From Ophiura sarsii (taxonomy: Eukaryota > Echinodermata > Ophiuroidea > Amphilepidida > Ophiuridae), in contig CM069449.1 of assembly GCA_035610835.1 (NCBI GenBank), positions 41,089,098-41,153,097 on the forward strand: a DNA stretch of 64,000 bases, given 5' to 3'. This document shows positions 1-64,000 of this stretch, in pieces. The notes under the pieces are model-generated. The model was not told the DNA's origin. It saw only the letters and a list, made by a program, of their open reading frames with translations, and searched no databases. The number at the start of each line of letters is the position of its first letter. Positions within the stretch are counted from its first letter, which is position 1. Position numbers and translations under genes: made by a program.

Positions 1-992
1 ATGACAATGCTTACTGTAGAACTTTGATTTTGATCCCATGGTGACATTGTCAGATACAGCAAGCAGCTAGAGTGTGCGCAAAGATCAAAAATTGCGCATC
101 GGGCCGAACTCGTCATTAGATCGTCTTTGGTATCTATGCATGTTCTACTTGTATAATAGTCACATGGAAGAGAAAAACAATGTCATCTAATATTCTAATA
201 ATCAGTCCATGGTAGCTAAGCGCTTAATGGTAGCTACACAGTGTTACAGGCAAAATGCATGGGTTTCCAAAATATATAATGCAATGCACCCAAAAAGGGT
301 TACTGAAATCACCCAAAAAGGTAAATGCAGCCCAAATATTTGCTGAGATAATAAAGAAAATCAAATTAAAATACAAAATGACAAGAATTGGGCTAGACAA
401 TGCTCCAATGAGTGTACACAACAAGGCATCCTTAAATCCTGAGAGGCAGGCAAGCTTGTGTGCGCGAGTGATTATTGGTGACCGGCTTTGTGCTCAGTGT
501 TTACCAACTCTTACCAACTATAATAGCCCAATATGTAATGAACACTAGATTTCCCTATATATCATTTCAATTGACAAACCTTAACATGACAAATGCACCT
601 CATTGGGCCAAAAAAGATCAACCACAGACAAAAAGTAATCACAACATCTATCCAAGGAGATCATAATGACATAGCTAGCTTTCTAGAGTTAATATTTTTA
701 AATTGTGAGAAGTTTTTTAAGCGATCAAGTTATCGCCTGTCTGCCTGCTGTCTGAAGCACAGAAAATGAATGCGCAAACCATTGCGTGTTTTGTCACAGC
801 AATTGCTGTACCGACAAGATTTGTATGAGCTCAAATTACCCCCCCCCTGTTTTGAGACAAACAAATTTGAATTCAGTTTGAAATGAAATATTAGAAATTT
901 GTAACATTTATTTTAAATTTGTGAATTCTTTTGGAAAATTATGAAATTGTTTGAAAATTATAGCCTTTTTTCACATGATTTGAAAATGTTGA
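1..992. other. No gene recognised
   Basis: AT-rich sequence with only short unsupported ORFs. I see no splice-bounded exon, RNA gene or clear element border. Confidence 0.6.
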
Positions 993-1562
993 CAAAATAT
1001 TGCAATTTTTGAATGTTTTTTGAAAAAAAATGTGAAAATTAATGCAATTTTTGAATGTTTTTTAAAATAAAAGTGAAAATTAATGCAATTTTTGAATGTT
1101 TTTGGGAAAAAAAGTGAAAAATTAATGCAATTTTTGGAATGTTTCTGAAAAAGGTGAAAATTAATGCAATTTTTGAATGTTTTTGAAAAAAAGTGAAAAT
1201 TAATGCAATTTTTGGAATGTTTTTGAAAAAAATGAAAATTAATGCAATTTTTGAATGTTTGTGAAAAAAAGTGAAAATTAATGCAATTTTTGGAATGTTT
1301 TTGAAAAAAGTGAAAATTAATGCAATTTTTGAATGTTTTTGAAAAAAAGTGAAAATTAGTGCAATTTTGGAATTTTTTTGAAAAAAAGTGAAAATTAATG
1401 CAATTTTTGGAATGTTTTTGAAAAAAAAGTGAAAATTAATGCAATTTTTGAAATGTTCTTTGAAAAAAAGTGAAAATTAAAGCAATTTTTTGAATGTTTT
1501 TGAAAAAAAGTGAAAATTAATGCACATTTTGAATGTTTTTTGAAAAAAATGTGAAAATTGTT
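993..1562. repeat. About 40-bp minisatellite, some 14 units
   Basis: Units contain AATGCAATTTTTGAATG followed by an A-run and GTGAAAATT. Unit length varies from 37 to 44 bp through changes in the A-run. The ORFs inside are repeat artefacts. Confidence 0.93.
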
Positions 1563-1586
1563 GAATGAACTATGGAAGGCAGGCAA

Positions 1587-1613
1587 GCTGGCTGGCTGGC
1601 TGGCTGGCTGGCT
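1587..1613. repeat. GGCT microsatellite
   Basis: Six tandem GGCT/CTGG units in a row, just beyond the minisatellite. Confidence 0.9.
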
Positions 1614-1719
1614 ATAGAACTATTATAGCAGGCAAGGCTATATCATTACATGTCCCTATTTTTTCTAATTATGCACGTTTATGCATTACTCATTTTGATA
1701 TGTGTGGGGTGTACGTCAC

Positions 1720-2240
1720 CGGGGGGGGGGGGGGTTATTCAGTGCGATCAGTAGTGGCGTACCCAGGGGGGCCGGTGCCACCCCCCCCCCCACCCGAAAT
1801 ATCCCTGTAGGTAAAAATGACCCTCCGTCGGTGCGATTTTGACCATGCAATTTTTTTGACCGGTTACGCGGGCAACTTCATCGCTCCCCCACCCCCATCC
1901 CCCCCCCCACCCATCAAGATTTCAGCTGCTGACGGGGAAAATATTGTGCAAGTTTTACGAAAAAAATTGTCGGTACCATGCCTTTCGTCAGTACAACTAT
2001 GGTCGTGCCTGCCTGCCCCCCCCCCCCCCCCCCCCCCCCCGTTTCCAAAAGCTGGGTACGTCACTGGCGATCAGTAAGTGGATGATGCAGTGAAATCACT
2101 GCTTTGAGGAAGAGAAATAACCTATACTGTAGATGCGTGAGGACCCGTTGCATTGCTGATCCAGCGAAAGACAGGGAGGGCGCAGTGGAAAAGGGCCAGG
2201 GATTTCTTTTTTGGGGGGGGGGTGGGGGTCTGGTCAGTGG
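1720..2240. repeat. Cluster of G and C homopolymers in repeat sequence
   Basis: G and C runs lie near 1722, 1778, 2017-2040 and 2213. Bases 1834-1965 match 48167-48305 (shared GATTTCAGCTGCTGACGGGG), so this is a copy of a dispersed repeat that carries a C-run. Confidence 0.75.
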
Positions 2241-2332
2241 TACCCATGAATTGCCCAGGTTTGTCACAGACCATTTGTACGTGGAAGTTACTGCTTGTGT
2301 GATGTCAGCGAAGGTCAACAGGTTGCCCCATT

Positions 2333-2400
2333 TGTGATCCCACAATGCAACAGATAAGGATAATCAATGGCTTTTTTTTCTATTTGCGATAAACCTTGTG
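2333..2400. repeat. Half copy of the palindromic repeat at 6.7 kb
   Basis: The segment GATCCCACAATGCA with GGATAATCAATGG matches one arm of the element at 6735-6878. Confidence 0.6.
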
Positions 2401-2539
2401 TTGTAAATGTGCCAATCGCGATCAATGCGCTGCATCGCACTATCATCGCATTGTCGTCATAGTGATTTTGGTTGTACACTAGACTAAGGCAAAAAAACAA
2501 AACAAAACTGTTTAGCGTCCCCTCCCGCTTCCTTTTTTG

Positions 2540-2639
2540 NNNNNNNNNNNNNNNNNNNNNNNNNNNNNNNNNNNNNNNNNNNNNNNNNNNNNNNNNNNNN
2601 NNNNNNNNNNNNNNNNNNNNNNNNNNNNNNNNNNNNNNN
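2540..2639. other. Assembly gap of 100 N
   Basis: Exactly 100 N bases, the usual placeholder for a scaffold join of unknown length. Distances across it are unreliable. Confidence 0.99.
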
Positions 2640-2886
2640 ATTAACAAAGACTGATTGTTGGCAAGTTGCAGAGTTTTACACGCCTTTGAAATAGAGATTT
2701 TTAAAATGTAATATTATGAATGGCACCCTTGAATGGTAAGCTATTTAAATTTGACAAAATATTGAATTTCAGAGCCTAAGCAAAGACCAGAATTGAACTT
2801 AAATTCAAAAATGTACGTTAGGAGATTCTGAGACAATGAAACGCTGTAATTTTACAGCAAACTTTTAAATCTAAAACACTATAGTC

Positions 2887-3783
2887 ACGTTCACACTAGG
2901 CGGAGTAAGGACGGCGTAAGGAAGAGTAGCGGTGGTTTGGCGTAGCAATCGCGTAACTGATGGAGTAGTGACTGTGTGAACGATGATTAGCGTAAGTTAC
3001 GCCGCCTTAATCCGGTCGATTTACTCCTGCTTTTTAGCAGGAGTAGCGAGGAGTAAGCGAGGTCAGCGTACGTAAATGGCTGTGTGAACGGTACTTACGC
3101 TAATCGCGTGTAAGTGTGACCTTTACAGGATCGTGACCTTGGTGATGCTATATATACCATATAACGTTTTTGCAAGCTCGCGACCTTGCTGTGTGTTGTG
3201 CCTAAACGGTATAACGAAATGATGTTTTAAACTCGATACATCTTAAAATATATCAAAATAAATAACTAAAATTTCTTTTGAACTTTACCCGAACATTGGA
3301 GTTCCTTTAGTATACCTACCACTGCATGTCTTCAATGGGGACTTTTAAAGAACGACCCATATACTTACACAGTGAGGAATAAAAATTGTAGGGTATTCTA
3401 AAGCTCACTCAGAAAATTAAAGATGTTGTTTGAGCAGACTATTTGCAGAAGCTTTTTGATGTACAATTTAAAAAACATGATGATGTGCATAGTCAATTTT
3501 TATTTCTATAAATGCGAACAATATATCCTTTTTTCTCAGAACACGCATCAACACAAAACGATTTTCAGTGATATGCGATTTGTAATACAAAGGTCAAAGC
3601 AAGGAATGCTGCCTATTTCAACACTTACACCAGCAAAGCTGATAATCGGCGTAAGTTACGCGGCGTAGCGATAGGAGTAAAGCGTGTGTGGACACGCGGT
3701 CAGAGTAACGAAAGTATTTGTGGAATTTTTTATTGCTTTTAGCGTAAGTTACGCTTTTGAATAACCACTGTGTGAACGTAGCT
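2887..3783. mobile_element. Fold-back element with repeated GCGTAAGTTACGC palindromes
   Basis: The ends are inverted (TAGTCACGTTCACAC versus TAGCTACGTTCACAC). The perfect 13-bp palindrome GCGTAAGTTACGC occurs near 2991, 3650 and 3741, and GTGTGAACG recurs inside. No coding capacity is seen and target duplication is unclear. Bases 3298-3400 also match a dispersed repeat at 7085-7190. Confidence 0.6.
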
Positions 3784-4069
3784 ATTACTGAGTAAATGGC
3801 CCCTAGAGAGCTTAACATGCAACCAATTGTCTTCGCATTTCTGGATTTGATTCAAGACATAATTGCAATTTAGCTGTTACAAAACTGATATTCGACCAGT
3901 AGGCCTATCACCTCATAGAGCCACACAGCAATTAATTAAGTATGTAGGATAGGTGTTTTACATAACTTGAACTCCTGATTTGGATGTTAAATTTGACGTG
4001 CTGAGCTATTTATTTTATTGTACGCGCCCATAGAGATCTATGCAGGCGCGAAGCCAGGTGGTGGTGGGT

Positions 4070-4102
<33 letters not shown>

Positions 4103-4116
4103 GGGGGGGGGGGGGG
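4070..4116. repeat. G homopolymer, 32 G then T then 14 G
   Basis: The longest homopolymer of the window. Glycine- and proline-rich ORFs across it are artefacts. It can form G-quadruplexes, and its assembled length is doubtful. Confidence 0.95.
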
Positions 4117-4863
4117 CTGTGGGCGCCCGCTCCGTAAAAATTGCAACAAAAACACACACACAAATAAGAGAAAAGGTGGAGAGAGTGGAGCGAGGGAGGG
4201 GACGGAGGGAGGTGAGCAAAATATTTGATAGGGAGAGACGGGGTAGGGGACATTTAAATTCTCAAAACTTGACCGAAAACCCACCTTGACCTTTGGTTAG
4301 AAAGTGATTTTCTAGTTCAGAACTTCAGGTAGTGGGTATACGCAGGGGGTGGCGTTGTAGGTGTAGAGTCTGCCAAAAATGAAAAGGAAGAGTAGCAGTA
4401 GGGACTACTGAGGATGGGAAAATAAAAGGACAAGGGGACAAAATATAAGAGAGAAAACACCGGACGAGTTTACAGAGAAAGATAGAAATAGAAATTATAT
4501 AATAGGTCCTCCGGTGGATCCCGGCTTCAGAGTTCAAGGATAGGTTGCTCCCCCTATTTTGGCGCCCCTAAAACCTTATTATGAGTTATTGTGGTCCGGC
4601 TGAAATGGCTTGGAAACGCATTTTAGTATCAAAAACTCAGATAGCTCGGGGTAAAACGGTCGGGCAAAATTGTGGCGTCGAGTCTTGAAAAAAAACCGAC
4701 GTCCTCGGCGAGCACCTAAATTCAAATTTCTCGCCCCGAACCCCACCCACGCCGCAACATTGTTTGAATTGACACTAAAAACTATATTATGAACAGATAT
4801 TGTAGGGGTCTGGTGTATAAGCAGGGGTCTGGTGGCGAAGCGCCCAGAAAATGTTGGACATTA

Positions 4864-5372
4864 GGCCCTTCACAATGAATGTTATGTTTCCTGTTGCACC
4901 TTAAAAAAAATAGGGGGCGGTCACTATTCATTATTAATTATTCATTATTTTACCAGAGTCAAAACATGCGATACAACTATCGCATGCGTTTAATCACATA
5001 CAAGTAGTTACATGGTGCTAGCACCCACATATATGACACAGAAACATCAACCATCCAATCAATCTCTCTTCTGCTTTATAAATGTAGCTAGACTCCACCA
5101 ATACATTCTGAACTGATGATATGGCGAATTTGCTAATTTTTAGGAAATAGGACTGCGGTGAGAATCGTGAGATGTAATAAATGCTACGATAGAAAGTTCT
5201 GTTTATTTTTCTGTGAGAACCAGCGCAAGGCTACCTGAAAATCCATTTGAAAAAATGGTGTTTTAAGGTAAAAGTACAAATAATGAATTCATCTCAAATA
5301 ATGAATTATTTTGGGATTTTGGCATTTCGGGGCGGGCGGCAACAGGAAACATAACATTCATTGTGAAGGGCC
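4864..5372. mobile_element. Harbinger-type MITE with TTA duplication
   Basis: Inverted ends of about 34 bp begin GGCCCTTCACAATGAATG and are flanked by TTA on both sides (4861-4863 and 5373-5375). A 3-bp TTA duplication with G-rich ends fits PIF/Harbinger. It is 509 bp and non-coding. Confidence 0.85.
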
Positions 5373-5399
5373 TTACGAGTGATCAACCTCTTTTTTTGA

Positions 5400-5423
5400 C
5401 CCCCCCCCCCCCCCCCCCCCCCC
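5400..5423. repeat. C homopolymer of 24
   Basis: An uninterrupted C run followed by further C-rich sequence up to 5515. Confidence 0.95.
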
Positions 5424-5852
5424 ACCCACCCCTCTTTAGGGTTTTCAAAACTCTTTTGACAACCTCCCCCTTTTTGGAGCTTCAACACTTGTTTGATCCA
5501 GGCCCCCCCTCCCCACCCTAAGATTGTCCAGAACGCTCCCTTATTATTTCCCAAAATAGAGCAAACTAGCAAACAGTGCCTATGTATCGAACCTCGGTAA
5601 AGGGCCGCGGAAGGATGAAAGGAAATAATTGAATGCCGACACTTTGGAACCCGGTACTATTTCTTAACGGAATAAATCTTATTGAATACTGGAAACAATA
5701 CCAAACCATAGCTCATTCTTCGGCTGCCCTTACTTGAATCTCTATGTATCCATGACCAGTTTACATTGCATCTGACAGGTCCCTCTCGGCATTCTTGTAA
5801 ACAAATCATTTTCTAGAAACACCGAATTTACAGAAATTTCATTGCACGCAAA

Positions 5853-5882
5853 ATGGCGAAGTTGGAAGCACGGCGTTCTTGA
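5853..5882 (+). promoter_or_regulatory. Possible upstream ORF in the 5' leader
   Basis: A nine-codon ORF (MAKLEARRS then TGA) ends 68 nt before the main ATG. Its ATG has a favourable context (A at -3, G at +4), better than that of the main start. If the transcript begins upstream of it, this uORF would be expected to lower translation of the main frame. The transcription start is not visible, so this is inference. Confidence 0.35.
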
Positions 5883-5950
5883 CAACGAAGCTTAATACCA
5901 ATTAAATCATGATTATTTCACATTGTTTAAGTTGACAGATCATATTATTC

Positions 5951-5997
5951 ATGATGATTAGTCCAGAGGAACAGACATGGCTGGAACTGCAAGAGAA
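5951..5997 (+). CDS. Exon 1 (start codon) of the 513-residue gene
   Basis: This exon encodes residues 1-15 and two bases of codon 16, beginning MMISPEEQTWLELQE. It ends at a GTGAGT donor (5998) in phase 2. It was chosen as the first exon because an in-frame stop lies 18 nt upstream and because its phase joins exon 2 without a break. Either of the two adjacent ATGs could be the initiator. Confidence 0.72.
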
Positions 5998-8900
5998 GTG
6001 AGTACCTTTGGTTGCTTTTTATTGACTTGTTTGTTGACTTTTGATTTGAAGATTTCCGATCGTATTGATTGAATGATTGATTGATTGGTTGTTTGTTGGT
6101 GCAGGTTGGTGTGACTGAATACAGCAAGTCGATAGAGGAATGTCTATCATAATTTATTCATAATCATTTCGCTTGAGCAGATATTAAGAAATGATGAAAA
6201 ATCTGAAAGTGTACGATTTGCTTTTTAGTTCATTCCTTGGAGGTGGCCGAATTATCCAGCCCTGGCAAATTTGCCTCCCAGGCCAGGGGAGGGGGTGGGG
6301 GAGGTATCTTAGTTAGTGGATATGATGTTAATAATATGGGGATGTGCTGCAAAATGTGACCAGTCGCGTCAAAAAGGACATTGTCTTAGAAAAAAATATG
6401 TTTCTTCAAATCATATCGTGTGAACAGAGTCTGACTACCTTCAACATGGACATGGTGTCATTTAAAAGCTTAAAATGTGCTCTCTCAGCCTCAGGTCATA
6501 CCAACAATTCAGATTTGACTCGGGCCTCCAACATGTCCATATTTTGATGCGACAAGTCACAAATAGGGTCCCATTTTTCACCCTCTGGTAATTGAATGAC
6601 CCCTTTTAAGCTTTTCAAAGGGAAAGCCATTTTTGGTACATATGTAATCATGGAATTATTAGAATTCTAATATTAAAATCTAATAATTCCATGATGTAAT
6701 GTATTGCCATGGGTCTAAAATCCTTTAATAAGGTTTATCGCGAATCAAAAAAAAAAGCCATTGATTATCCTTTTCTGTTGCATTGTGGGATCGCAAAAGT
6801 GCAAAATCTGCCCCATTCTGGATCCCACAATGCATCAGAAAAGGATAATCAATGGATTTTTTTCCGATTGGCGATCAGGCTCATTTGGCTGTTTATAGCA
6901 AAATCTCATGATTTATAGTCAAATATCCTAAATCTTCGGTAAACGGATCCGTTATTTCCCCTCCGAAAATTGGTAATTATGTATGCTCCAATGTATGGGC
7001 CAGTTTTTTATTTTGCTGGCTGCACATCCCTACCAAAAAAAAAGTAGCGCTTCCAGTTCCACGTAAAAAGTGGTATCTTCTATTGGAGTTCCTTTAAATA
7101 GTATACCCTACCACTGCATGTTTTCAATGGGGGCATTTTTTAAAGAACGACCCATACACTTACACAGTGAGGTCTACAAATGGTAGGGTATTCTATACCT
7201 AATTTCATGTCGCTTCAAAAAAAATCTTAGTTGCGTTTTTATAGTAGAAAAATGATGACATTTCAGTCATTTTTTGGCAAGTGGATATATATATTGCCAT
7301 GATTTACAGGTAATCAAAAAATATCTCTTCCATACAAACAAAATGGCATCCTCTATCCTTGATCCATAGCTTATTAACTCAATACCAAAATTGATAGTGT
7401 CACTTCAAAAAAAGGTGGTGTTATTTGTGTTACATGGTCAAAATTGTCAACAACAAAATGTGTTTTTTTATATGTTTTAGAATTTTAGATACAGTATAAT
7501 TATTGTCACCCTATAATTCATACCATTACAAATTACCAGTGTTGGAACTTTATTTTTTTTTCAACTAGCCAGTCGGGCAGGTAACTCACAGAATTTACCT
7601 GCCCGACAAAAATTCCACCAGCCCAAGGTTTTTTCATAATATTTTGCAGCAAATAAATAAGGGCAAGACTACTTTTAAACTACAATTACATGTTTTTGTC
7701 TTTATTGTACGGTGTTCCATTGTAGCCCGTAACAGCTCTAGACTCCTATTCATCATGTTCATCAATCCAATACTCTCTTTAATCTCCTATTAACCTGATC
7801 GCCTCTATCATCATGCCACACGATCATCTGATGATAAAATTACCCTGAACTTACTGTTACTTACACTTTGAGCTTCAAAAATGTTACCCGCCACTCCGCT
7901 ATGGGCGGGCGGGCGGGTCTTATTTCCATCCCTGCAAATTACTTTAAAATGCTCTAGCATTTCTTTAAAGCATTTCTTTAACCATTACTTTATACATGTA
8001 TGTCCTACAAGGTTACACGATTAAATGTATTTAAACATTATAATTATAAAGCATACAAACCTATTATTATTAGTTAAAAGCCATTTAATTAATTACCATG
8101 GCTTTAAAATAATAGAACAGAACTTCAGCATTGCCTAGTGGATTGATATGGCAAACATGATTCATTTTTAGAGGAACTTAGAAGTTAGTAATTTGTTTTT
8201 AAAATGAGATGATGAGGTTGATGAAAATACAACAATTGATTCAATTATCAACACTATGAAAAATCTTGTATGTATTTCCCTAGATGCTATTTAGAGAATA
8301 AAGGTATTGTTTTTAGACGGTACCCGTGTTATATTGTCTGACATAAATGCGGACGATAGTATTATTTGCGGTGTCGTTGTTCTACGCAAAAAATAATACT
8401 ATCAAACGCATTATGTCAGACAATATAACACAGGTACGGTCTAAAAACAATACCTTTATTCTCATTCTTAAACAATCATAGACATTTATCAAAGAAATAA
8501 GTACATTTTATTGTCCACATTTGACAACTTTTACCACTGCTAGGATCGAAAAACCCACAAACATTCCATCCAATCACATGCGATGAGTAAACCATGCGTA
8601 AGCGTCGCGGCCGGCATAAACGCAGGAAAAGCGCTAAAGACGCACTGCAGAAGTGCGCGTTATGGAGCAAACCACGCATTGTGAAGGTCGGGCGCACTGT
8701 TAAAACGTCGGCCCCCCCTCCCCGTGTTAAAGGTAGATGACCCGATTTCAACTTGATGTTTTCTATTTTACATGAAAGGTCATCCTTAAAATTGTTGCAT
8801 TCCAAAGTGTGAGTTGCATAACTCCAATGGTTCTATTTTTAGAAGCGCAAGGTCAAAAGACATGTGCCCATTGAGTAGTACACAGACTGGGATTCTTCTG

Positions 8901-11900
8901 ATACCAGTGACAGTTACTGCATGTCACTGCTGATACCAAATTATCTTGATGTGAAAAAAAATCATAGCCCAAAAAAGTGATTGGGTCATACCCAGCCCTC
9001 AAATTAAGAAATGGAAAGGGCAATGCAATTGCAGGCAATTTGAAAAGGACACCAAGGCAATTACGTACTTTTCAATGGAGTAAAAACAGCCAGAAGTTGA
9101 GGGCATCGAGGCAGCTAGGTGGGGCACCGACGGCAATTGCCTTCGGTGCCTTCGGTTAATTTGAGGGCTGGTCATACCTTTTTAAAAGTTGTCTCATCTA
9201 GATGTCGCTGATTTCTCTGAGAACCAATGAGATTGCTTAAACTTTCTTAGCTGTTTAAGAGTGATTAATATAATACATTGGGCTCCACCACCTGAGCCTC
9301 CACCGTCACCTGAGCTGCCACCACCTGAGCCGCCACCCCTGCTTTTTCAGATTCAAACTGCTGTTACGTACTCTCTTATTTAATTTCAAATTTTAATGAC
9401 ATTTCTTACAATTATAGACTCGATTACTCTCAGCTTTAAAATGATGCATCAACCACCTCAGTTTATAATATTTTATTGATGAAAAAAAATGTAACACAGC
9501 CACACTTTATGCATGCCCACCTTATGACATGCGACCTGTTAGTGATTTTCGCACTACGGGATTTCCATACATTCTGTGACGCATCCAGGTAAAGTGACTG
9601 ACATTGATCATCATTCCAGTATTTATGCATTGAGGTAGCACACCACTAAATAATCTTCACCAAGCCCGGGAAACCCGTTCCCAACTTTTACTATGATACA
9701 ATAAATACATTTTGCCCCCACTATATCTCTGGTAGTGGTAATCTTTTTCGAATTTCGGCCTTTAAATGGTATCAAATTAAAGAGGACGGCGTCTTCGTGT
9801 ATAATAATTACACAAGAGTTTATGAAAATTAATTTGCAAATGATTGTACAGGCGATGACTACAGGAACGAGCGGCTCCAGTGAACAGTGTTTTAGGGCGG
9901 TTTTCTGTTCATTTTATAGCATAAATGCGTGCAATGTAATGTAAAACTACGCGGTCAAAGTTTCTGTAATTTCATTTATTTTTAGGTATGGTATTCATGT
10001 GTTCTTTTGATAGGCTGAAAATCAGACAATTATGCTGGTTCAAATCAAAAATACCGCCCTCGACTGGTTAAAATGCTTCAATCGCGTGTATGATAGCATG
10101 ATCTGGCCACTGTGACGGTCATGTAGTACTGTGTTCGGCTTTTATTCCACACAAGTTGACATCATATTTTATCCACATCTGGTAACAGACAAAATTCCCA
10201 GCTTTAATTTGATGCCATTTTCAAGTCTAAACTATTAGCCGAGATATGGTTCAAAGAAACATGCACATTTATACATACAGTTGTGAAAGGTATCACGGGT
10301 TTTTCTCCGGAACTATTTAGTGACGTGCTACCATGATGCAACCATTCATCAATAGTGGGAATGTGACTGACCAAAGGCTGCCATGCATACGGTACCCTTC
10401 ATCAAGATTTTTTTTTTTTAAATGACCCACCCATGACGCACCCTTCCCGGGGGCGGGGGTAATATAGTGCGTCACAGGTGCATTATGGCGAGGACCTTTA
10501 TAATCAAAATATTTACTTTGTAATATCTCATGCAGTTTAAGAAGAATAAGAGACCAATATTCGAGACTTAGCACCGGTAGTAACCATGGCAACAAGGTAG
10601 ACAAATACAGGAAAAGATCCGGTAACTTGAAGCAGGAGGATCACAACCATTACAGGCACCAGAAACATTCGCCAACATTACCAAAGTAAGGTTAAGCTTA
10701 AAGCAATATTATGTGTATTTTGTATATAATTTTTTGTTTCTCTCAAGTTTATATCATGGACTATCTTGAGTGTATTTTTAGGAAATCTGCTTCCAATAAA
10801 TTAAGCATTCCCCACTATTTTTTTATTTTAATTGTGTTCACTTGTGTACAGTTGCAATTGCAACTATAGCCAGTTGCAATTGCAACTATAGCCAGAAGCA
10901 TTGTGAACAACAGTGTCAAACCATGGCATTCTATTTATGAACGAGAAAACCCCTCGGAAAATGAACTGTCCCATCCGATAACTTATTTTCAAATTTTTTG
11001 GAAGTAATTAGGAAAGACACATTTAAGTTTTATGTTTACAAACAATGTTTGTGTACTGTCATTTGACCAAAAACTGCATTTGTATGTATTAATCAAAGAT
11101 AGAGTGCATTCCATGAAAAAGATTATAATATGCCTTTAAGAACAAATTTCAGTTAGGATGGGGGTGGGATTGAAGGTGGAGGGCCAGTTGGTAAAGAGGG
11201 GAGGGACTGTCCGGAAGGAATGAGGGAGGGATATAATTCCAATGTCCAAGGTTCATATAGCCAATACAGCCAATGTTTTAATTCTTTAAAATTAATGTTT
11301 GTTTTATTTAGATTACAAGATGGAAGCCAATCTTCACCTACTAATCTGAGAGGGAGCCATTACCCAGTTATCCCACCATTATCAGCTGATAGGTAAGTCA
11401 TAGGCCCAATGGAGGGGAAGGGTCACTACATGTACCAATAACCTGAGAGGGAGCCATTACCAGCCCTCAAATTAACCGAAGGCACCGAAGGCAATTGCCA
11501 TCGGTGCCCCACCTAGTTGCCTCGATGCCCTCAACTTCTGGCTGTTTTTAATCCATTGAAAAGTACATAATTGCCTTGGTGGAAGTTGGTGCCCCTTTCA
11601 AATTGCCTGAAATTGCCTTGCCCTTTCCATTTCTTAATTTGAGGGCTGGCCATTACCCAGTTATCCCACCATTATCAGCTGATAGGTAAGTCATAGGCCC
11701 AATGGAGGGGAAGGGTCACTACATGTACCAATAACCTGAGAGGGAGCCATTACCCAGTTATCCCACCAGTATCAGCTGATAGGTAAGCCACAGGCCCAAT
11801 GCAGGGGAAGGGTCACTACATGTGCCAAAAACCTGAGAGGGAGCCATTACCCAGTTATCCCCCCATTATCAGCTGATAGGTAAGTCATTGGCCCAATGGA

Positions 11901-14900
11901 GGGGAAGGGTCACTACATGTACCAATAACCTGAGAGGGAGCCATTACCCAGTTATCCCACCATTATCAGCTGATAGGTAAGCCACAGGCCCAATGCAGGG
12001 GAAGGGTCACTACATGTGCCAAAAACCTGAGAGGGAGCCATTACCCAGTTATCCCCCCATTATCAGCTGATAGGTAAGTCATTGGCCCAATGGAGGGGAA
12101 GGGTCACTACATGTACCAATAACCTGAGAGGGAGCCATTACCCAGTTATCCCACCATTATCAGCTGATAGGTAAGTCATAGGCCCGATCGAAGGAAAGGG
12201 TCACTACATGTACCAATAACTGAGAGGAAGCCATTACCCAGTTATCCCACCATTATCAGCTGATAGGTAAGTCATAGGCCCGATCGAAGGAAAGGGTCAC
12301 TACATGTACCAATAACTGAGAGGAAGCCATTACCCAGTTATCCCACCATTATCAGCGGATAGGTAAGTCATAGGCCCGATCGAAAGGAAAGGGTCACTAC
12401 ATGTACCAATAACTGAGAGGGAGCCATTAGCCAGTTATCCCACCATTATCAGCAGATAGGTAAGTCATAGGCCCAATGGAGGGGAAGGGTCACTACATGT
12501 ACCAATAATCTGAGAGGGAGCCATTAGCCAGTTAACCTACCATTATTTCAGCTGATAGGTAAGTCATAGGCCCAATGGAGGGGAATGGTCACTACATGTA
12601 CCAATAACCTGAGATGGCGGCTCGCATCGGGGAGAGCGGGCGGCGGCGGCCATCGAACCAGGCTTACTGGTACTGCTTTACTGAAGGACGCCGTGGTGAA
12701 AAATGTTGTTGTGCAGCTCTACGGTAATTGAAAAGGTGGGCGCTTATAAGGGATTGTTTGTTGGTAGTCATTGAGAAAAACAGGGGTGGGTGATTAAAAG
12801 GGCATGGGCGCTTAATAAGGATAATACGGTACATGTAGTATTGTGATGAATTTAGCTTCAGGCGACAAAAAAGAAACGCCCTGTTCTATGGGTGGACGGA
12901 ACCTCTGAGGTTTGGTCCGTCAATCCCCGAGGGGTTACTTACGCCAAAATCGTACGTGGATGTGCCTGCCGGACTTCGAAAATGTGACTTTCGCTATACC
13001 TATTTTTTGGCAATTTCCCACCCATCAATCAATATACCAATTTGGTAAGAAAAGCACCCAATTTTGCACAAATTGGGTGCTTTTTACCAAAAATGCCTCA
13101 AAATACACCCAATTTATGCCAATTGGGAGCTTGAGTCTGTGATGAAAACCACCCCATCGCTATACCAATTTTTGCGAAAAGGCAGGCACATATATACGTA
13201 TACCATATCAATGTGAGAACCCCCCACCCCCAGGGGGGTCAATCATGCTTTCTAACTCTCTCTAGTCTCTCTTCAAAAAGTTTAAAAATCAGGCCCATAG
13301 AACATTATTTATTTTGTCGCATAAGCATCACATATCTATTAATATTAGGCCAAATAAAACATATTCATGTTTAGCATCAAGTGGCTGTCATTTTGAAAAA
13401 AGCAGAACCATCTTGAACAATATAGCCTTGCCAGCTATCTTGACAATATGTGTCGGGTGGCCAATTTGGAAAGAAAAAAAAGGGCCTCCTTCCTTATTTT
13501 CAAAAAGGCAGGACGCTAAACATTTTTTATTTTTTATTTTGCCTTAAAACTTTATGAAAATGTAGTAGTTTTTACTTTTGGACAGCCTGTTGTATCGGGT
13601 GCACTTTTTAAGCTCCCCCAAACTGTGTAAACAAACGCCTTTCAGAAGTCCAAGAAGCCATCCATGTACCTGTTTCCCATGAAAAATATAGTAGCGAGTG
13701 GCAAGCCTACTTTAGGCATTTGACACAGTGTGGAGGACCCAATTATTAGTGATTGCTGTCCAAATCTACACCTTCATAAATTATATACTGTAAAAGTGGA
13801 AATTTCGCGCGGTTACATTTTCACGCTTTGCCGACTTTCAGCCATTTCACTTGTTTTTAAATTCGTGATTTGAAAGTTCATTACATAGACTTATTACACA
13901 AAATAAATATGTTTGTGTGTTTTTATTTTCTCGGTAGCTGCTTGGAGCACAAAAATTAATGTAGCGCGAAAATGTCCATGTTAGGGAAGTGTCAACCCTA
14001 TTATTTTGATAATCAAGTTTGAGAATATTGAATAAGTACATAAAAGTATACATTTATAGAAAGGAAATTTGATAAGGAATCCGATGGTGATATCAATGTG
14101 CTACCAAAAATAAATTTTGAGAAATGAACCAAAAAGCGATTTTTTATTTTTTTTACCCCAAATTTTTCAGACAGCATTACTAAAAAATAAAAAATGGTAA
14201 TTTGTTCTTATACATTTTTGTAAACAAGACAATTTTGTCTAGGAAGCAATTTTTTCTTTTTCCAAAATAAGTCTTAGTTTTGGAAATATTGCTAAAAACA
14301 TCGGAAAAATGTAAAAGTTGTGTTATTTTGCAAAATGGCTGCATATCTCGAGTTTAAAATCCATAATCGAAAAAATTAAAAATTGTCTCCTATAGCGCTG
14401 AAAGTCATCTACACAATGGTAGTAAAAGCTTACCTGATAGTTTGATAACTTTTTTAGTTATGCTGTCTGAAAAATCGTAAAATTCCTTCAAATTTGAACT
14501 TCTAGAAAACAGCGATTTAGTAAAAATATTGACATTTTCCACCATTTAAAAGCTAAATGTTGTCGGGATACACAGGCGTGTGACCCGAAAGGCGAGTATA
14601 CTATTATAAACAATTAAAATAAACTATCAGATTCAATTTATATTGTCACAATATGAAGAAATTAGAAGAAAACAGAAAATTTAAATGATTGTAAGATTGG
14701 CATTTGTTTACATTTGTAGACATTGTTTTGCGCTCTTTTGTTTTCGCGTCTACGTCACGGATATTAAGCGGCGCGTCTAGTGTTACGCACGGGAAGATTC
14801 AGCGCGCGACGCAATGATCGAATAGCTGTCACAGCATTTGAAAAGCGCGGAACTCCGCTTAATTTCCCGCCAAATAACCTTGCGCCTTTTCGCGACTCAA

Positions 14901-17900
14901 ACTTACCAAAACAACATTTTTAAATCACCCAAAAGAACGGGAAATAATCGCTTCCGATTAATAACTTATGATGGTAATGATAAAATACATATAAAAGTAT
15001 AAAATAATAGAGAAATATGAAATTTAATTTTTGAAACAAGTGCCGGGTTGACACTGCCCTTAACAGTAGTACTGTGTACTAAGATCAGTACAATCATCTT
15101 TAGCACTATCACTAATATTGACCTTTCCATATTGCTTAATTGCCATCATTAGATGGATCGAGGGAGAATCGTGACTGCTAATTCATGCCTTAATTGACTG
15201 GTATAGCTTTCCGCATGACTTTACACAGGCTTACTGGAAATATTTGCGTGTTTTGGTCAAGGTTAGGTTGGTTGCCATAGATATAAGAATACAGAAGCGC
15301 TTTATAAATTGTGTGATATATATGCATCGTTTTGATGCATTGATTTCCTTTAATCACAAGTCACAATTTCTTGAAATACTATAGAAGAATTATAGTTTCA
15401 CATATATTTTGGGGGATGTCCTCAAAATCACAAGATAGGTATTCTTATTTATTTATTTTTTGTTACCTGGTTGCTAAGTAAAAATGTCGATTTTAAGAAA
15501 AATATAATACAGCAATTTCATAAAATCTCACATGTCCTTATTTATTTTGAAGAAAAGACATATTTTGGAAAGCACTGTAAGATATTATCAAAAGTATTGT
15601 TTTCAGGCAAATGAAAAAATTCAAAAAAGCACTAGAAATGTCTTTAGATTATTATGGTGCAATTTTGGCATTTTTTTTACCAAAAACTGATTTTGTTTCG
15701 TTGTCCGAAAAGTGAGCCAAACAAATCAGCATTTTTAAAAAATGTATACTTTTATATATCACATTAGAGGTGTGTATGTTCCGATCACATTTTTTGGACT
15801 ATGATTTTTTTTTCACATAAAGATATTTTGATATCAGGAGAATTCCCATATTTTTCTCATTATGTCTGTAAAATCTTAGGGGCCAGAAATGTTCCATTTA
15901 GAAATTATAGGCTGAAATGTGGTGAATTACTGCCAAAGGTGGTGAACCACCAACCAGTTTGTGTTTACTCAATGGGCAAATATTTTGTGACCGTGTCCCA
16001 TTGGAGTTATGCAACTCAAACTTTGGAATGCGACAATTTGAAGGATAACCTTTCATGCAAAATAGAAAACACCAAGTTAAAAATTGGCCCAGCAATCGGA
16101 ACATCTACCTTTAATAGTTCAAAAGAAGCGCTTGATAAATTTCATATTTTGGGGGTTAAAACCCCCCTTAACCCTAATAACCTCCTACCCACATTTTCCT
16201 AGGATTTTTTTTCAATGAAAAAAAGCATGGACAAAAAGACTGGCCACGCCCCCGGGGCTTGAACCCACAACCTCTCAGTTGAGAGACGATGAACGCCTCG
16301 AAAAAGTGCCACGCCAGCTTGCACAGACGGACTGCACCGTGGCACTGGGGTGGTTAGGGTCAGCCTCCAAATTAAGAAATGAAAAGGGCATGGCAATTTC
16401 AGGCAATTTGAAAGGGGCACAAGGCAATTATGTACTTTTCAATGGAGTAAAAACAGCCAGAAGTTGAGGGCATCGAGGCAACTAGGTGGGGCACCGATGG
16501 CAGTTGCCTTCGGTGCCTTCGGTTAATTTGAGGGCTGGTTAGGGTTAATGCTGGGGGGGGGGGGGTACTTTCACCAATATTGTACGTGGATGTGCCTGCT
16601 GGACTTCGACAATTTGACTTTCTCTATACCTATGTTCGGGCCAATTTTCCACCCATCAATATACCAATTTTGTTAGAAAAGCACCCAATTATGCACAAAT
16701 TGTGTGTTTCCTCAAAATACACCCAATTTATGCCAATTGGGCGCTTTGGTCTGTGATGAAAATACCCCATCACTATACAATTTTTTTGCGGAAATACAGG
16801 CCCATATGGCTCATTCCATGAAGTTGGGGCATATTATGTGACATCCAAGTGAAATTTTCAAAATGGATATTTTCCAACTCTTTCTTCTTTTTTAGGTTCT
16901 ACATTTACCAAAGTCCAATGTAGAACTTTTTATTTTAATGTAACATTTGGTGTAAAATAACCGCACATGTTCAACAGTTGGATGACATTTCCAAAAATCC
17001 TGATGCTACATGGACACCATTTCTCATTTCCATATCATTTTCTAATAAAATAGCTTAAGATGTGGGCCAAGTTTCTATACCTCAATTAACTACTTGGAAC
17101 CACAAATACATGAAAAGAAACCAGATTTGTCTAGGTTGAACATAACTTAACGAACAAGACATCGTAGATTAACTGTTTTATGTAAAAACTCATTGAAAAG
17201 TGACTCTTTATTTTGCAATTTGTATAATGAATTTAAATAAAGTACATATCAATATTTGTTTGATGTAAAGTACTCTATAAACCATGCACATTGATTACAT
17301 TATAGTCATAAAGTAAGTATATGAAGTATTATTTACCTGTATAATGTTATAAAATGCACTACCGATGCTACATGGACACCGCGTCTTGTAACATTGTTAA
17401 TAATAAGACTATTCATACTGTTACAATTATTTGAGTGTGAATGGTTTGTCTACTTGTTCATCATATCAAGTAGATACACAGAGTGAATTGCTTGAAATTT
17501 ATCTAAACACTGTTCATGTAAAATTTACCTTTTCTGTGTACTTAAGTATTACGATGCTACATGGACACCGTGCCCTAAAATATTTGGAACAGCTTGAACA
17601 GGTGCATCTTTTTCAGATCAATAGAGAGGATGTACTATGATGTTAACTTTTTATGTTATAAGCACACGATAAAATTAATAACATGGATTGTAAAACTACA
17701 AATTACACAAAAAGATAACCTGCCATGAAGCATAAAACATAATTACCTATGATACACATACACCATTTCTTACAATTACACAATAACAATACACCATTGA
17801 TCAAAGAAACTTAAGGTGTCCACTGAAACAAACTTCATGCAGTGTTGTTCTTAAAGTACCCTTTGTGATCTTAGTCTCTTTGCTTGTTTCTGATTGAATC

Positions 17901-20900
17901 ATCCTCTATTATTGATAAAGATGATTGAAAAGTTTGATCACTTAAAAGTCAGTTTGCAAAAAAATAATTTAATTGCCATGATGGATTTCTTTGAAAAGGT
18001 ACTAGTTTTTGAAAATGATGGGTTCCTTGTCTTCATCTCCATAAATTCCAGGACGATAGAACTGTCTTCTGAATTAATGTCAAGAACCTGCAAAGCAAAA
18101 CAAAATAAACCCTATGGCTTAGTATCTTCATGGAACATTGTGTATTGATATTGGAGTAGATTATTTATTCATGTTGCACTTTTTGTGTTGCAGGAAAATA
18201 TTTATATTAAAATCATGCTGAGTATTTTATTTATTATTCATTTAACATGAAAAAAGAATAGCAAAGGATAGAGAACTTAAATGATTTACAATTATTTGTT
18301 TTATTTATAGTAAATAAAACTAAAATAAGGGAATGTTTATTGTGAATTCAGTGAAATGCTAATGGAAATGGTGTCCATGTAGCATTGTGTATTAATATAT
18401 TTCATTAGAAATACATCTCTCATAATATGCCTTTTTTTCTTCTTTAAAGTGTAGTAAAATGTAGGCAATGTTTTGAATGTTTTGGGTGATGGATAATTTC
18501 GAATGGGGTAATTGTTTTAGTCTAATTAGGCAAATTTTATGAAATGCTACATGGACATGGTGTCCATGTAGCATCGTATTGGTAAGCTATATTATTAGCA
18601 TTAAAAGAGCAAAAACTAATTCATTATTAACTTCAAAGTTTATTAATGATGTGATTCTACAAAACAAAACAAAATTTCAACGAACTATAACGATACCCAA
18701 TGCAAAATATTGCCCATGCTATGCCCGATGCTACATGGACGCCAAATTATTATGGCGTCCGTGACTCAAAATTAATATCATAACATGAAAAGAAATTCTG
18801 ATTCAGTGTTTCCCTTTCAATAAAAATGCATTAATAAATACATACATACAAGCAACATTAAGAAATAATTACAATCGCACTTACCATTCACAAAACTATC
18901 CAATGTTTACATTTTGATGCTACATAAAAGTCCCGATGCTACAACGGGACACCAGCGACTGAAACCTTGATAAAACTAGCCCACGTGTGGCAAATTCCAA
19001 ACAAACCTGATAGCTATTGACCTCTATCCTTACAAAAAGAAATATGGAATGTTTTATTTATCTCCAGGGGGGGATTCCCACAAATTGCATAGGATGTTTA
19101 TCACGATGCTACATTTTATGGTTAGGACACCATGCACACGGCACGGTATACTTTTTCATGAATATATGGAATGGTCTTCATGAAATTTATTCTCATTTGC
19201 AATAGTTTTCAATTGATAAATGCTCTTAATTTTGGAAAATAATTTAAAAATGTATGATAGAGAACTACCCCCATTCAGCAATGAAAACTCCCGATGCTAC
19301 ACGTGTATATTTTGTGGACACCGTGCGTAGCATCGGAAAGGCAATTTTCATGTTGCTTGGGTGAAAAATCAGTCCAGCGTGACGAGGTGTTTTGGTCAGT
19401 AAACTATGAATACATGTATCTTTTATTAATCAAATCGATTTCCAAGCAATTCTATGATAGTTTTGCTTACATAAAACTCATATTAATTGTTGTGTTTTCC
19501 ATGTCACGTTTTTTAGCAAAAATGGTCTTGGACACCACCTAATTTTTTATTTTTTTCTTCTTCAAGGAAGGGTCAATTTTTTTTTTTCATGGCTGAATAC
19601 TATATAACCTAGTACTGTTTTTGGACACTAATTTTTTTTGATATACACATAGAGTAAAACAGTTTATAAGCTGCCTAAAGTACCAAATTCTGCTATTTTA
19701 ACAAATGCCCCAACTTCATGGAATGAGCCATATACGTCTACCATATCTATGTGAGAACCCCCCCCCCCCCCCCCCCCCCCCCCGGTAAATGATGAAACCA
19801 CTAGAAAATTTGAAAAAAGAAAAGAAAAAAAATTGTTAAAGGAGACGTTCAAAAAAAAATAGGGTAGGAAGGTATAGGTTGTTCATACCTTCATAATAAA
19901 ATAGATCAAAATAATTTATCTCTCCACTAATGACATTTTTGTCAAAGGCAATCGATCATACAGCGTGTCCCAAAAAACTGGGTCCAAAATTTGCAGAGCT
20001 TGTAGCTTAAAAAGTTGAAAACGTAGCTGCTTCATATTTGAGGATATCAAGGTATGTTATACCTGACCTTAATTGGTTAAAATGTGAGACTAATCAAATC
20101 TTTTGAAATGCAAAGCTTTCAACAGAGCGTGGTTAGAACCCGTTTTTTCCAATTTAGCAATAAACCGTTGTGTGCAAGTTTTCCCTACATCATGTGCATA
20201 GTGTTTATTCTCCGAAATATCTTATGTTTGGTAGAAAAGGGTTAAAATATAGGTATTTTGGATCAATATTCAGCATTATAAATACCCATTGCAGTAACCT
20301 AGTTGTTGAATATATACAAAAAACAGAGCAACTGTTACCCTGATACCATGCCTGGAAATAGCACCCGCCCACCTGCCCATAGCGGGTAAATTTTGTGTAG
20401 GGAAAAGGGACCCCGGCAACCGACTGGCGGGTAAACAATTTCAAACTAACGGTGCAAGTGTGATGAGAGTTACACTGGCTGGTCGAATTTCTGTTGGATA
20501 GGTATTTTTGTGAGTTACCAGCCCGATCCCGATTGGCTGGTTGAAAAAAATCTGAAGTTCCAGCCCTTCCTCTAATTCTTTGATGAGATGACTGACTTAA
20601 CGGCTGGTTTCCAATTTCGAAGAGAAATGGTTCTTGAACTGCTTCAAAGATGCCAGTGTCTCAGAAGGTTATTTTTGATTTTTCTAACAAAAATCATAGG
20701 TATTTACACTTTTTATCCCCCTTATGACGAAGATTCCTTGAATAAGTCATTGTTATCAAGTCAAAGGCAAAACTTTGATGACATCAGTTCGATGTGCAAA
20801 TGCAACGCATGGACGGTTCATGGGCAAAATCGTAAAAATGGGTTCTGACCACGCTACGCTGTATGCAAAGCTTTGTATTTCTAAAACCTTACAATTACAT

Positions 20901-23900
20901 TCGGTTGGTCTTATAATTTCACCAAATAATGTTAGATATATTTACTTTTATATTCCCAAACATGAAGCATCTATGTTTCCCATATTTAAAGTTATAAGCT
21001 CTGAAAGTTTGGACCCAGTTTTTGGGACACGCTGTAGCATCAGTTTAACTGAAAAGGGGTTTTAAATATAGCAGGCGATAAAACCAATTTAGGTAATATA
21101 TTATGTTTGTTTGTTTGTTTGTAGTGGTGTTTATTGGGGGGGGGGGGGGGGGGGGTAATACGATATGATTGTTTGTTTTCTTTAAATTGTTCGTTTTATT
21201 TCTATATTACCCTTTTTCTTTTTTGTTTGTAGGATTAATAATTTAATTATTATAAAACATGAAAAACAACAATATCCACCATTCAAGATAAATTTTCAAA
21301 ATAATTGTTTGTATTATAATACAGTTTAAGATTATTTGAGATTCAAGTTTGTCCATACATGAAGATGAAGAAATTATTTTAAAAACGGATAGTGAAATGA
21401 TAATAATAAAAAAAATCTGCTATTCAAATAAAACTAATTTGTTCTTGTTGAAATGGCTTTAAGAATGTGCACTATATATCAACCAATCACTTTAACCTGG
21501 CACAAAGCAATATTATAAAACACTAGGCGGTCACCCGGGGTTTGTCGGTTCTCGGGTTTGGGCGGTCACCCGGGTTTGTCGGTTCTCCGGGTTTGGTGGT
21601 TTGTAGAATGCATGCATAAAGATCGATCGGACATACTTTGAAAATTTGACCCTTAGGCGACCTTGACCCCGGACGACCCAAGAAAAGCAAAGCCGTTTTT
21701 ATTTTTTCCACGCTCGACTTGTACTCGGGCTTCCCGTCACCGAGTTTAATCCCGATCAGACAAACTTTGAAAATTCGACCCCTAGACGACCTTTGACCCC
21801 GGAAGATCCGACAAATGCCACCCGTTTTATTTTTGCCACGCTCGCTCTCGCATCGAGCATTGCGATCACCGAGTTTAAGCACGATCCGACCAACTTCAAA
21901 AAGTTGACCCCTAGATGACCTTTCACATTGTACGCTCTAGCGAATGCAAACTTGCTCTTTCGGGGACGGAGCTGCATCAACCCACCAAGTTTGAACGCCG
22001 CCCGACCCAGGGAAGGCGACGAAAAAAGCGCTCACAGACAGACAAACAAACAGACAGACAGACAGAGAGTAGCGTATTATAATATAGATGAATTGTTTAG
22101 TATGATTACTATAAGGCAACAACAAAAACCAGTTTGGGCGTTTTTTGGTGGTGTTTTTTCAAAATATTCGGAAATGATGGTGAATTTTTAGCAGTTTTCA
22201 AATATTTCAAAAATAAAATGTCATAACAAATTCAAAAATGTAAACCACAAAAAAATTAAACAAAAAAAACCCATTTGCAACAAAATTACACACATTTTCT
22301 AATAAACACAACAATGTTTTGACAATTTGGAAAAAAATGGGTCGGTTGGGCATTTGAAGAACAAGGGTTTTTTTCAGTCGCGTTATAAAGCTTTACAGCA
22401 GTAATTCCCAGAATATGCAATTAGTTGATTTGAGATCATCAGAATGCACATAGTTTCAAAATATATAATTTAATGGGGCTATGAGAGATTGCTGAGTAAA
22501 ATGAAATTTGGAAAAAAGGAATTGTTTCAATAGATAGGTACGTACAAACCCTGAAGTGTAATGATAAATGGGAAAACGGTTGAATAATGGCGCTAGGATT
22601 GAAATTTGGTTGAAAGAAAGTTATGTGGTGAGTGATGCTGATAATTTCGATGTGATCTACATTGAAATTACTAAATTGTGAAATTGTACATGATAGACAG
22701 CGTATTAAAGGTAAACGGTTTCAGATGGTAGTAAGTACAATGTATATGCTTTAAGTATTATAATACGTAGTGTGTAAAAAACCTGATTTGAGGGCGCACT
22801 CACTCCCAAACGTATCTCTCAATGCCCTTTAAGAAGCATCTTTCCACGTGACAGGCGTCTGCAGACCCCGAGGGGGGGGGGTCGGTGAACATACCAAGCG
22901 GGTACGCATCCGCGTCCAAAAAAAACGTCGAAAAGGGTCCAGATTTCACCACACAATGTCGTCGACGTCTTTCTGAAAAAGGGGTACTTTTTAGGGGGCA
23001 TCGCACTTTAGGGTATCCATAACAGCATCGAGGTATCGACGTTTAGGGGTACTTATTGCCGGGCTCATTGTTGTATACATGTGTGATTTCTCAATAAACA
23101 TGCAAAATGCTGAAAAAAAGCTTCAATATTTCCCTACTTTTTGCATGCATTCTACATCATGCATATCACATGCATATATCTGTATGAATGTCACATGATT
23201 ATGAATTAAGATTATTTTGAGCATTACTATACTACGCCATTTAGGGTTGCATTATTTAGTGTTGGTAACGCCGTTTAGGGTAGGGTTTGTATGGGTTACG
23301 CCATTTAGGGGTATCAAAATAGTGTTCTGGTTTACGCCATTTAGGGTCCATTCTAGAGGTGCTTGGACGCGCATGTGTACCCGCTTGGTATGTTCACTGA
23401 CCCCCCCCCCCCCCCCCCCCCCCCCCCGGGCTGCAGACGACAGTTCCAAAATTTCACAAGATGTTTCAAAAATGTCAAAATTATTGAATTTCATGACCAT
23501 ATTTGGAATCACCATGAGAAATGCATTATAATAAGTACAAACATGCCTAGTATTTGTTCAGTAATTCTTGAGATAGACACACACGTTTTGAATAGTAAAA
23601 CTAATAGCCACATGAAAAGTGTTAACATAAAGGCACACAAGGCACACAATGATATTCTTGCTACAGTAGGTCAAGGCAGCACCAAAGTCTATGGGAACTA
23701 TTTGCATAAAGATATGAAGAAGAAAAACCCCTGTCTACGGGGAAAAACTAACCTCTCGGGTAGTGTCGGTTGGTAAGGCGACGGATATGAACTCCTCCTG
23801 TTCTGGCCGATTCCACAGTTACACGCTTTACGTTTGAGCGCGCTATTCTTTTCTCCATTCTTTTGTATTGTAATACCCAATTTTCAATTTTGTTTCAAAA

Positions 23901-26900
23901 TTGGCAATTTTTATTGTTAGAAAATTGGAAGAACTGTCTTATCTTGGGCAGGGATGTACTTTCGCGACATCCTGCGAGAATCCAAATGGATTCTCGCAGA
24001 GGAATTTTACGAGAATCCATGGATTCTCGCAAATGGATTCTCGCAGAATATTTTGCGAGAATCCTTTTTACTGAATTTAAATTCTGCATTTTAAATATTT
24101 ATTGTACTATTGTATACTTAGAAAATAATAGTACACAAATTGAATCAAACACTTCTTAAGTTTACACACAAGTTAACATGTCATCTTTAATGGTTATCTT
24201 TTTCTTTTCTTTCAGGTAACTAACAATATATCTGCACAGCAGATTTCAAAAACCAACTAAGAACAATCATCATTTTAATTTCAACTTGAACAGTTTAGAG
24301 TCAAATACCAGTCATCTAAGGTCCTGTTTTGAACTTGAGAAAAAAGAAGAAGAAAAAAGTTTTAAAATAAAAAATAAAAAAAATACTGTATATATATTTT
24401 GTTGTTGCGAGAATCCACCTGGATTCACACGGAAGTGATTTTACGCGAATCGATTCGCGGATTCGCGCCAAAAGTACATCCCTGTTGGGATCGACTAAGT
24501 GATAAATCTTCTGTGAAATTATGTCATGTTACTAATCCTGGGGCTACTTTACTGGTCTGGACATAAACATGTAAGCGTGTGTTCTTTGTAGAGCGCTAAA
24601 TGCTTCAATTAACCCTAACCTTCCTGGATACTACAAATCATGACAGTGCTACAATCTTGTACCGTGCATAAGCACCATCAATCTCGTGCCACGCGCAGCG
24701 CGTAGTTCAACTTGTAAAAACAAACTGAACCTCCCCAGTGTAGCTCAGTCGGTAGAGCATCAGACTTGCACACACGCCGTCTGGGGTTCAATCCGCGGCG
24801 CGTGCGGAGACTGATTTCCCCCTCAAATTTGACCCGTTTTTCTCCCCTGATAGTTTAATTCACAAAAACACGCCCGAGGAGTTAGGGTTAAATAAAATAA
24901 AATAAAATTCAAAATAATAATATTTTCATTTCTTTGTGTCCAAAATACAGTGACATGTCTCTGGACAGATTTGGTTTGGACAGCTACGATCTCAAGTATG
25001 AAGACTCACCACCTCTGCCCCCATCAGCATCCCCACCACCCTCACAGAGTTTTCAACTCCCTCTAACATACAATGGAACATTCCAAAAGGACTATCAGGA
25101 TACCAGACTTGAACCTACTAATAAGAGACATCGAGGACAGTCCATTTCTCCAAGAGGGAGTAATATTAGGACCGATGATCTGAAATATAATGTGCAATAT
25201 ACACCAAACCTAGAACAACGAAATCGGCCGAGAACAAAACAGAAATATCTGGTACTGACATCGAGTAGGACGCCCCCTGCGAAGCAACTGGGCTCGTTGC
25301 GTTCCCCGGACTATGACATCTGGAAGAATCAGAGATGGAATGAGTCGCCCAAGAACAAATTGAGTCTCAGAGCAGAGGGGGTAGATGATGACTTTATATC
25401 ACCAAGAAAATTGGCATGGCCGAGAGATAAGGAGCTAGAAAAACAAAGACAAGTAAGGTTAAGATAGCAAAATAAAAAATATTTCAAACATGTTTAAGCT
25501 TCCCCTTTTTTTTTGAGGGAGGGGGGGTCCTCTTCAATTTGTTTTCTTTATTTCAGTCACAACTTTTTTTTGTACAGGTGTTTCAGAGTTTGAAACAAGT
25601 TTTGTTGTGACCAACCCAGGGTCCGCATTAAGTGTTTAGCAGTGCAAAATGCTCCTCAATCCTCATATTTTGCTACACAATTTTGGAAATGTATAGCAAT
25701 TTTATGCCACATGTTTGTTTCCATACAAAATGTGGCAAATATTTCAAACTGCAACTCATCAAGCAGGTTTTCCTATACAAAATCCTAGAAGGCCTGCTCC
25801 TCTTAAAGATTCGCAGTTTATCGCTATAACAAGGACAGTTTTGCACTTAAACTTATTTTTAAAAAAGATAAAGGGTCTCCTACTTTTTTTGAAAAAGTCC
25901 ACACACTAAACATATTTTGTCTACTTTGCCTTATTTTCAAGTGCATGTGCCTGAGCTGCCGAGCAAGCTGATTTATGAATAATCTTGCAGAAAAAAAATC
26001 ACCTAGAAAAAAAATCCCAGAGATAAGTTTTGTTTTGCTGTGACCTGGGTTCTACCTACAGTAGCACAAAATACTGATGTTCAAAGAGTTCTAGTTAATT
26101 CCGTAATACGGTAATACACTTTGGGCTACGGGCTACCAAACCTCTTTTGAAGGATTAAAATCACTAACTCGACACCGACAGACAGCCTAGTCCAGTTGTA
26201 TGATATTCGCTTTGGGAATGAAAGGTCCTGGGTTCAAATCCCAGTTGCATCACATTTTTATGTTAAACCATTGCTATCAATTATTTTTAAAGTTGGAATG
26301 GTAATTCATGATAGCTTAAACTCATACCATATGTGATGCGATCTGAGAAAACCCGTCGGATGTCGCAAAATGTGAACTAGGGTTTATGGGTACAAAAAAC
26401 AAAAAAAACAAAAAACTTTTTTCTTTTATTAGATTTTTTTAAAGAAAATTAGTTTCCAGTACTTTGTGTCATCATCTTTCATGAAATTTCACCTTGACAA
26501 ACTTACTTATAAATAAGTCACTTTTATTATTAACCTTATTTATAATGTTATTATATTGAATTATGTATCTTTTTTGGCCTGTTTCATGATTTCTTGTTTT
26601 GTAGCTTTTGGTGACATCACAATCATCATTCACTCATAACTTTTTTGCAGTGATCGTAGAAAAATGATCGAAACAGTTCTGTAATCAGCACAGTTTTAGC
26701 TTTCTTATGATATAAATATCTCCAATATGAAAAATGCCACCATGTGGCGGGTTTTCACAGATCGCATCACATATTTTAAACACCCAAACTATGTTTTATT
26801 GTTCCAGATTTTGGCCATGCTAGAGCATCTGGACAGGAGAGATTTAGCCAATGAGTTCTTCAATGATTTCATCAGGGAATTCTTCGAGCATGAGATGATA

Positions 26901-29900
26901 TTGGATGTTGCCTGTCAGGTCTTCATTGAGGAGAGAGAAAAGGTAAATTGTATGTTTGAGAATTTAACCCTTGCTCACAGGATAAGGATCAAAAAATAAT
27001 TGTGACCAGTCACATTAAAAAGGACATGTTGATGTTGTCTGCAAATGCACTTTTGAGATAGAGGCCAATTTATTTGGTGAAATATAAAGAATAAAATAGA
27101 AACAAAATATGCTTCTTCAATTCATATCTTGTGATTATAAAGTCTGATTACCTTAAAACATGGTATCATTTCAAAAGCTTAAAATGTGCTCTATCAAGTA
27201 CGTGATACCAATTACTCAGAATTGACTCGGGCCTCCAACTTGTCCATTTTGACGTGACGGATCACAATTATTAGTTGTTACAACATTGTTGTTAGCTTTC
27301 GCTAGCAATTTAATTTTGCTAGGAGATCCAATTTGCCAAATTAAATTGCCGTCAATTATATTATTATTTATAATGGTTATATATAGGAAGATGATACAAA
27401 TTAGTGAAATTAAATTGCTGCAAAAAATTGACTTAATGCTAATTCTTTAAATTAAGTTGCCGTGAAATTAAGTTGTTTTACAGTATAGGTTACTGTTAAA
27501 GTACAGGGTGTCTCAAAAGTGCTGATACTTAATAAAGCGTTATATCTCTGGTAAAATAATTCATAGTATATTTGCATAGAAGACTTGCAGAATTATTTGA
27601 TACCAAACTACAATACCAGCTATCTGTGTTGCCAAAGTACTTAGAAAGTTTTCCAAACTATAGAATTGCATATTTATAAACACACACAGTATGATGAGCT
27701 TAATGAAGTGAAGAGAGCCAGACTTTTCTATGGTGATTCTTTTTCAGTTAAGATTGAAATAATCCTATAAACGTGTCAGTTAACAAGGAAATAAACATTT
27801 AATTTTTGTAGTTATTTAGGTGCTTGCCTGGGGGCAACAAACCACATTTTTTCTATCATTATTTCGCCCACGTTTCCCCGTTATTTAACAAACACCTTTC
27901 TTCGTGTTTCGTCGAGCTGTCAAATGGTCTCGTAAAATTAACTTTTTTGAGCTCCCCCATTAGCGCAATCAGTTGGTCGTTAAACATTACTAAGCTCGAA
28001 ATTAAAAACCGTGTTTTTGGTGAAAAAACAGCTCCTGTACAGAAATAGTCATAATTACTTAACGGTTTCATCAAATAGCGTGATTTTTTTCCAGATGGTA
28101 GCAAAGAAATGGCGCAATCATTTAAAGTTTTGTTTGCCTTGATTTTGTGGGCAGAAATATTTTTTTAGATTTTTTCAATTAGGGTAAACTTTTTTTTGAC
28201 TCACCCTGTACGTGTACTTATACAGTTGTGAAAGGTATCCCCGGGTTTTTCTGCGGAACTATTTAGTGACGTGCTTCCTAAAGACATCGGGTCATCAACC
28301 TTGAAAACAATGAGACTCATTAAAGGGGCATTGAGAGATGTATCAATATACTAAATGAACAAACAACGTAAAGATAAATCATCAACATAGCCCAAATCCA
28401 AAATGTCATACAATTCCGACATCGCCTTCATGCCAAAATAAGCAAATAACGGCACTTCCTGGTTGAGATTTGCCGCGAAAGTCCGTGAGTAAACGGTAGC
28501 ATAACTTCCAAATTCAGCTCCTTATATCGAAACTAAGAAAATCATGAAATTTTATATGATAAACGGCGAATGTTGGTAAACTGTTTCAGATGGAAGTTAG
28601 TATATGCCTTAGTATTACTTTGATGCAAACAAACTGATTTCCAGGATAATTGAGGGCGCACTCCCATACGTATCTCTCAATGCCCCTTTAAATATAACAA
28701 GGTAATAATTGTTGTTGTTTTGTTTCACAGGCAAAGATGCCACCAATTAGATCCAATCCACGTGAGAAAAAACAGCAATATGAAAAGAATGCCAGAAAGA
28801 GAGAAAAAAGGTAAGTTCTGGTTCCGGTTCTGGTTCTGGTTCTGGTTCTGGCCGATAAAGCGGAATCCCGCATCAACGTCACAGCTCTCTGAACCTAGAG
28901 AGTGAGATTTTGTGTACAGGTTAACAGACCCGGGATGATCCCCTACTCTTTACGATGAGGTCTGCAAGACTGTAACTATTTAACGTGTTCAGGGTGAGCA
29001 TCGGAATACACGGAACCAACGGCTTAACTTGACTCTTCGAAACCACGGCGCAACTGACATTCACTGTATAGACCTGCACGTTATACACAGCGAATGGGGT
29101 AGAGGAGAAATTCTACAATTAAATCGATCATCAGCTAACCATGGAAAGAAAGTTTGTCAACAACCAGAGTGGTTTATCCCTGAACAAGTTGTATTTATCT
29201 ATAGGTCAAAAGATGCGTTGTTTTGAGAAAAATCAATGCATCACTGATGTCAGGGGAACAACCAAGAATTAAACAAAAACAAAATTGTAATAGTTGAACT
29301 ATATCTATATTTCATAATTTACTGTTCTGGTTTTCAAAGCACTATCTATCTCAATTCATCATCATTTTGAGACTGAACCCTTAGTTTGAGTGAGTTATTG
29401 AAAGAAAACCAAGTAAACTTAGGTGACGAAAAAAAGAAACCCTGTTCTACGGGCAAACGGACCTCTCAGGATGGGTCGGTTTTGGTTTTTTTAAACCTTT
29501 TTCCACTGACTATAAAAATCAAACAAATCTGTAAAAATCTTGCCGTATTTTGAAAAAATATTTGGGTTGGTATTCATTTTGCATATGAAATTTTGGAAAA
29601 AGTGTACTTTAGGTCCCAGATACTGGTACACCAGTATCGTTCAATACTGGAACATAAAAATTGCCAGTCTCGCTCGATACTGGTGATGATTTTACTGTTA
29701 TCTAGTATTGGTCGGAACGGGAACACCAAATTGTGTTCAGTATTGACCGATACTGGACAACGTCAGATGTTCGGCTTTATTTTTGCGTAGCAAAAACTGC
29801 TATGCACTTTCTGACTTGTGTCGCAATTCCTAAGTTTTGTGTAGCAGTTTTAATAGGCAATACAAATTCGCGGAAATCGGGGATAAGAAAACAGAAAAAG

Positions 29901-32900
29901 AAAAATCATGACATTTTATTAAGAAAATAACCTTAAAATAATGATCAAATCCACCCAAATATCAAGTATTAATACTCCGGGAAATAAGTTAAATGTCAAG
30001 TTAAATCCTTCGATCATACATGTGGCCTTTGCAAAACCGGGGAATACCTTTCTATCAATGTAAACAAAACTTGTATTGTTAGTCTTTTTGATAATCTTTT
30101 TTGAGCACCGTAATAGTGCGCTTGCTACTTAACACGTGTGAGAGAGTCTATGAATCACAATTGGGTAGTACCCCAATTGCTACTCCAATACCAATTGCGG
30201 GACAATTGACCATGAATGGTTCCCGGTATGTTTTGCCACATGCGGTATTATGCGCGTCGGTTTTAGGACCACCAAAAGATCCCGATTGCTCATGCAATAT
30301 TAAATGGCGGTGAGCAGCATGAATGTAAACAAACTTCTTGTGGCGTAAAATTGAGTTATAACGGCAGAAATTAATTGAAACATTGGACATTTTTCGTACT
30401 TCCTAGTCGAAATATGGCATCGAAAAATATGCGACGGCTCTTTACAGTTGCGTCGCAAACATGCTGTCTTGTAGAGCATTTTGCGATGCGATACACCTTA
30501 TGACGGACGTTGATACTGGAACAATTTTATGTTCCAGTATAGGTTGATACCAGTAGTAATTGGTTCCAGTATTGAACAATACTGGTACATAATTGTGTTC
30601 CAGTATTGCTCGATACTGGAACAGTTTATATGTGCCAGTATCGTCCGATACTGGAACACTGACTTTGTACCAGTATCCAGCGATACTGGGTGTTCCAGTA
30701 TAGGACGATACTAGTACACTGTAAACTCAAAGTGTCTACCATTGGAGAAAAAAAACGTCTACAATTTGTGGTGCTCAGTGAATGGGGAATTGGCTTTTGT
30801 TTGTACACTCAATTGTAGACGTTTTTTTAGACAAGCTACTAGTTAAATGTTTGACTAAAAAATAAATAAATTTAAATACTAGGATTTGGGTGGTAACTGG
30901 TCCAATATAGTGTCAATAATTGTGTCTACAATTCAGTCTTGTAAAAGTACAACAAGGCTTAATCCCCCATTGATACAGCTCCTACAATGGTTGACATTTT
31001 GTCCAATTGTTCGACACTTTGAGTTTACAGTGGTACAGTCCAGAATCTGGGACATAAAAGTACACTTTTTCCGAGAAAACAATTTCACTGATTTAAAAAA
31101 AAATGGGTTGGTCGTTCGTTGCCTTACCTCCACATATTCTTTCACTTTCAGCATATGGCTACAGCTAGTCTATCGCCCTGACATATATGACAGCGTAGCA
31201 ACCAACCTCTTACACGAGGTTGTTGCAGACGACATTCTAGTTATCGTCAGAGAATGTGTTACAGAGATGGTGGATGAATACTTCATACAGAAATTATTAG
31301 TTGATGAATTTGAGGAACTGAACGAGGAGGTGATGGCAGATTTAATACCGGATGTGGTACGTGTATAATGTTGTCAAATAGCAGATCCGATGAAACTTTT
31401 GAGCTTGAAATATGGTTTCTTTTTTATGTTCCTCAATTAAAAACTGTTTTCCACAACTTTCAGTCCTATGAATGTATAAGCAATTAAATGTTTGTGCATT
31501 AACCCTAACCAGTAAAGCTGGTTTTTTGTGCGTATCGGGGGGAGGGGGGAAAAAGTGCTATTTTTTTTACCCGAAAAATCACCCAGCACCCCCCGGGATT
31601 CGATCGCCGGACCATCCGCACCCAAGTCTGTCCCTCTACCAACTGAGCTAACTCCCTAGGTCATATGCGGCCACAAACTCCGTGGCCACATATGCCTGCG
31701 GTAGGTGACGTCATCGCGGCAATGCAGCAGCACGTGCCTGGAGATAGTTTCTGGCAGTGAGATTTAGTGAGATTCAGTGCGGTTAGGGTTATGGGGGGAC
31801 TCAATGAAGTTTTTGATTTGAAATTTTGAATTTTGTGAGTGCTGTAATTATTGAACTATTAATCAAATGCATATAAAAGTATACATTTTTGGAAAGGAAA
31901 TGGATCAGAGAATCCAAATTTAATGTTGATTTTTTGAGAAAATCACAAAATTCACTTTTTTGACCCAATTGTTTTTTAACAAAGCTAACAACAACAAAAT
32001 TGAGTAAAAAATGCCCAAATCGCTTGATTATGTTGTAAAGACACTCTAACTTACAGACGAATATCTATTTTTTTTACCTAAACTAATACTTTTTGAAATC
32101 TTGACAAAAAAGTGAGAAAAAAAGAAAACTTTTTGGGGTAGCACTTTGTGAACAGGATTAAGTTGGTGTTTTCTCTTCCAAAATTGTGATCCCGGTTAAA
32201 AACCCTAAACCAGGGTTAGGGTTAATAACAAAAGTTTTCTGTAATTAGTAGAAATGGCCTTTTGTAATTAACTGTGTAGAATAATGGGCACCCACACTGC
32301 CAAGGATATTTTCTAACAAGGGGCAGTGAACATAATTTGTCCTGAAGAATTCCGCTAATCCTTAGAGTTTCAAGCTGTATAATGACAGCCAACCTCAGGG
32401 AAAACCTTTAATAGTGTTTTCAATTATGAATATGTATTAGAATGACCCGTTGCTCATTTTTCTCTCCAAAATTACGTGAATCACTTTGTTTGTAAACAAT
32501 GCCAATTTCCCTGCAAAATGTCCCTTCAGAAGAGAATTGTATGTATTTCTTTACTTTCTGAACCAAAATTCCCCTTCAAATGTTCAAATTTCGCTATAGG
32601 GAGCTTCCTGAATTCTCTACCCTTCTTGATCGGTTAATCACGTTTTTCAACAAAGCTCTAGCATCTTGATTTAAGAATTCAAATTCTTATTTTGTTTCTA
32701 GGTTATAGAGTGCAGGCATGAGTCATTCATGGACACACTAGCTGATTCCTTCATAGAGGGCGCCATAACAGACTGTGCTGAAAGTTTTCTAGCGGAAGCG
32801 TACTCAACAGGCACATTGCGCTTGCCGCTAACTAATCGAGAAAAAGATGACCAGAGAGGGGAGGTATGTAATGGCATAGTAGTGTGTTGGGAGAATAGCC

Positions 32901-35900
32901 ATATAAATATAAACTCCTCAAAAAAGTTTGGACACTTTTTCAATCACCATTTTCCCGGATATTTTGTAATGTATTCATATTGTGTTCCCTATCTATGAAA
33001 AGCTGATGTGTTCCTCTTTCCAACGATACCCCGCTTACTTTTTCAATGCTCAGTAACTTGCTTGAGAACGGAGTAATTCTGTCATACCCTTCACAGAGGT
33101 ATTCATAGTGCATGATTTTTAAGAACGACGCATACTACCGATGTAGGTGTGTAGGGTATAACAGAATTATGCCCTTGAGAACATTTGGGAGGTCATAATC
33201 TGAATGTGCCAAAATTGCCTCTATTTCGTGCTCTAAAGAACAACTGTGTTGTCTGATCACTGAAGTGTTTCATAAAACTACAGTGTAGAGTGATGATGCT
33301 CTATTGACCTTTGAGCACAAAATAGAGATGATTTTGGCACATTCAGATTGTGACCTCCCCATGTTCTCAAGCAAGTTGATGGGAGCTTAAACAATTGATT
33401 GCTACAAATGAGGTTTCGTTTGAATGAGGAACACATCAGCTTTTCATACAGAGGAAACACAATATTAATACATTACGAAATATCCGGAAATTTGGTGATT
33501 GAAAAAAGTTTCCAAATTTGTTTGAAGAGTTTATATTCCACATGGACTCCCTAAATGTAGCTTTTCATCAAGGCGTTGTGGTGTTGTGTGTGAGCACCTT
33601 AAAAAAAAAGGTGTGAGCGCCCGCTGTAAAAATATTAGTTTAATACAACACCTTTCCGCAAAAATGTGTTATGATTTGTATTGTTTTACGGAAGATTTTT
33701 CCTGGAAAAATCACGCTTCCTGATTGTTTGATAATGATGTCGTCATGATTAACCAGGAGACAGCATCGATATCAAGTGCATTCTTTAAACGTTGTCGTCA
33801 ATAGAATTAGGCGGAGTTAATTATCTTGTGTTATGATGACTATATTGTTTGATCGACACATAATGCTTACACAGTAGCATAGCTATTTGCGCAAAGACAT
33901 CTCGCTCCTCAAACAGGGACATTGAGATTGATTAACGCTAAGGCGACAAAAAAAGGAAACCCTTGTTTTTTTATTACTTTTTCCCTCTTGAAAATGATCG
34001 TAAAAATCAAACAAATCTGTAAAAAACCTTGCCTTATTTTGATTAGCCCAAAAACATATTTGGGTCAGTATTCATTTTGCACATGAACTTATTTTCGGTC
34101 GGGCCCTTACAACAGGCTTTCTGTATTTTGTCACCTGACTATAGTTCAATCAGTTCCAAATTTGAGAGAAAATATGCTGTTTTTATATCTCCATGTGGAA
34201 AAGTAATCCAAGCGTCTGCACAAGATTTTGGCCATATGCACGAGACTTTGGCTGATCGCACGCATTACCTTGGATTATTACAAGAAATTGCACAAATGCT
34301 AGAATCAAACCATCTCAGAAACTAATATATACTGATATATTTTCTTGTTGGTCTTTCACAGGTTGACAATCTAACATATCATATGCGTTTAGACAGCATG
34401 TTTGTAGATCACTTTCTTAGGATCATCACAAGAAATTTCACAAATGCTAGGATCAAACCATCTCAGAAACTAATATACTGATATATTTTCTCATTGGTCT
34501 TTCACAGGTTGACAAGTTAGCATATCATATGCTTTTAGACAGCATGTTTCTAGATCACTTTCTTAGGATCATCACAACAAATCAACAAGTTTGGAGTATG
34601 AATGAGGAGCTTGATAGATTTCTGGATGGTATGTATTTGTACTTACAGGTGTGTAGGTGTATGTTCCTATCACTTTTTTTGGCAATTATTTTTTTTCTCA
34701 TCAATTTCAAGATATTTTGATATCAGAAGAATCCCCATATTTTTCTCATTATGTCTGTAAAAAAGGGCCAGAAATGTTCCATTTAGAAATTATAGGCTAA
34801 AAATGGTGAATTACTGCCAAAGGTGGTTAACCACGCGGCAGTTTGTGTACTACTCCAAGGGCAGATTTCTTGTCATCGTGTCCTTCTAAAATAAGAACCA
34901 TTGGAGTTATGCAACTCAAACTTTGGAATAAAATATCAAGTTGAAAGTCGGGCCAGAAATCAGAACGTCTACCTTTAAAGGGCACACCATGCAATTTGTC
35001 AAGCAGTGTTCGAAATAAGTGGATTTCCGGGTGTCCTGACACCCAAAAAATGCGCCGGACAACCTAATTTAAGCTTATTGTTGTCCGTCGGACATCCATG
35101 TTTTTTTAGTGTAGAATGAATCTCATGTCTTGTTTTCTTGTTATTTTAATGATTCCTGATTTCGATGATTAAAAATGAAAGATCGCCATCAAAATTCATC
35201 ATTTGAATCGCAAATCCCTGGCGCAAATCAGTCTTATTTTATTCTGCAATCGTTTCATATCTGTATACCTTTCACATCGCGATCGCACATGACACCACTC
35301 AGTCACAGAACCATTTTTCGGCAGCTCGGGGAGTTAAATAGACTTTGTATCATTCATCGTGCACAAGTATCCAGTTCAGAACTTGACGGCCGACGCTATT
35401 ACCTTACGCTGTAGAAGTAGAGCTGTGCCATCGAATCGAGGATAATTATTATAGCGCATGCGCCTTGAGATACATAACCGCGAAACATAACCGAATGATT
35501 CACAGGTCATCGCCTCCACATATTATAGTATGCGTAGTATATTAAGTTGACCTTTTGAACCGTGTCTCCTAATTACGAGCTTCATTTATTAAATACCGCG
35601 TGGGAATTTGCGCAAATTTCTAGGTTCATTTAATAGCCTCGTGTGAGAGCTTCGCTTGCCTATTACAAATACGTATTTGGAACTGTGTTTTTTGAAACGG
35701 GTACAGATTTATCGCAGATTACTTTCGTTGTATTTGATCGTCAACAATAACACCACTTCGCTCTATCATCATGGCCAAACAAAGGTCTCTTTTCGAGTGT
35801 TTTGTGCTGCAGTACTGATTATTTGGTCCTTGTTCGTATTGGGGGTTTCAAAAACGGCGTAAATTTGCGAAATTACGATAATTTGTATTTACTTGATAAA

Positions 35901-38858
35901 TTTACGAAATTACACATTTTTGGCGGACATCCAATCATTTTGGCAGACATCCTAAAATTGTAACATGGATGTCCGGCGGACATCCAGTTTTTTTTCTCTT
36001 AATTCTAACACTGTTGTTAAGACTTGTCAGCCTTGTTTGTAATGTCCGCCTTGTATGTAATAGAATACCTTTAGGTCGTCTGGATTGGGGACGACCTAAA
36101 GGTATTCTATTACATACAAGGCGGACATTACAAACAAGGCTGACATTTCAAGAGACCTCGACCTCCCCACCTCCAACCTTCTGCAGGCTACGTGAAATGT
36201 TCAGAGTCAACAGTAAGTAAGTGTGAAAAACACAACCGGCTTTGTAGTTGGCAGATGATGTATTTTTTAAGCATGGATTTGACTTTTTATGGTCTATTTC
36301 GGCCTCATAGTGAATCGAAATTGTAGCGCTGTTGCATTCACGATTTCCATTTGGTGTGTTTGCATTTGTGTTTCGTGATCCATCCGCATGGAAAGTGAAC
36401 ATTTGATAGTGTATTTTCCCCATTGTATTTCTTATTGTTCACAGAGCGTCTGGTGGATGTGTTACTAAGCCAATACATAGATACCGTGAATAGACGCAAG
36501 ATTACCGTCAACTGCTTACCACTCAAACGATTCCATGAAAAGATAGCAACACAAGTAGTAAGTGGTGACATTGTTAAGAATGTAGTCGGCATTTGTAGTT
36601 CAAATACGGTGCACATGCATGTTAGGTGTAAAAAAACAACAAGTTTGTTTCCGGTAGGCCGCGCGCTTTTCGTTTTGGCCATATAAATTACCGCATTTCA
36701 TTTTTTTATTCCCAATTTAAAAATTAAAAAGATCGCCAAAGTAATTTAAATACAAATTACTGTAGAAAAGATTTAAAAAATTGCACAAACAATTGAATCT
36801 TACTGCTCTGGGAAGCCCAGTGACTATGATATGGGGCACAGTAGGATACTGGCTGTGTATATTTGTGTATTCAGGGTTCTCGGCCTATGGTAAATTGCAA
36901 AAATTGCCTTTGGACAGTCATCCCACCGCACTTCACCCCCTCAAAAATAAAAATGAATGAAAATTAAAAAACGGCATCTCGCAACTTGGTTTTCAGACCA
37001 CCTATCAGAAACAAACTTTTTTTTGTTGCCGTATGTACATGTATTTAGCACCTGAGCTGATGATACGGTCAAACCCTGACAGGTTACGTTAGACAGCTCT
37101 GGGTACGATTAGTGCCCAAGTTTGTTGTTTAGGTTGATTATCAAAACCTCCAGATATTGCTTTTAAATGTTATTTTTTGTTGATTATTTACTACTTCTCA
37201 GACTACTCACAAAAACACAAATGTGATGCAATTAAGCGGAATACGAGTGGTATGTCGGGAATATTGATTTTGAGTTATAGGTAAAAAGAAGTGACAAATT
37301 CTTATGGGTTTTTTCTCAGTTGGTAAACTGTTTATAAATTAAAAACTAGACATTTGATTTAAGTGGGGTTTGGACCATACTGCAGCATTTTCCACCAGCT
37401 AATAAATGATGGACACATATAAAATTGAAAACTTTGATCACATCACAAATGTGCAGGAGTTAAAATGCCAATGAAAGTGACATAAAAATGAAGATAAAAG
37501 TACATACATAGAGAGAAATATCAAAATATAAATTAATAACTGGAGGTCATGGTAATCAACAAATTGGAGAACTAATTCTACCAGGAGCTAGCTGCCTATC
37601 GTCACCTGTCAGGGCATGGCTGAATCACAGCCTAAGTGATTGCTTAGTCCATGTTTGCCTTACAACTTTTGGGTATTCCAAGCCGTCATGTTTTTAGTGC
37701 CAGTTAAATTTTACAAGAATTTGAATAGAAATACTTCTTAAATGACAATAATGTCTTTTTACAGCTGTTTTAAGGAACAAAATGGACTAATTTGTCATTT
37801 TTGTGACGGTTGGAAAGGTATGAAATTCCCCCAGAGTCCTGGTTGTTTTAGCTGAGTCCTGGTTACTGCCGACCAGTGTATAGTGACAACCCTGACCCAA
37901 CATCATCAGCGTGTCAGTTGCCTGATGAAGTGTGATAGTTTCTACTGCAATGTAGCAGTTGTGAAAATAAGCAAGTTCTAGTATTAGTCTTAATTTATCA
38001 ATTTATTTTTAAACTACTAGATGACTGAGAACATGCATCGTTAACACTTTCCACGTGGCTATTGGTTTTACCAAATACAAAACAGATTTTCCAGAAACCT
38101 TTCCCAACTATCAAAGCAGGGGTAGAATTTCGCCGCGAATCCGTGAATCGATTCGTGTGAAGATTCGCGTCAAATCACTACCGCGCGAATCCAGTTGGAT
38201 TCCCGCAATTTTTTTAATTTATTTTTTTAACTTTTATTTTTTGTATTCTGGATATTATTTTCATTAATTTCGCAATAATCCATGGATTCTCAAAATTGGC
38301 AAGAATCTGGATTCTTGCAGAATCAAGCTTAAAAATTGTTTGTTTTGAAAATATTGACCAAAAAGTGCCAAAAATGAGATTTTTGAGAAAAAAACATTTC
38401 GCTCCTAGATAATTGATTTTAGATGATTTTGGTGAAATTTTGGAATTTTTAATCAAAAACTGATATTGTTAGGTTATCTGAAAAATTTTGGCGCCAAAAA
38501 GGTGATTTTTGGGCAAAAATGTAAAAATCACTAATTTTAGTAAAAATTTGATACCAAAAATGGATTCTCTGACTCATTTCATTACAAAAAATGTATACTT
38601 TTATGTACATCACATTTATAATTTAAAAGTTACAGTGCTTGATAAATTTGGCGCCAAACAGGGTTGACACCAACCTTAACGCTCATTTTGTGGTAACAGG
38701 TCTCATATTTGAAGTGTGGGAAATGTTAAAATTATGTGGTTTGTTTTCTTTCTTCTTTCCAGGCAATGGATGTGATCTTACAAGAGCTAGCAGGTCATTT
38801 AGATGAGGATATGGAAGATTTATTTGAATATGAAGTTGCCACAGATCATGCTGAATAA
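5951..38858 (+). CDS. Uncharacterised 513-residue protein gene, ten coding exons
   Basis: Joined exons are 5951-5997, 11312-11392, 24951-25452, 26808-26942, 28731-28810, 31152-31356, 32702-32863, 34508-34628, 36445-36557 and 38763-38858. Every intron is GT..AG with a pyrimidine tract, every phase matches, and the sum is 1542 nt. An in-frame TGA at 5933-5935 precedes the tandem ATGs at 5951 and 5954. Residues 1-43 are a short N-terminal segment. Residues 44-210 are rich in Pro, Ser, Arg and Lys and look disordered. Residues 211-513 are acidic and Leu/Val/Phe-rich, with recurring amphipathic stretches such as DLANEFFNDFIREFF and DSVATNLLHEVVADD, so they are probably helical. No signal peptide or membrane segment is visible. 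I recognise no family and assign no function. Extra in-frame exons in the long introns cannot be excluded. The exon chain itself is well supported. Confidence 0.82.
6355..6561. mobile_element. MITE, family with copy at 27001-27266
   Basis: The ends TGTGACCAGTCGCGTCAAAA and the inverse near 6530-6561 pair. The interior shares GACTCGGGCCTCCAAC with the copy in intron 4. No TSD was resolved. Confidence 0.7.
6647..6695. repeat. Short perfect hairpin
   Basis: Arms of 17 bp (ATCATGGAATTATTAGA and its complement) flank a 15-nt loop. Confidence 0.85.
6735..6878. mobile_element. Palindromic MITE-like element
   Basis: Inverted arms of about 35 bp contain CCATTGATTATCCTTTTCTG and CATTGTGGGATC. A half copy lies at 2333-2400. 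Non-coding. Confidence 0.7.
7085..7190. repeat. Dispersed repeat, second copy of 3298-3400
   Basis: Both copies share GGAGTTCCTTTA, CCACTGCATG and AAAGAACGACCCATA in the same order. Confidence 0.7.
7535..7940. repeat. Dispersed repeat also found at 20340-20575
   Basis: Shared blocks are AGTCGGGCAGGTAACTCACA at one end and CTATGGGCGGGCGGGCGGGT at the other, in inverted orientation relative to the copy inside the element at 19961. It has the size and AT-rich core of a non-autonomous transposon. Confidence 0.6.
8294..8463. mobile_element. Near-perfect 170-bp palindromic MITE
   Basis: Two arms of about 75-80 bp begin GAGAATAAAGGTATTG and differ at only a few positions around a short centre. No convincing target duplication was seen. 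Confidence 0.8.
8731..9183. mobile_element. MITE family A copy 1 (AGGTAGATG...CCTTTAA), interrupted
   Basis: The ends are AGGTAGATGACCCGAT and its inverse near 9171-9184. The interior matches copies at 15768, 34655, 44564, 44914, 61392 and 61741. A hAT-like MITE sits inside its right end. Confidence 0.8.
8993..9170. mobile_element. hAT-like MITE copy 2, nested in family A
   Basis: The 178-bp element has CAGCCCTCAAATTAA ends and a perfect 8-bp duplication GTCATACC (8985-8992 and 9171-9178). Its orientation is opposite to that of copy 1. Confidence 0.92.
9190..10850. other. Intron 1, mostly unannotated
   Basis: No exon is supported. A short proline-codon-like repeat lies at 9286-9345. Bases 10267-10330 match 28218-28275 (ACAGTTGTGAAAGGTATC and GGAACTATTTAGTGACGTGC), a dispersed repeat. 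Confidence 0.5.
10851..10894. repeat. 22-bp tandem duplication
   Basis: Two identical copies of a 22-bp unit containing GTTGCAATTGCAAC, itself a palindrome. Confidence 0.9.
11312..11392 (+). CDS. Exon 2 of the 513-residue gene
   Basis: The acceptor is TTTATTTAG and the donor GTAAGT at 11393. The exon enters with one base completing codon 16 and encodes LQDGSQSSPTNLRGSHYPV and further residues up to 42, ending with two bases of codon 43. Its last 50 bp and its donor are the founder of the tandem array that follows directly, so the exon boundary sits inside a minisatellite. Confidence 0.75.
11343..12614 (+). repeat. 97-bp tandem array of exon-2 tail plus 5' splice site
   Basis: Each unit holds about 50 bp copied from the 3' end of exon 2 followed by about 47 bp of intron, so each carries the junction GATAG/GTAAG. 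Donor copies lie at 11393 (the exon's own), 11686, 11783, 11880, 11977, 12074, 12171, 12267, 12363, 12460 and 12559. Spacing is 96-99 bp except 293 bp across a MITE insertion. The extra units have no acceptor, and a few copies carry AGC-to-GGAT or AGAT changes next to the junction. Two unit subtypes alternate between 11783 and 12074, as expected from unequal exchange. Confidence 0.93.
11461..11648. mobile_element. hAT-like MITE copy 1, inside the exon-2 array
   Basis: This 188-bp element has inverted ends CAGCCCTCAAATTAA and is flanked by a perfect 8-bp duplication GCCATTAC (11453-11460 and 11649-11656). The uninterrupted sister units of the array show the empty site. The 8-bp duplication and CAG terminus fit the hAT superfamily. 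It has no coding capacity. Confidence 0.9.
12858..13260. mobile_element. Dispersed element with TACGTGGATGTGCCTG, uninterrupted copy
   Basis: After a family C terminus (GGCGACAAAAAAGAAACGCC), 12950-13230 matches 16575-16803 plus 19733-19760. It is bounded on the right by GTGAGAAC and a C-run. This copy shows the pre-insertion state of the 2.9-kb element at 16807. Confidence 0.75.
13785..15080. mobile_element. TACTGTAAAAGTGG MITE interrupted by a TTAA element
   Basis: 13790-13980 matches 57049-57250, a MITE with ACTGTAAAAGTGG ends. Its far end (AACAGTA) resumes after 15060, so it was split by the element at 13985-15059. Confidence 0.7.
13985..15059. mobile_element. TTAA-type (piggyBac-like) non-autonomous element, copy 1
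   Basis: The ends are GGGAAGTGTCAACCC and GGGTTGACACTGCCC. Flanks are TTAG (mutated) and TTAA at 15060-15063. The interior matches 51256-52334. It is 1075 bp and has no transposase ORF. Confidence 0.82.
15064..15767. other. Intron 2, no gene
   Basis: AT-rich. Bases 15690-15767 resemble the terminal part of the TTAA element family (AATGTATACTTTTATATATC). Confidence 0.5.
15768..16114. mobile_element. MITE family A copy 2
   Basis: The ends are AGGTGTGTATGTTCCGAT and ATCGGAACATCTACCTTTAA, with the family interior (GAATTACTGCCAAAGGTGGT). About 345 bp, non-coding. Confidence 0.85.
16168..16548. mobile_element. TTAA-flanked element with TTAACCCTAA ends and tRNA-like segment
   Basis: TTAACCCTAATAACC at the left and GGTTAGGGTTAA at the right are inverted and end in TTAA. 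A minus-strand tRNA-like segment with a B-box (GGTTCAAGCCC) lies near 16250-16300. A hAT-like MITE is inserted in its right terminus. Confidence 0.78.
16361..16537. mobile_element. hAT-like MITE copy 3, nested in the TTAA element
   Basis: The 177-bp element is flanked by a perfect 8-bp duplication GTTAGGGT (16353-16360 and 16538-16545). Its left end reads CAGCCTCCAAATTAA, slightly degenerate, and its right end is intact. Confidence 0.92.
16551..19790. mobile_element. TACGTGGATG element with G-run and C-run at its ends, interrupted
   Basis: A G-run at 16551-16564 precedes TACTTTCACC, and the right end is GTGAGAA plus 26 C at 19758-19783. The two ends therefore look like an inverted pair built on a homopolymer. 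The 2.9-kb element at 16807 sits inside. Confidence 0.6.
16807..19730. mobile_element. 2.9-kb TIR element with scattered GATGCTACATGGACACC motifs
   Basis: Perfect 26-bp inverted ends begin TGGCTCATTCCATGAAGTTG. TA flanks both sides, and the empty site is visible in the copy near 13190. Inside, the 17-bp motif or variants occur at 17002, 17364, 17553, 18370 (inverted), 18544, 18559 (inverted), 18727, 18916, 18934, 19105, 19293 and 19325 (inverted). No long ORF is present, so it is non-autonomous. Repeated internal motifs could be transposase-binding sites. That is inference. Confidence 0.85.
19961..21034. mobile_element. Mariner-like element, CAGCGTGTCCC ends
   Basis: The TIR CAGCGTGTCCCAAAAA-CTGGGTCC is present at both ends, with TA on each side (19959-19960 and 21035-21036). 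It is 1074 bp. Bases 20340-20575 are a nested copy of the 7535 repeat. No transposase is legible. Confidence 0.82.
21136..21155. repeat. G homopolymer of 20
   Basis: An uninterrupted G run just after a (TTTG) microsatellite. Confidence 0.95.
21625..22015. repeat. Three diverged tandem units of about 128 bp
   Basis: Units start near 21632, 21753 and 21883 with GATC-GAC-AACTTTGAAAA-type sequence, then GACCTTTGACCCCGG and GTCACCGAGTTTAA. Identity between units is moderate. The block ends in a CAGACAGACAAACAGACAGA tract (22036-22066) and AGCGTATTATAATATAGAT, resembling the 3' end of an RTE-like retroelement or its SINE. That attribution is uncertain. Confidence 0.65.
22100..22860. other. Intron 2, no gene
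   Basis: AT-rich repeat remnants. Bases 22690-22830 match 28560-28690 (GAGGGCGCACTC and CGTATCTCTCAATGCCC). Confidence 0.5.
22866..23432. mobile_element. Fold-back element with G-run and C-run at its ends
   Basis: The left arm has CCCCGAGGGGGGGGGG then GTGAACATACCAAGCGGGTA. The right arm is its inverse and ends in a 27-base C-run (23401-23427). Inside, CGCCATTTAGGGT-type motifs occur at least five times. It lies within a family B MITE (GTCTGCAGAC junctions). Confidence 0.7.
23949..24485. mobile_element. MITE with CAGGGATGTACTTT ends and GCGAGAATCC palindromes
   Basis: The TIRs CAGGGATGTACTTT and AAAGTACATCCCTG bound 537 bp. Both ends carry several inverted GCGAGAATCC / GGATTCTCGC motifs. 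A related fragment lies at 38120-38330. The flanks share only TTGGG. Confidence 0.7.
24609..24891 (+). mobile_element. TTAA-flanked element carrying a tRNA-like module
   Basis: The ends TTAACCCTAACC and GTTAGGGTTAA are inverted and flanked by TTAA. Inside, 24737-24800 has an A-box (TAGCTCAGTCGGTAGAGC) and a B-box (GGTTCAATCC). Unlike an ordinary SINE it has TIRs. It ends 59 bp before exon 3. Confidence 0.82.
24951..25452 (+). CDS. Exon 3 of the 513-residue gene
   Basis: This is the longest exon (502 bp). The acceptor follows CCAAAATACAG, the first base completes a Ser codon split after exon 2, and the exon ends in phase 0 at GTAAGG. It encodes residues 44-210, starting DMSLDRFGLDSYDLKYEDS. 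A proline-rich run (SPPLPPSASPPPS) follows, then basic and Ser-rich sequence with several S/T-P pairs that could be phosphorylation sites. The end, PRDKELEKQRQ, leads into the helical half. Confidence 0.85.
25453..26180. other. Intron 3, no gene
   Basis: AT-rich intron with T-runs and no supported exon. Confidence 0.55.
26181..26253 (+). repeat. tRNA-Pro(TGG)-like SINE or pseudogene
   Basis: The T arm (CTGGGTTCAAATCCCAG) is perfect and the anticodon loop reads TTTGGGA, as in tRNA-Pro. The acceptor arms do not pair, so I call a tRNA-derived repeat rather than a gene. Bases 26160-26190 share flanking sequence with 49920-49960. Confidence 0.65.
26808..26942 (+). CDS. Exon 4 of the 513-residue gene
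   Basis: This 135-bp phase 0-0 exon runs from TTCCAG to GTAAAT and encodes residues 211-255 (ILAMLEHLDRRDLANEFF onward). It is strongly amphipathic, with Phe and Leu spaced as in a helix, and it ends in a charged EEREK segment. Confidence 0.87.
27001..27266. mobile_element. MITE in intron 4, family of 6355-6561
   Basis: The ends TGTGACCAGTCAC and GTGACGGATCACA pair over about 33 bp with mismatches. It lies 58 bp from the exon 4 donor. Confidence 0.75.
27300..27495. repeat. TACTGTAAAACAACTTAATTT-type MITE remnant
   Basis: The right end (AATTAAGTTGTTTTACAGTA) matches the inverse of 50643-50665. A degenerate AT-rich element. Confidence 0.6.
27504..28208. mobile_element. Mariner-like element, CAGGGTG ends
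   Basis: CAGGGTGTCTCAAAAG at the left and GACTCACCCTG at the right are flanked by TA (27502-27503 and 28209-28210). It is 705 bp with no intact transposase. Confidence 0.75.
28731..28810 (+). CDS. Exon 5 of the 513-residue gene
   Basis: This 80-bp exon runs from TTTCACAG to GTAAGT, enters in phase 0 and leaves in phase 2. It encodes residues 256-281 plus two bases of codon 282 and is very basic (PREKKQQYEKNARKREK), which could serve as a nuclear or nucleic-acid/tubulin contact segment. That role is speculation. A hexanucleotide repeat begins within a few bases of its donor. Confidence 0.78.
28813..28852 (+). repeat. GGTTCT hexanucleotide microsatellite beside the exon 5 donor
   Basis: About six copies of GGTTCT, with one GGTTCC variant, start inside the donor neighbourhood at +3 of intron 5. 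Length changes here would sit next to the 5' splice site. Confidence 0.85.
29420..29600. repeat. Family C MITE end
   Basis: The terminus AAGAAACCCTGTTCTACGGG then CAAACGGACCTCTCAGG is shared with copies at 12858, 23728, 33940, 40739, 46254, 51044, 52600 and 57993. Confidence 0.75.
29613..30717. mobile_element. Element bounded by two arrays of 26-bp palindromes
   Basis: Left array (29613-29760) and right array (30507-30717) are built of units like CCAGTATTGCTCGATACTGG extended by GTT/AAC, separated by 8-10 bp AT-rich spacers. In the right array the period is about 36 bp. Some 11 units are seen, and the arrays flank 750 bp of unique sequence. GACGTT/AACGTC at the inner edges is also inverted. 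The class is unknown. Confidence 0.7.
30717..31038. mobile_element. MITE with ACTGTAAACTCAAAGTGTC ends
   Basis: Inverted ends of about 20 bp and internal GTCTACAATT/AATTGTAGAC pairs. GTAC flanks both sides. It directly abuts the palindrome array and lies about 110 bp before exon 6. Confidence 0.75.
31152..31356 (+). CDS. Exon 6 of the 513-residue gene
   Basis: The acceptor is TTTCACTTTCAG. The first base completes Ser282, and the exon ends in phase 0 at GTACGT (31357). It encodes residues 283-350, including RPDIYDSVATNLLHEVVADD and FEELNEEVMADLIPDV. It is acidic with a regular hydrophobic pattern, consistent with packed helices. Confidence 0.87.
31499..31791 (-). mobile_element. TTAACCCTAACC element with tRNA-like module, minus strand
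   Basis: TTAACCCTAACC at the left and GGTTAGGGTTA at the right. On the minus strand an A-box (TTAGCTCAGTTGGTAGAG) and a B-box-like GATCGAATCCC lie at 31590-31660. Same architecture as 24609-24891. Confidence 0.75.
31850..32150. repeat. Remnant of the GGGAAGTGTCAACCC TTAA element family
   Basis: Shares TGCATATAAAAGTATACATT and the following A/T-rich pattern with 14030 and 51310. Ends lost. Confidence 0.55.
32702..32863 (+). CDS. Exon 7 of the 513-residue gene
   Basis: This 162-bp phase 0-0 exon runs from TTTGTTTCTAG to GTATGT. It encodes residues 351-404 (VIECRHESFMDTLADSFIEG onward). The D-x-L-A-D-S-F-I-E pattern resembles that of exons 4 and 6, hinting at internal helical repeats. It ends in a charged loop, NREKDDQRGE. 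Confidence 0.86.
32909..33535. mobile_element. Large fold-back element in intron 7
   Basis: Arms begin TATAAACTCCTCAAAAAA / TATAAACTCTTCAAACAA and include AAAAGCTGATGTGTTCC and GAGCACAAAATAGAGATGAT. A truncated copy lies at 54640-54840. It starts 45 bp after the exon 7 donor. Confidence 0.8.
34281..34574 (+). repeat. Tandem duplication of the exon 8 acceptor and 5' half
   Basis: Two copies of about 146 bp (about 34281-34428 and 34429-34574) each hold intron, pyrimidine tract, AG and the start of exon 8. Copy 1 has its acceptor at 34361 and would encode VDNLTYHMRLDSMFVDHFLR, then run into TGA at 34479-34481. It has no donor of its own. It is therefore a decoy or pseudo-exon beside the working copy. 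Confidence 0.88.
34508..34628 (+). CDS. Exon 8 of the 513-residue gene
   Basis: The acceptor is GGTCTTTCACAG and the donor GTATGT at 34629, leaving phase 1. It encodes residues 405-444 (VDKLAYHMLLDSMFLDHFLR onward). The first 69 bp and the preceding intron end are duplicated about 146 bp upstream. This second copy was chosen because only it reaches a donor in frame. Confidence 0.83.
34655..34979. mobile_element. MITE family A copy 3, 26 bp from exon 8
   Basis: AGGTGTATGTTCCTATCAC at the left and ACGTCTACCTTTAA at the right, with the family interior. It begins just after the exon 8 donor. Confidence 0.8.
35004..36013. mobile_element. hAT-like element, CAGTGTT...AACACTG
   Basis: A 1010-bp element with 8-bp duplications TTGTCAAG/TTGTTAAG (one mismatch). 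The subterminal GTCCGNCGGACATCCA motif repeats at both ends. No transposase ORF is legible. Confidence 0.82.
36025..36145. repeat. Perfect hairpin, 56-bp arms, 9-nt loop
   Basis: Arms 36025-36080 and 36090-36145 are fully complementary (outer end TGTCAGCCTTGTTTG, inner end TTTAGGTCGTC). Loop TGGATTGGG. It begins immediately after the hAT-like element and lies 300 bp before exon 9. Confidence 0.95.
36445..36557 (+). CDS. Exon 9 of the 513-residue gene
   Basis: The acceptor is CTTATTGTTCACAG. Two bases complete Glu445, and the exon leaves in phase 0 at GTAAGT. It encodes residues 446-482 (RLVDVLLSQYIDTVNRRKIT onward). It continues the helical C-terminal half and has a basic patch NRRK. Confidence 0.84.
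36558..38040. other. Intron 9, mostly unannotated
   Basis: AT-rich sequence without supported features. Family B and CAGGGATGTA fragments begin at 38042. Confidence 0.5.
38042..38670. repeat. Truncated MITEs joined end to end
   Basis: A family B left end (TTAACACTTTCCACGTGGC) runs to about 38115, then a GCGAATC/GATTCGCG fragment, then the right half of the GGGTTGACAC TTAA family (to about 38680). Confidence 0.65.
38763..38858 (+). CDS. Exon 10 (terminal) of the 513-residue gene
   Basis: The acceptor is CTTTCTTCTTTCCAG. The exon encodes residues 483-513 (AMDVILQELAGHLDEDMEDL onward) and ends in TAA at 38856-38858. The tail is very acidic. A TTAA element with a tRNA-like segment starts 40 bp after the stop, inside the presumed 3' UTR. 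Confidence 0.86.
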   Translation, partial: AMDVILQELAGHLDEDMEDLFEYEVATDHAE

Positions 38859-38897
38859 AAGTCAACGAACAGAAAAGTCACATCAACTGTCAATGTA

Positions 38898-39020
38898 TTA
38901 ACCCTAATTCCCCGAAAACGGGTCAAATTTGAGGGAAAATCAGTCTCAGCATGCTCCACGGATCAAACCCGGGTGGCGTACGTGTAAGTCTGATGCTGTA
39001 CGGGTGAGGTTCAAATAACT
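38898..39020 (-). repeat. TTAACCCTAA element fragment with tRNA-like part
   Basis: Begins TTAACCCTAATTCCCC and matches the inverse of 24800-24891. A B-box-like GGATCAAACCC follows. The right terminus is not found. Confidence 0.65.
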
Positions 39021-39149
39021 TACGGTTTTTCACAAGTTGAAAAGTGCTCAAACTGAGCGTGATACGAGATTGATGGGGTCGCCACACGGTACAAGATTCG
39101 AACACTGTCAGGTTTTTGTAGGTTCCAGAACAGTTAGTGGTAAGGCTCA

Positions 39150-39155
39150 AATAAA
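39150..39155 (+). terminator. Candidate polyadenylation signal for the 513-residue gene
   Basis: AATAAA lies about 290 bp after the stop codon. Other AATAAA hexamers occur further on, so this is only the first plausible one. Confidence 0.25.
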
Positions 39156-39449
39156 CAAAACTGTGAAATACAGAAAGATCATGTTCAAATTGGGATTTTT
39201 GCTGGCAAAAATCGTAATATAAAATCCAACACTTTTGTTCAATTGTTTATGTAGAGAATAACAAAGAATAACATATTCATGTAGTTTGTAGTCGTTTTGC
39301 TATTCACCATGTCTCAATGCAATGGTTGTACCATATGTTTTTAATTTTTAATTGTGAATGGTTTCCAATAACACAAATTGGTACTATAATTACATTATAT
39401 GATCATAGTGAATAGCAAAATAGAACCATATTCTCTTCAGTATATTAGC

Positions 39450-39613
39450 AGGGATGTAAGTTTTTCAGGCTTTTTGCCTGATTTCAGGCCTCTTTGTACA
39501 TTTTCAGGCTTTGTTATCCTGATTTTCCCTGTACAAAAGTATAGACAACTCAAAATTATCTAACTTTTTCAGGTATTTTCAGGCCATCTGTGAAGAACTC
39601 TCTTACATCCCTG
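39450..39613. mobile_element. MITE, CAGGGATGTAAG ends
   Basis: A 164-bp element with CAGGGATGTAAG and CTTACATCCCTG ends, flanked by TATTAG on both sides. The interior repeats TTTTCAGGC four or more times. Confidence 0.75.
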
Positions 39614-39619
39614 TATTAG

Positions 39620-42510
39620 TTATATTCACATTTTATCATCAAAATGCTTTTGTTGGATCTCTTCTTTTAGTAAAAGACTAGTCCATTGAGTTAACTTAGA
39701 GGTTCCAATAAGTGTGTTCTTAATGGCAGTAACTTTGTGTAGATAGCTCGTAAACTTTTTGACATAAAAGATCCTATGCACTATTTATCTCATGTATTAG
39801 TTGAAAAATATACAAAAGCAATTGAATTGCTTATTTGATTTAAAACCTCGCCCACAAAAAATTATCAACATAATCTTAGACCTAAAGAGTTTTTACCTTG
39901 GATTTATTTTAATTGATAGAATGTGGGATTTATTGTTCATGGTGATAAATTGTAATATATTATTCACCACAGAAAAAGAAATTATATTTGTCTTTTCCTA
40001 TATTTTTATCAGGGCATTTTACTATGATATGTATACAGTTTTTTACTTTATACAGGGTGAGTAAAAAAAATGTGTACTCAACTTTGGGATTTTATATCTT
40101 AAAATCGGTGCAAAAATGTCACAAATTTTTAGTGAGGCAGATGGGTTATTCCTTTAGCTTTCTAAAGAATTTTAGTTGGTTGAAATTGGTTGTGGTAAAC
40201 ACATTTTGTGCTCATTTGCGTTAAAGTGAACATTTAACAAACCGAACAAGATTTGCCATATTTTCTCTTAGAGATCTATTGAATTCCACTATTGACAACG
40301 GTCCACACTCTAGTCCGAGCCAAGTCCAACTATCACAAAAGCCGAATTTGTTGTTGTTGTTGCTAAATTTGTGTAATAATGACATTGTTTTGTCATTATT
40401 TCGCATTTAATGTATGAAAACATAACTGAGCATGTTTGATTTGTCTTTATTAGTTAGCTATTGTGTACCATACATGAATCCACTTGTTCATTAATATCAA
40501 GCATTATTGAGTCAAATACTCAATATTGTGTTCGGTTTCAAAATACAGCAACTTTAACAAAAGAGTCATATCTGGTAAACGATTGCGTAAATACTTTGAC
40601 TTTGTGCTTACAATCGGGTGTCTCAACATGTAGTCAATGACGTGTAATGCCTTCCTTGGCTGTAGCAAAATGATATGCCTTCTTGCAAAATAGTAAAACC
40701 ACAACAGATTTGGGCAGGAAAAAGCAATGTTACTGTTTCGGCGACAAAAAAAACACCCTCTGGCCCGGCCGACCCATTTTCCCCGTCAAATGTTTGCACT
40801 TTTTTTTAAAACATTTTAAAAAAAAATTTAAGGAAAAAAACACACAAAAACAAAAATGGCGGACCCTACATAAAATGTATGTTTCTTTTTCGTCACCGTA
40901 TCAAACTTTATTCTGTACTTTGTAATTTAAAGTAACTCTATTTTTGTTTCAAATATTACAAAATCAGATGGAATGAATATCAGCCTGAAAATTTCTAGAA
41001 GTTGATTTTATTTCTACAAGCTCAAGTATATGAATTATCAATTGACTTACTCGTAAGTGCACTTTACACTATACTTTTTGAGTGACATTTTGTGATCAAT
41101 GAACATTATATACAAGGTATGTTTATAAACTTTCAGGTTACCTTTTTATGTGAAATCAATCATGTGTAAACATGATTGCACTGGTGTGTGTGTATGATAA
41201 TTGTACCATCATTCTGTATTGAGTTTCTGATGAGTAAGGACCTAGACCTAGCGGTCCTTACGAAACAGATCTTTAAAACCATGTAGCAGGATCAAGTCCA
41301 AATTTCATATTGTATATATTAATATTTTACTATGCATCTCCTGACAGTTCTTGCCATTTGTTATTACTTATAAGATCCCAATATCGTGTGAGTTAGGTAA
41401 GATTTATAGATGCATTGAATAGTTGGTAGGAGGGTTTATTTTTGAAGTTCTCTCCTAGATTGGTAAAGTAAACCGAGGGTGAAGAATTAATATTACAAAT
41501 AAAACTCAGATGCACATTATGTAGATGTTGAACATAAGGTTTATTTTATGAAATCATATTTGTAGTAATTTGGTCAGAAATAATAAGTGCTAGAAAGCAT
41601 CAGTTAAGGCATCTGGTCGTGTGAGAAGCAAGATCGAAAAAGAGTGAAGAGCATGGGCTCTTTTTGGCTCCACATGGATTCCTTTTGTCAATGCTTGGAG
41701 GGGTATTGGTATTTGCGGCAATTGTGATAACCCCCAGAAGTGACGTGATTGGCTGATATGCTTTTAATTATATTCAAATATGCACACTAAATTCTCAGGT
41801 GATTTGCACCTGGATGAACTGGGGGAAAGTTTGGAAGTGAACATTACGTAAGAGAATTTGTTGATGATTAAAGATGATAAAATAGTAAAGGGACAATTCT
41901 TGACTCATAGGCGGTCCCCATAAACTGGGGAAACAACGTGTTATCTCAATAAGTTTGCATTGGATTTACATTAAATTAAGAAAATGTAAAAAACATGATA
42001 AATACACTTTTGCATGCCACAAAATATCAAGAAAAATTTAAATTATTTACTAAATTATCAACTTGCCAAATTTTGGACCCAGTTTTTTTGTTTGTGAGAT
42101 TCTGTAGAAGGTATTGCACATGACACCTATTGTATCATTGCTTCATTATAATTCCCTTGTTCTCAAAGACACCACAAGGGGTAAATTTGTGGGAATTTGC
42201 CATACAATGAGAGAGACATTTTGCTGTTACAAACAAGGGCCTTCCCATAAATACATTACTTTTTAAGGGAGGAGTAGAGCAAGCACAAACGTGTATTATA
42301 TGTAAGAAATTATTGAGTCCAAATATTATATAACTTTTATGACATCGTTGATACCGAGACTTTCGATCACTACAATTTTTTTTAATGGGATGTCGATAGA
42401 TGGTAGTTTTTATGGTAACTATGACATTTTCCATATTAACTACGTAATGTGGGCTCGATAATTACTTTTTAAATATATAATGCACAATGTTGCGCTTGCT
42501 GGACTCCTCC
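39620..42510. other. 3' flank and intergenic DNA
   Basis: No supported ORF. 40051-40080 is a solitary mariner-like end (TACAGGGTGAGT), and 40739-40899 is a family C MITE (GGCGACAAAAAAAACACCC to TTTCTTTTTCGTCACC). The rest is AT-rich, and part may be the 3' UTR of the upstream gene. Confidence 0.5.
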
Positions 42511-42549
42511 TTTAACACTTTTCCACGCAGCTATTGGTTTTACCAAATA

Positions 42550-43653
42550 CAGGGTGTCCCAAAAGTCTATGCACGACTTTGAAGCTTTGTATTTCACAAA
42601 ATATAAGTCGTATTGAAAATATGAATACATATTTAGAAAGAGGAGATGTGGGAAATAACTTTGATACCAAACATTGGAGTAACATCTGTTTGTAATGTCA
42701 CCCTAGAAGTAAAATATGTATTACTGCAAAAATGTAATTTTATACTTCGGAGGAATAAAGTTCATAAATCCATATCTATTGAGATTAACAAAAATACGGG
42801 TTAGAGTTGGTTACACGGAAAATGATCCGTCAATTGTAATATTTAAAATTTTACATTACAGTGATATCATCATAATAACGACCTATATCACACATAATTT
42901 TCGTTTCTATGGTGAAATCTAATTTAAATGTTTTCCATGTATACAGAGACGTGTGCTAATGCAAAAACACAGACCTAAACAATTGAATAACGTAACAGAA
43001 AAGTGAACACACACATGACACAGCTGTCAAACATGTTAAAATTTAAACTTAGCGGATTATTTTAATGCTGCTTGAAGGCCTCATCGAAGGTTTTTTTACC
43101 CATTTAGAATATGTTCCTGTGTTCAAAAATGTATCCACCAACTTCAGAATGAATATTCTTCCTGGTGCGCGTTTCTCTTTGAAATGTTTTCTGAACTTTT
43201 GTTGAGTAAGTTGAACTGAATATGTTTCAGCGTAGAACCATACAATTTGTATTCGCTTATCTATGCTGTAAACCATCTTGAATGAAGGCTTTTGCTGTGC
43301 AATGTTGTCTACTACGCTATTTATGTTGCGAGTGACCGAGTTTGGTATTAAATAACATTAATGTTGCAAGGTAAGCAGTGAACCGTGACTAATGCGCAAC
43401 GTTGCTTTCATACCGTTAATTTATGCGCACTTTTAGCAACAATCTGTGGTCTTTGGTATGGGTTGGTCTGGCACACGGCCAATGACTTTCAACCAGTTTT
43501 ATTATGTTGTGGGTTCACCAATAGGGTTGTGTTTGGTATCAAATTAATTTCCCAAATCTCGTCTATCAAAATATGGTTAAATTTATACCATATGATGTAT
43601 ATTTTATGAGATATGACTCTTCAAAAACGTGCATAGACTTTTGGGACACCCTG
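42550..43653 (-). mobile_element. Mariner-like element with transposase remnant
   Basis: Inverted ends CAGGGTGTCCCAAAAGTCTA and TA duplications (42548-42549 and 43654-43655). It is 1104 bp, nested in a family B MITE. The minus strand at 43049-43276 holds a decayed transposase N-terminus. Confidence 0.85.
43049..43276 (-). pseudogene. Transposase N-terminal helix-turn-helix remnant
   Basis: The 75-residue fragment contains YSVQLTQQKFRKHFKEKRAP and LVDTFLNTGTYSKW, the pattern of the DUF4817-type DNA-binding domain of Tc/mariner-like transposases. The catalytic DDE part is missing, so it is dead. Confidence 0.7.
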
Positions 43654-43946
43654 TACATAACAGAATTTTTAGAATCCTTTCCCAACTTTCAAGGTCTATC
43701 TCAAGTATTACTAAACCACTATACTAGGCATGTTTGTACTTATTTTCATGCATTAAATTCAATCATTCTGACATTTTTGGAATGTTGTCTGCAGATGCCT
43801 GTTGCGTGGAAAGTGAAGGGACTAGGTTAGAAAAACTTACATTTTGAGTTCATGGTATATTAAATTTTAAGGCTAAGCATGCAAAATGGAGGATTTTGTA
43901 GCAGGTCTCAAAATCAACATTTAAGATGTAATTCTTATAAAGGTGA

Positions 43947-44426
43947 ACCAAAATGGTGATTCAAGTATATTTTATTCGATGGGGTATGTTCAGAAGAATA
44001 TAATGCAAAAAGAATTTCTTTAAAGATTTTTCATGGAAAAAGATAAACATACAATCAATCATATTGTCAGTGTCTCATTTTTAATGTGGGATGAGCTGTA
44101 TACGGATGACGCGCTACTATACGTAACAGGTGTTCCCAACTCGGTATTGGTCCGGGTCTCGGTCGATAGGTCTGCACAAACAAAACTCATGAGTGGATGC
44201 TTAGGCTACCGACCTATTGAGGTTCTGTGTGCAAGCCTGGGTAACACCTATGACGTATACAGGGTAGTTACCTGCCATCATCAATTTATATGATACAAAT
44301 TATGCATGCTTAGAAACTCTTAGAAATTTAGTTTCCGGTGCAATATTTAAAGGTTAATTCTTTTTGTATTTTGTTTTTTACAATATCCTCCATCAAATTT
44401 AACAAACTTGAATCACCATTTTGGCT
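43947..44426. mobile_element. Element with CCAAAATGGTGATTCAAGT ends
   Basis: Perfect 19-bp inverted ends about 440 bp apart. A GC-richer central part has no known coding function. Confidence 0.65.
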
Positions 44427-44431
44427 GACTA

Positions 44432-44495
44432 GTCCCCTGTAGTCTAGTGGATAAATCTATCGCTGCGAATGCGAGAGGGACCAGGTTCGAGACAT
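44432..44495 (+). repeat. tRNA-like sequence
   Basis: A-box-like TAGTCTAGTGGATAA and B-box-like GGTTCGAGAC lie around an anticodon stem (TCGC..GCGA). The T arm is imperfect and U33 is replaced by G, so it is probably a SINE or pseudogene. Confidence 0.5.
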
Positions 44496-44563
44496 GTATT
44501 TTTAAGGTCTTTGTTAATTTAATTCACCCCAGTTTGTCTGATTCTATATATTATTTATTCTTT

Positions 44564-45270
44564 AAAGGTAGATGTTCCGATTTTCAACTTGAAGTTTTCT
44601 ATTCTACATGAAAGGTCATCCTTAAAAAAGTCGTGTTCCAAAGTTTGAGTTGCATAGCTCTAATGGTTCTTATTTTAGACGCACAAGATGCTGTGAACTG
44701 TACCCATTGAGTAGTACACAAACTATATCGGTGGTTACCACCATTCGCGGTAATTCAACGTTATTTCATCGATTTCTCCATAATTATACCGATTTAGGCC
44801 GTCAAATTTCAGTATGATGATGAGAAAAATACGAGCTTTCGTATGATATGAAAATCTCCGTATGTTTGAAATAATTCTGTGTTACGAAAATGTGATCGGG
44901 TCATCTACCTTTAAAGGTAGATGTTCCGATTGCTGGCCCGATTTTCAACTTGATGTTTTTTATTTTACATGAAAGGTCATCCTTATATTGTCCCATTCCA
45001 AAGTTTGAGTTGCATAACTCCAACAGTTCTATTTTTAGAAACACGAGGTCACAAAATATTAGCCCATTGAGTAGTACACAAACTGGTTGGTGGTTAACCA
45101 CCTTTGGCAGTAATTCACCACATTTTAGCCTATTACTAAATGGAACATTTCTGATCCCTAAGATTTTACAGACATAATGAGAAAAATATGGGGATTCTTT
45201 TGATATCAAAATATCTTGATGTGAAAAAAAATTCATAGCCCCCAAAAAGTGATCGGAACATACACCTTTA
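44564..45270. mobile_element. Two adjacent MITE family A copies (4 and 5)
   Basis: Copy 4 (44564-44912) and copy 5 (44914-45270) meet at CTACCTTTAAAGGTAG. Copy 4 belongs to a subfamily with an unrelated middle (CCATTCGCGG, ATACCGATTTAGGCCG) also seen at 61741. Copy 5 is the common type. Confidence 0.85.
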
Positions 45271-45272
45271 AT

Positions 45273-46250
45273 TATTGTATAAGTATTAGGCCAAATTAAA
45301 TTAATTGTTTGTCTCAAAGCTCCCGCGCGCGTTAGTTTATTGATGCGCATTAGAAAAACAAAAATCTGAAAAAAACTTTTTTTTCTTCTTTTTTTTTCAA
45401 AAAAAAAAATCCCAAAATTTCACAGATTTTTCCTTGATCACATCTTCTTAAATACAAAAGTTCACTTTTACAAGGATATTTCAATATTTTATATTAAAAA
45501 ATAAAATTAAAAAAAACTTGAAAAAAAACCGCATTCCGCATTAGTTTTACAACAGGAGAGGAGCTTTGAGACAAACAATTAATTTAATTTGGCCTTACTA
45601 TTGTTCAAGGTTTACTTACCATTTTTAAAAATAAAAAAAAAATTTCATGGGGAAAGATAATAGGCAAGGCTTTTGAATCAAGTTCAATTTGAGATAAAGT
45701 TTGCATGAACCTTTTTAGGTTTGTAAGGCTTAATTGGTAATTTACTCATGTAATATCAACATTTCCCCCATATCAGACCTATGCATGAAAGCATGGGCAA
45801 AATGGTTTTTGAAAGGGGCTGAAAATGAGCAATTGTAGAAAAAGTGCCTTCTTTATAACACTGTAAGTGCCTATTAAAACCTGTAAAAATTAACATGCTG
45901 TCATTTTGGGTACATTTCTACACAAGTACACCCATTTTTAACAATTTGTATTCCACTTTTCCAGATATTGCTCACTTATCACCCTGAATCACACAAAAAA
46001 GCCCTCCAAAGCAAGCGCCATACATAAGGGGATCCCAGAACCCACTATCCCTGGCTTAATATTAGAGAATTTTCTTAACGGTATTAATCAATATTTATTG
46101 TTTGATGTAATTTATAGATGGTATAGAATTTATGCAATTTCAGAAGTACTAACTCAGAAATAAAATCATTGTTTAATATTAAACTACAATATACCTTTGT
46201 GAAAGAGTGTTTCATTGTTAGTATTTTTATCATTATATTGAAAGGTTCCA
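45273..46250. other. Intergenic AT-rich DNA
   Basis: Long A and T runs around 45360-45540. No gene seen. Confidence 0.55.
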
Positions 46251-46253
46251 TTG

Positions 46254-46541
46254 GGTGACGAAAACCCCCAATTCTTCTACACGCAGAGTGACCTCTCAGG
46301 GTGGGTCATTCAGTCAGGCTTTTTTTTTAAATGACACAAATATCAAACAAATCTATAAAATTGTTGACATTTTTTTACAAAATCAAAATCTTCAAAAGTT
46401 TGTTTATTTAGGTTATTCATTTATACAGGATTCCCCCCCCCCCCCCCCCCCCCCCCCCGAATGTTAAAAAACAAAAATGGGTCGTTCATACCCGTAGAAC
46501 CCGTAGAACGGATTTTAAACAAGAATTTTTGTTGCCCATTT
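46254..46541. mobile_element. Family C MITE containing a C-run
   Basis: Left end GGTGACGAAAACCC and right end TTTTTGTTGCCC, with CTCTCAGGGTGGGTC and the inverted GGGTCGTTCATACCCGTAGA. A C-run of 25 at 46434-46458 lies inside. Confidence 0.75.
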
Positions 46542-47870
46542 GTTTATTAGCAAAATTTAATATCTGTAATAATGGTGTATATCAAAAAATATCGTTGTTT
46601 CATTACAATATTGTCTGTTCTGTCAAAACCTTGTATGATTTTCTGGCCCTTCAGATTCCACGCCAGTAAATAATTTCAGTCCTTGTAGAGACGACAATCA
46701 AAAGTTTTTTCTTAGCTTTCATCCTGTGGCCCATTGATTATAGAATTAATCAGAAATGGTACTTATTGCTCCCAAATGATTAAAGTTGTAGTTTAATCCT
46801 GATTTTTGAACTATTACCTAATACTACAGTGCAAAAAGACATATTTTCAATGCATTTTGTAGGTTTTTTGGATGTATTTTGATTGTAAATGATCTGGCAA
46901 CATTTCTCAACTTTTTCTGATAAATGAGGGCGCTACACCAATTGTCCAACTTTGGGGTCTTATTTCTCAGAACTTTCGGGGATACCATATATATTTGTTT
47001 TGATTAAATGATCAAATATATCATGAAATTTAAGGAAAATGTCAAATAAAAAATTCCAGTCGCTTTATAAGCGAGAAAATGGGCTTTTTGTAACTACCAT
47101 TTTACATGTAAACGCATAGGGAAACCATTTGGTGGTGTGAATTCTTCAGCATGTAGGCCTATATTATAAAGTAAAACTGCCTGGTTTAAAAAGGTGTTTA
47201 GTCCCGTTGAACATAGAGCAAATTGCCCAAAGGTTATGCTGAAAGGCTAAATGGGGTATATCCTTGGTGTAAGACATTTACACCAGACATTATTACAAGT
47301 TATTCTAGTGTCAAGACCCCATTACGAAATGAGGCAAAAAAAACCCAACAAGTTTGTTTCCAGTAGAAAGCCTGAAAAGTCAAAGGCGAAATGCATTTTT
47401 TTGTTTTTGTTTTTTTCTTCAATTCACTTGAAATGGTTTTATCTGTGCATTTTTGTTACTCTTATGCTCGCTAAAATGTGATATTGGCTGCAGATTTTCA
47501 CTTTCGTGTTTGCCGTATGTGGCCAATCGCCATCTTGAAACATGTTGAACACAATTTCGACAAAAGATGGCGCCTAACAATATTTGTTCCCGTGTTTTCT
47601 ATAACAAAATTAAATGCGCAAGAATCAAGCGTCTCAGTGAAATGCGCGCGCACTACTGGAAACGAACTTATTTTTTTGTTTGGCCAATCTTTTAATCCAT
47701 CAATATATGATTTTGTGCTTCTGTCCTGTCTTACATCAAGGATAAACCCAAATGGAGATACAAGGTTTTGACAAAACAGCAACGATATGTCCTTGTTATA
47801 CAAAATTTAATGCACGAAACGTTGTGCATTAAATTGCGCTCATCACCCGCAATGATTCAAAACACTTTCC
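46542..47870. other. Intergenic DNA, no gene
   Basis: Short ORFs only, with no splice or homology support. Confidence 0.5.
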
Positions 47871-47879
47871 AGCGCGAAC

Positions 47880-49570
47880 AGTTCCACGACACTTATTCAT
47901 ACACTCTTAGTAGTGTCAAACCAATCAGAAAGCAATGCATTGAAAATGTCTAATGCACTCCGCGTGTGCAGTGTTCAATGTGCGCATCAAACCAGGGCTG
48001 TCAACTCTCCCGCATTAGGCGGGAGTCTCCCGCATAGACACTCTTTCTCCCGCACTCCCGCATAGCATATAAAATCTCCCGCATGAACAAAATTACCTCA
48101 ATTAAAGTGTGTATCAACACCTTTATACTAGCTTCCGTCGGTACATTTGCGATTTTGGGTACATTTGCGATTTTGACCATGCAATTTTCGTGCGGATTTG
48201 AGGAAAACATCATCCCTACCCCCCCCCCCCCCCCCCCCCCCCACCCCCCACTTATCAGGATTTCAGCTGCTGACGGGGAAAAAATTGTGCATGTTTTACG
48301 ATTATTTTTTTGAGTATGTATCTCTCCCTCCCAGCAAATCCCAAAAGTTGACAGCCCTGATCAAACTCTCTGTTTTGATTCTTGTTCAGGCATCGCGGGT
48401 TCGGCGATTTTGTTAGCAAACTCGTTAACATATTGTTTATTCATTATTACATAGAAGAAAATTATGCTCAAATTGTGAATTTTGATTTGTATAGTGTCAT
48501 GTATGAATTAAGGTCAATACATGCGATTTTTTGTTTCTCAAAAAATTAGAAAAATCATTACACTTGCGCAAATGTTGATATGCTCATAATAGCAATCCCC
48601 CTGCATGGTTGTGCCATTATTCACACATCAACATCAGCATGCATGTATTGATTTGTCTAATTTCTCTCGAAACAACACATACACATGTATTGGCCTATAA
48701 TTATATAAGGATACCTAATGATTAGTGTAATAGTCTTGGGCTCCGAAGGCATAAATCCTTTCCCCACCTTTGCATTTTCAAATACTGAAGTTCTACAATA
48801 AAATGGGAATGGTCACCCATTCTGATATTATAACCTAACACAAAAGTTCATGACAAAGTATATGTTGGCTAATACAAAATCAATAATCGGAACCAGAAAT
48901 TTGAGATACATGAAGTGCACAAATTCCTTTGCCGTAATTTGACCCCTCTTTCATAATTTGTTTTTTAATTGGCTGTGAAGTGGCCAAAAACAAAATAAAA
49001 ACAGAATTTCTGCATTTAGCATAGCTATTAATTTGCCCGAATGTTTGTGAGACGGACCTATATATTTTAGCCCAAGTGACCAGACCCAACTTTTTGTGTT
49101 GTATAAATAAAATATCTTCATTATAAAAAATCCTGTGATATGATATAATAAGGCCAATTAAATTGATTTGGTGTTTACTGTTTCCCACCTGTGGGAAATT
49201 ATTTGATTTTTATTTGGCATTTTCTTTAAAAGGACTTTCAATAGCTTTTATTTGCTACTTTCTGACTTTGATATAAGATATGATATAAACGAAGAACATG
49301 GTTGCATTGATTTGTCTAATTTTTCGAGAAACAAAACATACGCGTGTATGTATTGACCTACTTCATCCACGCCATTATACAAATAAAATTCACCTTAAAA
49401 ATTGGCGAACCCGCGATAACTGAGCAACGAATCAAAACAAATCGCATGACGCATTGAACGGCGCGCACACGGAGTGCATTAGACACTTTCAAAGCACTCC
49501 ACATATTTAAGTTTCTTGCTTTCTGATTGGTTCGACACTATTAAGAGTATGAATTATTTTCATAACATAA
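47880..49570. mobile_element. Long inverted repeat pair 47.9-48.4 / 49.4-49.56 kb
   Basis: The arms share CCAATCAGAAAGCAA, GTGTCTAATGCACTCCG and ATCGCGGGTTCG in inverse order, about 1 kb apart. Further inverted blocks near 48505-48560, 48650 and 49305 suggest a fold-back element. A hAT-like MITE has entered the left arm. Confidence 0.65.
47993..48359. mobile_element. hAT-like MITE, CAGGGCTGTCAACT ends
   Basis: CAGGGCTGTCAACT and AGTTGACAGCCCTG ends are flanked by ATCAAAC on both sides (7 of 8 bp). The interior has CTCCCGCAT repeats, a 23-base C-run and sequence shared with 1834-1965. Confidence 0.82.
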
Positions 49571-49641
49571 TGATACAATATGCACAATATTGTGCTTGCT
49601 AGCAAACCAGAAGCAAATAAGAGTGTTTTTTGATAAGATAT

Positions 49642-49647
49642 TTTATT
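49642..49647 (-). terminator. Candidate distal polyadenylation signal, minus strand
   Basis: AATAAA reads on the minus strand in the context GATGAATAAAATATC. If used by IFT57 it would imply a 4-kb 3' UTR containing transposons, so a nearer signal is equally likely. Weak support. Confidence 0.15.
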
Positions 49648-49911
49648 CATCTTTGTAAGGAAAATCTAGCATTTGATATGTACATCTTTACATACAATAC
49701 ATATATACACAGAACTTATTTAAATATAATTACATCAAAAGATACATTCTATGTACAAGAATAAGCCTTTCACTTATTGACTAATTGGATCAAACTAAAA
49801 ATGGAAAGTGAAGCAGTCGGCGGTGCATAGAAAGAATTAATTAGTTCTACCGATGAGACAAGCTATCACGAATTAGTCTAGTAAAAAGACTTCTATTGTA
49901 TTACAAATAGA

Positions 49912-50175
49912 CTACCTCTTTTGTAGGATTAAATCGCTACCTCGGCACTGACAGCCTATATACTCCATTTGTCTTCCTCTGGACAGTGACGTAACTGTAC
50001 CGGCGCAGCGTTTATGCACACGTATGTATCTTCTATCTACGCTCGTGTATATATGCCTGCGACTCCAGTACCCGCACACGTTTATGTGCTTGGGATGGAT
50101 AAATAGACTAACTGGTCTAGTGGTTATGAAATTCGCTTTGGGACCAACCAAAAAGGTTCTGGTGCGAACCCAGTA
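49912..50175 (+). repeat. tRNA-Pro-like SINE
   Basis: 50106-50175 has ACTGGTCTAGTGGTTATG (A-box) and GGTGCGAACCCAGT (B-box) with a CGCTTTGGG anticodon region. The 5' part (CCTCTGGACAGTGACGTAAC) recurs at 62639-62830. A tRNA-derived SINE is likely. Confidence 0.6.
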
Positions 50176-50642
50176 TTGTCAGAGTTTATGTAAGCCTTTG
50201 CTTTCAATTCATTTTTTTCTCATATGTGGACAAAGTTTCTAAGTTTGAAGACATTATATGACTAGGCTAAGTCGTGATATAGCTTACTCACAGGTAACAC
50301 CAATAAATTAAGAGAAACCAAAGCTTACAGCCATTGCAATCATCTTTTTCGTCTAAAATGTACAAATAAATTAGGAACATGTACATTTCAATTGTTCACA
50401 ATGTCCCTAGTTCATGCATCAATGGGCTCCACACATCTCATCCATACATGCAGGTACAAGCAAATCATGTCATCACACTGATTTGCTGGCATAAAATTCA
50501 TGCATATATGCATGAATGACATCAAAATAAATAAATCCACCAATTTTACACTGTTTTTAAGAATTGTCCTTGGTTTTGACCCACAGATTTGTCCCAAAGT
50601 CACCCAAGAAGGGGACTGATTGATACCTTCAAATATAAGATA

Positions 50643-50945
50643 CTGTAAAACAACTTAATTTCGCGAGGGATGTCGATTCGTGGAATTAAATACCAGCAAA
50701 ATTCGAAAGTAACAGTTAAATTTCCAGACTCGCAAAATTAAATGCCCGCTAGAATAGCAGTAATTTTAAATTTCACGAAATAAAGTATCGGCGAAATTAT
50801 AGTGTTTTACAGTATGTGCTGACAAAACAAAGAATAAGATCCATTTCAAGTTCAGGTACTGTCAAAACACATCTCTTCCGAAGCACATCTCTCCCGAAAT
50901 TCGTGAAACTAAAACCCTCGCGAAATTAAGTGGTTTTACAGTACT
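50643..50945. repeat. TACTGTAAAACAACTTAATTT MITE
   Basis: TACTGTAAAACAACTTAATT at the left and TTTTACAGTA at 50807-50816 and 50934-50943. Repeated CGCGAAATTAA-like motifs. Matches 27300-27495. Confidence 0.7.
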
Positions 50946-51043
50946 TCACCCAATCTGAAGTACACATTTGAAGTGATCACATTACAAAGGATAAAGTGAG
51001 CAAAAGTATTATCAAGCATATTTAAGAAAAATGATTTCCCATT

Positions 51044-51255
51044 AGGCGACCGAAGAAAAAAAACCTTATCTACGGGCAAACAGACCTCTCAGGTAGGCTG
51101 GTCAGTTGGCATTTTTTGTTTTGTTGGGTTTTTTTTCTTCAAAATATTGGTGAATTTCAAAATGTCCACACAAAAAAAAAAATTCAACTAAAATTCAAAA
51201 CGATTTTGTCAAGATAAAATAGTGCATTTTTGTTTAAATGGGTCGTCGGGCTTAA
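51044..51255. repeat. Family C MITE, right side cut by a TTAA element
   Basis: Starts GGCGACCGAAG with ACCTTATCTACGGGCAAAC and CTCTCAGG. The next element begins at its TTAA. Confidence 0.7.
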
Positions 51256-52334
51256 GGGAAGTGTCAACCCTAAATATATGAAATTTATCAAGCACTGTAA
51301 CTTTTAAACTAATAATGTAATGTACATAAAAGTATACAATTTTTCAAATGAAATGAGTCGGAGAATCTATATTTGGTATCAAATTTCCCCAAAAAAAGTG
51401 ATTTCTACATTTTTGCCCAAAAATCACATTTTTGGCACCAAAAATTTTCAGACAACCTAACAAAATCAGTTTTTGATTAAAAATTTCAATATTTCACCAA
51501 AATCATCTAAAGTCAATTATCTAGGAAGCACTTTTTTTTTTTGCTTAACATTTTTTAGTTTTGAAAATATTGCCCAAAAGTGCCAACAATGAGATTTTTA
51601 TCTCAAAAATCACATTTTTGGCACTTTTTGGATGCATATCTCGAGTTTAAAATCCATAATCGAAAAAATAAAAAATTGCCTCCTAGCGATGAAAGTCCTC
51701 TACACAATGGTAGTAAAATCTTACCTGATAGTTTGATATCTTTTTAGTTATGCTGTCTGAAAACTCGTAAAATTCCTTCAAATTTGAACTTCTAGAAAAC
51801 AGCGATTTAGTAAAAATATTGACATTTTCCACCATTTAAAGCTAAATGTTCACAGAATACAGGGGCGTGTGACCTAAAAAGCGGGTATACTATTATGAAC
51901 AATCATAATAAACTATCAGATTCAATTTATATTGTCACAATGTGAAGAAATTGGAAGAAAACTGAAATTTAAATGATTGTAAGATTGGCCTTTGTTTACA
52001 TTTTTAGACATTGTTTTGCGCTCTTTTGTTTTTCGCGTCTACGTCGCGGATATTAAGAAGCGCGTGTAGTATTACGCGCGGGAAGTTTCAGCGCGCGACG
52101 CAATGATCGAACAGCTGTCGCAGAATTTGAAAAGCGCGGAACTCCGCTTAAATTCCCGCCAAATAACCATGCGCCTTTTCCTGGCTCAAACTTACCAAAA
52201 CAACAATTTTAAATCACCCAAAAGAACGGGAAATAATCGCTTATGATGGTAATGATAGAATACATATAAAAGTATAAAATAATAGAGAAATATGAAATTC
52301 AATTTTTGAAACAAGTGCCGGGTTGACACTGCCC
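51256..52334. mobile_element. TTAA-type (piggyBac-like) non-autonomous element, copy 2
   Basis: Ends GGGAAGTGTCAACCC and GGGTTGACACTGCCC, with intact TTAA on both sides (51252-51255 and 52335-52338). 1079 bp, highly similar to 13985-15059 over most of its length. No transposase. Confidence 0.9.
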
Positions 52335-52699
52335 TTAAGTGAACATGTTATGACACACACACCCGTCTCCTCACAGTAATATCTGCTGGGTGAGGTGGCA
52401 GTGTTTTAGGTCAAAAGCAACAGTACCTTTTATATTTTACCATCTACAGGCCTTCTCAACTGGGTGTGCACGCATCAATGTGGCCTGTTATGCCTTTTTT
52501 CTGGTGGAGCACCGGTGAAAAAAGAAAAGAATCTATAAAATCCATATGAAATAGCCTGTCTGGGGTACAAACCCTAAACTCCAATTTGTATTGGGGATTT
52601 CCCCCTACCGGCAAACGGACCTCTCAGGTAGGGTCAGCCTATTGGTTTATTTTTTGTGAAAAATGTTCAAAACAATTTTCTCAAAACTCTCAGCTCTTA

Positions 52700-53274
52700 G
52701 GCTGAGTTCACATAGGAGTATACTATTCGGGTATACGGTGCACGTTTTACAGGGCACGCGTATAGCTTAAATCGAAACAATGTAATTTCATAATACCGGG
52801 TCACATAAGACGGCACTATTCGAAAAGGCCGTATACCTGCGATTTATAAACAATTTATTGCGTAGAATAGCGTAAGTTAGAACAATAGGACTCCTTTGTA
52901 CTATACTTTTTCGGAATCCTTGTGCTCAGCCGAACAATTTGGTGTGCTTTTTAGCTTAATTAAAGTCATTTGAATTTTTGGCTCAGTATGGGGCCATTTT
53001 GGAATTTTTGCTATAAAAGAACGTTCCCGTCACTTTTGAGAAATGCATGGGAGCTCATTTTCTTTTAAAATGGTTGTTGACAAATTCACTAAGAAACTAA
53101 GGTAGGAAGAAAATGGTCATGGAATCCAAGATAATGACTCTACTACGAGTAGGGCTCGCGTGCTACCCTATGTGACTCGCCGTGCCCATATAGCGTATAG
53201 CGAATACCAAATAGCGTATAGCGAATACCAAATAGCGTATAGCGAATACCGTGTACTTCTATGTGAACCCAGCC
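52700..53274. mobile_element. Harbinger-like MITE, GGCTGAGTTCACATAG ends
   Basis: Inverted ends GGCTGAGTTCACATAG / GGCTGGGTTCACATAG and TTA on both sides (52697-52699 and 53275-53277). A 20-bp unit (AATAGCGTATAGCGAATACC) is repeated three times near the right end. Confidence 0.85.
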
Positions 53275-53612
53275 TTATGGATAGTGGTGCTTTCAGCGAT
53301 TCCTTGAGATGAAAAAGGGCGCTTCATGAATACAAGTTGAGAAACACTGTTCTATAGTTTGATCCTTTCCAAATTGGCGAAGCCTCCTTACAGTAGCGAA
53401 TGAATATAGAAGGTCGCTGGTGCACTGGAGGCAACACAAACACTGTGCATCATATGCGTGACGCGTGCGTGTGACCATAATCGCCCGCATACGCTTGGAT
53501 AACTTTTGCACGCGTAGAGATAAAAACTGAATAGTTCTCACCAATTTGGAACTGATCAAAATGTATAGTATAATCCAGACATTCACTCTAGTCTATCTAT
53601 CTTTCTGTCATG

Positions 53613-53782
53613 TTATGCCTCAAACGTTGAAGCTAATGGTTTGTTCATATCCTTCTGCATAATACTCTTATCCTTAAGTTTTGCCTGTAATAAGTTCTGC
53701 TCCACGACACCTAACCTGACATCCATCTGGGTCACCTCATTCTTAAGGCGTTGTAAGGCTTGCTTGATCTTCACAAGAGGAG
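53613..53782 (-). CDS. IFT57: IFT57 terminal exon
   Basis: The exon starts after TCCTATAG, completes the split Ser codon, reads PLVKIKQALQRLKNEVTQMD and GVVEQNLLQAKLKDKSIMQK, and ends FEA then TAA (53613-53615). These correspond to the usual IFT57 C-terminus. The last residues differ from the vertebrate end, as is common. Confidence 0.94.
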
Positions 53783-56700
53783 CTATAGGAGGAAGAGAAT
53801 ACAGATATATATTTTTGTATCAGCAATGTTATATGTGTACAGCCATGGAAAAAGGGTGCCGTTGTCTCTCAAATAAAAAGTTGAGATCTTAACCCTAACT
53901 CCCCCAAATACTATGAATTACTACGCAAAATCTTCTCCCCATAAGCTCATGCTTTCACATTGATTTGAATGAAGTCATTGACCGAGCTGATATGTAAAAT
54001 CGAATCCGGGTCAGACCGCGGTGGTTTGTTTGTTCAAAATCCCTCAATTTTTTCCCCTCTCCGATCCACACCAAAATCTCTCCGCCGGGGTTTAAAAAGG
54101 AGCTTTTTCAATGCTTCAAAATGACACCTGGATCGAATACTGTTTTCTGATTTAATGAAGAAAAAATACTGTAAAATTGTCTTTATTTTCGTTGTTTTTC
54201 CATGCCTATTTCAATCAGTACCTCAGAATGCATTTACCGACAACTGCACCCTTTAGAGTAATACCCTTCACTGGGCCTACAGATTGTTTTTCAGTTAAAC
54301 CATGCAACATTTTAATACACAGCCTGGCGCATCTCATTTTGATGATGCTTGCCACGTCCTCTGCCTTTCTGAATGATGATATATAGCAAACAAATAGTGC
54401 AATGCACAACACGGTTTGACCTACAGCGTCTGCGTTAGCACTTGCAACAAAGTTTCATGCGCAAATGCATGCACTGCATTTTTGGTCGAGTGTGGAAAGT
54501 CACAATAACCATTCGCGTTAGATTTTGGATTTGAGGCCAGCGGAGCTTTTACTTTTTAATATTCTTTGTATCAGCATGTCCCAAAGTTGTACATCACCGG
54601 ATATCTTCCGATGAGGTAATTAAGTGTAACATTGTCAACTATAGTGTACAGAGATGCTCTATTGACTTTGGAGCACAAAATAGCGATGATGTTTGCACAT
54701 TCAAATAAAGACCCCCTCCCCATATTCTCAAGCAAGTTGCTGAGCACTGCAGCAAGTGATTGCTACAAATTTAGTACTGTTAGAAAGATGAACACATCAG
54801 CTTTCCATTGATGTTCAAAACACTCTGGATATTTTACAAAATATACAAAATACAGGGTCTAAAAAAAATTAGGACTCTGTTTCATGACAGTGTAATTCTT
54901 ATTAAAATCATTGGACCATGACCAATTTAGTCTCAATGTAAAGCCCAATTAATTATTATGATATCCTGAAAATATGAGATCAATCCGATGAAAAATAAGA
55001 AAACTAGCGTACTTTGTGTAAACCATGTCATTTACTGGTTTGTACAATGGGATTCACACAGTAACAGTCGAGTAACATGAAAGTGCTCGACTTGTAACCC
55101 AATGAACCATCCACAGTGGGTTCGAGAACTGTTTAACAAAACTTTTTTAATTTGCACAGAATATGCATGCATCTGTTTTGCAGATTTTTTTAGCAAGTAT
55201 TGATTTGTGCCAGAATTAAATGAATTACCGAACTAAACTTTGCTATTGACTGATAGATTATTTACTATATTGACAATCATTACGTATTGAAATGTAAACC
55301 ATGTTAGTTACTGGTCTGTACATGTAGATCCCATTGTACAAACCAGTAAATGACACGGTTTACGCAAAGTACGCTAGTTTTCTTATTTTGCATCGGATTG
55401 ATCTTATATTTCCAGGATATCATAATAAATAATTGGGCTTTACATTGAGACTAAATTGGTCATGGTCCAATGATTATAATAACAATTACACCGTCATGAA
55501 ACAGAGTCCTAATTTTTTTGAGACACCCTGTATACACGATTGACAAACATTTCCTAATTTTTCTGAGGGGTTTACTTACATCCGTCCGTCATGCTGGAGC
55601 CTCTTTCCTCCATTTCTTGTTTAATCTTTTCCAAATCTTCGGTGATTTCTGCCAAATTTCTTGTCCGTTCAGTCACACCACCACTAGCCTGTCTGTACTG
55701 CTCCTTAGCCTATGGAGAGAGAGAAAAAAGATTGGTTCTTGAATTTGAACTTTTTAAATAACCTATAAGATAAGCTATCAGACACTACCTTAAAAGAGTA
55801 CAAATTTGTATTTGCGATAAGTCACACTGAAAGTTGATCGTGTAAGCTCCAAAATGACACCTTTCTTGCTACAGTTGTTTAATGCATTATTAGGATTTAA
55901 TGTGAAATATGGGGTAGAAAATCCTTTACATTTCTTTGTTTTGTCATACTTAATTTCATGAATATCTTCAAATGCATGCTTCCGACAAAAGCCTCTTGTT
56001 GATGTGGCTGGTCTCAAATTTACTAGTACTGTACTGGTGCAAGATTGATTTAAGTAGGTTTTATGTGCTGAGAGTATTATTGAAGTGAAACAGAAATACA
56101 TTTTCAGAAAATGGTTGATACCAAATTCAAATTTAATTTATTCTATTGAAGCCCAACAATTCTCAACAACAAAAATCTTCGGAATACTGAGCATACGTCT
56201 GATACTTGTTTCCATACATACATACACCAGTGTTTATCCAGGTTTTAAGAAATGTCAGGTTTTTAAATCTGAATTCAGTTTTTAGTCCAAATTTCCACAC
56301 TTTCTTGTAATTTTAGCCTATTTTTCTGGCTTTTTAAGGCCAACTTCATTTCTATAATTATGTTCATTGTCACGCCTGGTTATCAGAATGCTAAATTATG
56401 TTTATCAGCAGGATTGTTTACCTATTCACTTGTTTTACTTAATTAATTGTTAACCCTGTTTTGTCATCAACACTTGTCTCTTTTTTTTCTAAATTTTTAA
56501 TCCTCTTAATGTCCTTCACCCTGTGTTTCTGTCTCTACACTATCTCCTTGCAGTATTATTCTTGCTCTCAAGGGAACCACACTGCTCTACCTATGTATAC
56601 CGTACATAATAGGCCTTTCGAGTTTATCTTTGCATTGTACATATATGATTCAGCACATCAAAATGGGGACTTTGTGGCTGTGTGATTTTCAAGATATAGA

Positions 56701-59700
56701 TGAAAATTTTAAAAAATAAAGTGAATAATAAGAATTTAGGAGTTATTTCACTCGTAAAATCTGAATGCCTTCATCAATTTTAATAAATTTTGTGTAATTT
56801 TAAAGCTAAAGAAAATGCTCTGAGAGCACACATCTGAATGCCTTCATCAATATTCAAATTCAAAATTGACATCACCTGCAAACGTCCCCACTTTTGATGT
56901 GCTGCATCACATATCGGTTTATACCCTGGGCTAGTTCAATATCCACATGATACAGACTAGTATATCTAATTGAAACGTGATCGTCTCTAATTTCCGTTCT
57001 TCTTCTTCATCCCCCACTTACAGTTGGGATACGCGTTACCTTATTACTACTGTAAAAGTGGTAATGATTCACGCTTTGCTGATTTTCAGCCCTATCGCTT
57101 GTTTTTTAAATTGGCGATTTGAAAGTTCATAACATAGACTTATATACAAAAATAAATATATTTGATTGTTTTTATTTGCGTGGTAGCTTTTGGAGCGCGA
57201 AAAGTGCAAAAAATTAATTTAGCGCAGAAATTTCCATGTTTACAGTATTATTTTACCTCTGCCAGACTGTCTTGCATGCCTCTAAACTCATGCAGCAGAT
57301 GCTCTAGTTGATTGTTGATGTACTTCTCACGGCTTGCAATCTTTTCTAACGTCCGACTAATTTCTTGATGAAGTTTGCTGAGGTGACCCTGGTTCAGAGA
57401 GAGATAATAAATAATGTTTGCAATTATGGATCATATTATTAACTCCTATTTACTCTAATTATAAAATGAAGTGCTAAAATGGTCAAATATGTGACCCAGC
57501 ACGAGTAAATAAAGCAAGTTGAGGGAAATATTGAGCTATTTATATCATGATAATATGCATTAAGTTAAGAGTCATTTGGTACCAAAGTCAATGTTATATC
57601 ACATTTCTAACCAAAGTTACTGATTATTGAAAATCACATTGTCTCAAAACATAAAAATACAAATTGTCAAGTTATGGGCATTGTAAGTTTTGTTTTTGTT
57701 AACAAATCAATGGAGAAAATGAAAATTAAATACCTCAAAATGTAGTTTAGCTCTTTATTTTCATAATTTAAATCGTTGGTATACAAGATATGTATAGAAT
57801 ATCAGAAATAAACTTTTTATGAATTTGAGTTATTATGTTCCACATTTGTGCTCTTAAATCAAATTAGCTACTGCCGCATTGAGCCTGAGCAGTTAATCAT
57901 GTTGGGTTACATAAGATTTTGATGCGAGTCCAAAATTGGTGAATGTTAAGCAGTGGGGAAAAGTTAGGCAGTGTAGAAAAATTAGCCACTAAGGCAACGA
58001 AAAAGAGAAACCCTGTTCTATGATCCCGACCGACCCATTTTTTTAGAAAGAAAATGTGGGTAGGAGGCAAATGAATACACACAAAAATATGTTTGGCTTG
58101 TCAAAAAACGGCAAAATATGTTTGGCTTGTCAAAAACGGCAAAATAATTGGGATTTGTGGGTGGGGAGGCAGACAGACCAAGCCAACCTGAGAGGTCAGT
58201 TTGCCCGTAGAACAGGGTGGGTGGGGGTTGTCGCCCAATAGGCAGTGCAGAAAGTTGGGCAATGCAAACAAGTTAGGTGGTACAAAAAATAGTCTGTACA
58301 GAAAAATTGACAATGTGAAAGACATATTACAGCTATGTTCAGCATTATAGAAAAGTCTATTAATTACAGTTAGGCAGCTGGGTAGGTTAAACACAAGTGA
58401 CATTGAAAGCTATTCATGTTTGTATAACTATCAGCTGACTGCCAACTACCATATTTTCCACATTTTTTTCCTAATTTGGTCATATTCTGGTAAGGTTTTT
58501 TGTGCCCAAACATTTCCATAATTTTAATTCCTAACTTTACTATAACACGCCCAACCATTCCATATTGACTGCCTAACTTTACTATAACACATCCAACCAT
58601 TCTATAATTACTTTACCATAACACGTCCAACCATTCCATAATTACTGCCTAATTTTACCATAACACGTCCAACCATTCCATAATTACTGCCTAATTTTAC
58701 CATAACACGTCCAACCATTCCATAATTACTGCCTAATTGTACCATAACACGTCCAACCATTCCATAATTACTGCCTAACTTTACCATAACACATCCAACC
58801 ACTCCATAATTACTGCCTAACTTTATCATAACACGTCCAACCATTCCATAATTTAGTCTTTAGCGATATCAGAAATATTCGATAATCGAAAATCGATAGA
58901 TCAATATCGAGGTTAATCGATTAATCGCCAATTATCCACTTCAGAAAAAATATCAAAACGTTGCCGACGGGTACTTTGATGTGCCGCGATATGCTCAATT
59001 ATTTTGAGGCATCAATCACTTCGCGGCATCAATCACTTTGCGTCAATCATGTCAATGATTTTAAAGAACTGCCACAGACAATGAAAATTATTGGGGCTAA
59101 GCAAACTAAAGGCTAGGCCTATCTATATTATATTATATAAGCCTTACCATAATTACTGCCTAATTTTACCATAACACGTCCAACCATTCCATAATTACTG
59201 CCTAACTTTACCATAACACGTTCAACCACTCCATAATTACTGCCTAACTTTACCATAACATGTCCAACTTTTCCATAATTACTGCCTAACTTTACCATTA
59301 CACGTCCAACCATTCTATAATTACTGCCTAACTTTACCATAACACATCCAACCATTCCATAATTACTGCCTAACTTTACCATAACACATCCAACCATTCC
59401 ATAATTACTGCCTAACTTTACCATAAACCGTCCAATCATTCCATTATTACTGCCTAATTTTAGCTTAACATGCGCCCAACCATTCCATATTTGAGGACCC
59501 TAGATCTAAAAGGGGTTAAGTCACATTGAGAAAAATGGCAAAAACTGGGTTTCATTGTGTCCATGTGTGGACTTGACGCACTCGGGTTGTACCTCCCATG
59601 GACTATTGCACAGCTTTACCACATGACTTTACTGTAACATTTGAACAGAGGGTGCAGAGATCCTCCTTGTAGCAGAAACTGATACTAACTACAATTTCAC

Positions 59701-62569
59701 AAGATTGTGACTTAAACCCCTTTTAGATCTAGGGTCCTCAATTACTGCCTAACTTTACCATAACATGCCCAACCCTTCCATAATTACTGCCAAACTTTAC
59801 CATAACACGTCCAACCATTCTATAATTACTGCCTAATTTTACAATACACATCCTACCATTCCAAATTATGCTCAAAGCGCATACATTTAATCCACTGCCG
59901 CTATAGGAAACATCCAAATCAGTCGCTTCACTAAGGTTTTGCTGCATATCATACAAATACTGATAATTACGCATATTCCTATTCGACACTTAGATTGCGA
60001 TTATCTCCAGACAGATACCCATTTTTATACCTGGGTGGAAAGAAGCAAATACTTAGCTTTGCAAAAAATCTATAATTATAATCAAGTAAAATTCTCAATA
60101 TATGTAATGTTCAACTTCTGCTTGATCGCGTCACAATTTCTACAGTGACTTCTAGTTTTCGATGTTTTGTCTAACTGTTCCTGTTTATTATTGCCTAATT
60201 TTTGTCTACAGTGTGCCAAACTCCTCAATAATTATTGCCTCATTTTCCCAAAGTGTGTTAAAGTTGTCCATAAGTATTTGCCAAATATTTCTCATGATCA
60301 TAACTTTTCCCTGTCTAAAGTGTAACTTTTTTCAGACTGTATCCAAGTTTTCCATGATTATGATTGCCAAACTTCAGTGTGCCTAAACTTTTCCACAATT
60401 GTTGCCTAACTTACTCATACTGTGTCCAACTTTTCAATCAATAACATTTCCATGACCTTTCAAACTTTTCTATAATATTGCTGAACTTTTTAATTAATAT
60501 TGCCTAACTTTTTCATGATATTGCCTAACTTTTCCATAATAAATATTGCCTTAAACTTTTCCAGAATATTGCCTGACTTGTCATTAAATATTGTTCAACT
60601 TTTCAATAATATTGCCTTACTTTTCAATAATATTGCCTAACTTTTCAATAATATTGCCTAACTTTACATTAAATATTATTCAACTTTGCTATGATATTGC
60701 CAAACCTTAAGTTGTTCAATTTTCAATAATATTGCTTAACTTTTCATTAAAATGTTGTTTAACTTTTTCAATAATATTGCCTAACTTATATTGTTCATAA
60801 TTAATTCTAAACTTGTCCATAGTGTGCCAGAAATGTTATCATTATTGCCCAACTTTTCCATACTGCGCCAAACTTTCCACATAAACATTGTATGGGGTTC
60901 ATTTACCTTAGTTTCTGATAATGCAGTATTGATCCCATCACGATGTGTATGCATTTGGTCTACATGAGTCCTCCAGTCTTTGTTATCTGTACGGATATGT
61001 ACTTTGAGTGATGGGGTAACACGTTCTACTTCTAATTTCCATTCATTGGCATCCACGGTAGATTCCATAATCTCTTCTGGGCGAGAAGCATCCATTGCAT
61101 CCTGTAAACAAAGAAATTTAAGCTTTTAATAAGATTGAATTAATATCTTAATACTTTCCACGCGGCTATAGTTTTACCATATTCAAAACAGATTTGTCAG
61201 AAACCTTTCCCAACTTTCAAAGTCTATCTTAGGGATTACTGAACCAATACTAGGCATGTTTGTACTTATTTCAATGCATTTCTCATGGTGATTCCTAATA
61301 TGGTAATGAAATTCAATAATTGTGACATTTTTGAAACATTTTGTGACATTTTGGAATGTCGTCTGCAGACGCCTGACTCATGGAAAGTGTTAAAGGTTGG
61401 TGTTCCGATTTCTGGCCCGATTTTTAACTTGATATTTTCTATTCTACGTGAAGGGTCATCCTAAAATAGTCATATTCCAAAGTTTGAGTTGCATAACTCC
61501 AATGCCAAAGTTAGAAGCACAAGGTGACATGAAATTTGCCCATTTGGTAGTACACAAACTAGTCGGTTGGTTAACCACCTTTGGTGGTGATTCGTCGCAT
61601 TTTGGCCTATGCCGTCTAAATCGAACATATCTTGCACCTAAGATTTTACAGAAATAATAAGAAAAATATGGGTTTTCTTTTGATATCAAAATATGTTGAT
61701 GTAAAAAAAATCTTTAAAGAGAAAGGAACATACACCTTTAAAGGTAGATGACCCGATCACATTTTCGTAACACAGAATTATTTCAAACATACCGAGATTT
61801 TCATATCATATGAAAGCTCGTATTTTTCTCATCATCATACTGAAATTTGACGGCCTAAATCGGTATAATTACGGAGAAATCGATGAAATAACGTCGAATT
61901 ACCGCGAATGGTGGTAACCACCGATATAGTTTGTGTACTACTCAATGGGTACAGTTCACAGCATCTTGTGCGTCTAAAATAAGAACCATTAGAGCTATGC
62001 AACTCAAACTTTGGAACACGACTTTTTTAGGATGACCTTTTCATGTAGAATAGAAAACTTCAAGTTGAAAATCGGAATGTGATCGGGTCATCTACCTTTA
62101 ATTCATAAGTCACTTTCATTTGCATTTTTTACCCTGCCCATTATAAGACCGTTTGTGTTTCTTGTACGCATGTTCTCGGAGTAGCAGTGAACCAATTGAT
62201 TGGCCCATCGAAGTGCTTCATTGAGTCCAAGTGTTTGATTTCAGATCACTCAGTTCATTAACATTGTCAATGTCAGTTGGGCTATTGTTCACTTTGCTTA
62301 AAGGCCTGCCCCAGTGAAATAAAGAATCATGTACATTACAAATATTTCTGTGTAGCTATGGAGGTAAATTGTTTAATTGTCTAACTGTAAACTTAATCTG
62401 CATTCTTTTTTTAACAAGTAGCATTATTATGCAAATTGGAATTGTTTTGATACTCAAAGTGTTGTACACCACCATGATGAGATGTGTCCTTTACCTTCGC
62501 TGATTGTAGATTTCTAAGTCCTTCAAGATCCAAGAAACTCTCATCTTCATCCATGTCATCCTCCACTTC
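53613..62569 (-). CDS. IFT57: IFT57, C-terminal 233 residues (five exons), 5' part outside window
   Basis: Minus-strand exons are 62495-62569, 60907-61101, 57257-57388, 55580-55709 and 53613-53782. They join in phase to 702 nt including TAA. The peptide contains IRTDNKDWRTHVDQMHTHRD, ISRTLEKIASREKYINNQLE and GSSMTDGSPLVKIKQ, the signature C-terminal coiled-coil region of IFT57 (Hippi homologue). Known role: a subunit of intraflagellar transport complex B, which carries cargo along ciliary axonemes; in mammals it also binds HIP1. Vertebrate IFT57 is about 430 residues, so roughly the N-terminal 200, including the calponin-like domain, lie past the right edge. The gene converges with the plus-strand gene. 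No frameshift or missing segment is seen. Confidence 0.96.
53889..54030 (-). repeat. IFT57: TTAACCCTAAC element fragment in IFT57
   Basis: Begins TTAACCCTAACTCCCCC. A B-box-like segment (GAATCCGGGTCAGACC) is near 54000. Directly upstream of the terminal exon in transcript sense, within the intron. Confidence 0.55.
54640..54840. repeat. Truncated copy of the 32909 fold-back element
   Basis: Shares GATGCTCTATTGACTTTGGA and AACACATCAGCTTTCCAT with 33290-33440. Confidence 0.7.
54853..55530. mobile_element. Mariner-like MITE with about 200-bp arms
   Basis: Long inverted arms begin CAGGGTCTAAAAAAAATTAG / CAGGGTGTCTCAAAAAAATT, flanked by TA (54851-54852 and 55531-55532). A tRNA-like patch (GTGGGTTCGAGAAC) lies in the centre near 55120. 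It sits 49 bp from an IFT57 donor. Confidence 0.85.
55580..55709 (-). CDS. IFT57: IFT57 exon, coiled coil
   Basis: This 130-bp exon encodes AKEQYRQASGGVTERTRNLA and EEMEERGSSMTDG-type sequence, and leaves in phase 1 at GTAAGT. A mariner-like element ends 49 bp beyond the donor. Confidence 0.95.
55710..57040. other. IFT57 intron, no element resolved
   Basis: AT-rich intron. CTGAATGCCTTCATCAAT occurs twice (56760 and 56832). No exon is supported. Confidence 0.5.
57049..57247. mobile_element. ACTGTAAAAGTGG MITE abutting an IFT57 exon
   Basis: ACTGTAAAAGTGG at the left and TTTCCATGTTTACAGTA at the right. Matches 13790-13980. Its right end is 9 nt from the exon 57257-57388 boundary. Confidence 0.8.
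57257..57388 (-). CDS. IFT57: IFT57 exon, coiled coil
   Basis: This 132-bp exon of 44 codons begins GHLSKLHQEISRTLEKIASR and contains EKYINNQLEHLL, typical of the family. The donor GTAAAA lies about 10 nt from the end of an inserted MITE. Confidence 0.95.
57993..58234. mobile_element. Family C MITE, complete
   Basis: AAGGCAACGAAAAAGAGAAACC at the left and the inverted CCCGTAGAACAGGGTG...TTGTCGCC at the right, with CTGAGAGGTCAGTTTG. An inner 39-bp piece (ATATGTTTGGCTTGTCAAAA) is duplicated. Confidence 0.8.
58856..59142. repeat. Non-array insertion with ATCGAT-rich start
   Basis: A 287-bp stretch interrupts the minisatellite. It has several ATCGAT/AATCGA motifs near 58885-58930 and no visible TIR. 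Confidence 0.55.
59491..59741. mobile_element. MITE inserted in the 42-bp array
   Basis: Inverted ends of at least 30 bp begin TGAGGACCCTAGATCTAAAA. The array unit is interrupted at CCATA/ATTACTG. ATT flanks both sides. Confidence 0.82.
60907..61101 (-). CDS. IFT57: IFT57 exon, start of conserved coiled-coil region
   Basis: This 195-bp exon of 65 codons is bounded by TTTGTTTACAG and GTAAAT. It includes ESTVDANEWKLEVERVTPSL and TDNKDWRTHVDQMHTHRDGI, among the most conserved IFT57 blocks. Confidence 0.95.
61150..61393. mobile_element. Family B MITE, uninterrupted copy
   Basis: ACTTTCCACGCGGCTATAG at the left and CATGGAAAGTGTTAA at the right, with TGTCGTCTGCAGACGCCTGA inside. It lies about 50 bp from an IFT57 exon and gives the reference for the copy split at 42550. 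Confidence 0.8.
61392..62101. mobile_element. Two adjacent MITE family A copies (6 and 7)
   Basis: Copy 6 (61392-61740) is the common type. Copy 7 (61741-62101) is the CCATTCGCGG subfamily in inverted orientation. The same pairing of subtypes occurs at 44564-45270. Confidence 0.85.
62495..62569 (-). CDS. IFT57: IFT57 exon, acidic linker
   Basis: This 75-bp phase 0-0 exon reads EVEDDMDEDESFLDLEGLRN and five more residues. It matches the acidic linker followed by a FLDL-type motif that precedes the coiled coil in IFT57. The acceptor is TTTTTGTAG and the donor GTAAAG on the minus strand. Confidence 0.88.
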
Positions 62570-62638
62570 CTACAAAAATAAATCTGTATAAATTACATTC
62601 CGCATACATCAACACATTTATTACACTATATTTCATTT

Positions 62639-62830
62639 CCTCTGGACAGTGATGTTACTTTACAGACGCAGCATTTATGCATACATGTATCGTTTATATC
62701 TTAAGCGTGTGTATATACGCTAGTGCTCACCTAACCTCAAGTAGGCACACCCATTTATGTACTGCAATGAGTAAATGTGGCAGTTACGTCACAGTCTTGT
62801 GATGGATAAATAGACATAAAAGAAGGCCTT
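62639..62830. repeat. Dispersed repeat matching 49975-50110
   Basis: CCTCTGGACAGTGATGTTAC, GCAGCATTTATGCA and GATGGATAAATAGAC occur in the same order. It lacks the tRNA-like part. Confidence 0.65.
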
Positions 62831-63630
62831 GAAACAATGCTCTCTAATTTAGGGAATGTTGGTTTCCTGTGCTAAAAGAGCTATATGTGAACATGTTCAA
62901 AGGTTCAGCCTCCTTTGAAAAAGATTTAGGGGTCATCTAGTATTTTTATAAATTGCTTATCAATTTCTTGATTTCGTCGGTGGTTGTATGCGGTGTTGAA
63001 AGCATGATTCATCTCCCTCGGCATTGCATGATAATCGTATGTATGAATTGGATGGACAAAATGTGCATGCTCTTCATGGAATTCAATAAGAGCTGCACAA
63101 GTGCTATTGTGCTGTGGTGTTCTTTCCCAAGTCTCTAGATTTGGTCCATAATTTTTAAAGATGACGGCCAAAGGAGCCAGTCTAGTACAAGCATAGCTTC
63201 ATCACAAAACCGCAACCCACATTTACCACAGGGCTGGCTACCAGGATAAGCAATCAAGATTTCTGATAGGAATCAAAATACAGTCCTCAAAAACAGTTAC
63301 TGACCAGGTACTAAATATACTCTTAAACTCCAAAACTATAGGTCCTACGTAAAAATTTGTGAAGATATTTCTTCTCTTGTGAACCCTCAGGCATAGCCTC
63401 CGTAAAACTGCCATAACTTCTTCATTATTCATTTAATCTATATAAAAGTATACACTTTCTTGATGAAGAGTTCAATGCATCCAACCATGAACATAAAATT
63501 GACCATTTTGTAGAAAATTATAAAAACACGTTTTTTTTCTCACCCATTTAAGGTTTTGCAAAGATAATCAAAAATATTTTTGTCAAATGTTGTTGTTCTA
63601 GTTTTAATATAAACTTAACAAAATTCTCTA
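62831..63630. other. IFT57: IFT57 upstream intron, no exon found
   Basis: I searched the minus strand for the preceding IFT57 exon (a W-K-P-V-Y-P-type segment) and did not find it. Minus-strand ORFs at 62926-63171 and 63238-63432 have no splice or homology support. Confidence 0.5.
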
Positions 63631-63631
63631 G

Positions 63632-63798
63632 GAGTGGGTTTCTATATCTGATTTACCTTTTGAATTATTGACCAAAAAGTGCCTAAAAATGTGATTTGTT
63701 TACCTCCAAAATCATGAAAATCACATTTTGTGGCACTTTTTGGTCAATAATTTAAAAAATAAATCAGATATTCAAAACAAACAAAAACCACTCATATC
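63632..63798. repeat. Inverted repeat of about 65-bp arms
   Basis: ATTATTGACCAAAAAGTGCC and its complement, extended outward by ATCTGATT / AATCAGAT, with a short centre. Fold-back MITE or a palindromic part of the TTAA element family (shares AAAAGTGCCAAAAATG with 38360 and 51575). Confidence 0.75.
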
Positions 63799-63908
63799 AC
63801 TAATTTCTGCTTGAAATGGAATAAGTTTGCTGAAATACATTGTTTATAAACTATTCAGCAACTCCTGATACCGTAATTTCAGTAGCAAAGCATTATTAAT
63901 TTGAGAAA

Positions 63909-63978
63909 ACCATGCTGCTATGGAAACCAGCACGCCGATCAAACCACGCTTCTATGGAAACCAGCACGCCGATTGAAA
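63909..63978. repeat. Short tandem duplication
   Basis: CTATGGAAACCAGCACGCCG occurs twice, 35-40 bp apart. Confidence 0.85.
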
Positions 63979-64000
63979 CGGACAACGATGATAATGTGTT

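Follow-up and report, generated by a model that had tools for sequence, protein, structure and literature searches.

The window analysed here, a 64-kb stretch of Ophiura sarsii DNA, carries a predicted gene on the + strand whose second exon appears to end inside a tandem array. The features discussed below are the following.

5951..5997, + strand: coding part of exon 1, from the ATG to the donor GAA/GTGAGT, encoding MMISPEEQTWLELQE(K) and ending in phase 2 (from its in-frame join with exon 2)
11312..11392, + strand: exon 2, 81 nt, with acceptor tttatttag/ATTACA and donor GATAG/GTAAGT; it contains LRGSHYPVIPPLSAD
11346..12608, + strand: minisatellite of 11 units of 96-99 bp, unit 1 being the putative working exon end (sequence)
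11461..11648, no strand assigned: 188-bp element with ends CAGCCCTCAAATTAA...TTAATTTGAGGGCTG, within unit 2 (sequence)
11683..12567, + strand: ten downstream donor copies, last exon-like bases 11685 to 12558
12609..12614, + strand: terminal CTGAGA hexamer, equal to the hexamer at the array start (11346-11351)
24951..25452, + strand: exon 3, acceptor aaaatacag/TGACATG, continuing the frame of exon 2
34272..34582, + strand: 146-bp tandem duplication of the acceptor and start of exon 8 in the same gene, with starts at 34362 and 34508

The host gene and its second exon

The phases of exons 1, 2 and 3 are compatible, and the frame is open from the ATG at 5951; the introns neighbouring exon 2 are 5.3 and 13.6 kb long. 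Splice signals, phase and open frame thus support the first-pass annotation, which had taken the first donor of the array for the working donor of exon 2, and suggest that exon 2 with donor 1 is a real-looking predicted coding exon end. We judged it less likely that exon 2 is an untranslated leader with the start codon in exon 3 only, because exon 1 (ATG 5951) joins exon 2 in phase. An alternative frame of exon 1 (MAGTARE) was ruled out as phase-incompatible.

The searches that follow yielded no homologue of the host gene, so these features are what supports exon 2. Pfam accepted no family for any of the six window open frames searched, of which four hold host exons; one sub-threshold match was to Saw1 (E 0.047). 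The joined protein queries (489 residues, or 473 without exon 1) were approximate, with an extra V where exons 6 and 7 meet and an uncertain residue where exons 8 and 9 meet, joints that leave exons 1-2-3 unaffected; the former had no Pfam match at E 10, and the latter no match at E 0.001 among 5828 candidates from a large protein collection. The one PDB match of the predicted protein (E 0.17) was taken as chance. A search of the assembly for retrocopies or paralogues, as proof of the exon 2-exon 3 junction, found none, all matches (9/9) being the gene's own locus.

Eleven near-identical donors

The motif ATAGGTAAG occurs 11 times on the + strand of the window, every time within 11389-12563, and is absent (0 occurrences) from its - strand; 100 dinucleotide shuffles of the window contained it 0.15 times on average and at most 3 times. 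The last exon-like bases of donors 1-11 are 11392, 11685, 11782, 11879, 11976, 12073, 12170, 12266, 12362, 12459 and 12558, with spacings, in order, of 293, 97, 97, 97, 97, 97, 96, 96, 97 and 99. These counts confirm the 11 GATAG/GTAAG donors about 97 bp apart described earlier, the exception being the first spacing of 293 bp, and the donor positions then given (11393-12559) are exactly the first intron bases. The coding sequence per unit, put at about 50 bp, proved to be 47 bases of exon end (49 in unit 11), with some 50 bases from the start of the intron behind it. TRF reported a period of 97, 10 copies and a 93% match over 11649-12614, and the 11 head-to-tail units differ pairwise at 0-14 positions, that is, they have the unit length (roughly 10-100 bp) and the high identity of a minisatellite. 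An array unit had at least 11 matches in the 1.57-Gb assembly (1,573,662,873 bases), and among the matches listed all fell in the array.

The 293 bp of the first spacing are made up of 97 bp, the 188-bp transposable element and the 8-bp target duplication of the latter, visible as the repeats GCCATTAC that flank the element at 11453-11460 and 11649-11656. We take this element to be hAT-like and non-autonomous. The insert is absent from the first-pass annotation.

GATAG/GTAAG is kept in all units (11/11). The donor 9-mers are identical in nine cases and have C at +6 in two; the energy of the duplex with the U1 5' end is -10.2 kcal/mol for 9/11 donors and -9.4 for 2/11. The array donors rank in the best 0.4-0.6% when all 3470 GT 9-mers of the window's + strand, those of the array among them, are compared. 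The 11 donors are of about equal strength, and the proposal that the spliceosome meets a row of near-identical 5' splice sites is supported, the extra donors being strong by sequence.

Units 1 and 2 are identical across 97 bp; between the two-unit blocks u3-u4 and u5-u6, 1 of 194 positions differs. Both pairs differ less than random alleles would at a heterozygosity of 3.22% (Poisson P 0.044 and 0.014, respectively), a reference reported for Amphiura filiformis in PMC11310086 that may not apply to the host. Such near-identity suggests recent turnover and likely length polymorphism, the array being probably variable in length in the population. Of the 49 columns of the exon part 9 vary, and of the 51 of the intron part 13 (Fisher P 0.47); the copies differ pairwise by 4.6% on average in the former and by 9.2% in the latter, but they are not independent. 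Sorted by eye, synonymous substitutions in the exon part amount to 4/6 in units 1-10 (binomial P 0.043), 3/4 in units 1-9 (P 0.056) and 4/8 with unit 11 (P 0.13), the 2-base insertion of unit 11 being excluded; as these counts are post hoc, we did not rely on them as a sign of selection on the extra donors. In units 10 and 11 a nonsense change interrupts the exon frame.

Consequences of distal donor use

The layout supports the earlier claim that use of a distal donor would retain array units in the mRNA. Past the donor-1 junction the sequence reads AGG TAA in the exon frame, and since this TAA stands right behind donor 1, every distal isoform is predicted to end after the same 43 residues (10/10), leaving 289-1162 nt between the stop and the junction that follows. 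Even the two distal isoforms whose added length is divisible by three (390 and 681) hit the same stop. The frame shift that had been expected from a unit that is not a multiple of three is therefore superseded: with a common stop, the number of units cannot set the frame and could only alter the amount of message lost. By the general distance rule, a stop far upstream of a junction leads to NMD, and the distal isoforms are candidate NMD substrates regardless of unit number.

Choice among the donors

We favour, with a probability of about 0.62, a local minisatellite over the end of exon 2 and its donor, in which donor 1 would mostly be used and the array would be, in the main, a by-product of mutation that is tolerated and makes splicing noisier. 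A 97-bp segment bounded by a CTGAGA hexamer in exon 2 and another in intron 2 would have been duplicated, the hexamers at both array ends being likely junction micro-homology, and slippage or unequal exchange would then have multiplied it in one- and two-unit blocks. Exon definition would pick donor 1 in most transcripts, given a short exon of 81 nt between long introns of 5.3 and 13.6 kb; when a downstream donor is occasionally used instead, the message would stop after 43 residues and should be degraded.

Human splicing data are consistent with such a choice. Among human donors of near-equal strength with long flanking introns the upstream site is preferred, moderately, and shorter exons are favoured among near-equal events (PMC9225289); the 60% upstream preference reported there covers all near-equal-strength events, not the long-intron class alone. 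Strong distal use is thus not the default expectation, since human equal donors with long introns favour the upstream site. Substantial distal use may occur all the same, given that this preference is moderate and comes from human genes, and that the set before the strength filter follows the opposite rule (below). By analogy, donor 1 would be moderately favoured, with the other donors leaking.

The array could instead be an expression rheostat, a mended form of the earlier idea that allele length could tune expression, with downstream donors in frequent use, so that more units would mean more stop-bearing messages and less protein of the same sequence. We consider this unlikely, though still the best placed of the alternatives. 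Donor strengths are about equal, any distal use would make a nonsense message, and unit turnover looks recent, all as a rheostat would have it; the upstream preference of equal-strength human donors with long introns speaks against it (PMC9225289), as does the 374-nt exon that donor 2 would already give owing to the 188-bp insert, shorter exons being preferred. Without the strength filter, the same human set fits an intron-centric rule that favours the downstream donor (PMC9225289), as the rheostat would need, and in human IFI6 two downstream repeat units serve as donors (PMC4526556). More doubtful again is a natural, length-variable donor series in which every choice but the first yields the same null product and array length sets gene output; in its bolder form, the AG/GTAAGT units would also serve as acceptors and be removed recursively and silently.

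That the length or existence of the array is a long-read assembly error seems very improbable. The Amphiura filiformis assembly used nanopore reads and purged haplotypes (PMC11310086), a procedure that may not be the host's, and no second haplotype was found in the present assembly for comparison, as an artefact would allow; but distinct variants are ordered across the units, one unit has a clean insertion with its target duplication, and the array, at about 1.27 kb, is short relative to nanopore reads.

Least probable of all is that the AG/GTAAG units act as acceptor and donor, long arrays being removed stepwise, with a splice linking donor 1 and an AG/GT further on restoring the same junction and therefore silent in the message: AG/GTAAG is in every unit and AG/GTAAGT in 9/11, all 9 + strand YAG/GTRAGT matches of the window lie in the array (none on the - strand), and human UBC uses tandem AG/GT sites both ways (PMC10809524), but recurrence inside one array is no independent evidence, AG/GT has a competing AG 7 bases before it, 13-41% of the window's other AGs score equally high, and the pyrimidine content before AG/GT (0.56-0.69) overlaps only the low end of that of the nine predicted acceptors of the host gene, exon 8's two included (0.62-0.81).

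Relation to known systems

In this array a likely working coding exon end has been drawn into repeat turnover, so that exchange between units could, in principle, carry variants into the exon; in other respects it is an ordinary minisatellite. Eleven near-identical donors in one natural transcript offer a clean test of spliceosome choice, in which strength is near constant and position and exon length vary, and the read-out would be simple because all wrong choices share one stop codon. Were the donor-series reading true, individuals differing in unit number would form a dose series for 5' splice-site competition.

The array is a candidate member of an already known kind, for which the minisatellite of human IFI6 (6-16), with a 12-bp unit, is the direct precedent. 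It starts in the exon, its unit holds the exon's own donor, and consensus donors are kept downstream, like the IFI6 minisatellite, which lies by the donor of exon 2 and supplies more 5' splice sites in its downstream units (PMC4526556; the minisatellite study is cited there and in PMC2572611). For IFI6, three mRNA species encoding protein isoforms are reported (PMC4526556), whereas the present array has a 97-bp unit, and each extra candidate donor would lead to an identical early stop.

Internal tandem repeats in human segmental duplications likewise expand across the exon-intron boundary, can change splicing and are often polymorphic (PMC2812944). The units described there average 30 bp in 4 copies, with RNA-supported new introns in duplicated genes, in contrast to 97 bp and 11 units here, in a gene with a single locus in the assembly. 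In the potato RdRp gene, too, a duplicated segment spans the boundary with its splice signals, a single acceptor-side duplication giving a new intron (PMC4974935), against 11 donor-side copies in this array. Polyubiquitin UBC likewise has AG/GT motifs regularly spaced in a tandem repeat, and its 228-nt units keep the frame and are removed precisely (PMC10809524). Unlike those of UBC, the units here read into a stop and would not keep the frame open when retained, and their acceptor context looks weak.

An array of donor copies at exon 2

The array lies at the end of exon 2 of a predicted gene (the host gene), which begins as follows:
5951 to 5997, + strand: coding part of exon 1, from the ATG to the donor GAA/GTGAGT (slash, splice site), ending in phase 2
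11312-11392, + strand: exon 2, with the acceptor tttatttag, continuing the phase of exon 1
24951 (start), + strand: exon 3, in a phase that matches exon 2

Introns 1 and 2 comprise 5314 and 13558 bases, and later predicted exons extend to about 36550. The predicted gene model draws its support from phase, frame and splice signals; the first-pass annotation had treated exon 2 and its donor as working gene parts, a view consistent with the matched phases of exons 1-2-3 and with their joined frame, MMISPEEQTWLELQEKLQDGSQSSPTNLRGSHYPVIPPLSAD-SDMSLDRFGLDSYDLKYEDS..., which has no stop. The joined protein matched the assembly 9 times, each time at the host locus, so the gene looks single-copy. Searches of protein and family libraries turned up no protein family and no homologue.

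The row of donors that the annotation had described was borne out. The + strand of the 64-kb window holds 11 copies of ATAGGTAAG, always within the array, and the - strand holds none, whereas 100 dinucleotide shuffles of the window gave 0.15 copies on average and 3 at most. TRF reports a period of 97 bp (10 copies, 93% matches, 11649-12614), and 11 units span 11346 to 12608 once the interrupted first units are counted, with 78 of 100 alignment columns invariant among them. The 97-bp unit has at least 11 matches in the 1.57-Gb assembly (match counts are lower bounds), all in the array among the matches listed. The donor coordinates given earlier (11393 to 12559) were correct and denote first intron bases. 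The proposed spacing of about 97 bp agrees with the period, except that one spacing is 293, because an inserted element and its 8-bp repeat add length:
11461-11648: element in unit 2, with inverted ends CAG...CTG and the 8-bp repeat GCCATTAC on both sides

The flanking repeat is array sequence, so the insertion is later than the birth of unit 2. Further copies, about 90% identical and with 8-bp flanking repeats, lie at ~8993-9170 and 16361-16537. The family thus has three copies of roughly 188 bp in the window, all with inverted CAG...CTG ends; such ends and an 8-bp duplication are marks of hAT-type elements, and the three copies look hAT-like.

Other repeats of the window include arrays with 42-43-bp units at 58506-59489 (23 copies; minus strand open over long stretches, with repeats like VKLGSNYGMVGRVM) and 60463-60787, an A/T-rich 39-bp unit in 14 copies (994-1559), and several runs of C or G that are 31-51 bases long (4066-4116, 5400-5432, 48219-48249). 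There is a gap of 100 N at 2540-2639, and a minus-strand frame at 60784-61125 contains part of IFT57 (Pfam PF10498, E 1.2e-22), a ciliary transport gene.

Predicted outcome of distal donor use

Across donor 1, the own donor of exon 2, the sequence is GCT GAT AG/G TAA GTC, and read-through from exon 2 adds R and then meets a stop. When translated, all ten distal-donor isoforms (predicted messages spliced from any of donors 2-11 to exon 3) end after an identical 43 residues. The argument that distal donors would mostly shift the frame, because 97 does not divide by three, therefore fails: two of the added lengths, 390 and 681, do divide by three, and the isoforms concerned still end at the common stop codon. 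The stop lies 289 to 1162 nt before the next junction. By the usual distance rule, a stop far enough before the next junction leads to message decay, and all ten isoforms would be candidate substrates. An upstream in-frame ATG staying open into exon 3 was found in 0 of the 10, and protein may be made from a later start, for example a Met in exon 3.

The same gene carries a second duplicated boundary:
34272-34582: 146-bp tandem duplication spanning the acceptor and start of exon 8

Splicing to the upstream of the two acceptors (exon start 34362) would leave 39 codons before a stop. Together, array and duplication give the gene two boundaries with duplicated splice sites, the extra copy being predicted nonsense at each.

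The 9-mer TAG/GTAAGT is identical in 9 of 11 donors, the other two (11782, 11976) having C at +6, and their duplexes with the U1 5' end have energies of -10.2 or -9.4 kcal/mol. These donors rank in the best 0.4-0.6% of the 3470 + strand GT 9-mers of the window. Of the seven other predicted donors in the gene, they exceed six in strength, with exon 5 (-10.3) as the exception; where the pattern matched two GTs, the value is for the GT at the predicted end of the exon. Donor strength can scarcely settle the choice within the array; position can. Human data (PMC9225289) favour the upstream of near-equal donors when introns on both sides are long, and short exons are preferred; here the exon measures 81 nt via donor 1 and already 374 nt via donor 2. 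From these data and lengths we predict that donor 1 is used most and donors 2-11 leak. This is a prediction because the preference seen in human genes is moderate (upstream in 60% of all near-equal events), and the set before the strength filter agreed with a rule favouring the downstream donor (PMC9225289).

Origin and turnover

Unit 1 begins, inside exon 2, with CTGAGA, and that hexamer also closes the array in intron 2 (12609-12614); the bases just upstream are partly alike (ACTAAT and AATAAC). In the simplest history, the 97 bp between two CTGAGA hexamers would have been duplicated first, and the array would then have grown. No base differs between units 1 and 2 across 97 bp. A block of two units is present twice, as units 3-4 and as units 5-6, the copies differing at 1 site in 194 bp, and a third type comprises units 7-9. 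The identity of units 1 and 2 and the near-identity of the blocks suggest that the predicted working exon end itself probably took part in recent copying; the pattern would also follow from conversion between units. If array expansion is the source, its age can be gauged from the heterozygosity of Amphiura filiformis (published value 3.22%, PMC11310086), which may not be that of the present species: about 6 of 194 sites would differ between random alleles, with P 0.014 for one or fewer of 194 and P 0.044 for 0 of 97. Should this value apply, the most recent expansions probably postdate the average divergence of alleles, and array length is therefore likely to vary in the population.

Column, pairwise and synonymous comparisons among units gave no good evidence that the extra donors are under selection. 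All 11 units keep the donor core, but most columns are likewise intact; variable columns do not differ significantly between exon and intron parts (P 0.47), although mean pairwise difference is lower in the exon part (4.6%) than in the intron part (9.2%), and a synonymous excess in units 1-10 (4/6, P 0.043) becomes 4/8 (P 0.13) with unit 11. Every unit has an AG/GT, and a tandem-repeat AG/GT in UBC is reported to work both ways (PMC10809524), but use of the array sites as acceptors as well as donors is unlikely, with a preceding pyrimidine content of 0.56-0.69 versus 0.62-0.81 in nine predicted host-gene acceptors and a second AG 7 bases upstream.

Comparison with known systems

The architecture is of a known kind because, among the open-licence papers searched, a minisatellite in the human gene IFI6 is described as supplying multiple donors at exon 2 and giving rise to three mRNA species (PMC4526556), tandem repeats at exon-intron boundaries alter splicing of human duplicated genes (PMC2812944), and in potato a tandem duplication across such a boundary created a new intron (PMC4974935). 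The array differs from these systems in unit size and copy number, and in that every one of its extra donors is predicted to be nonsense.
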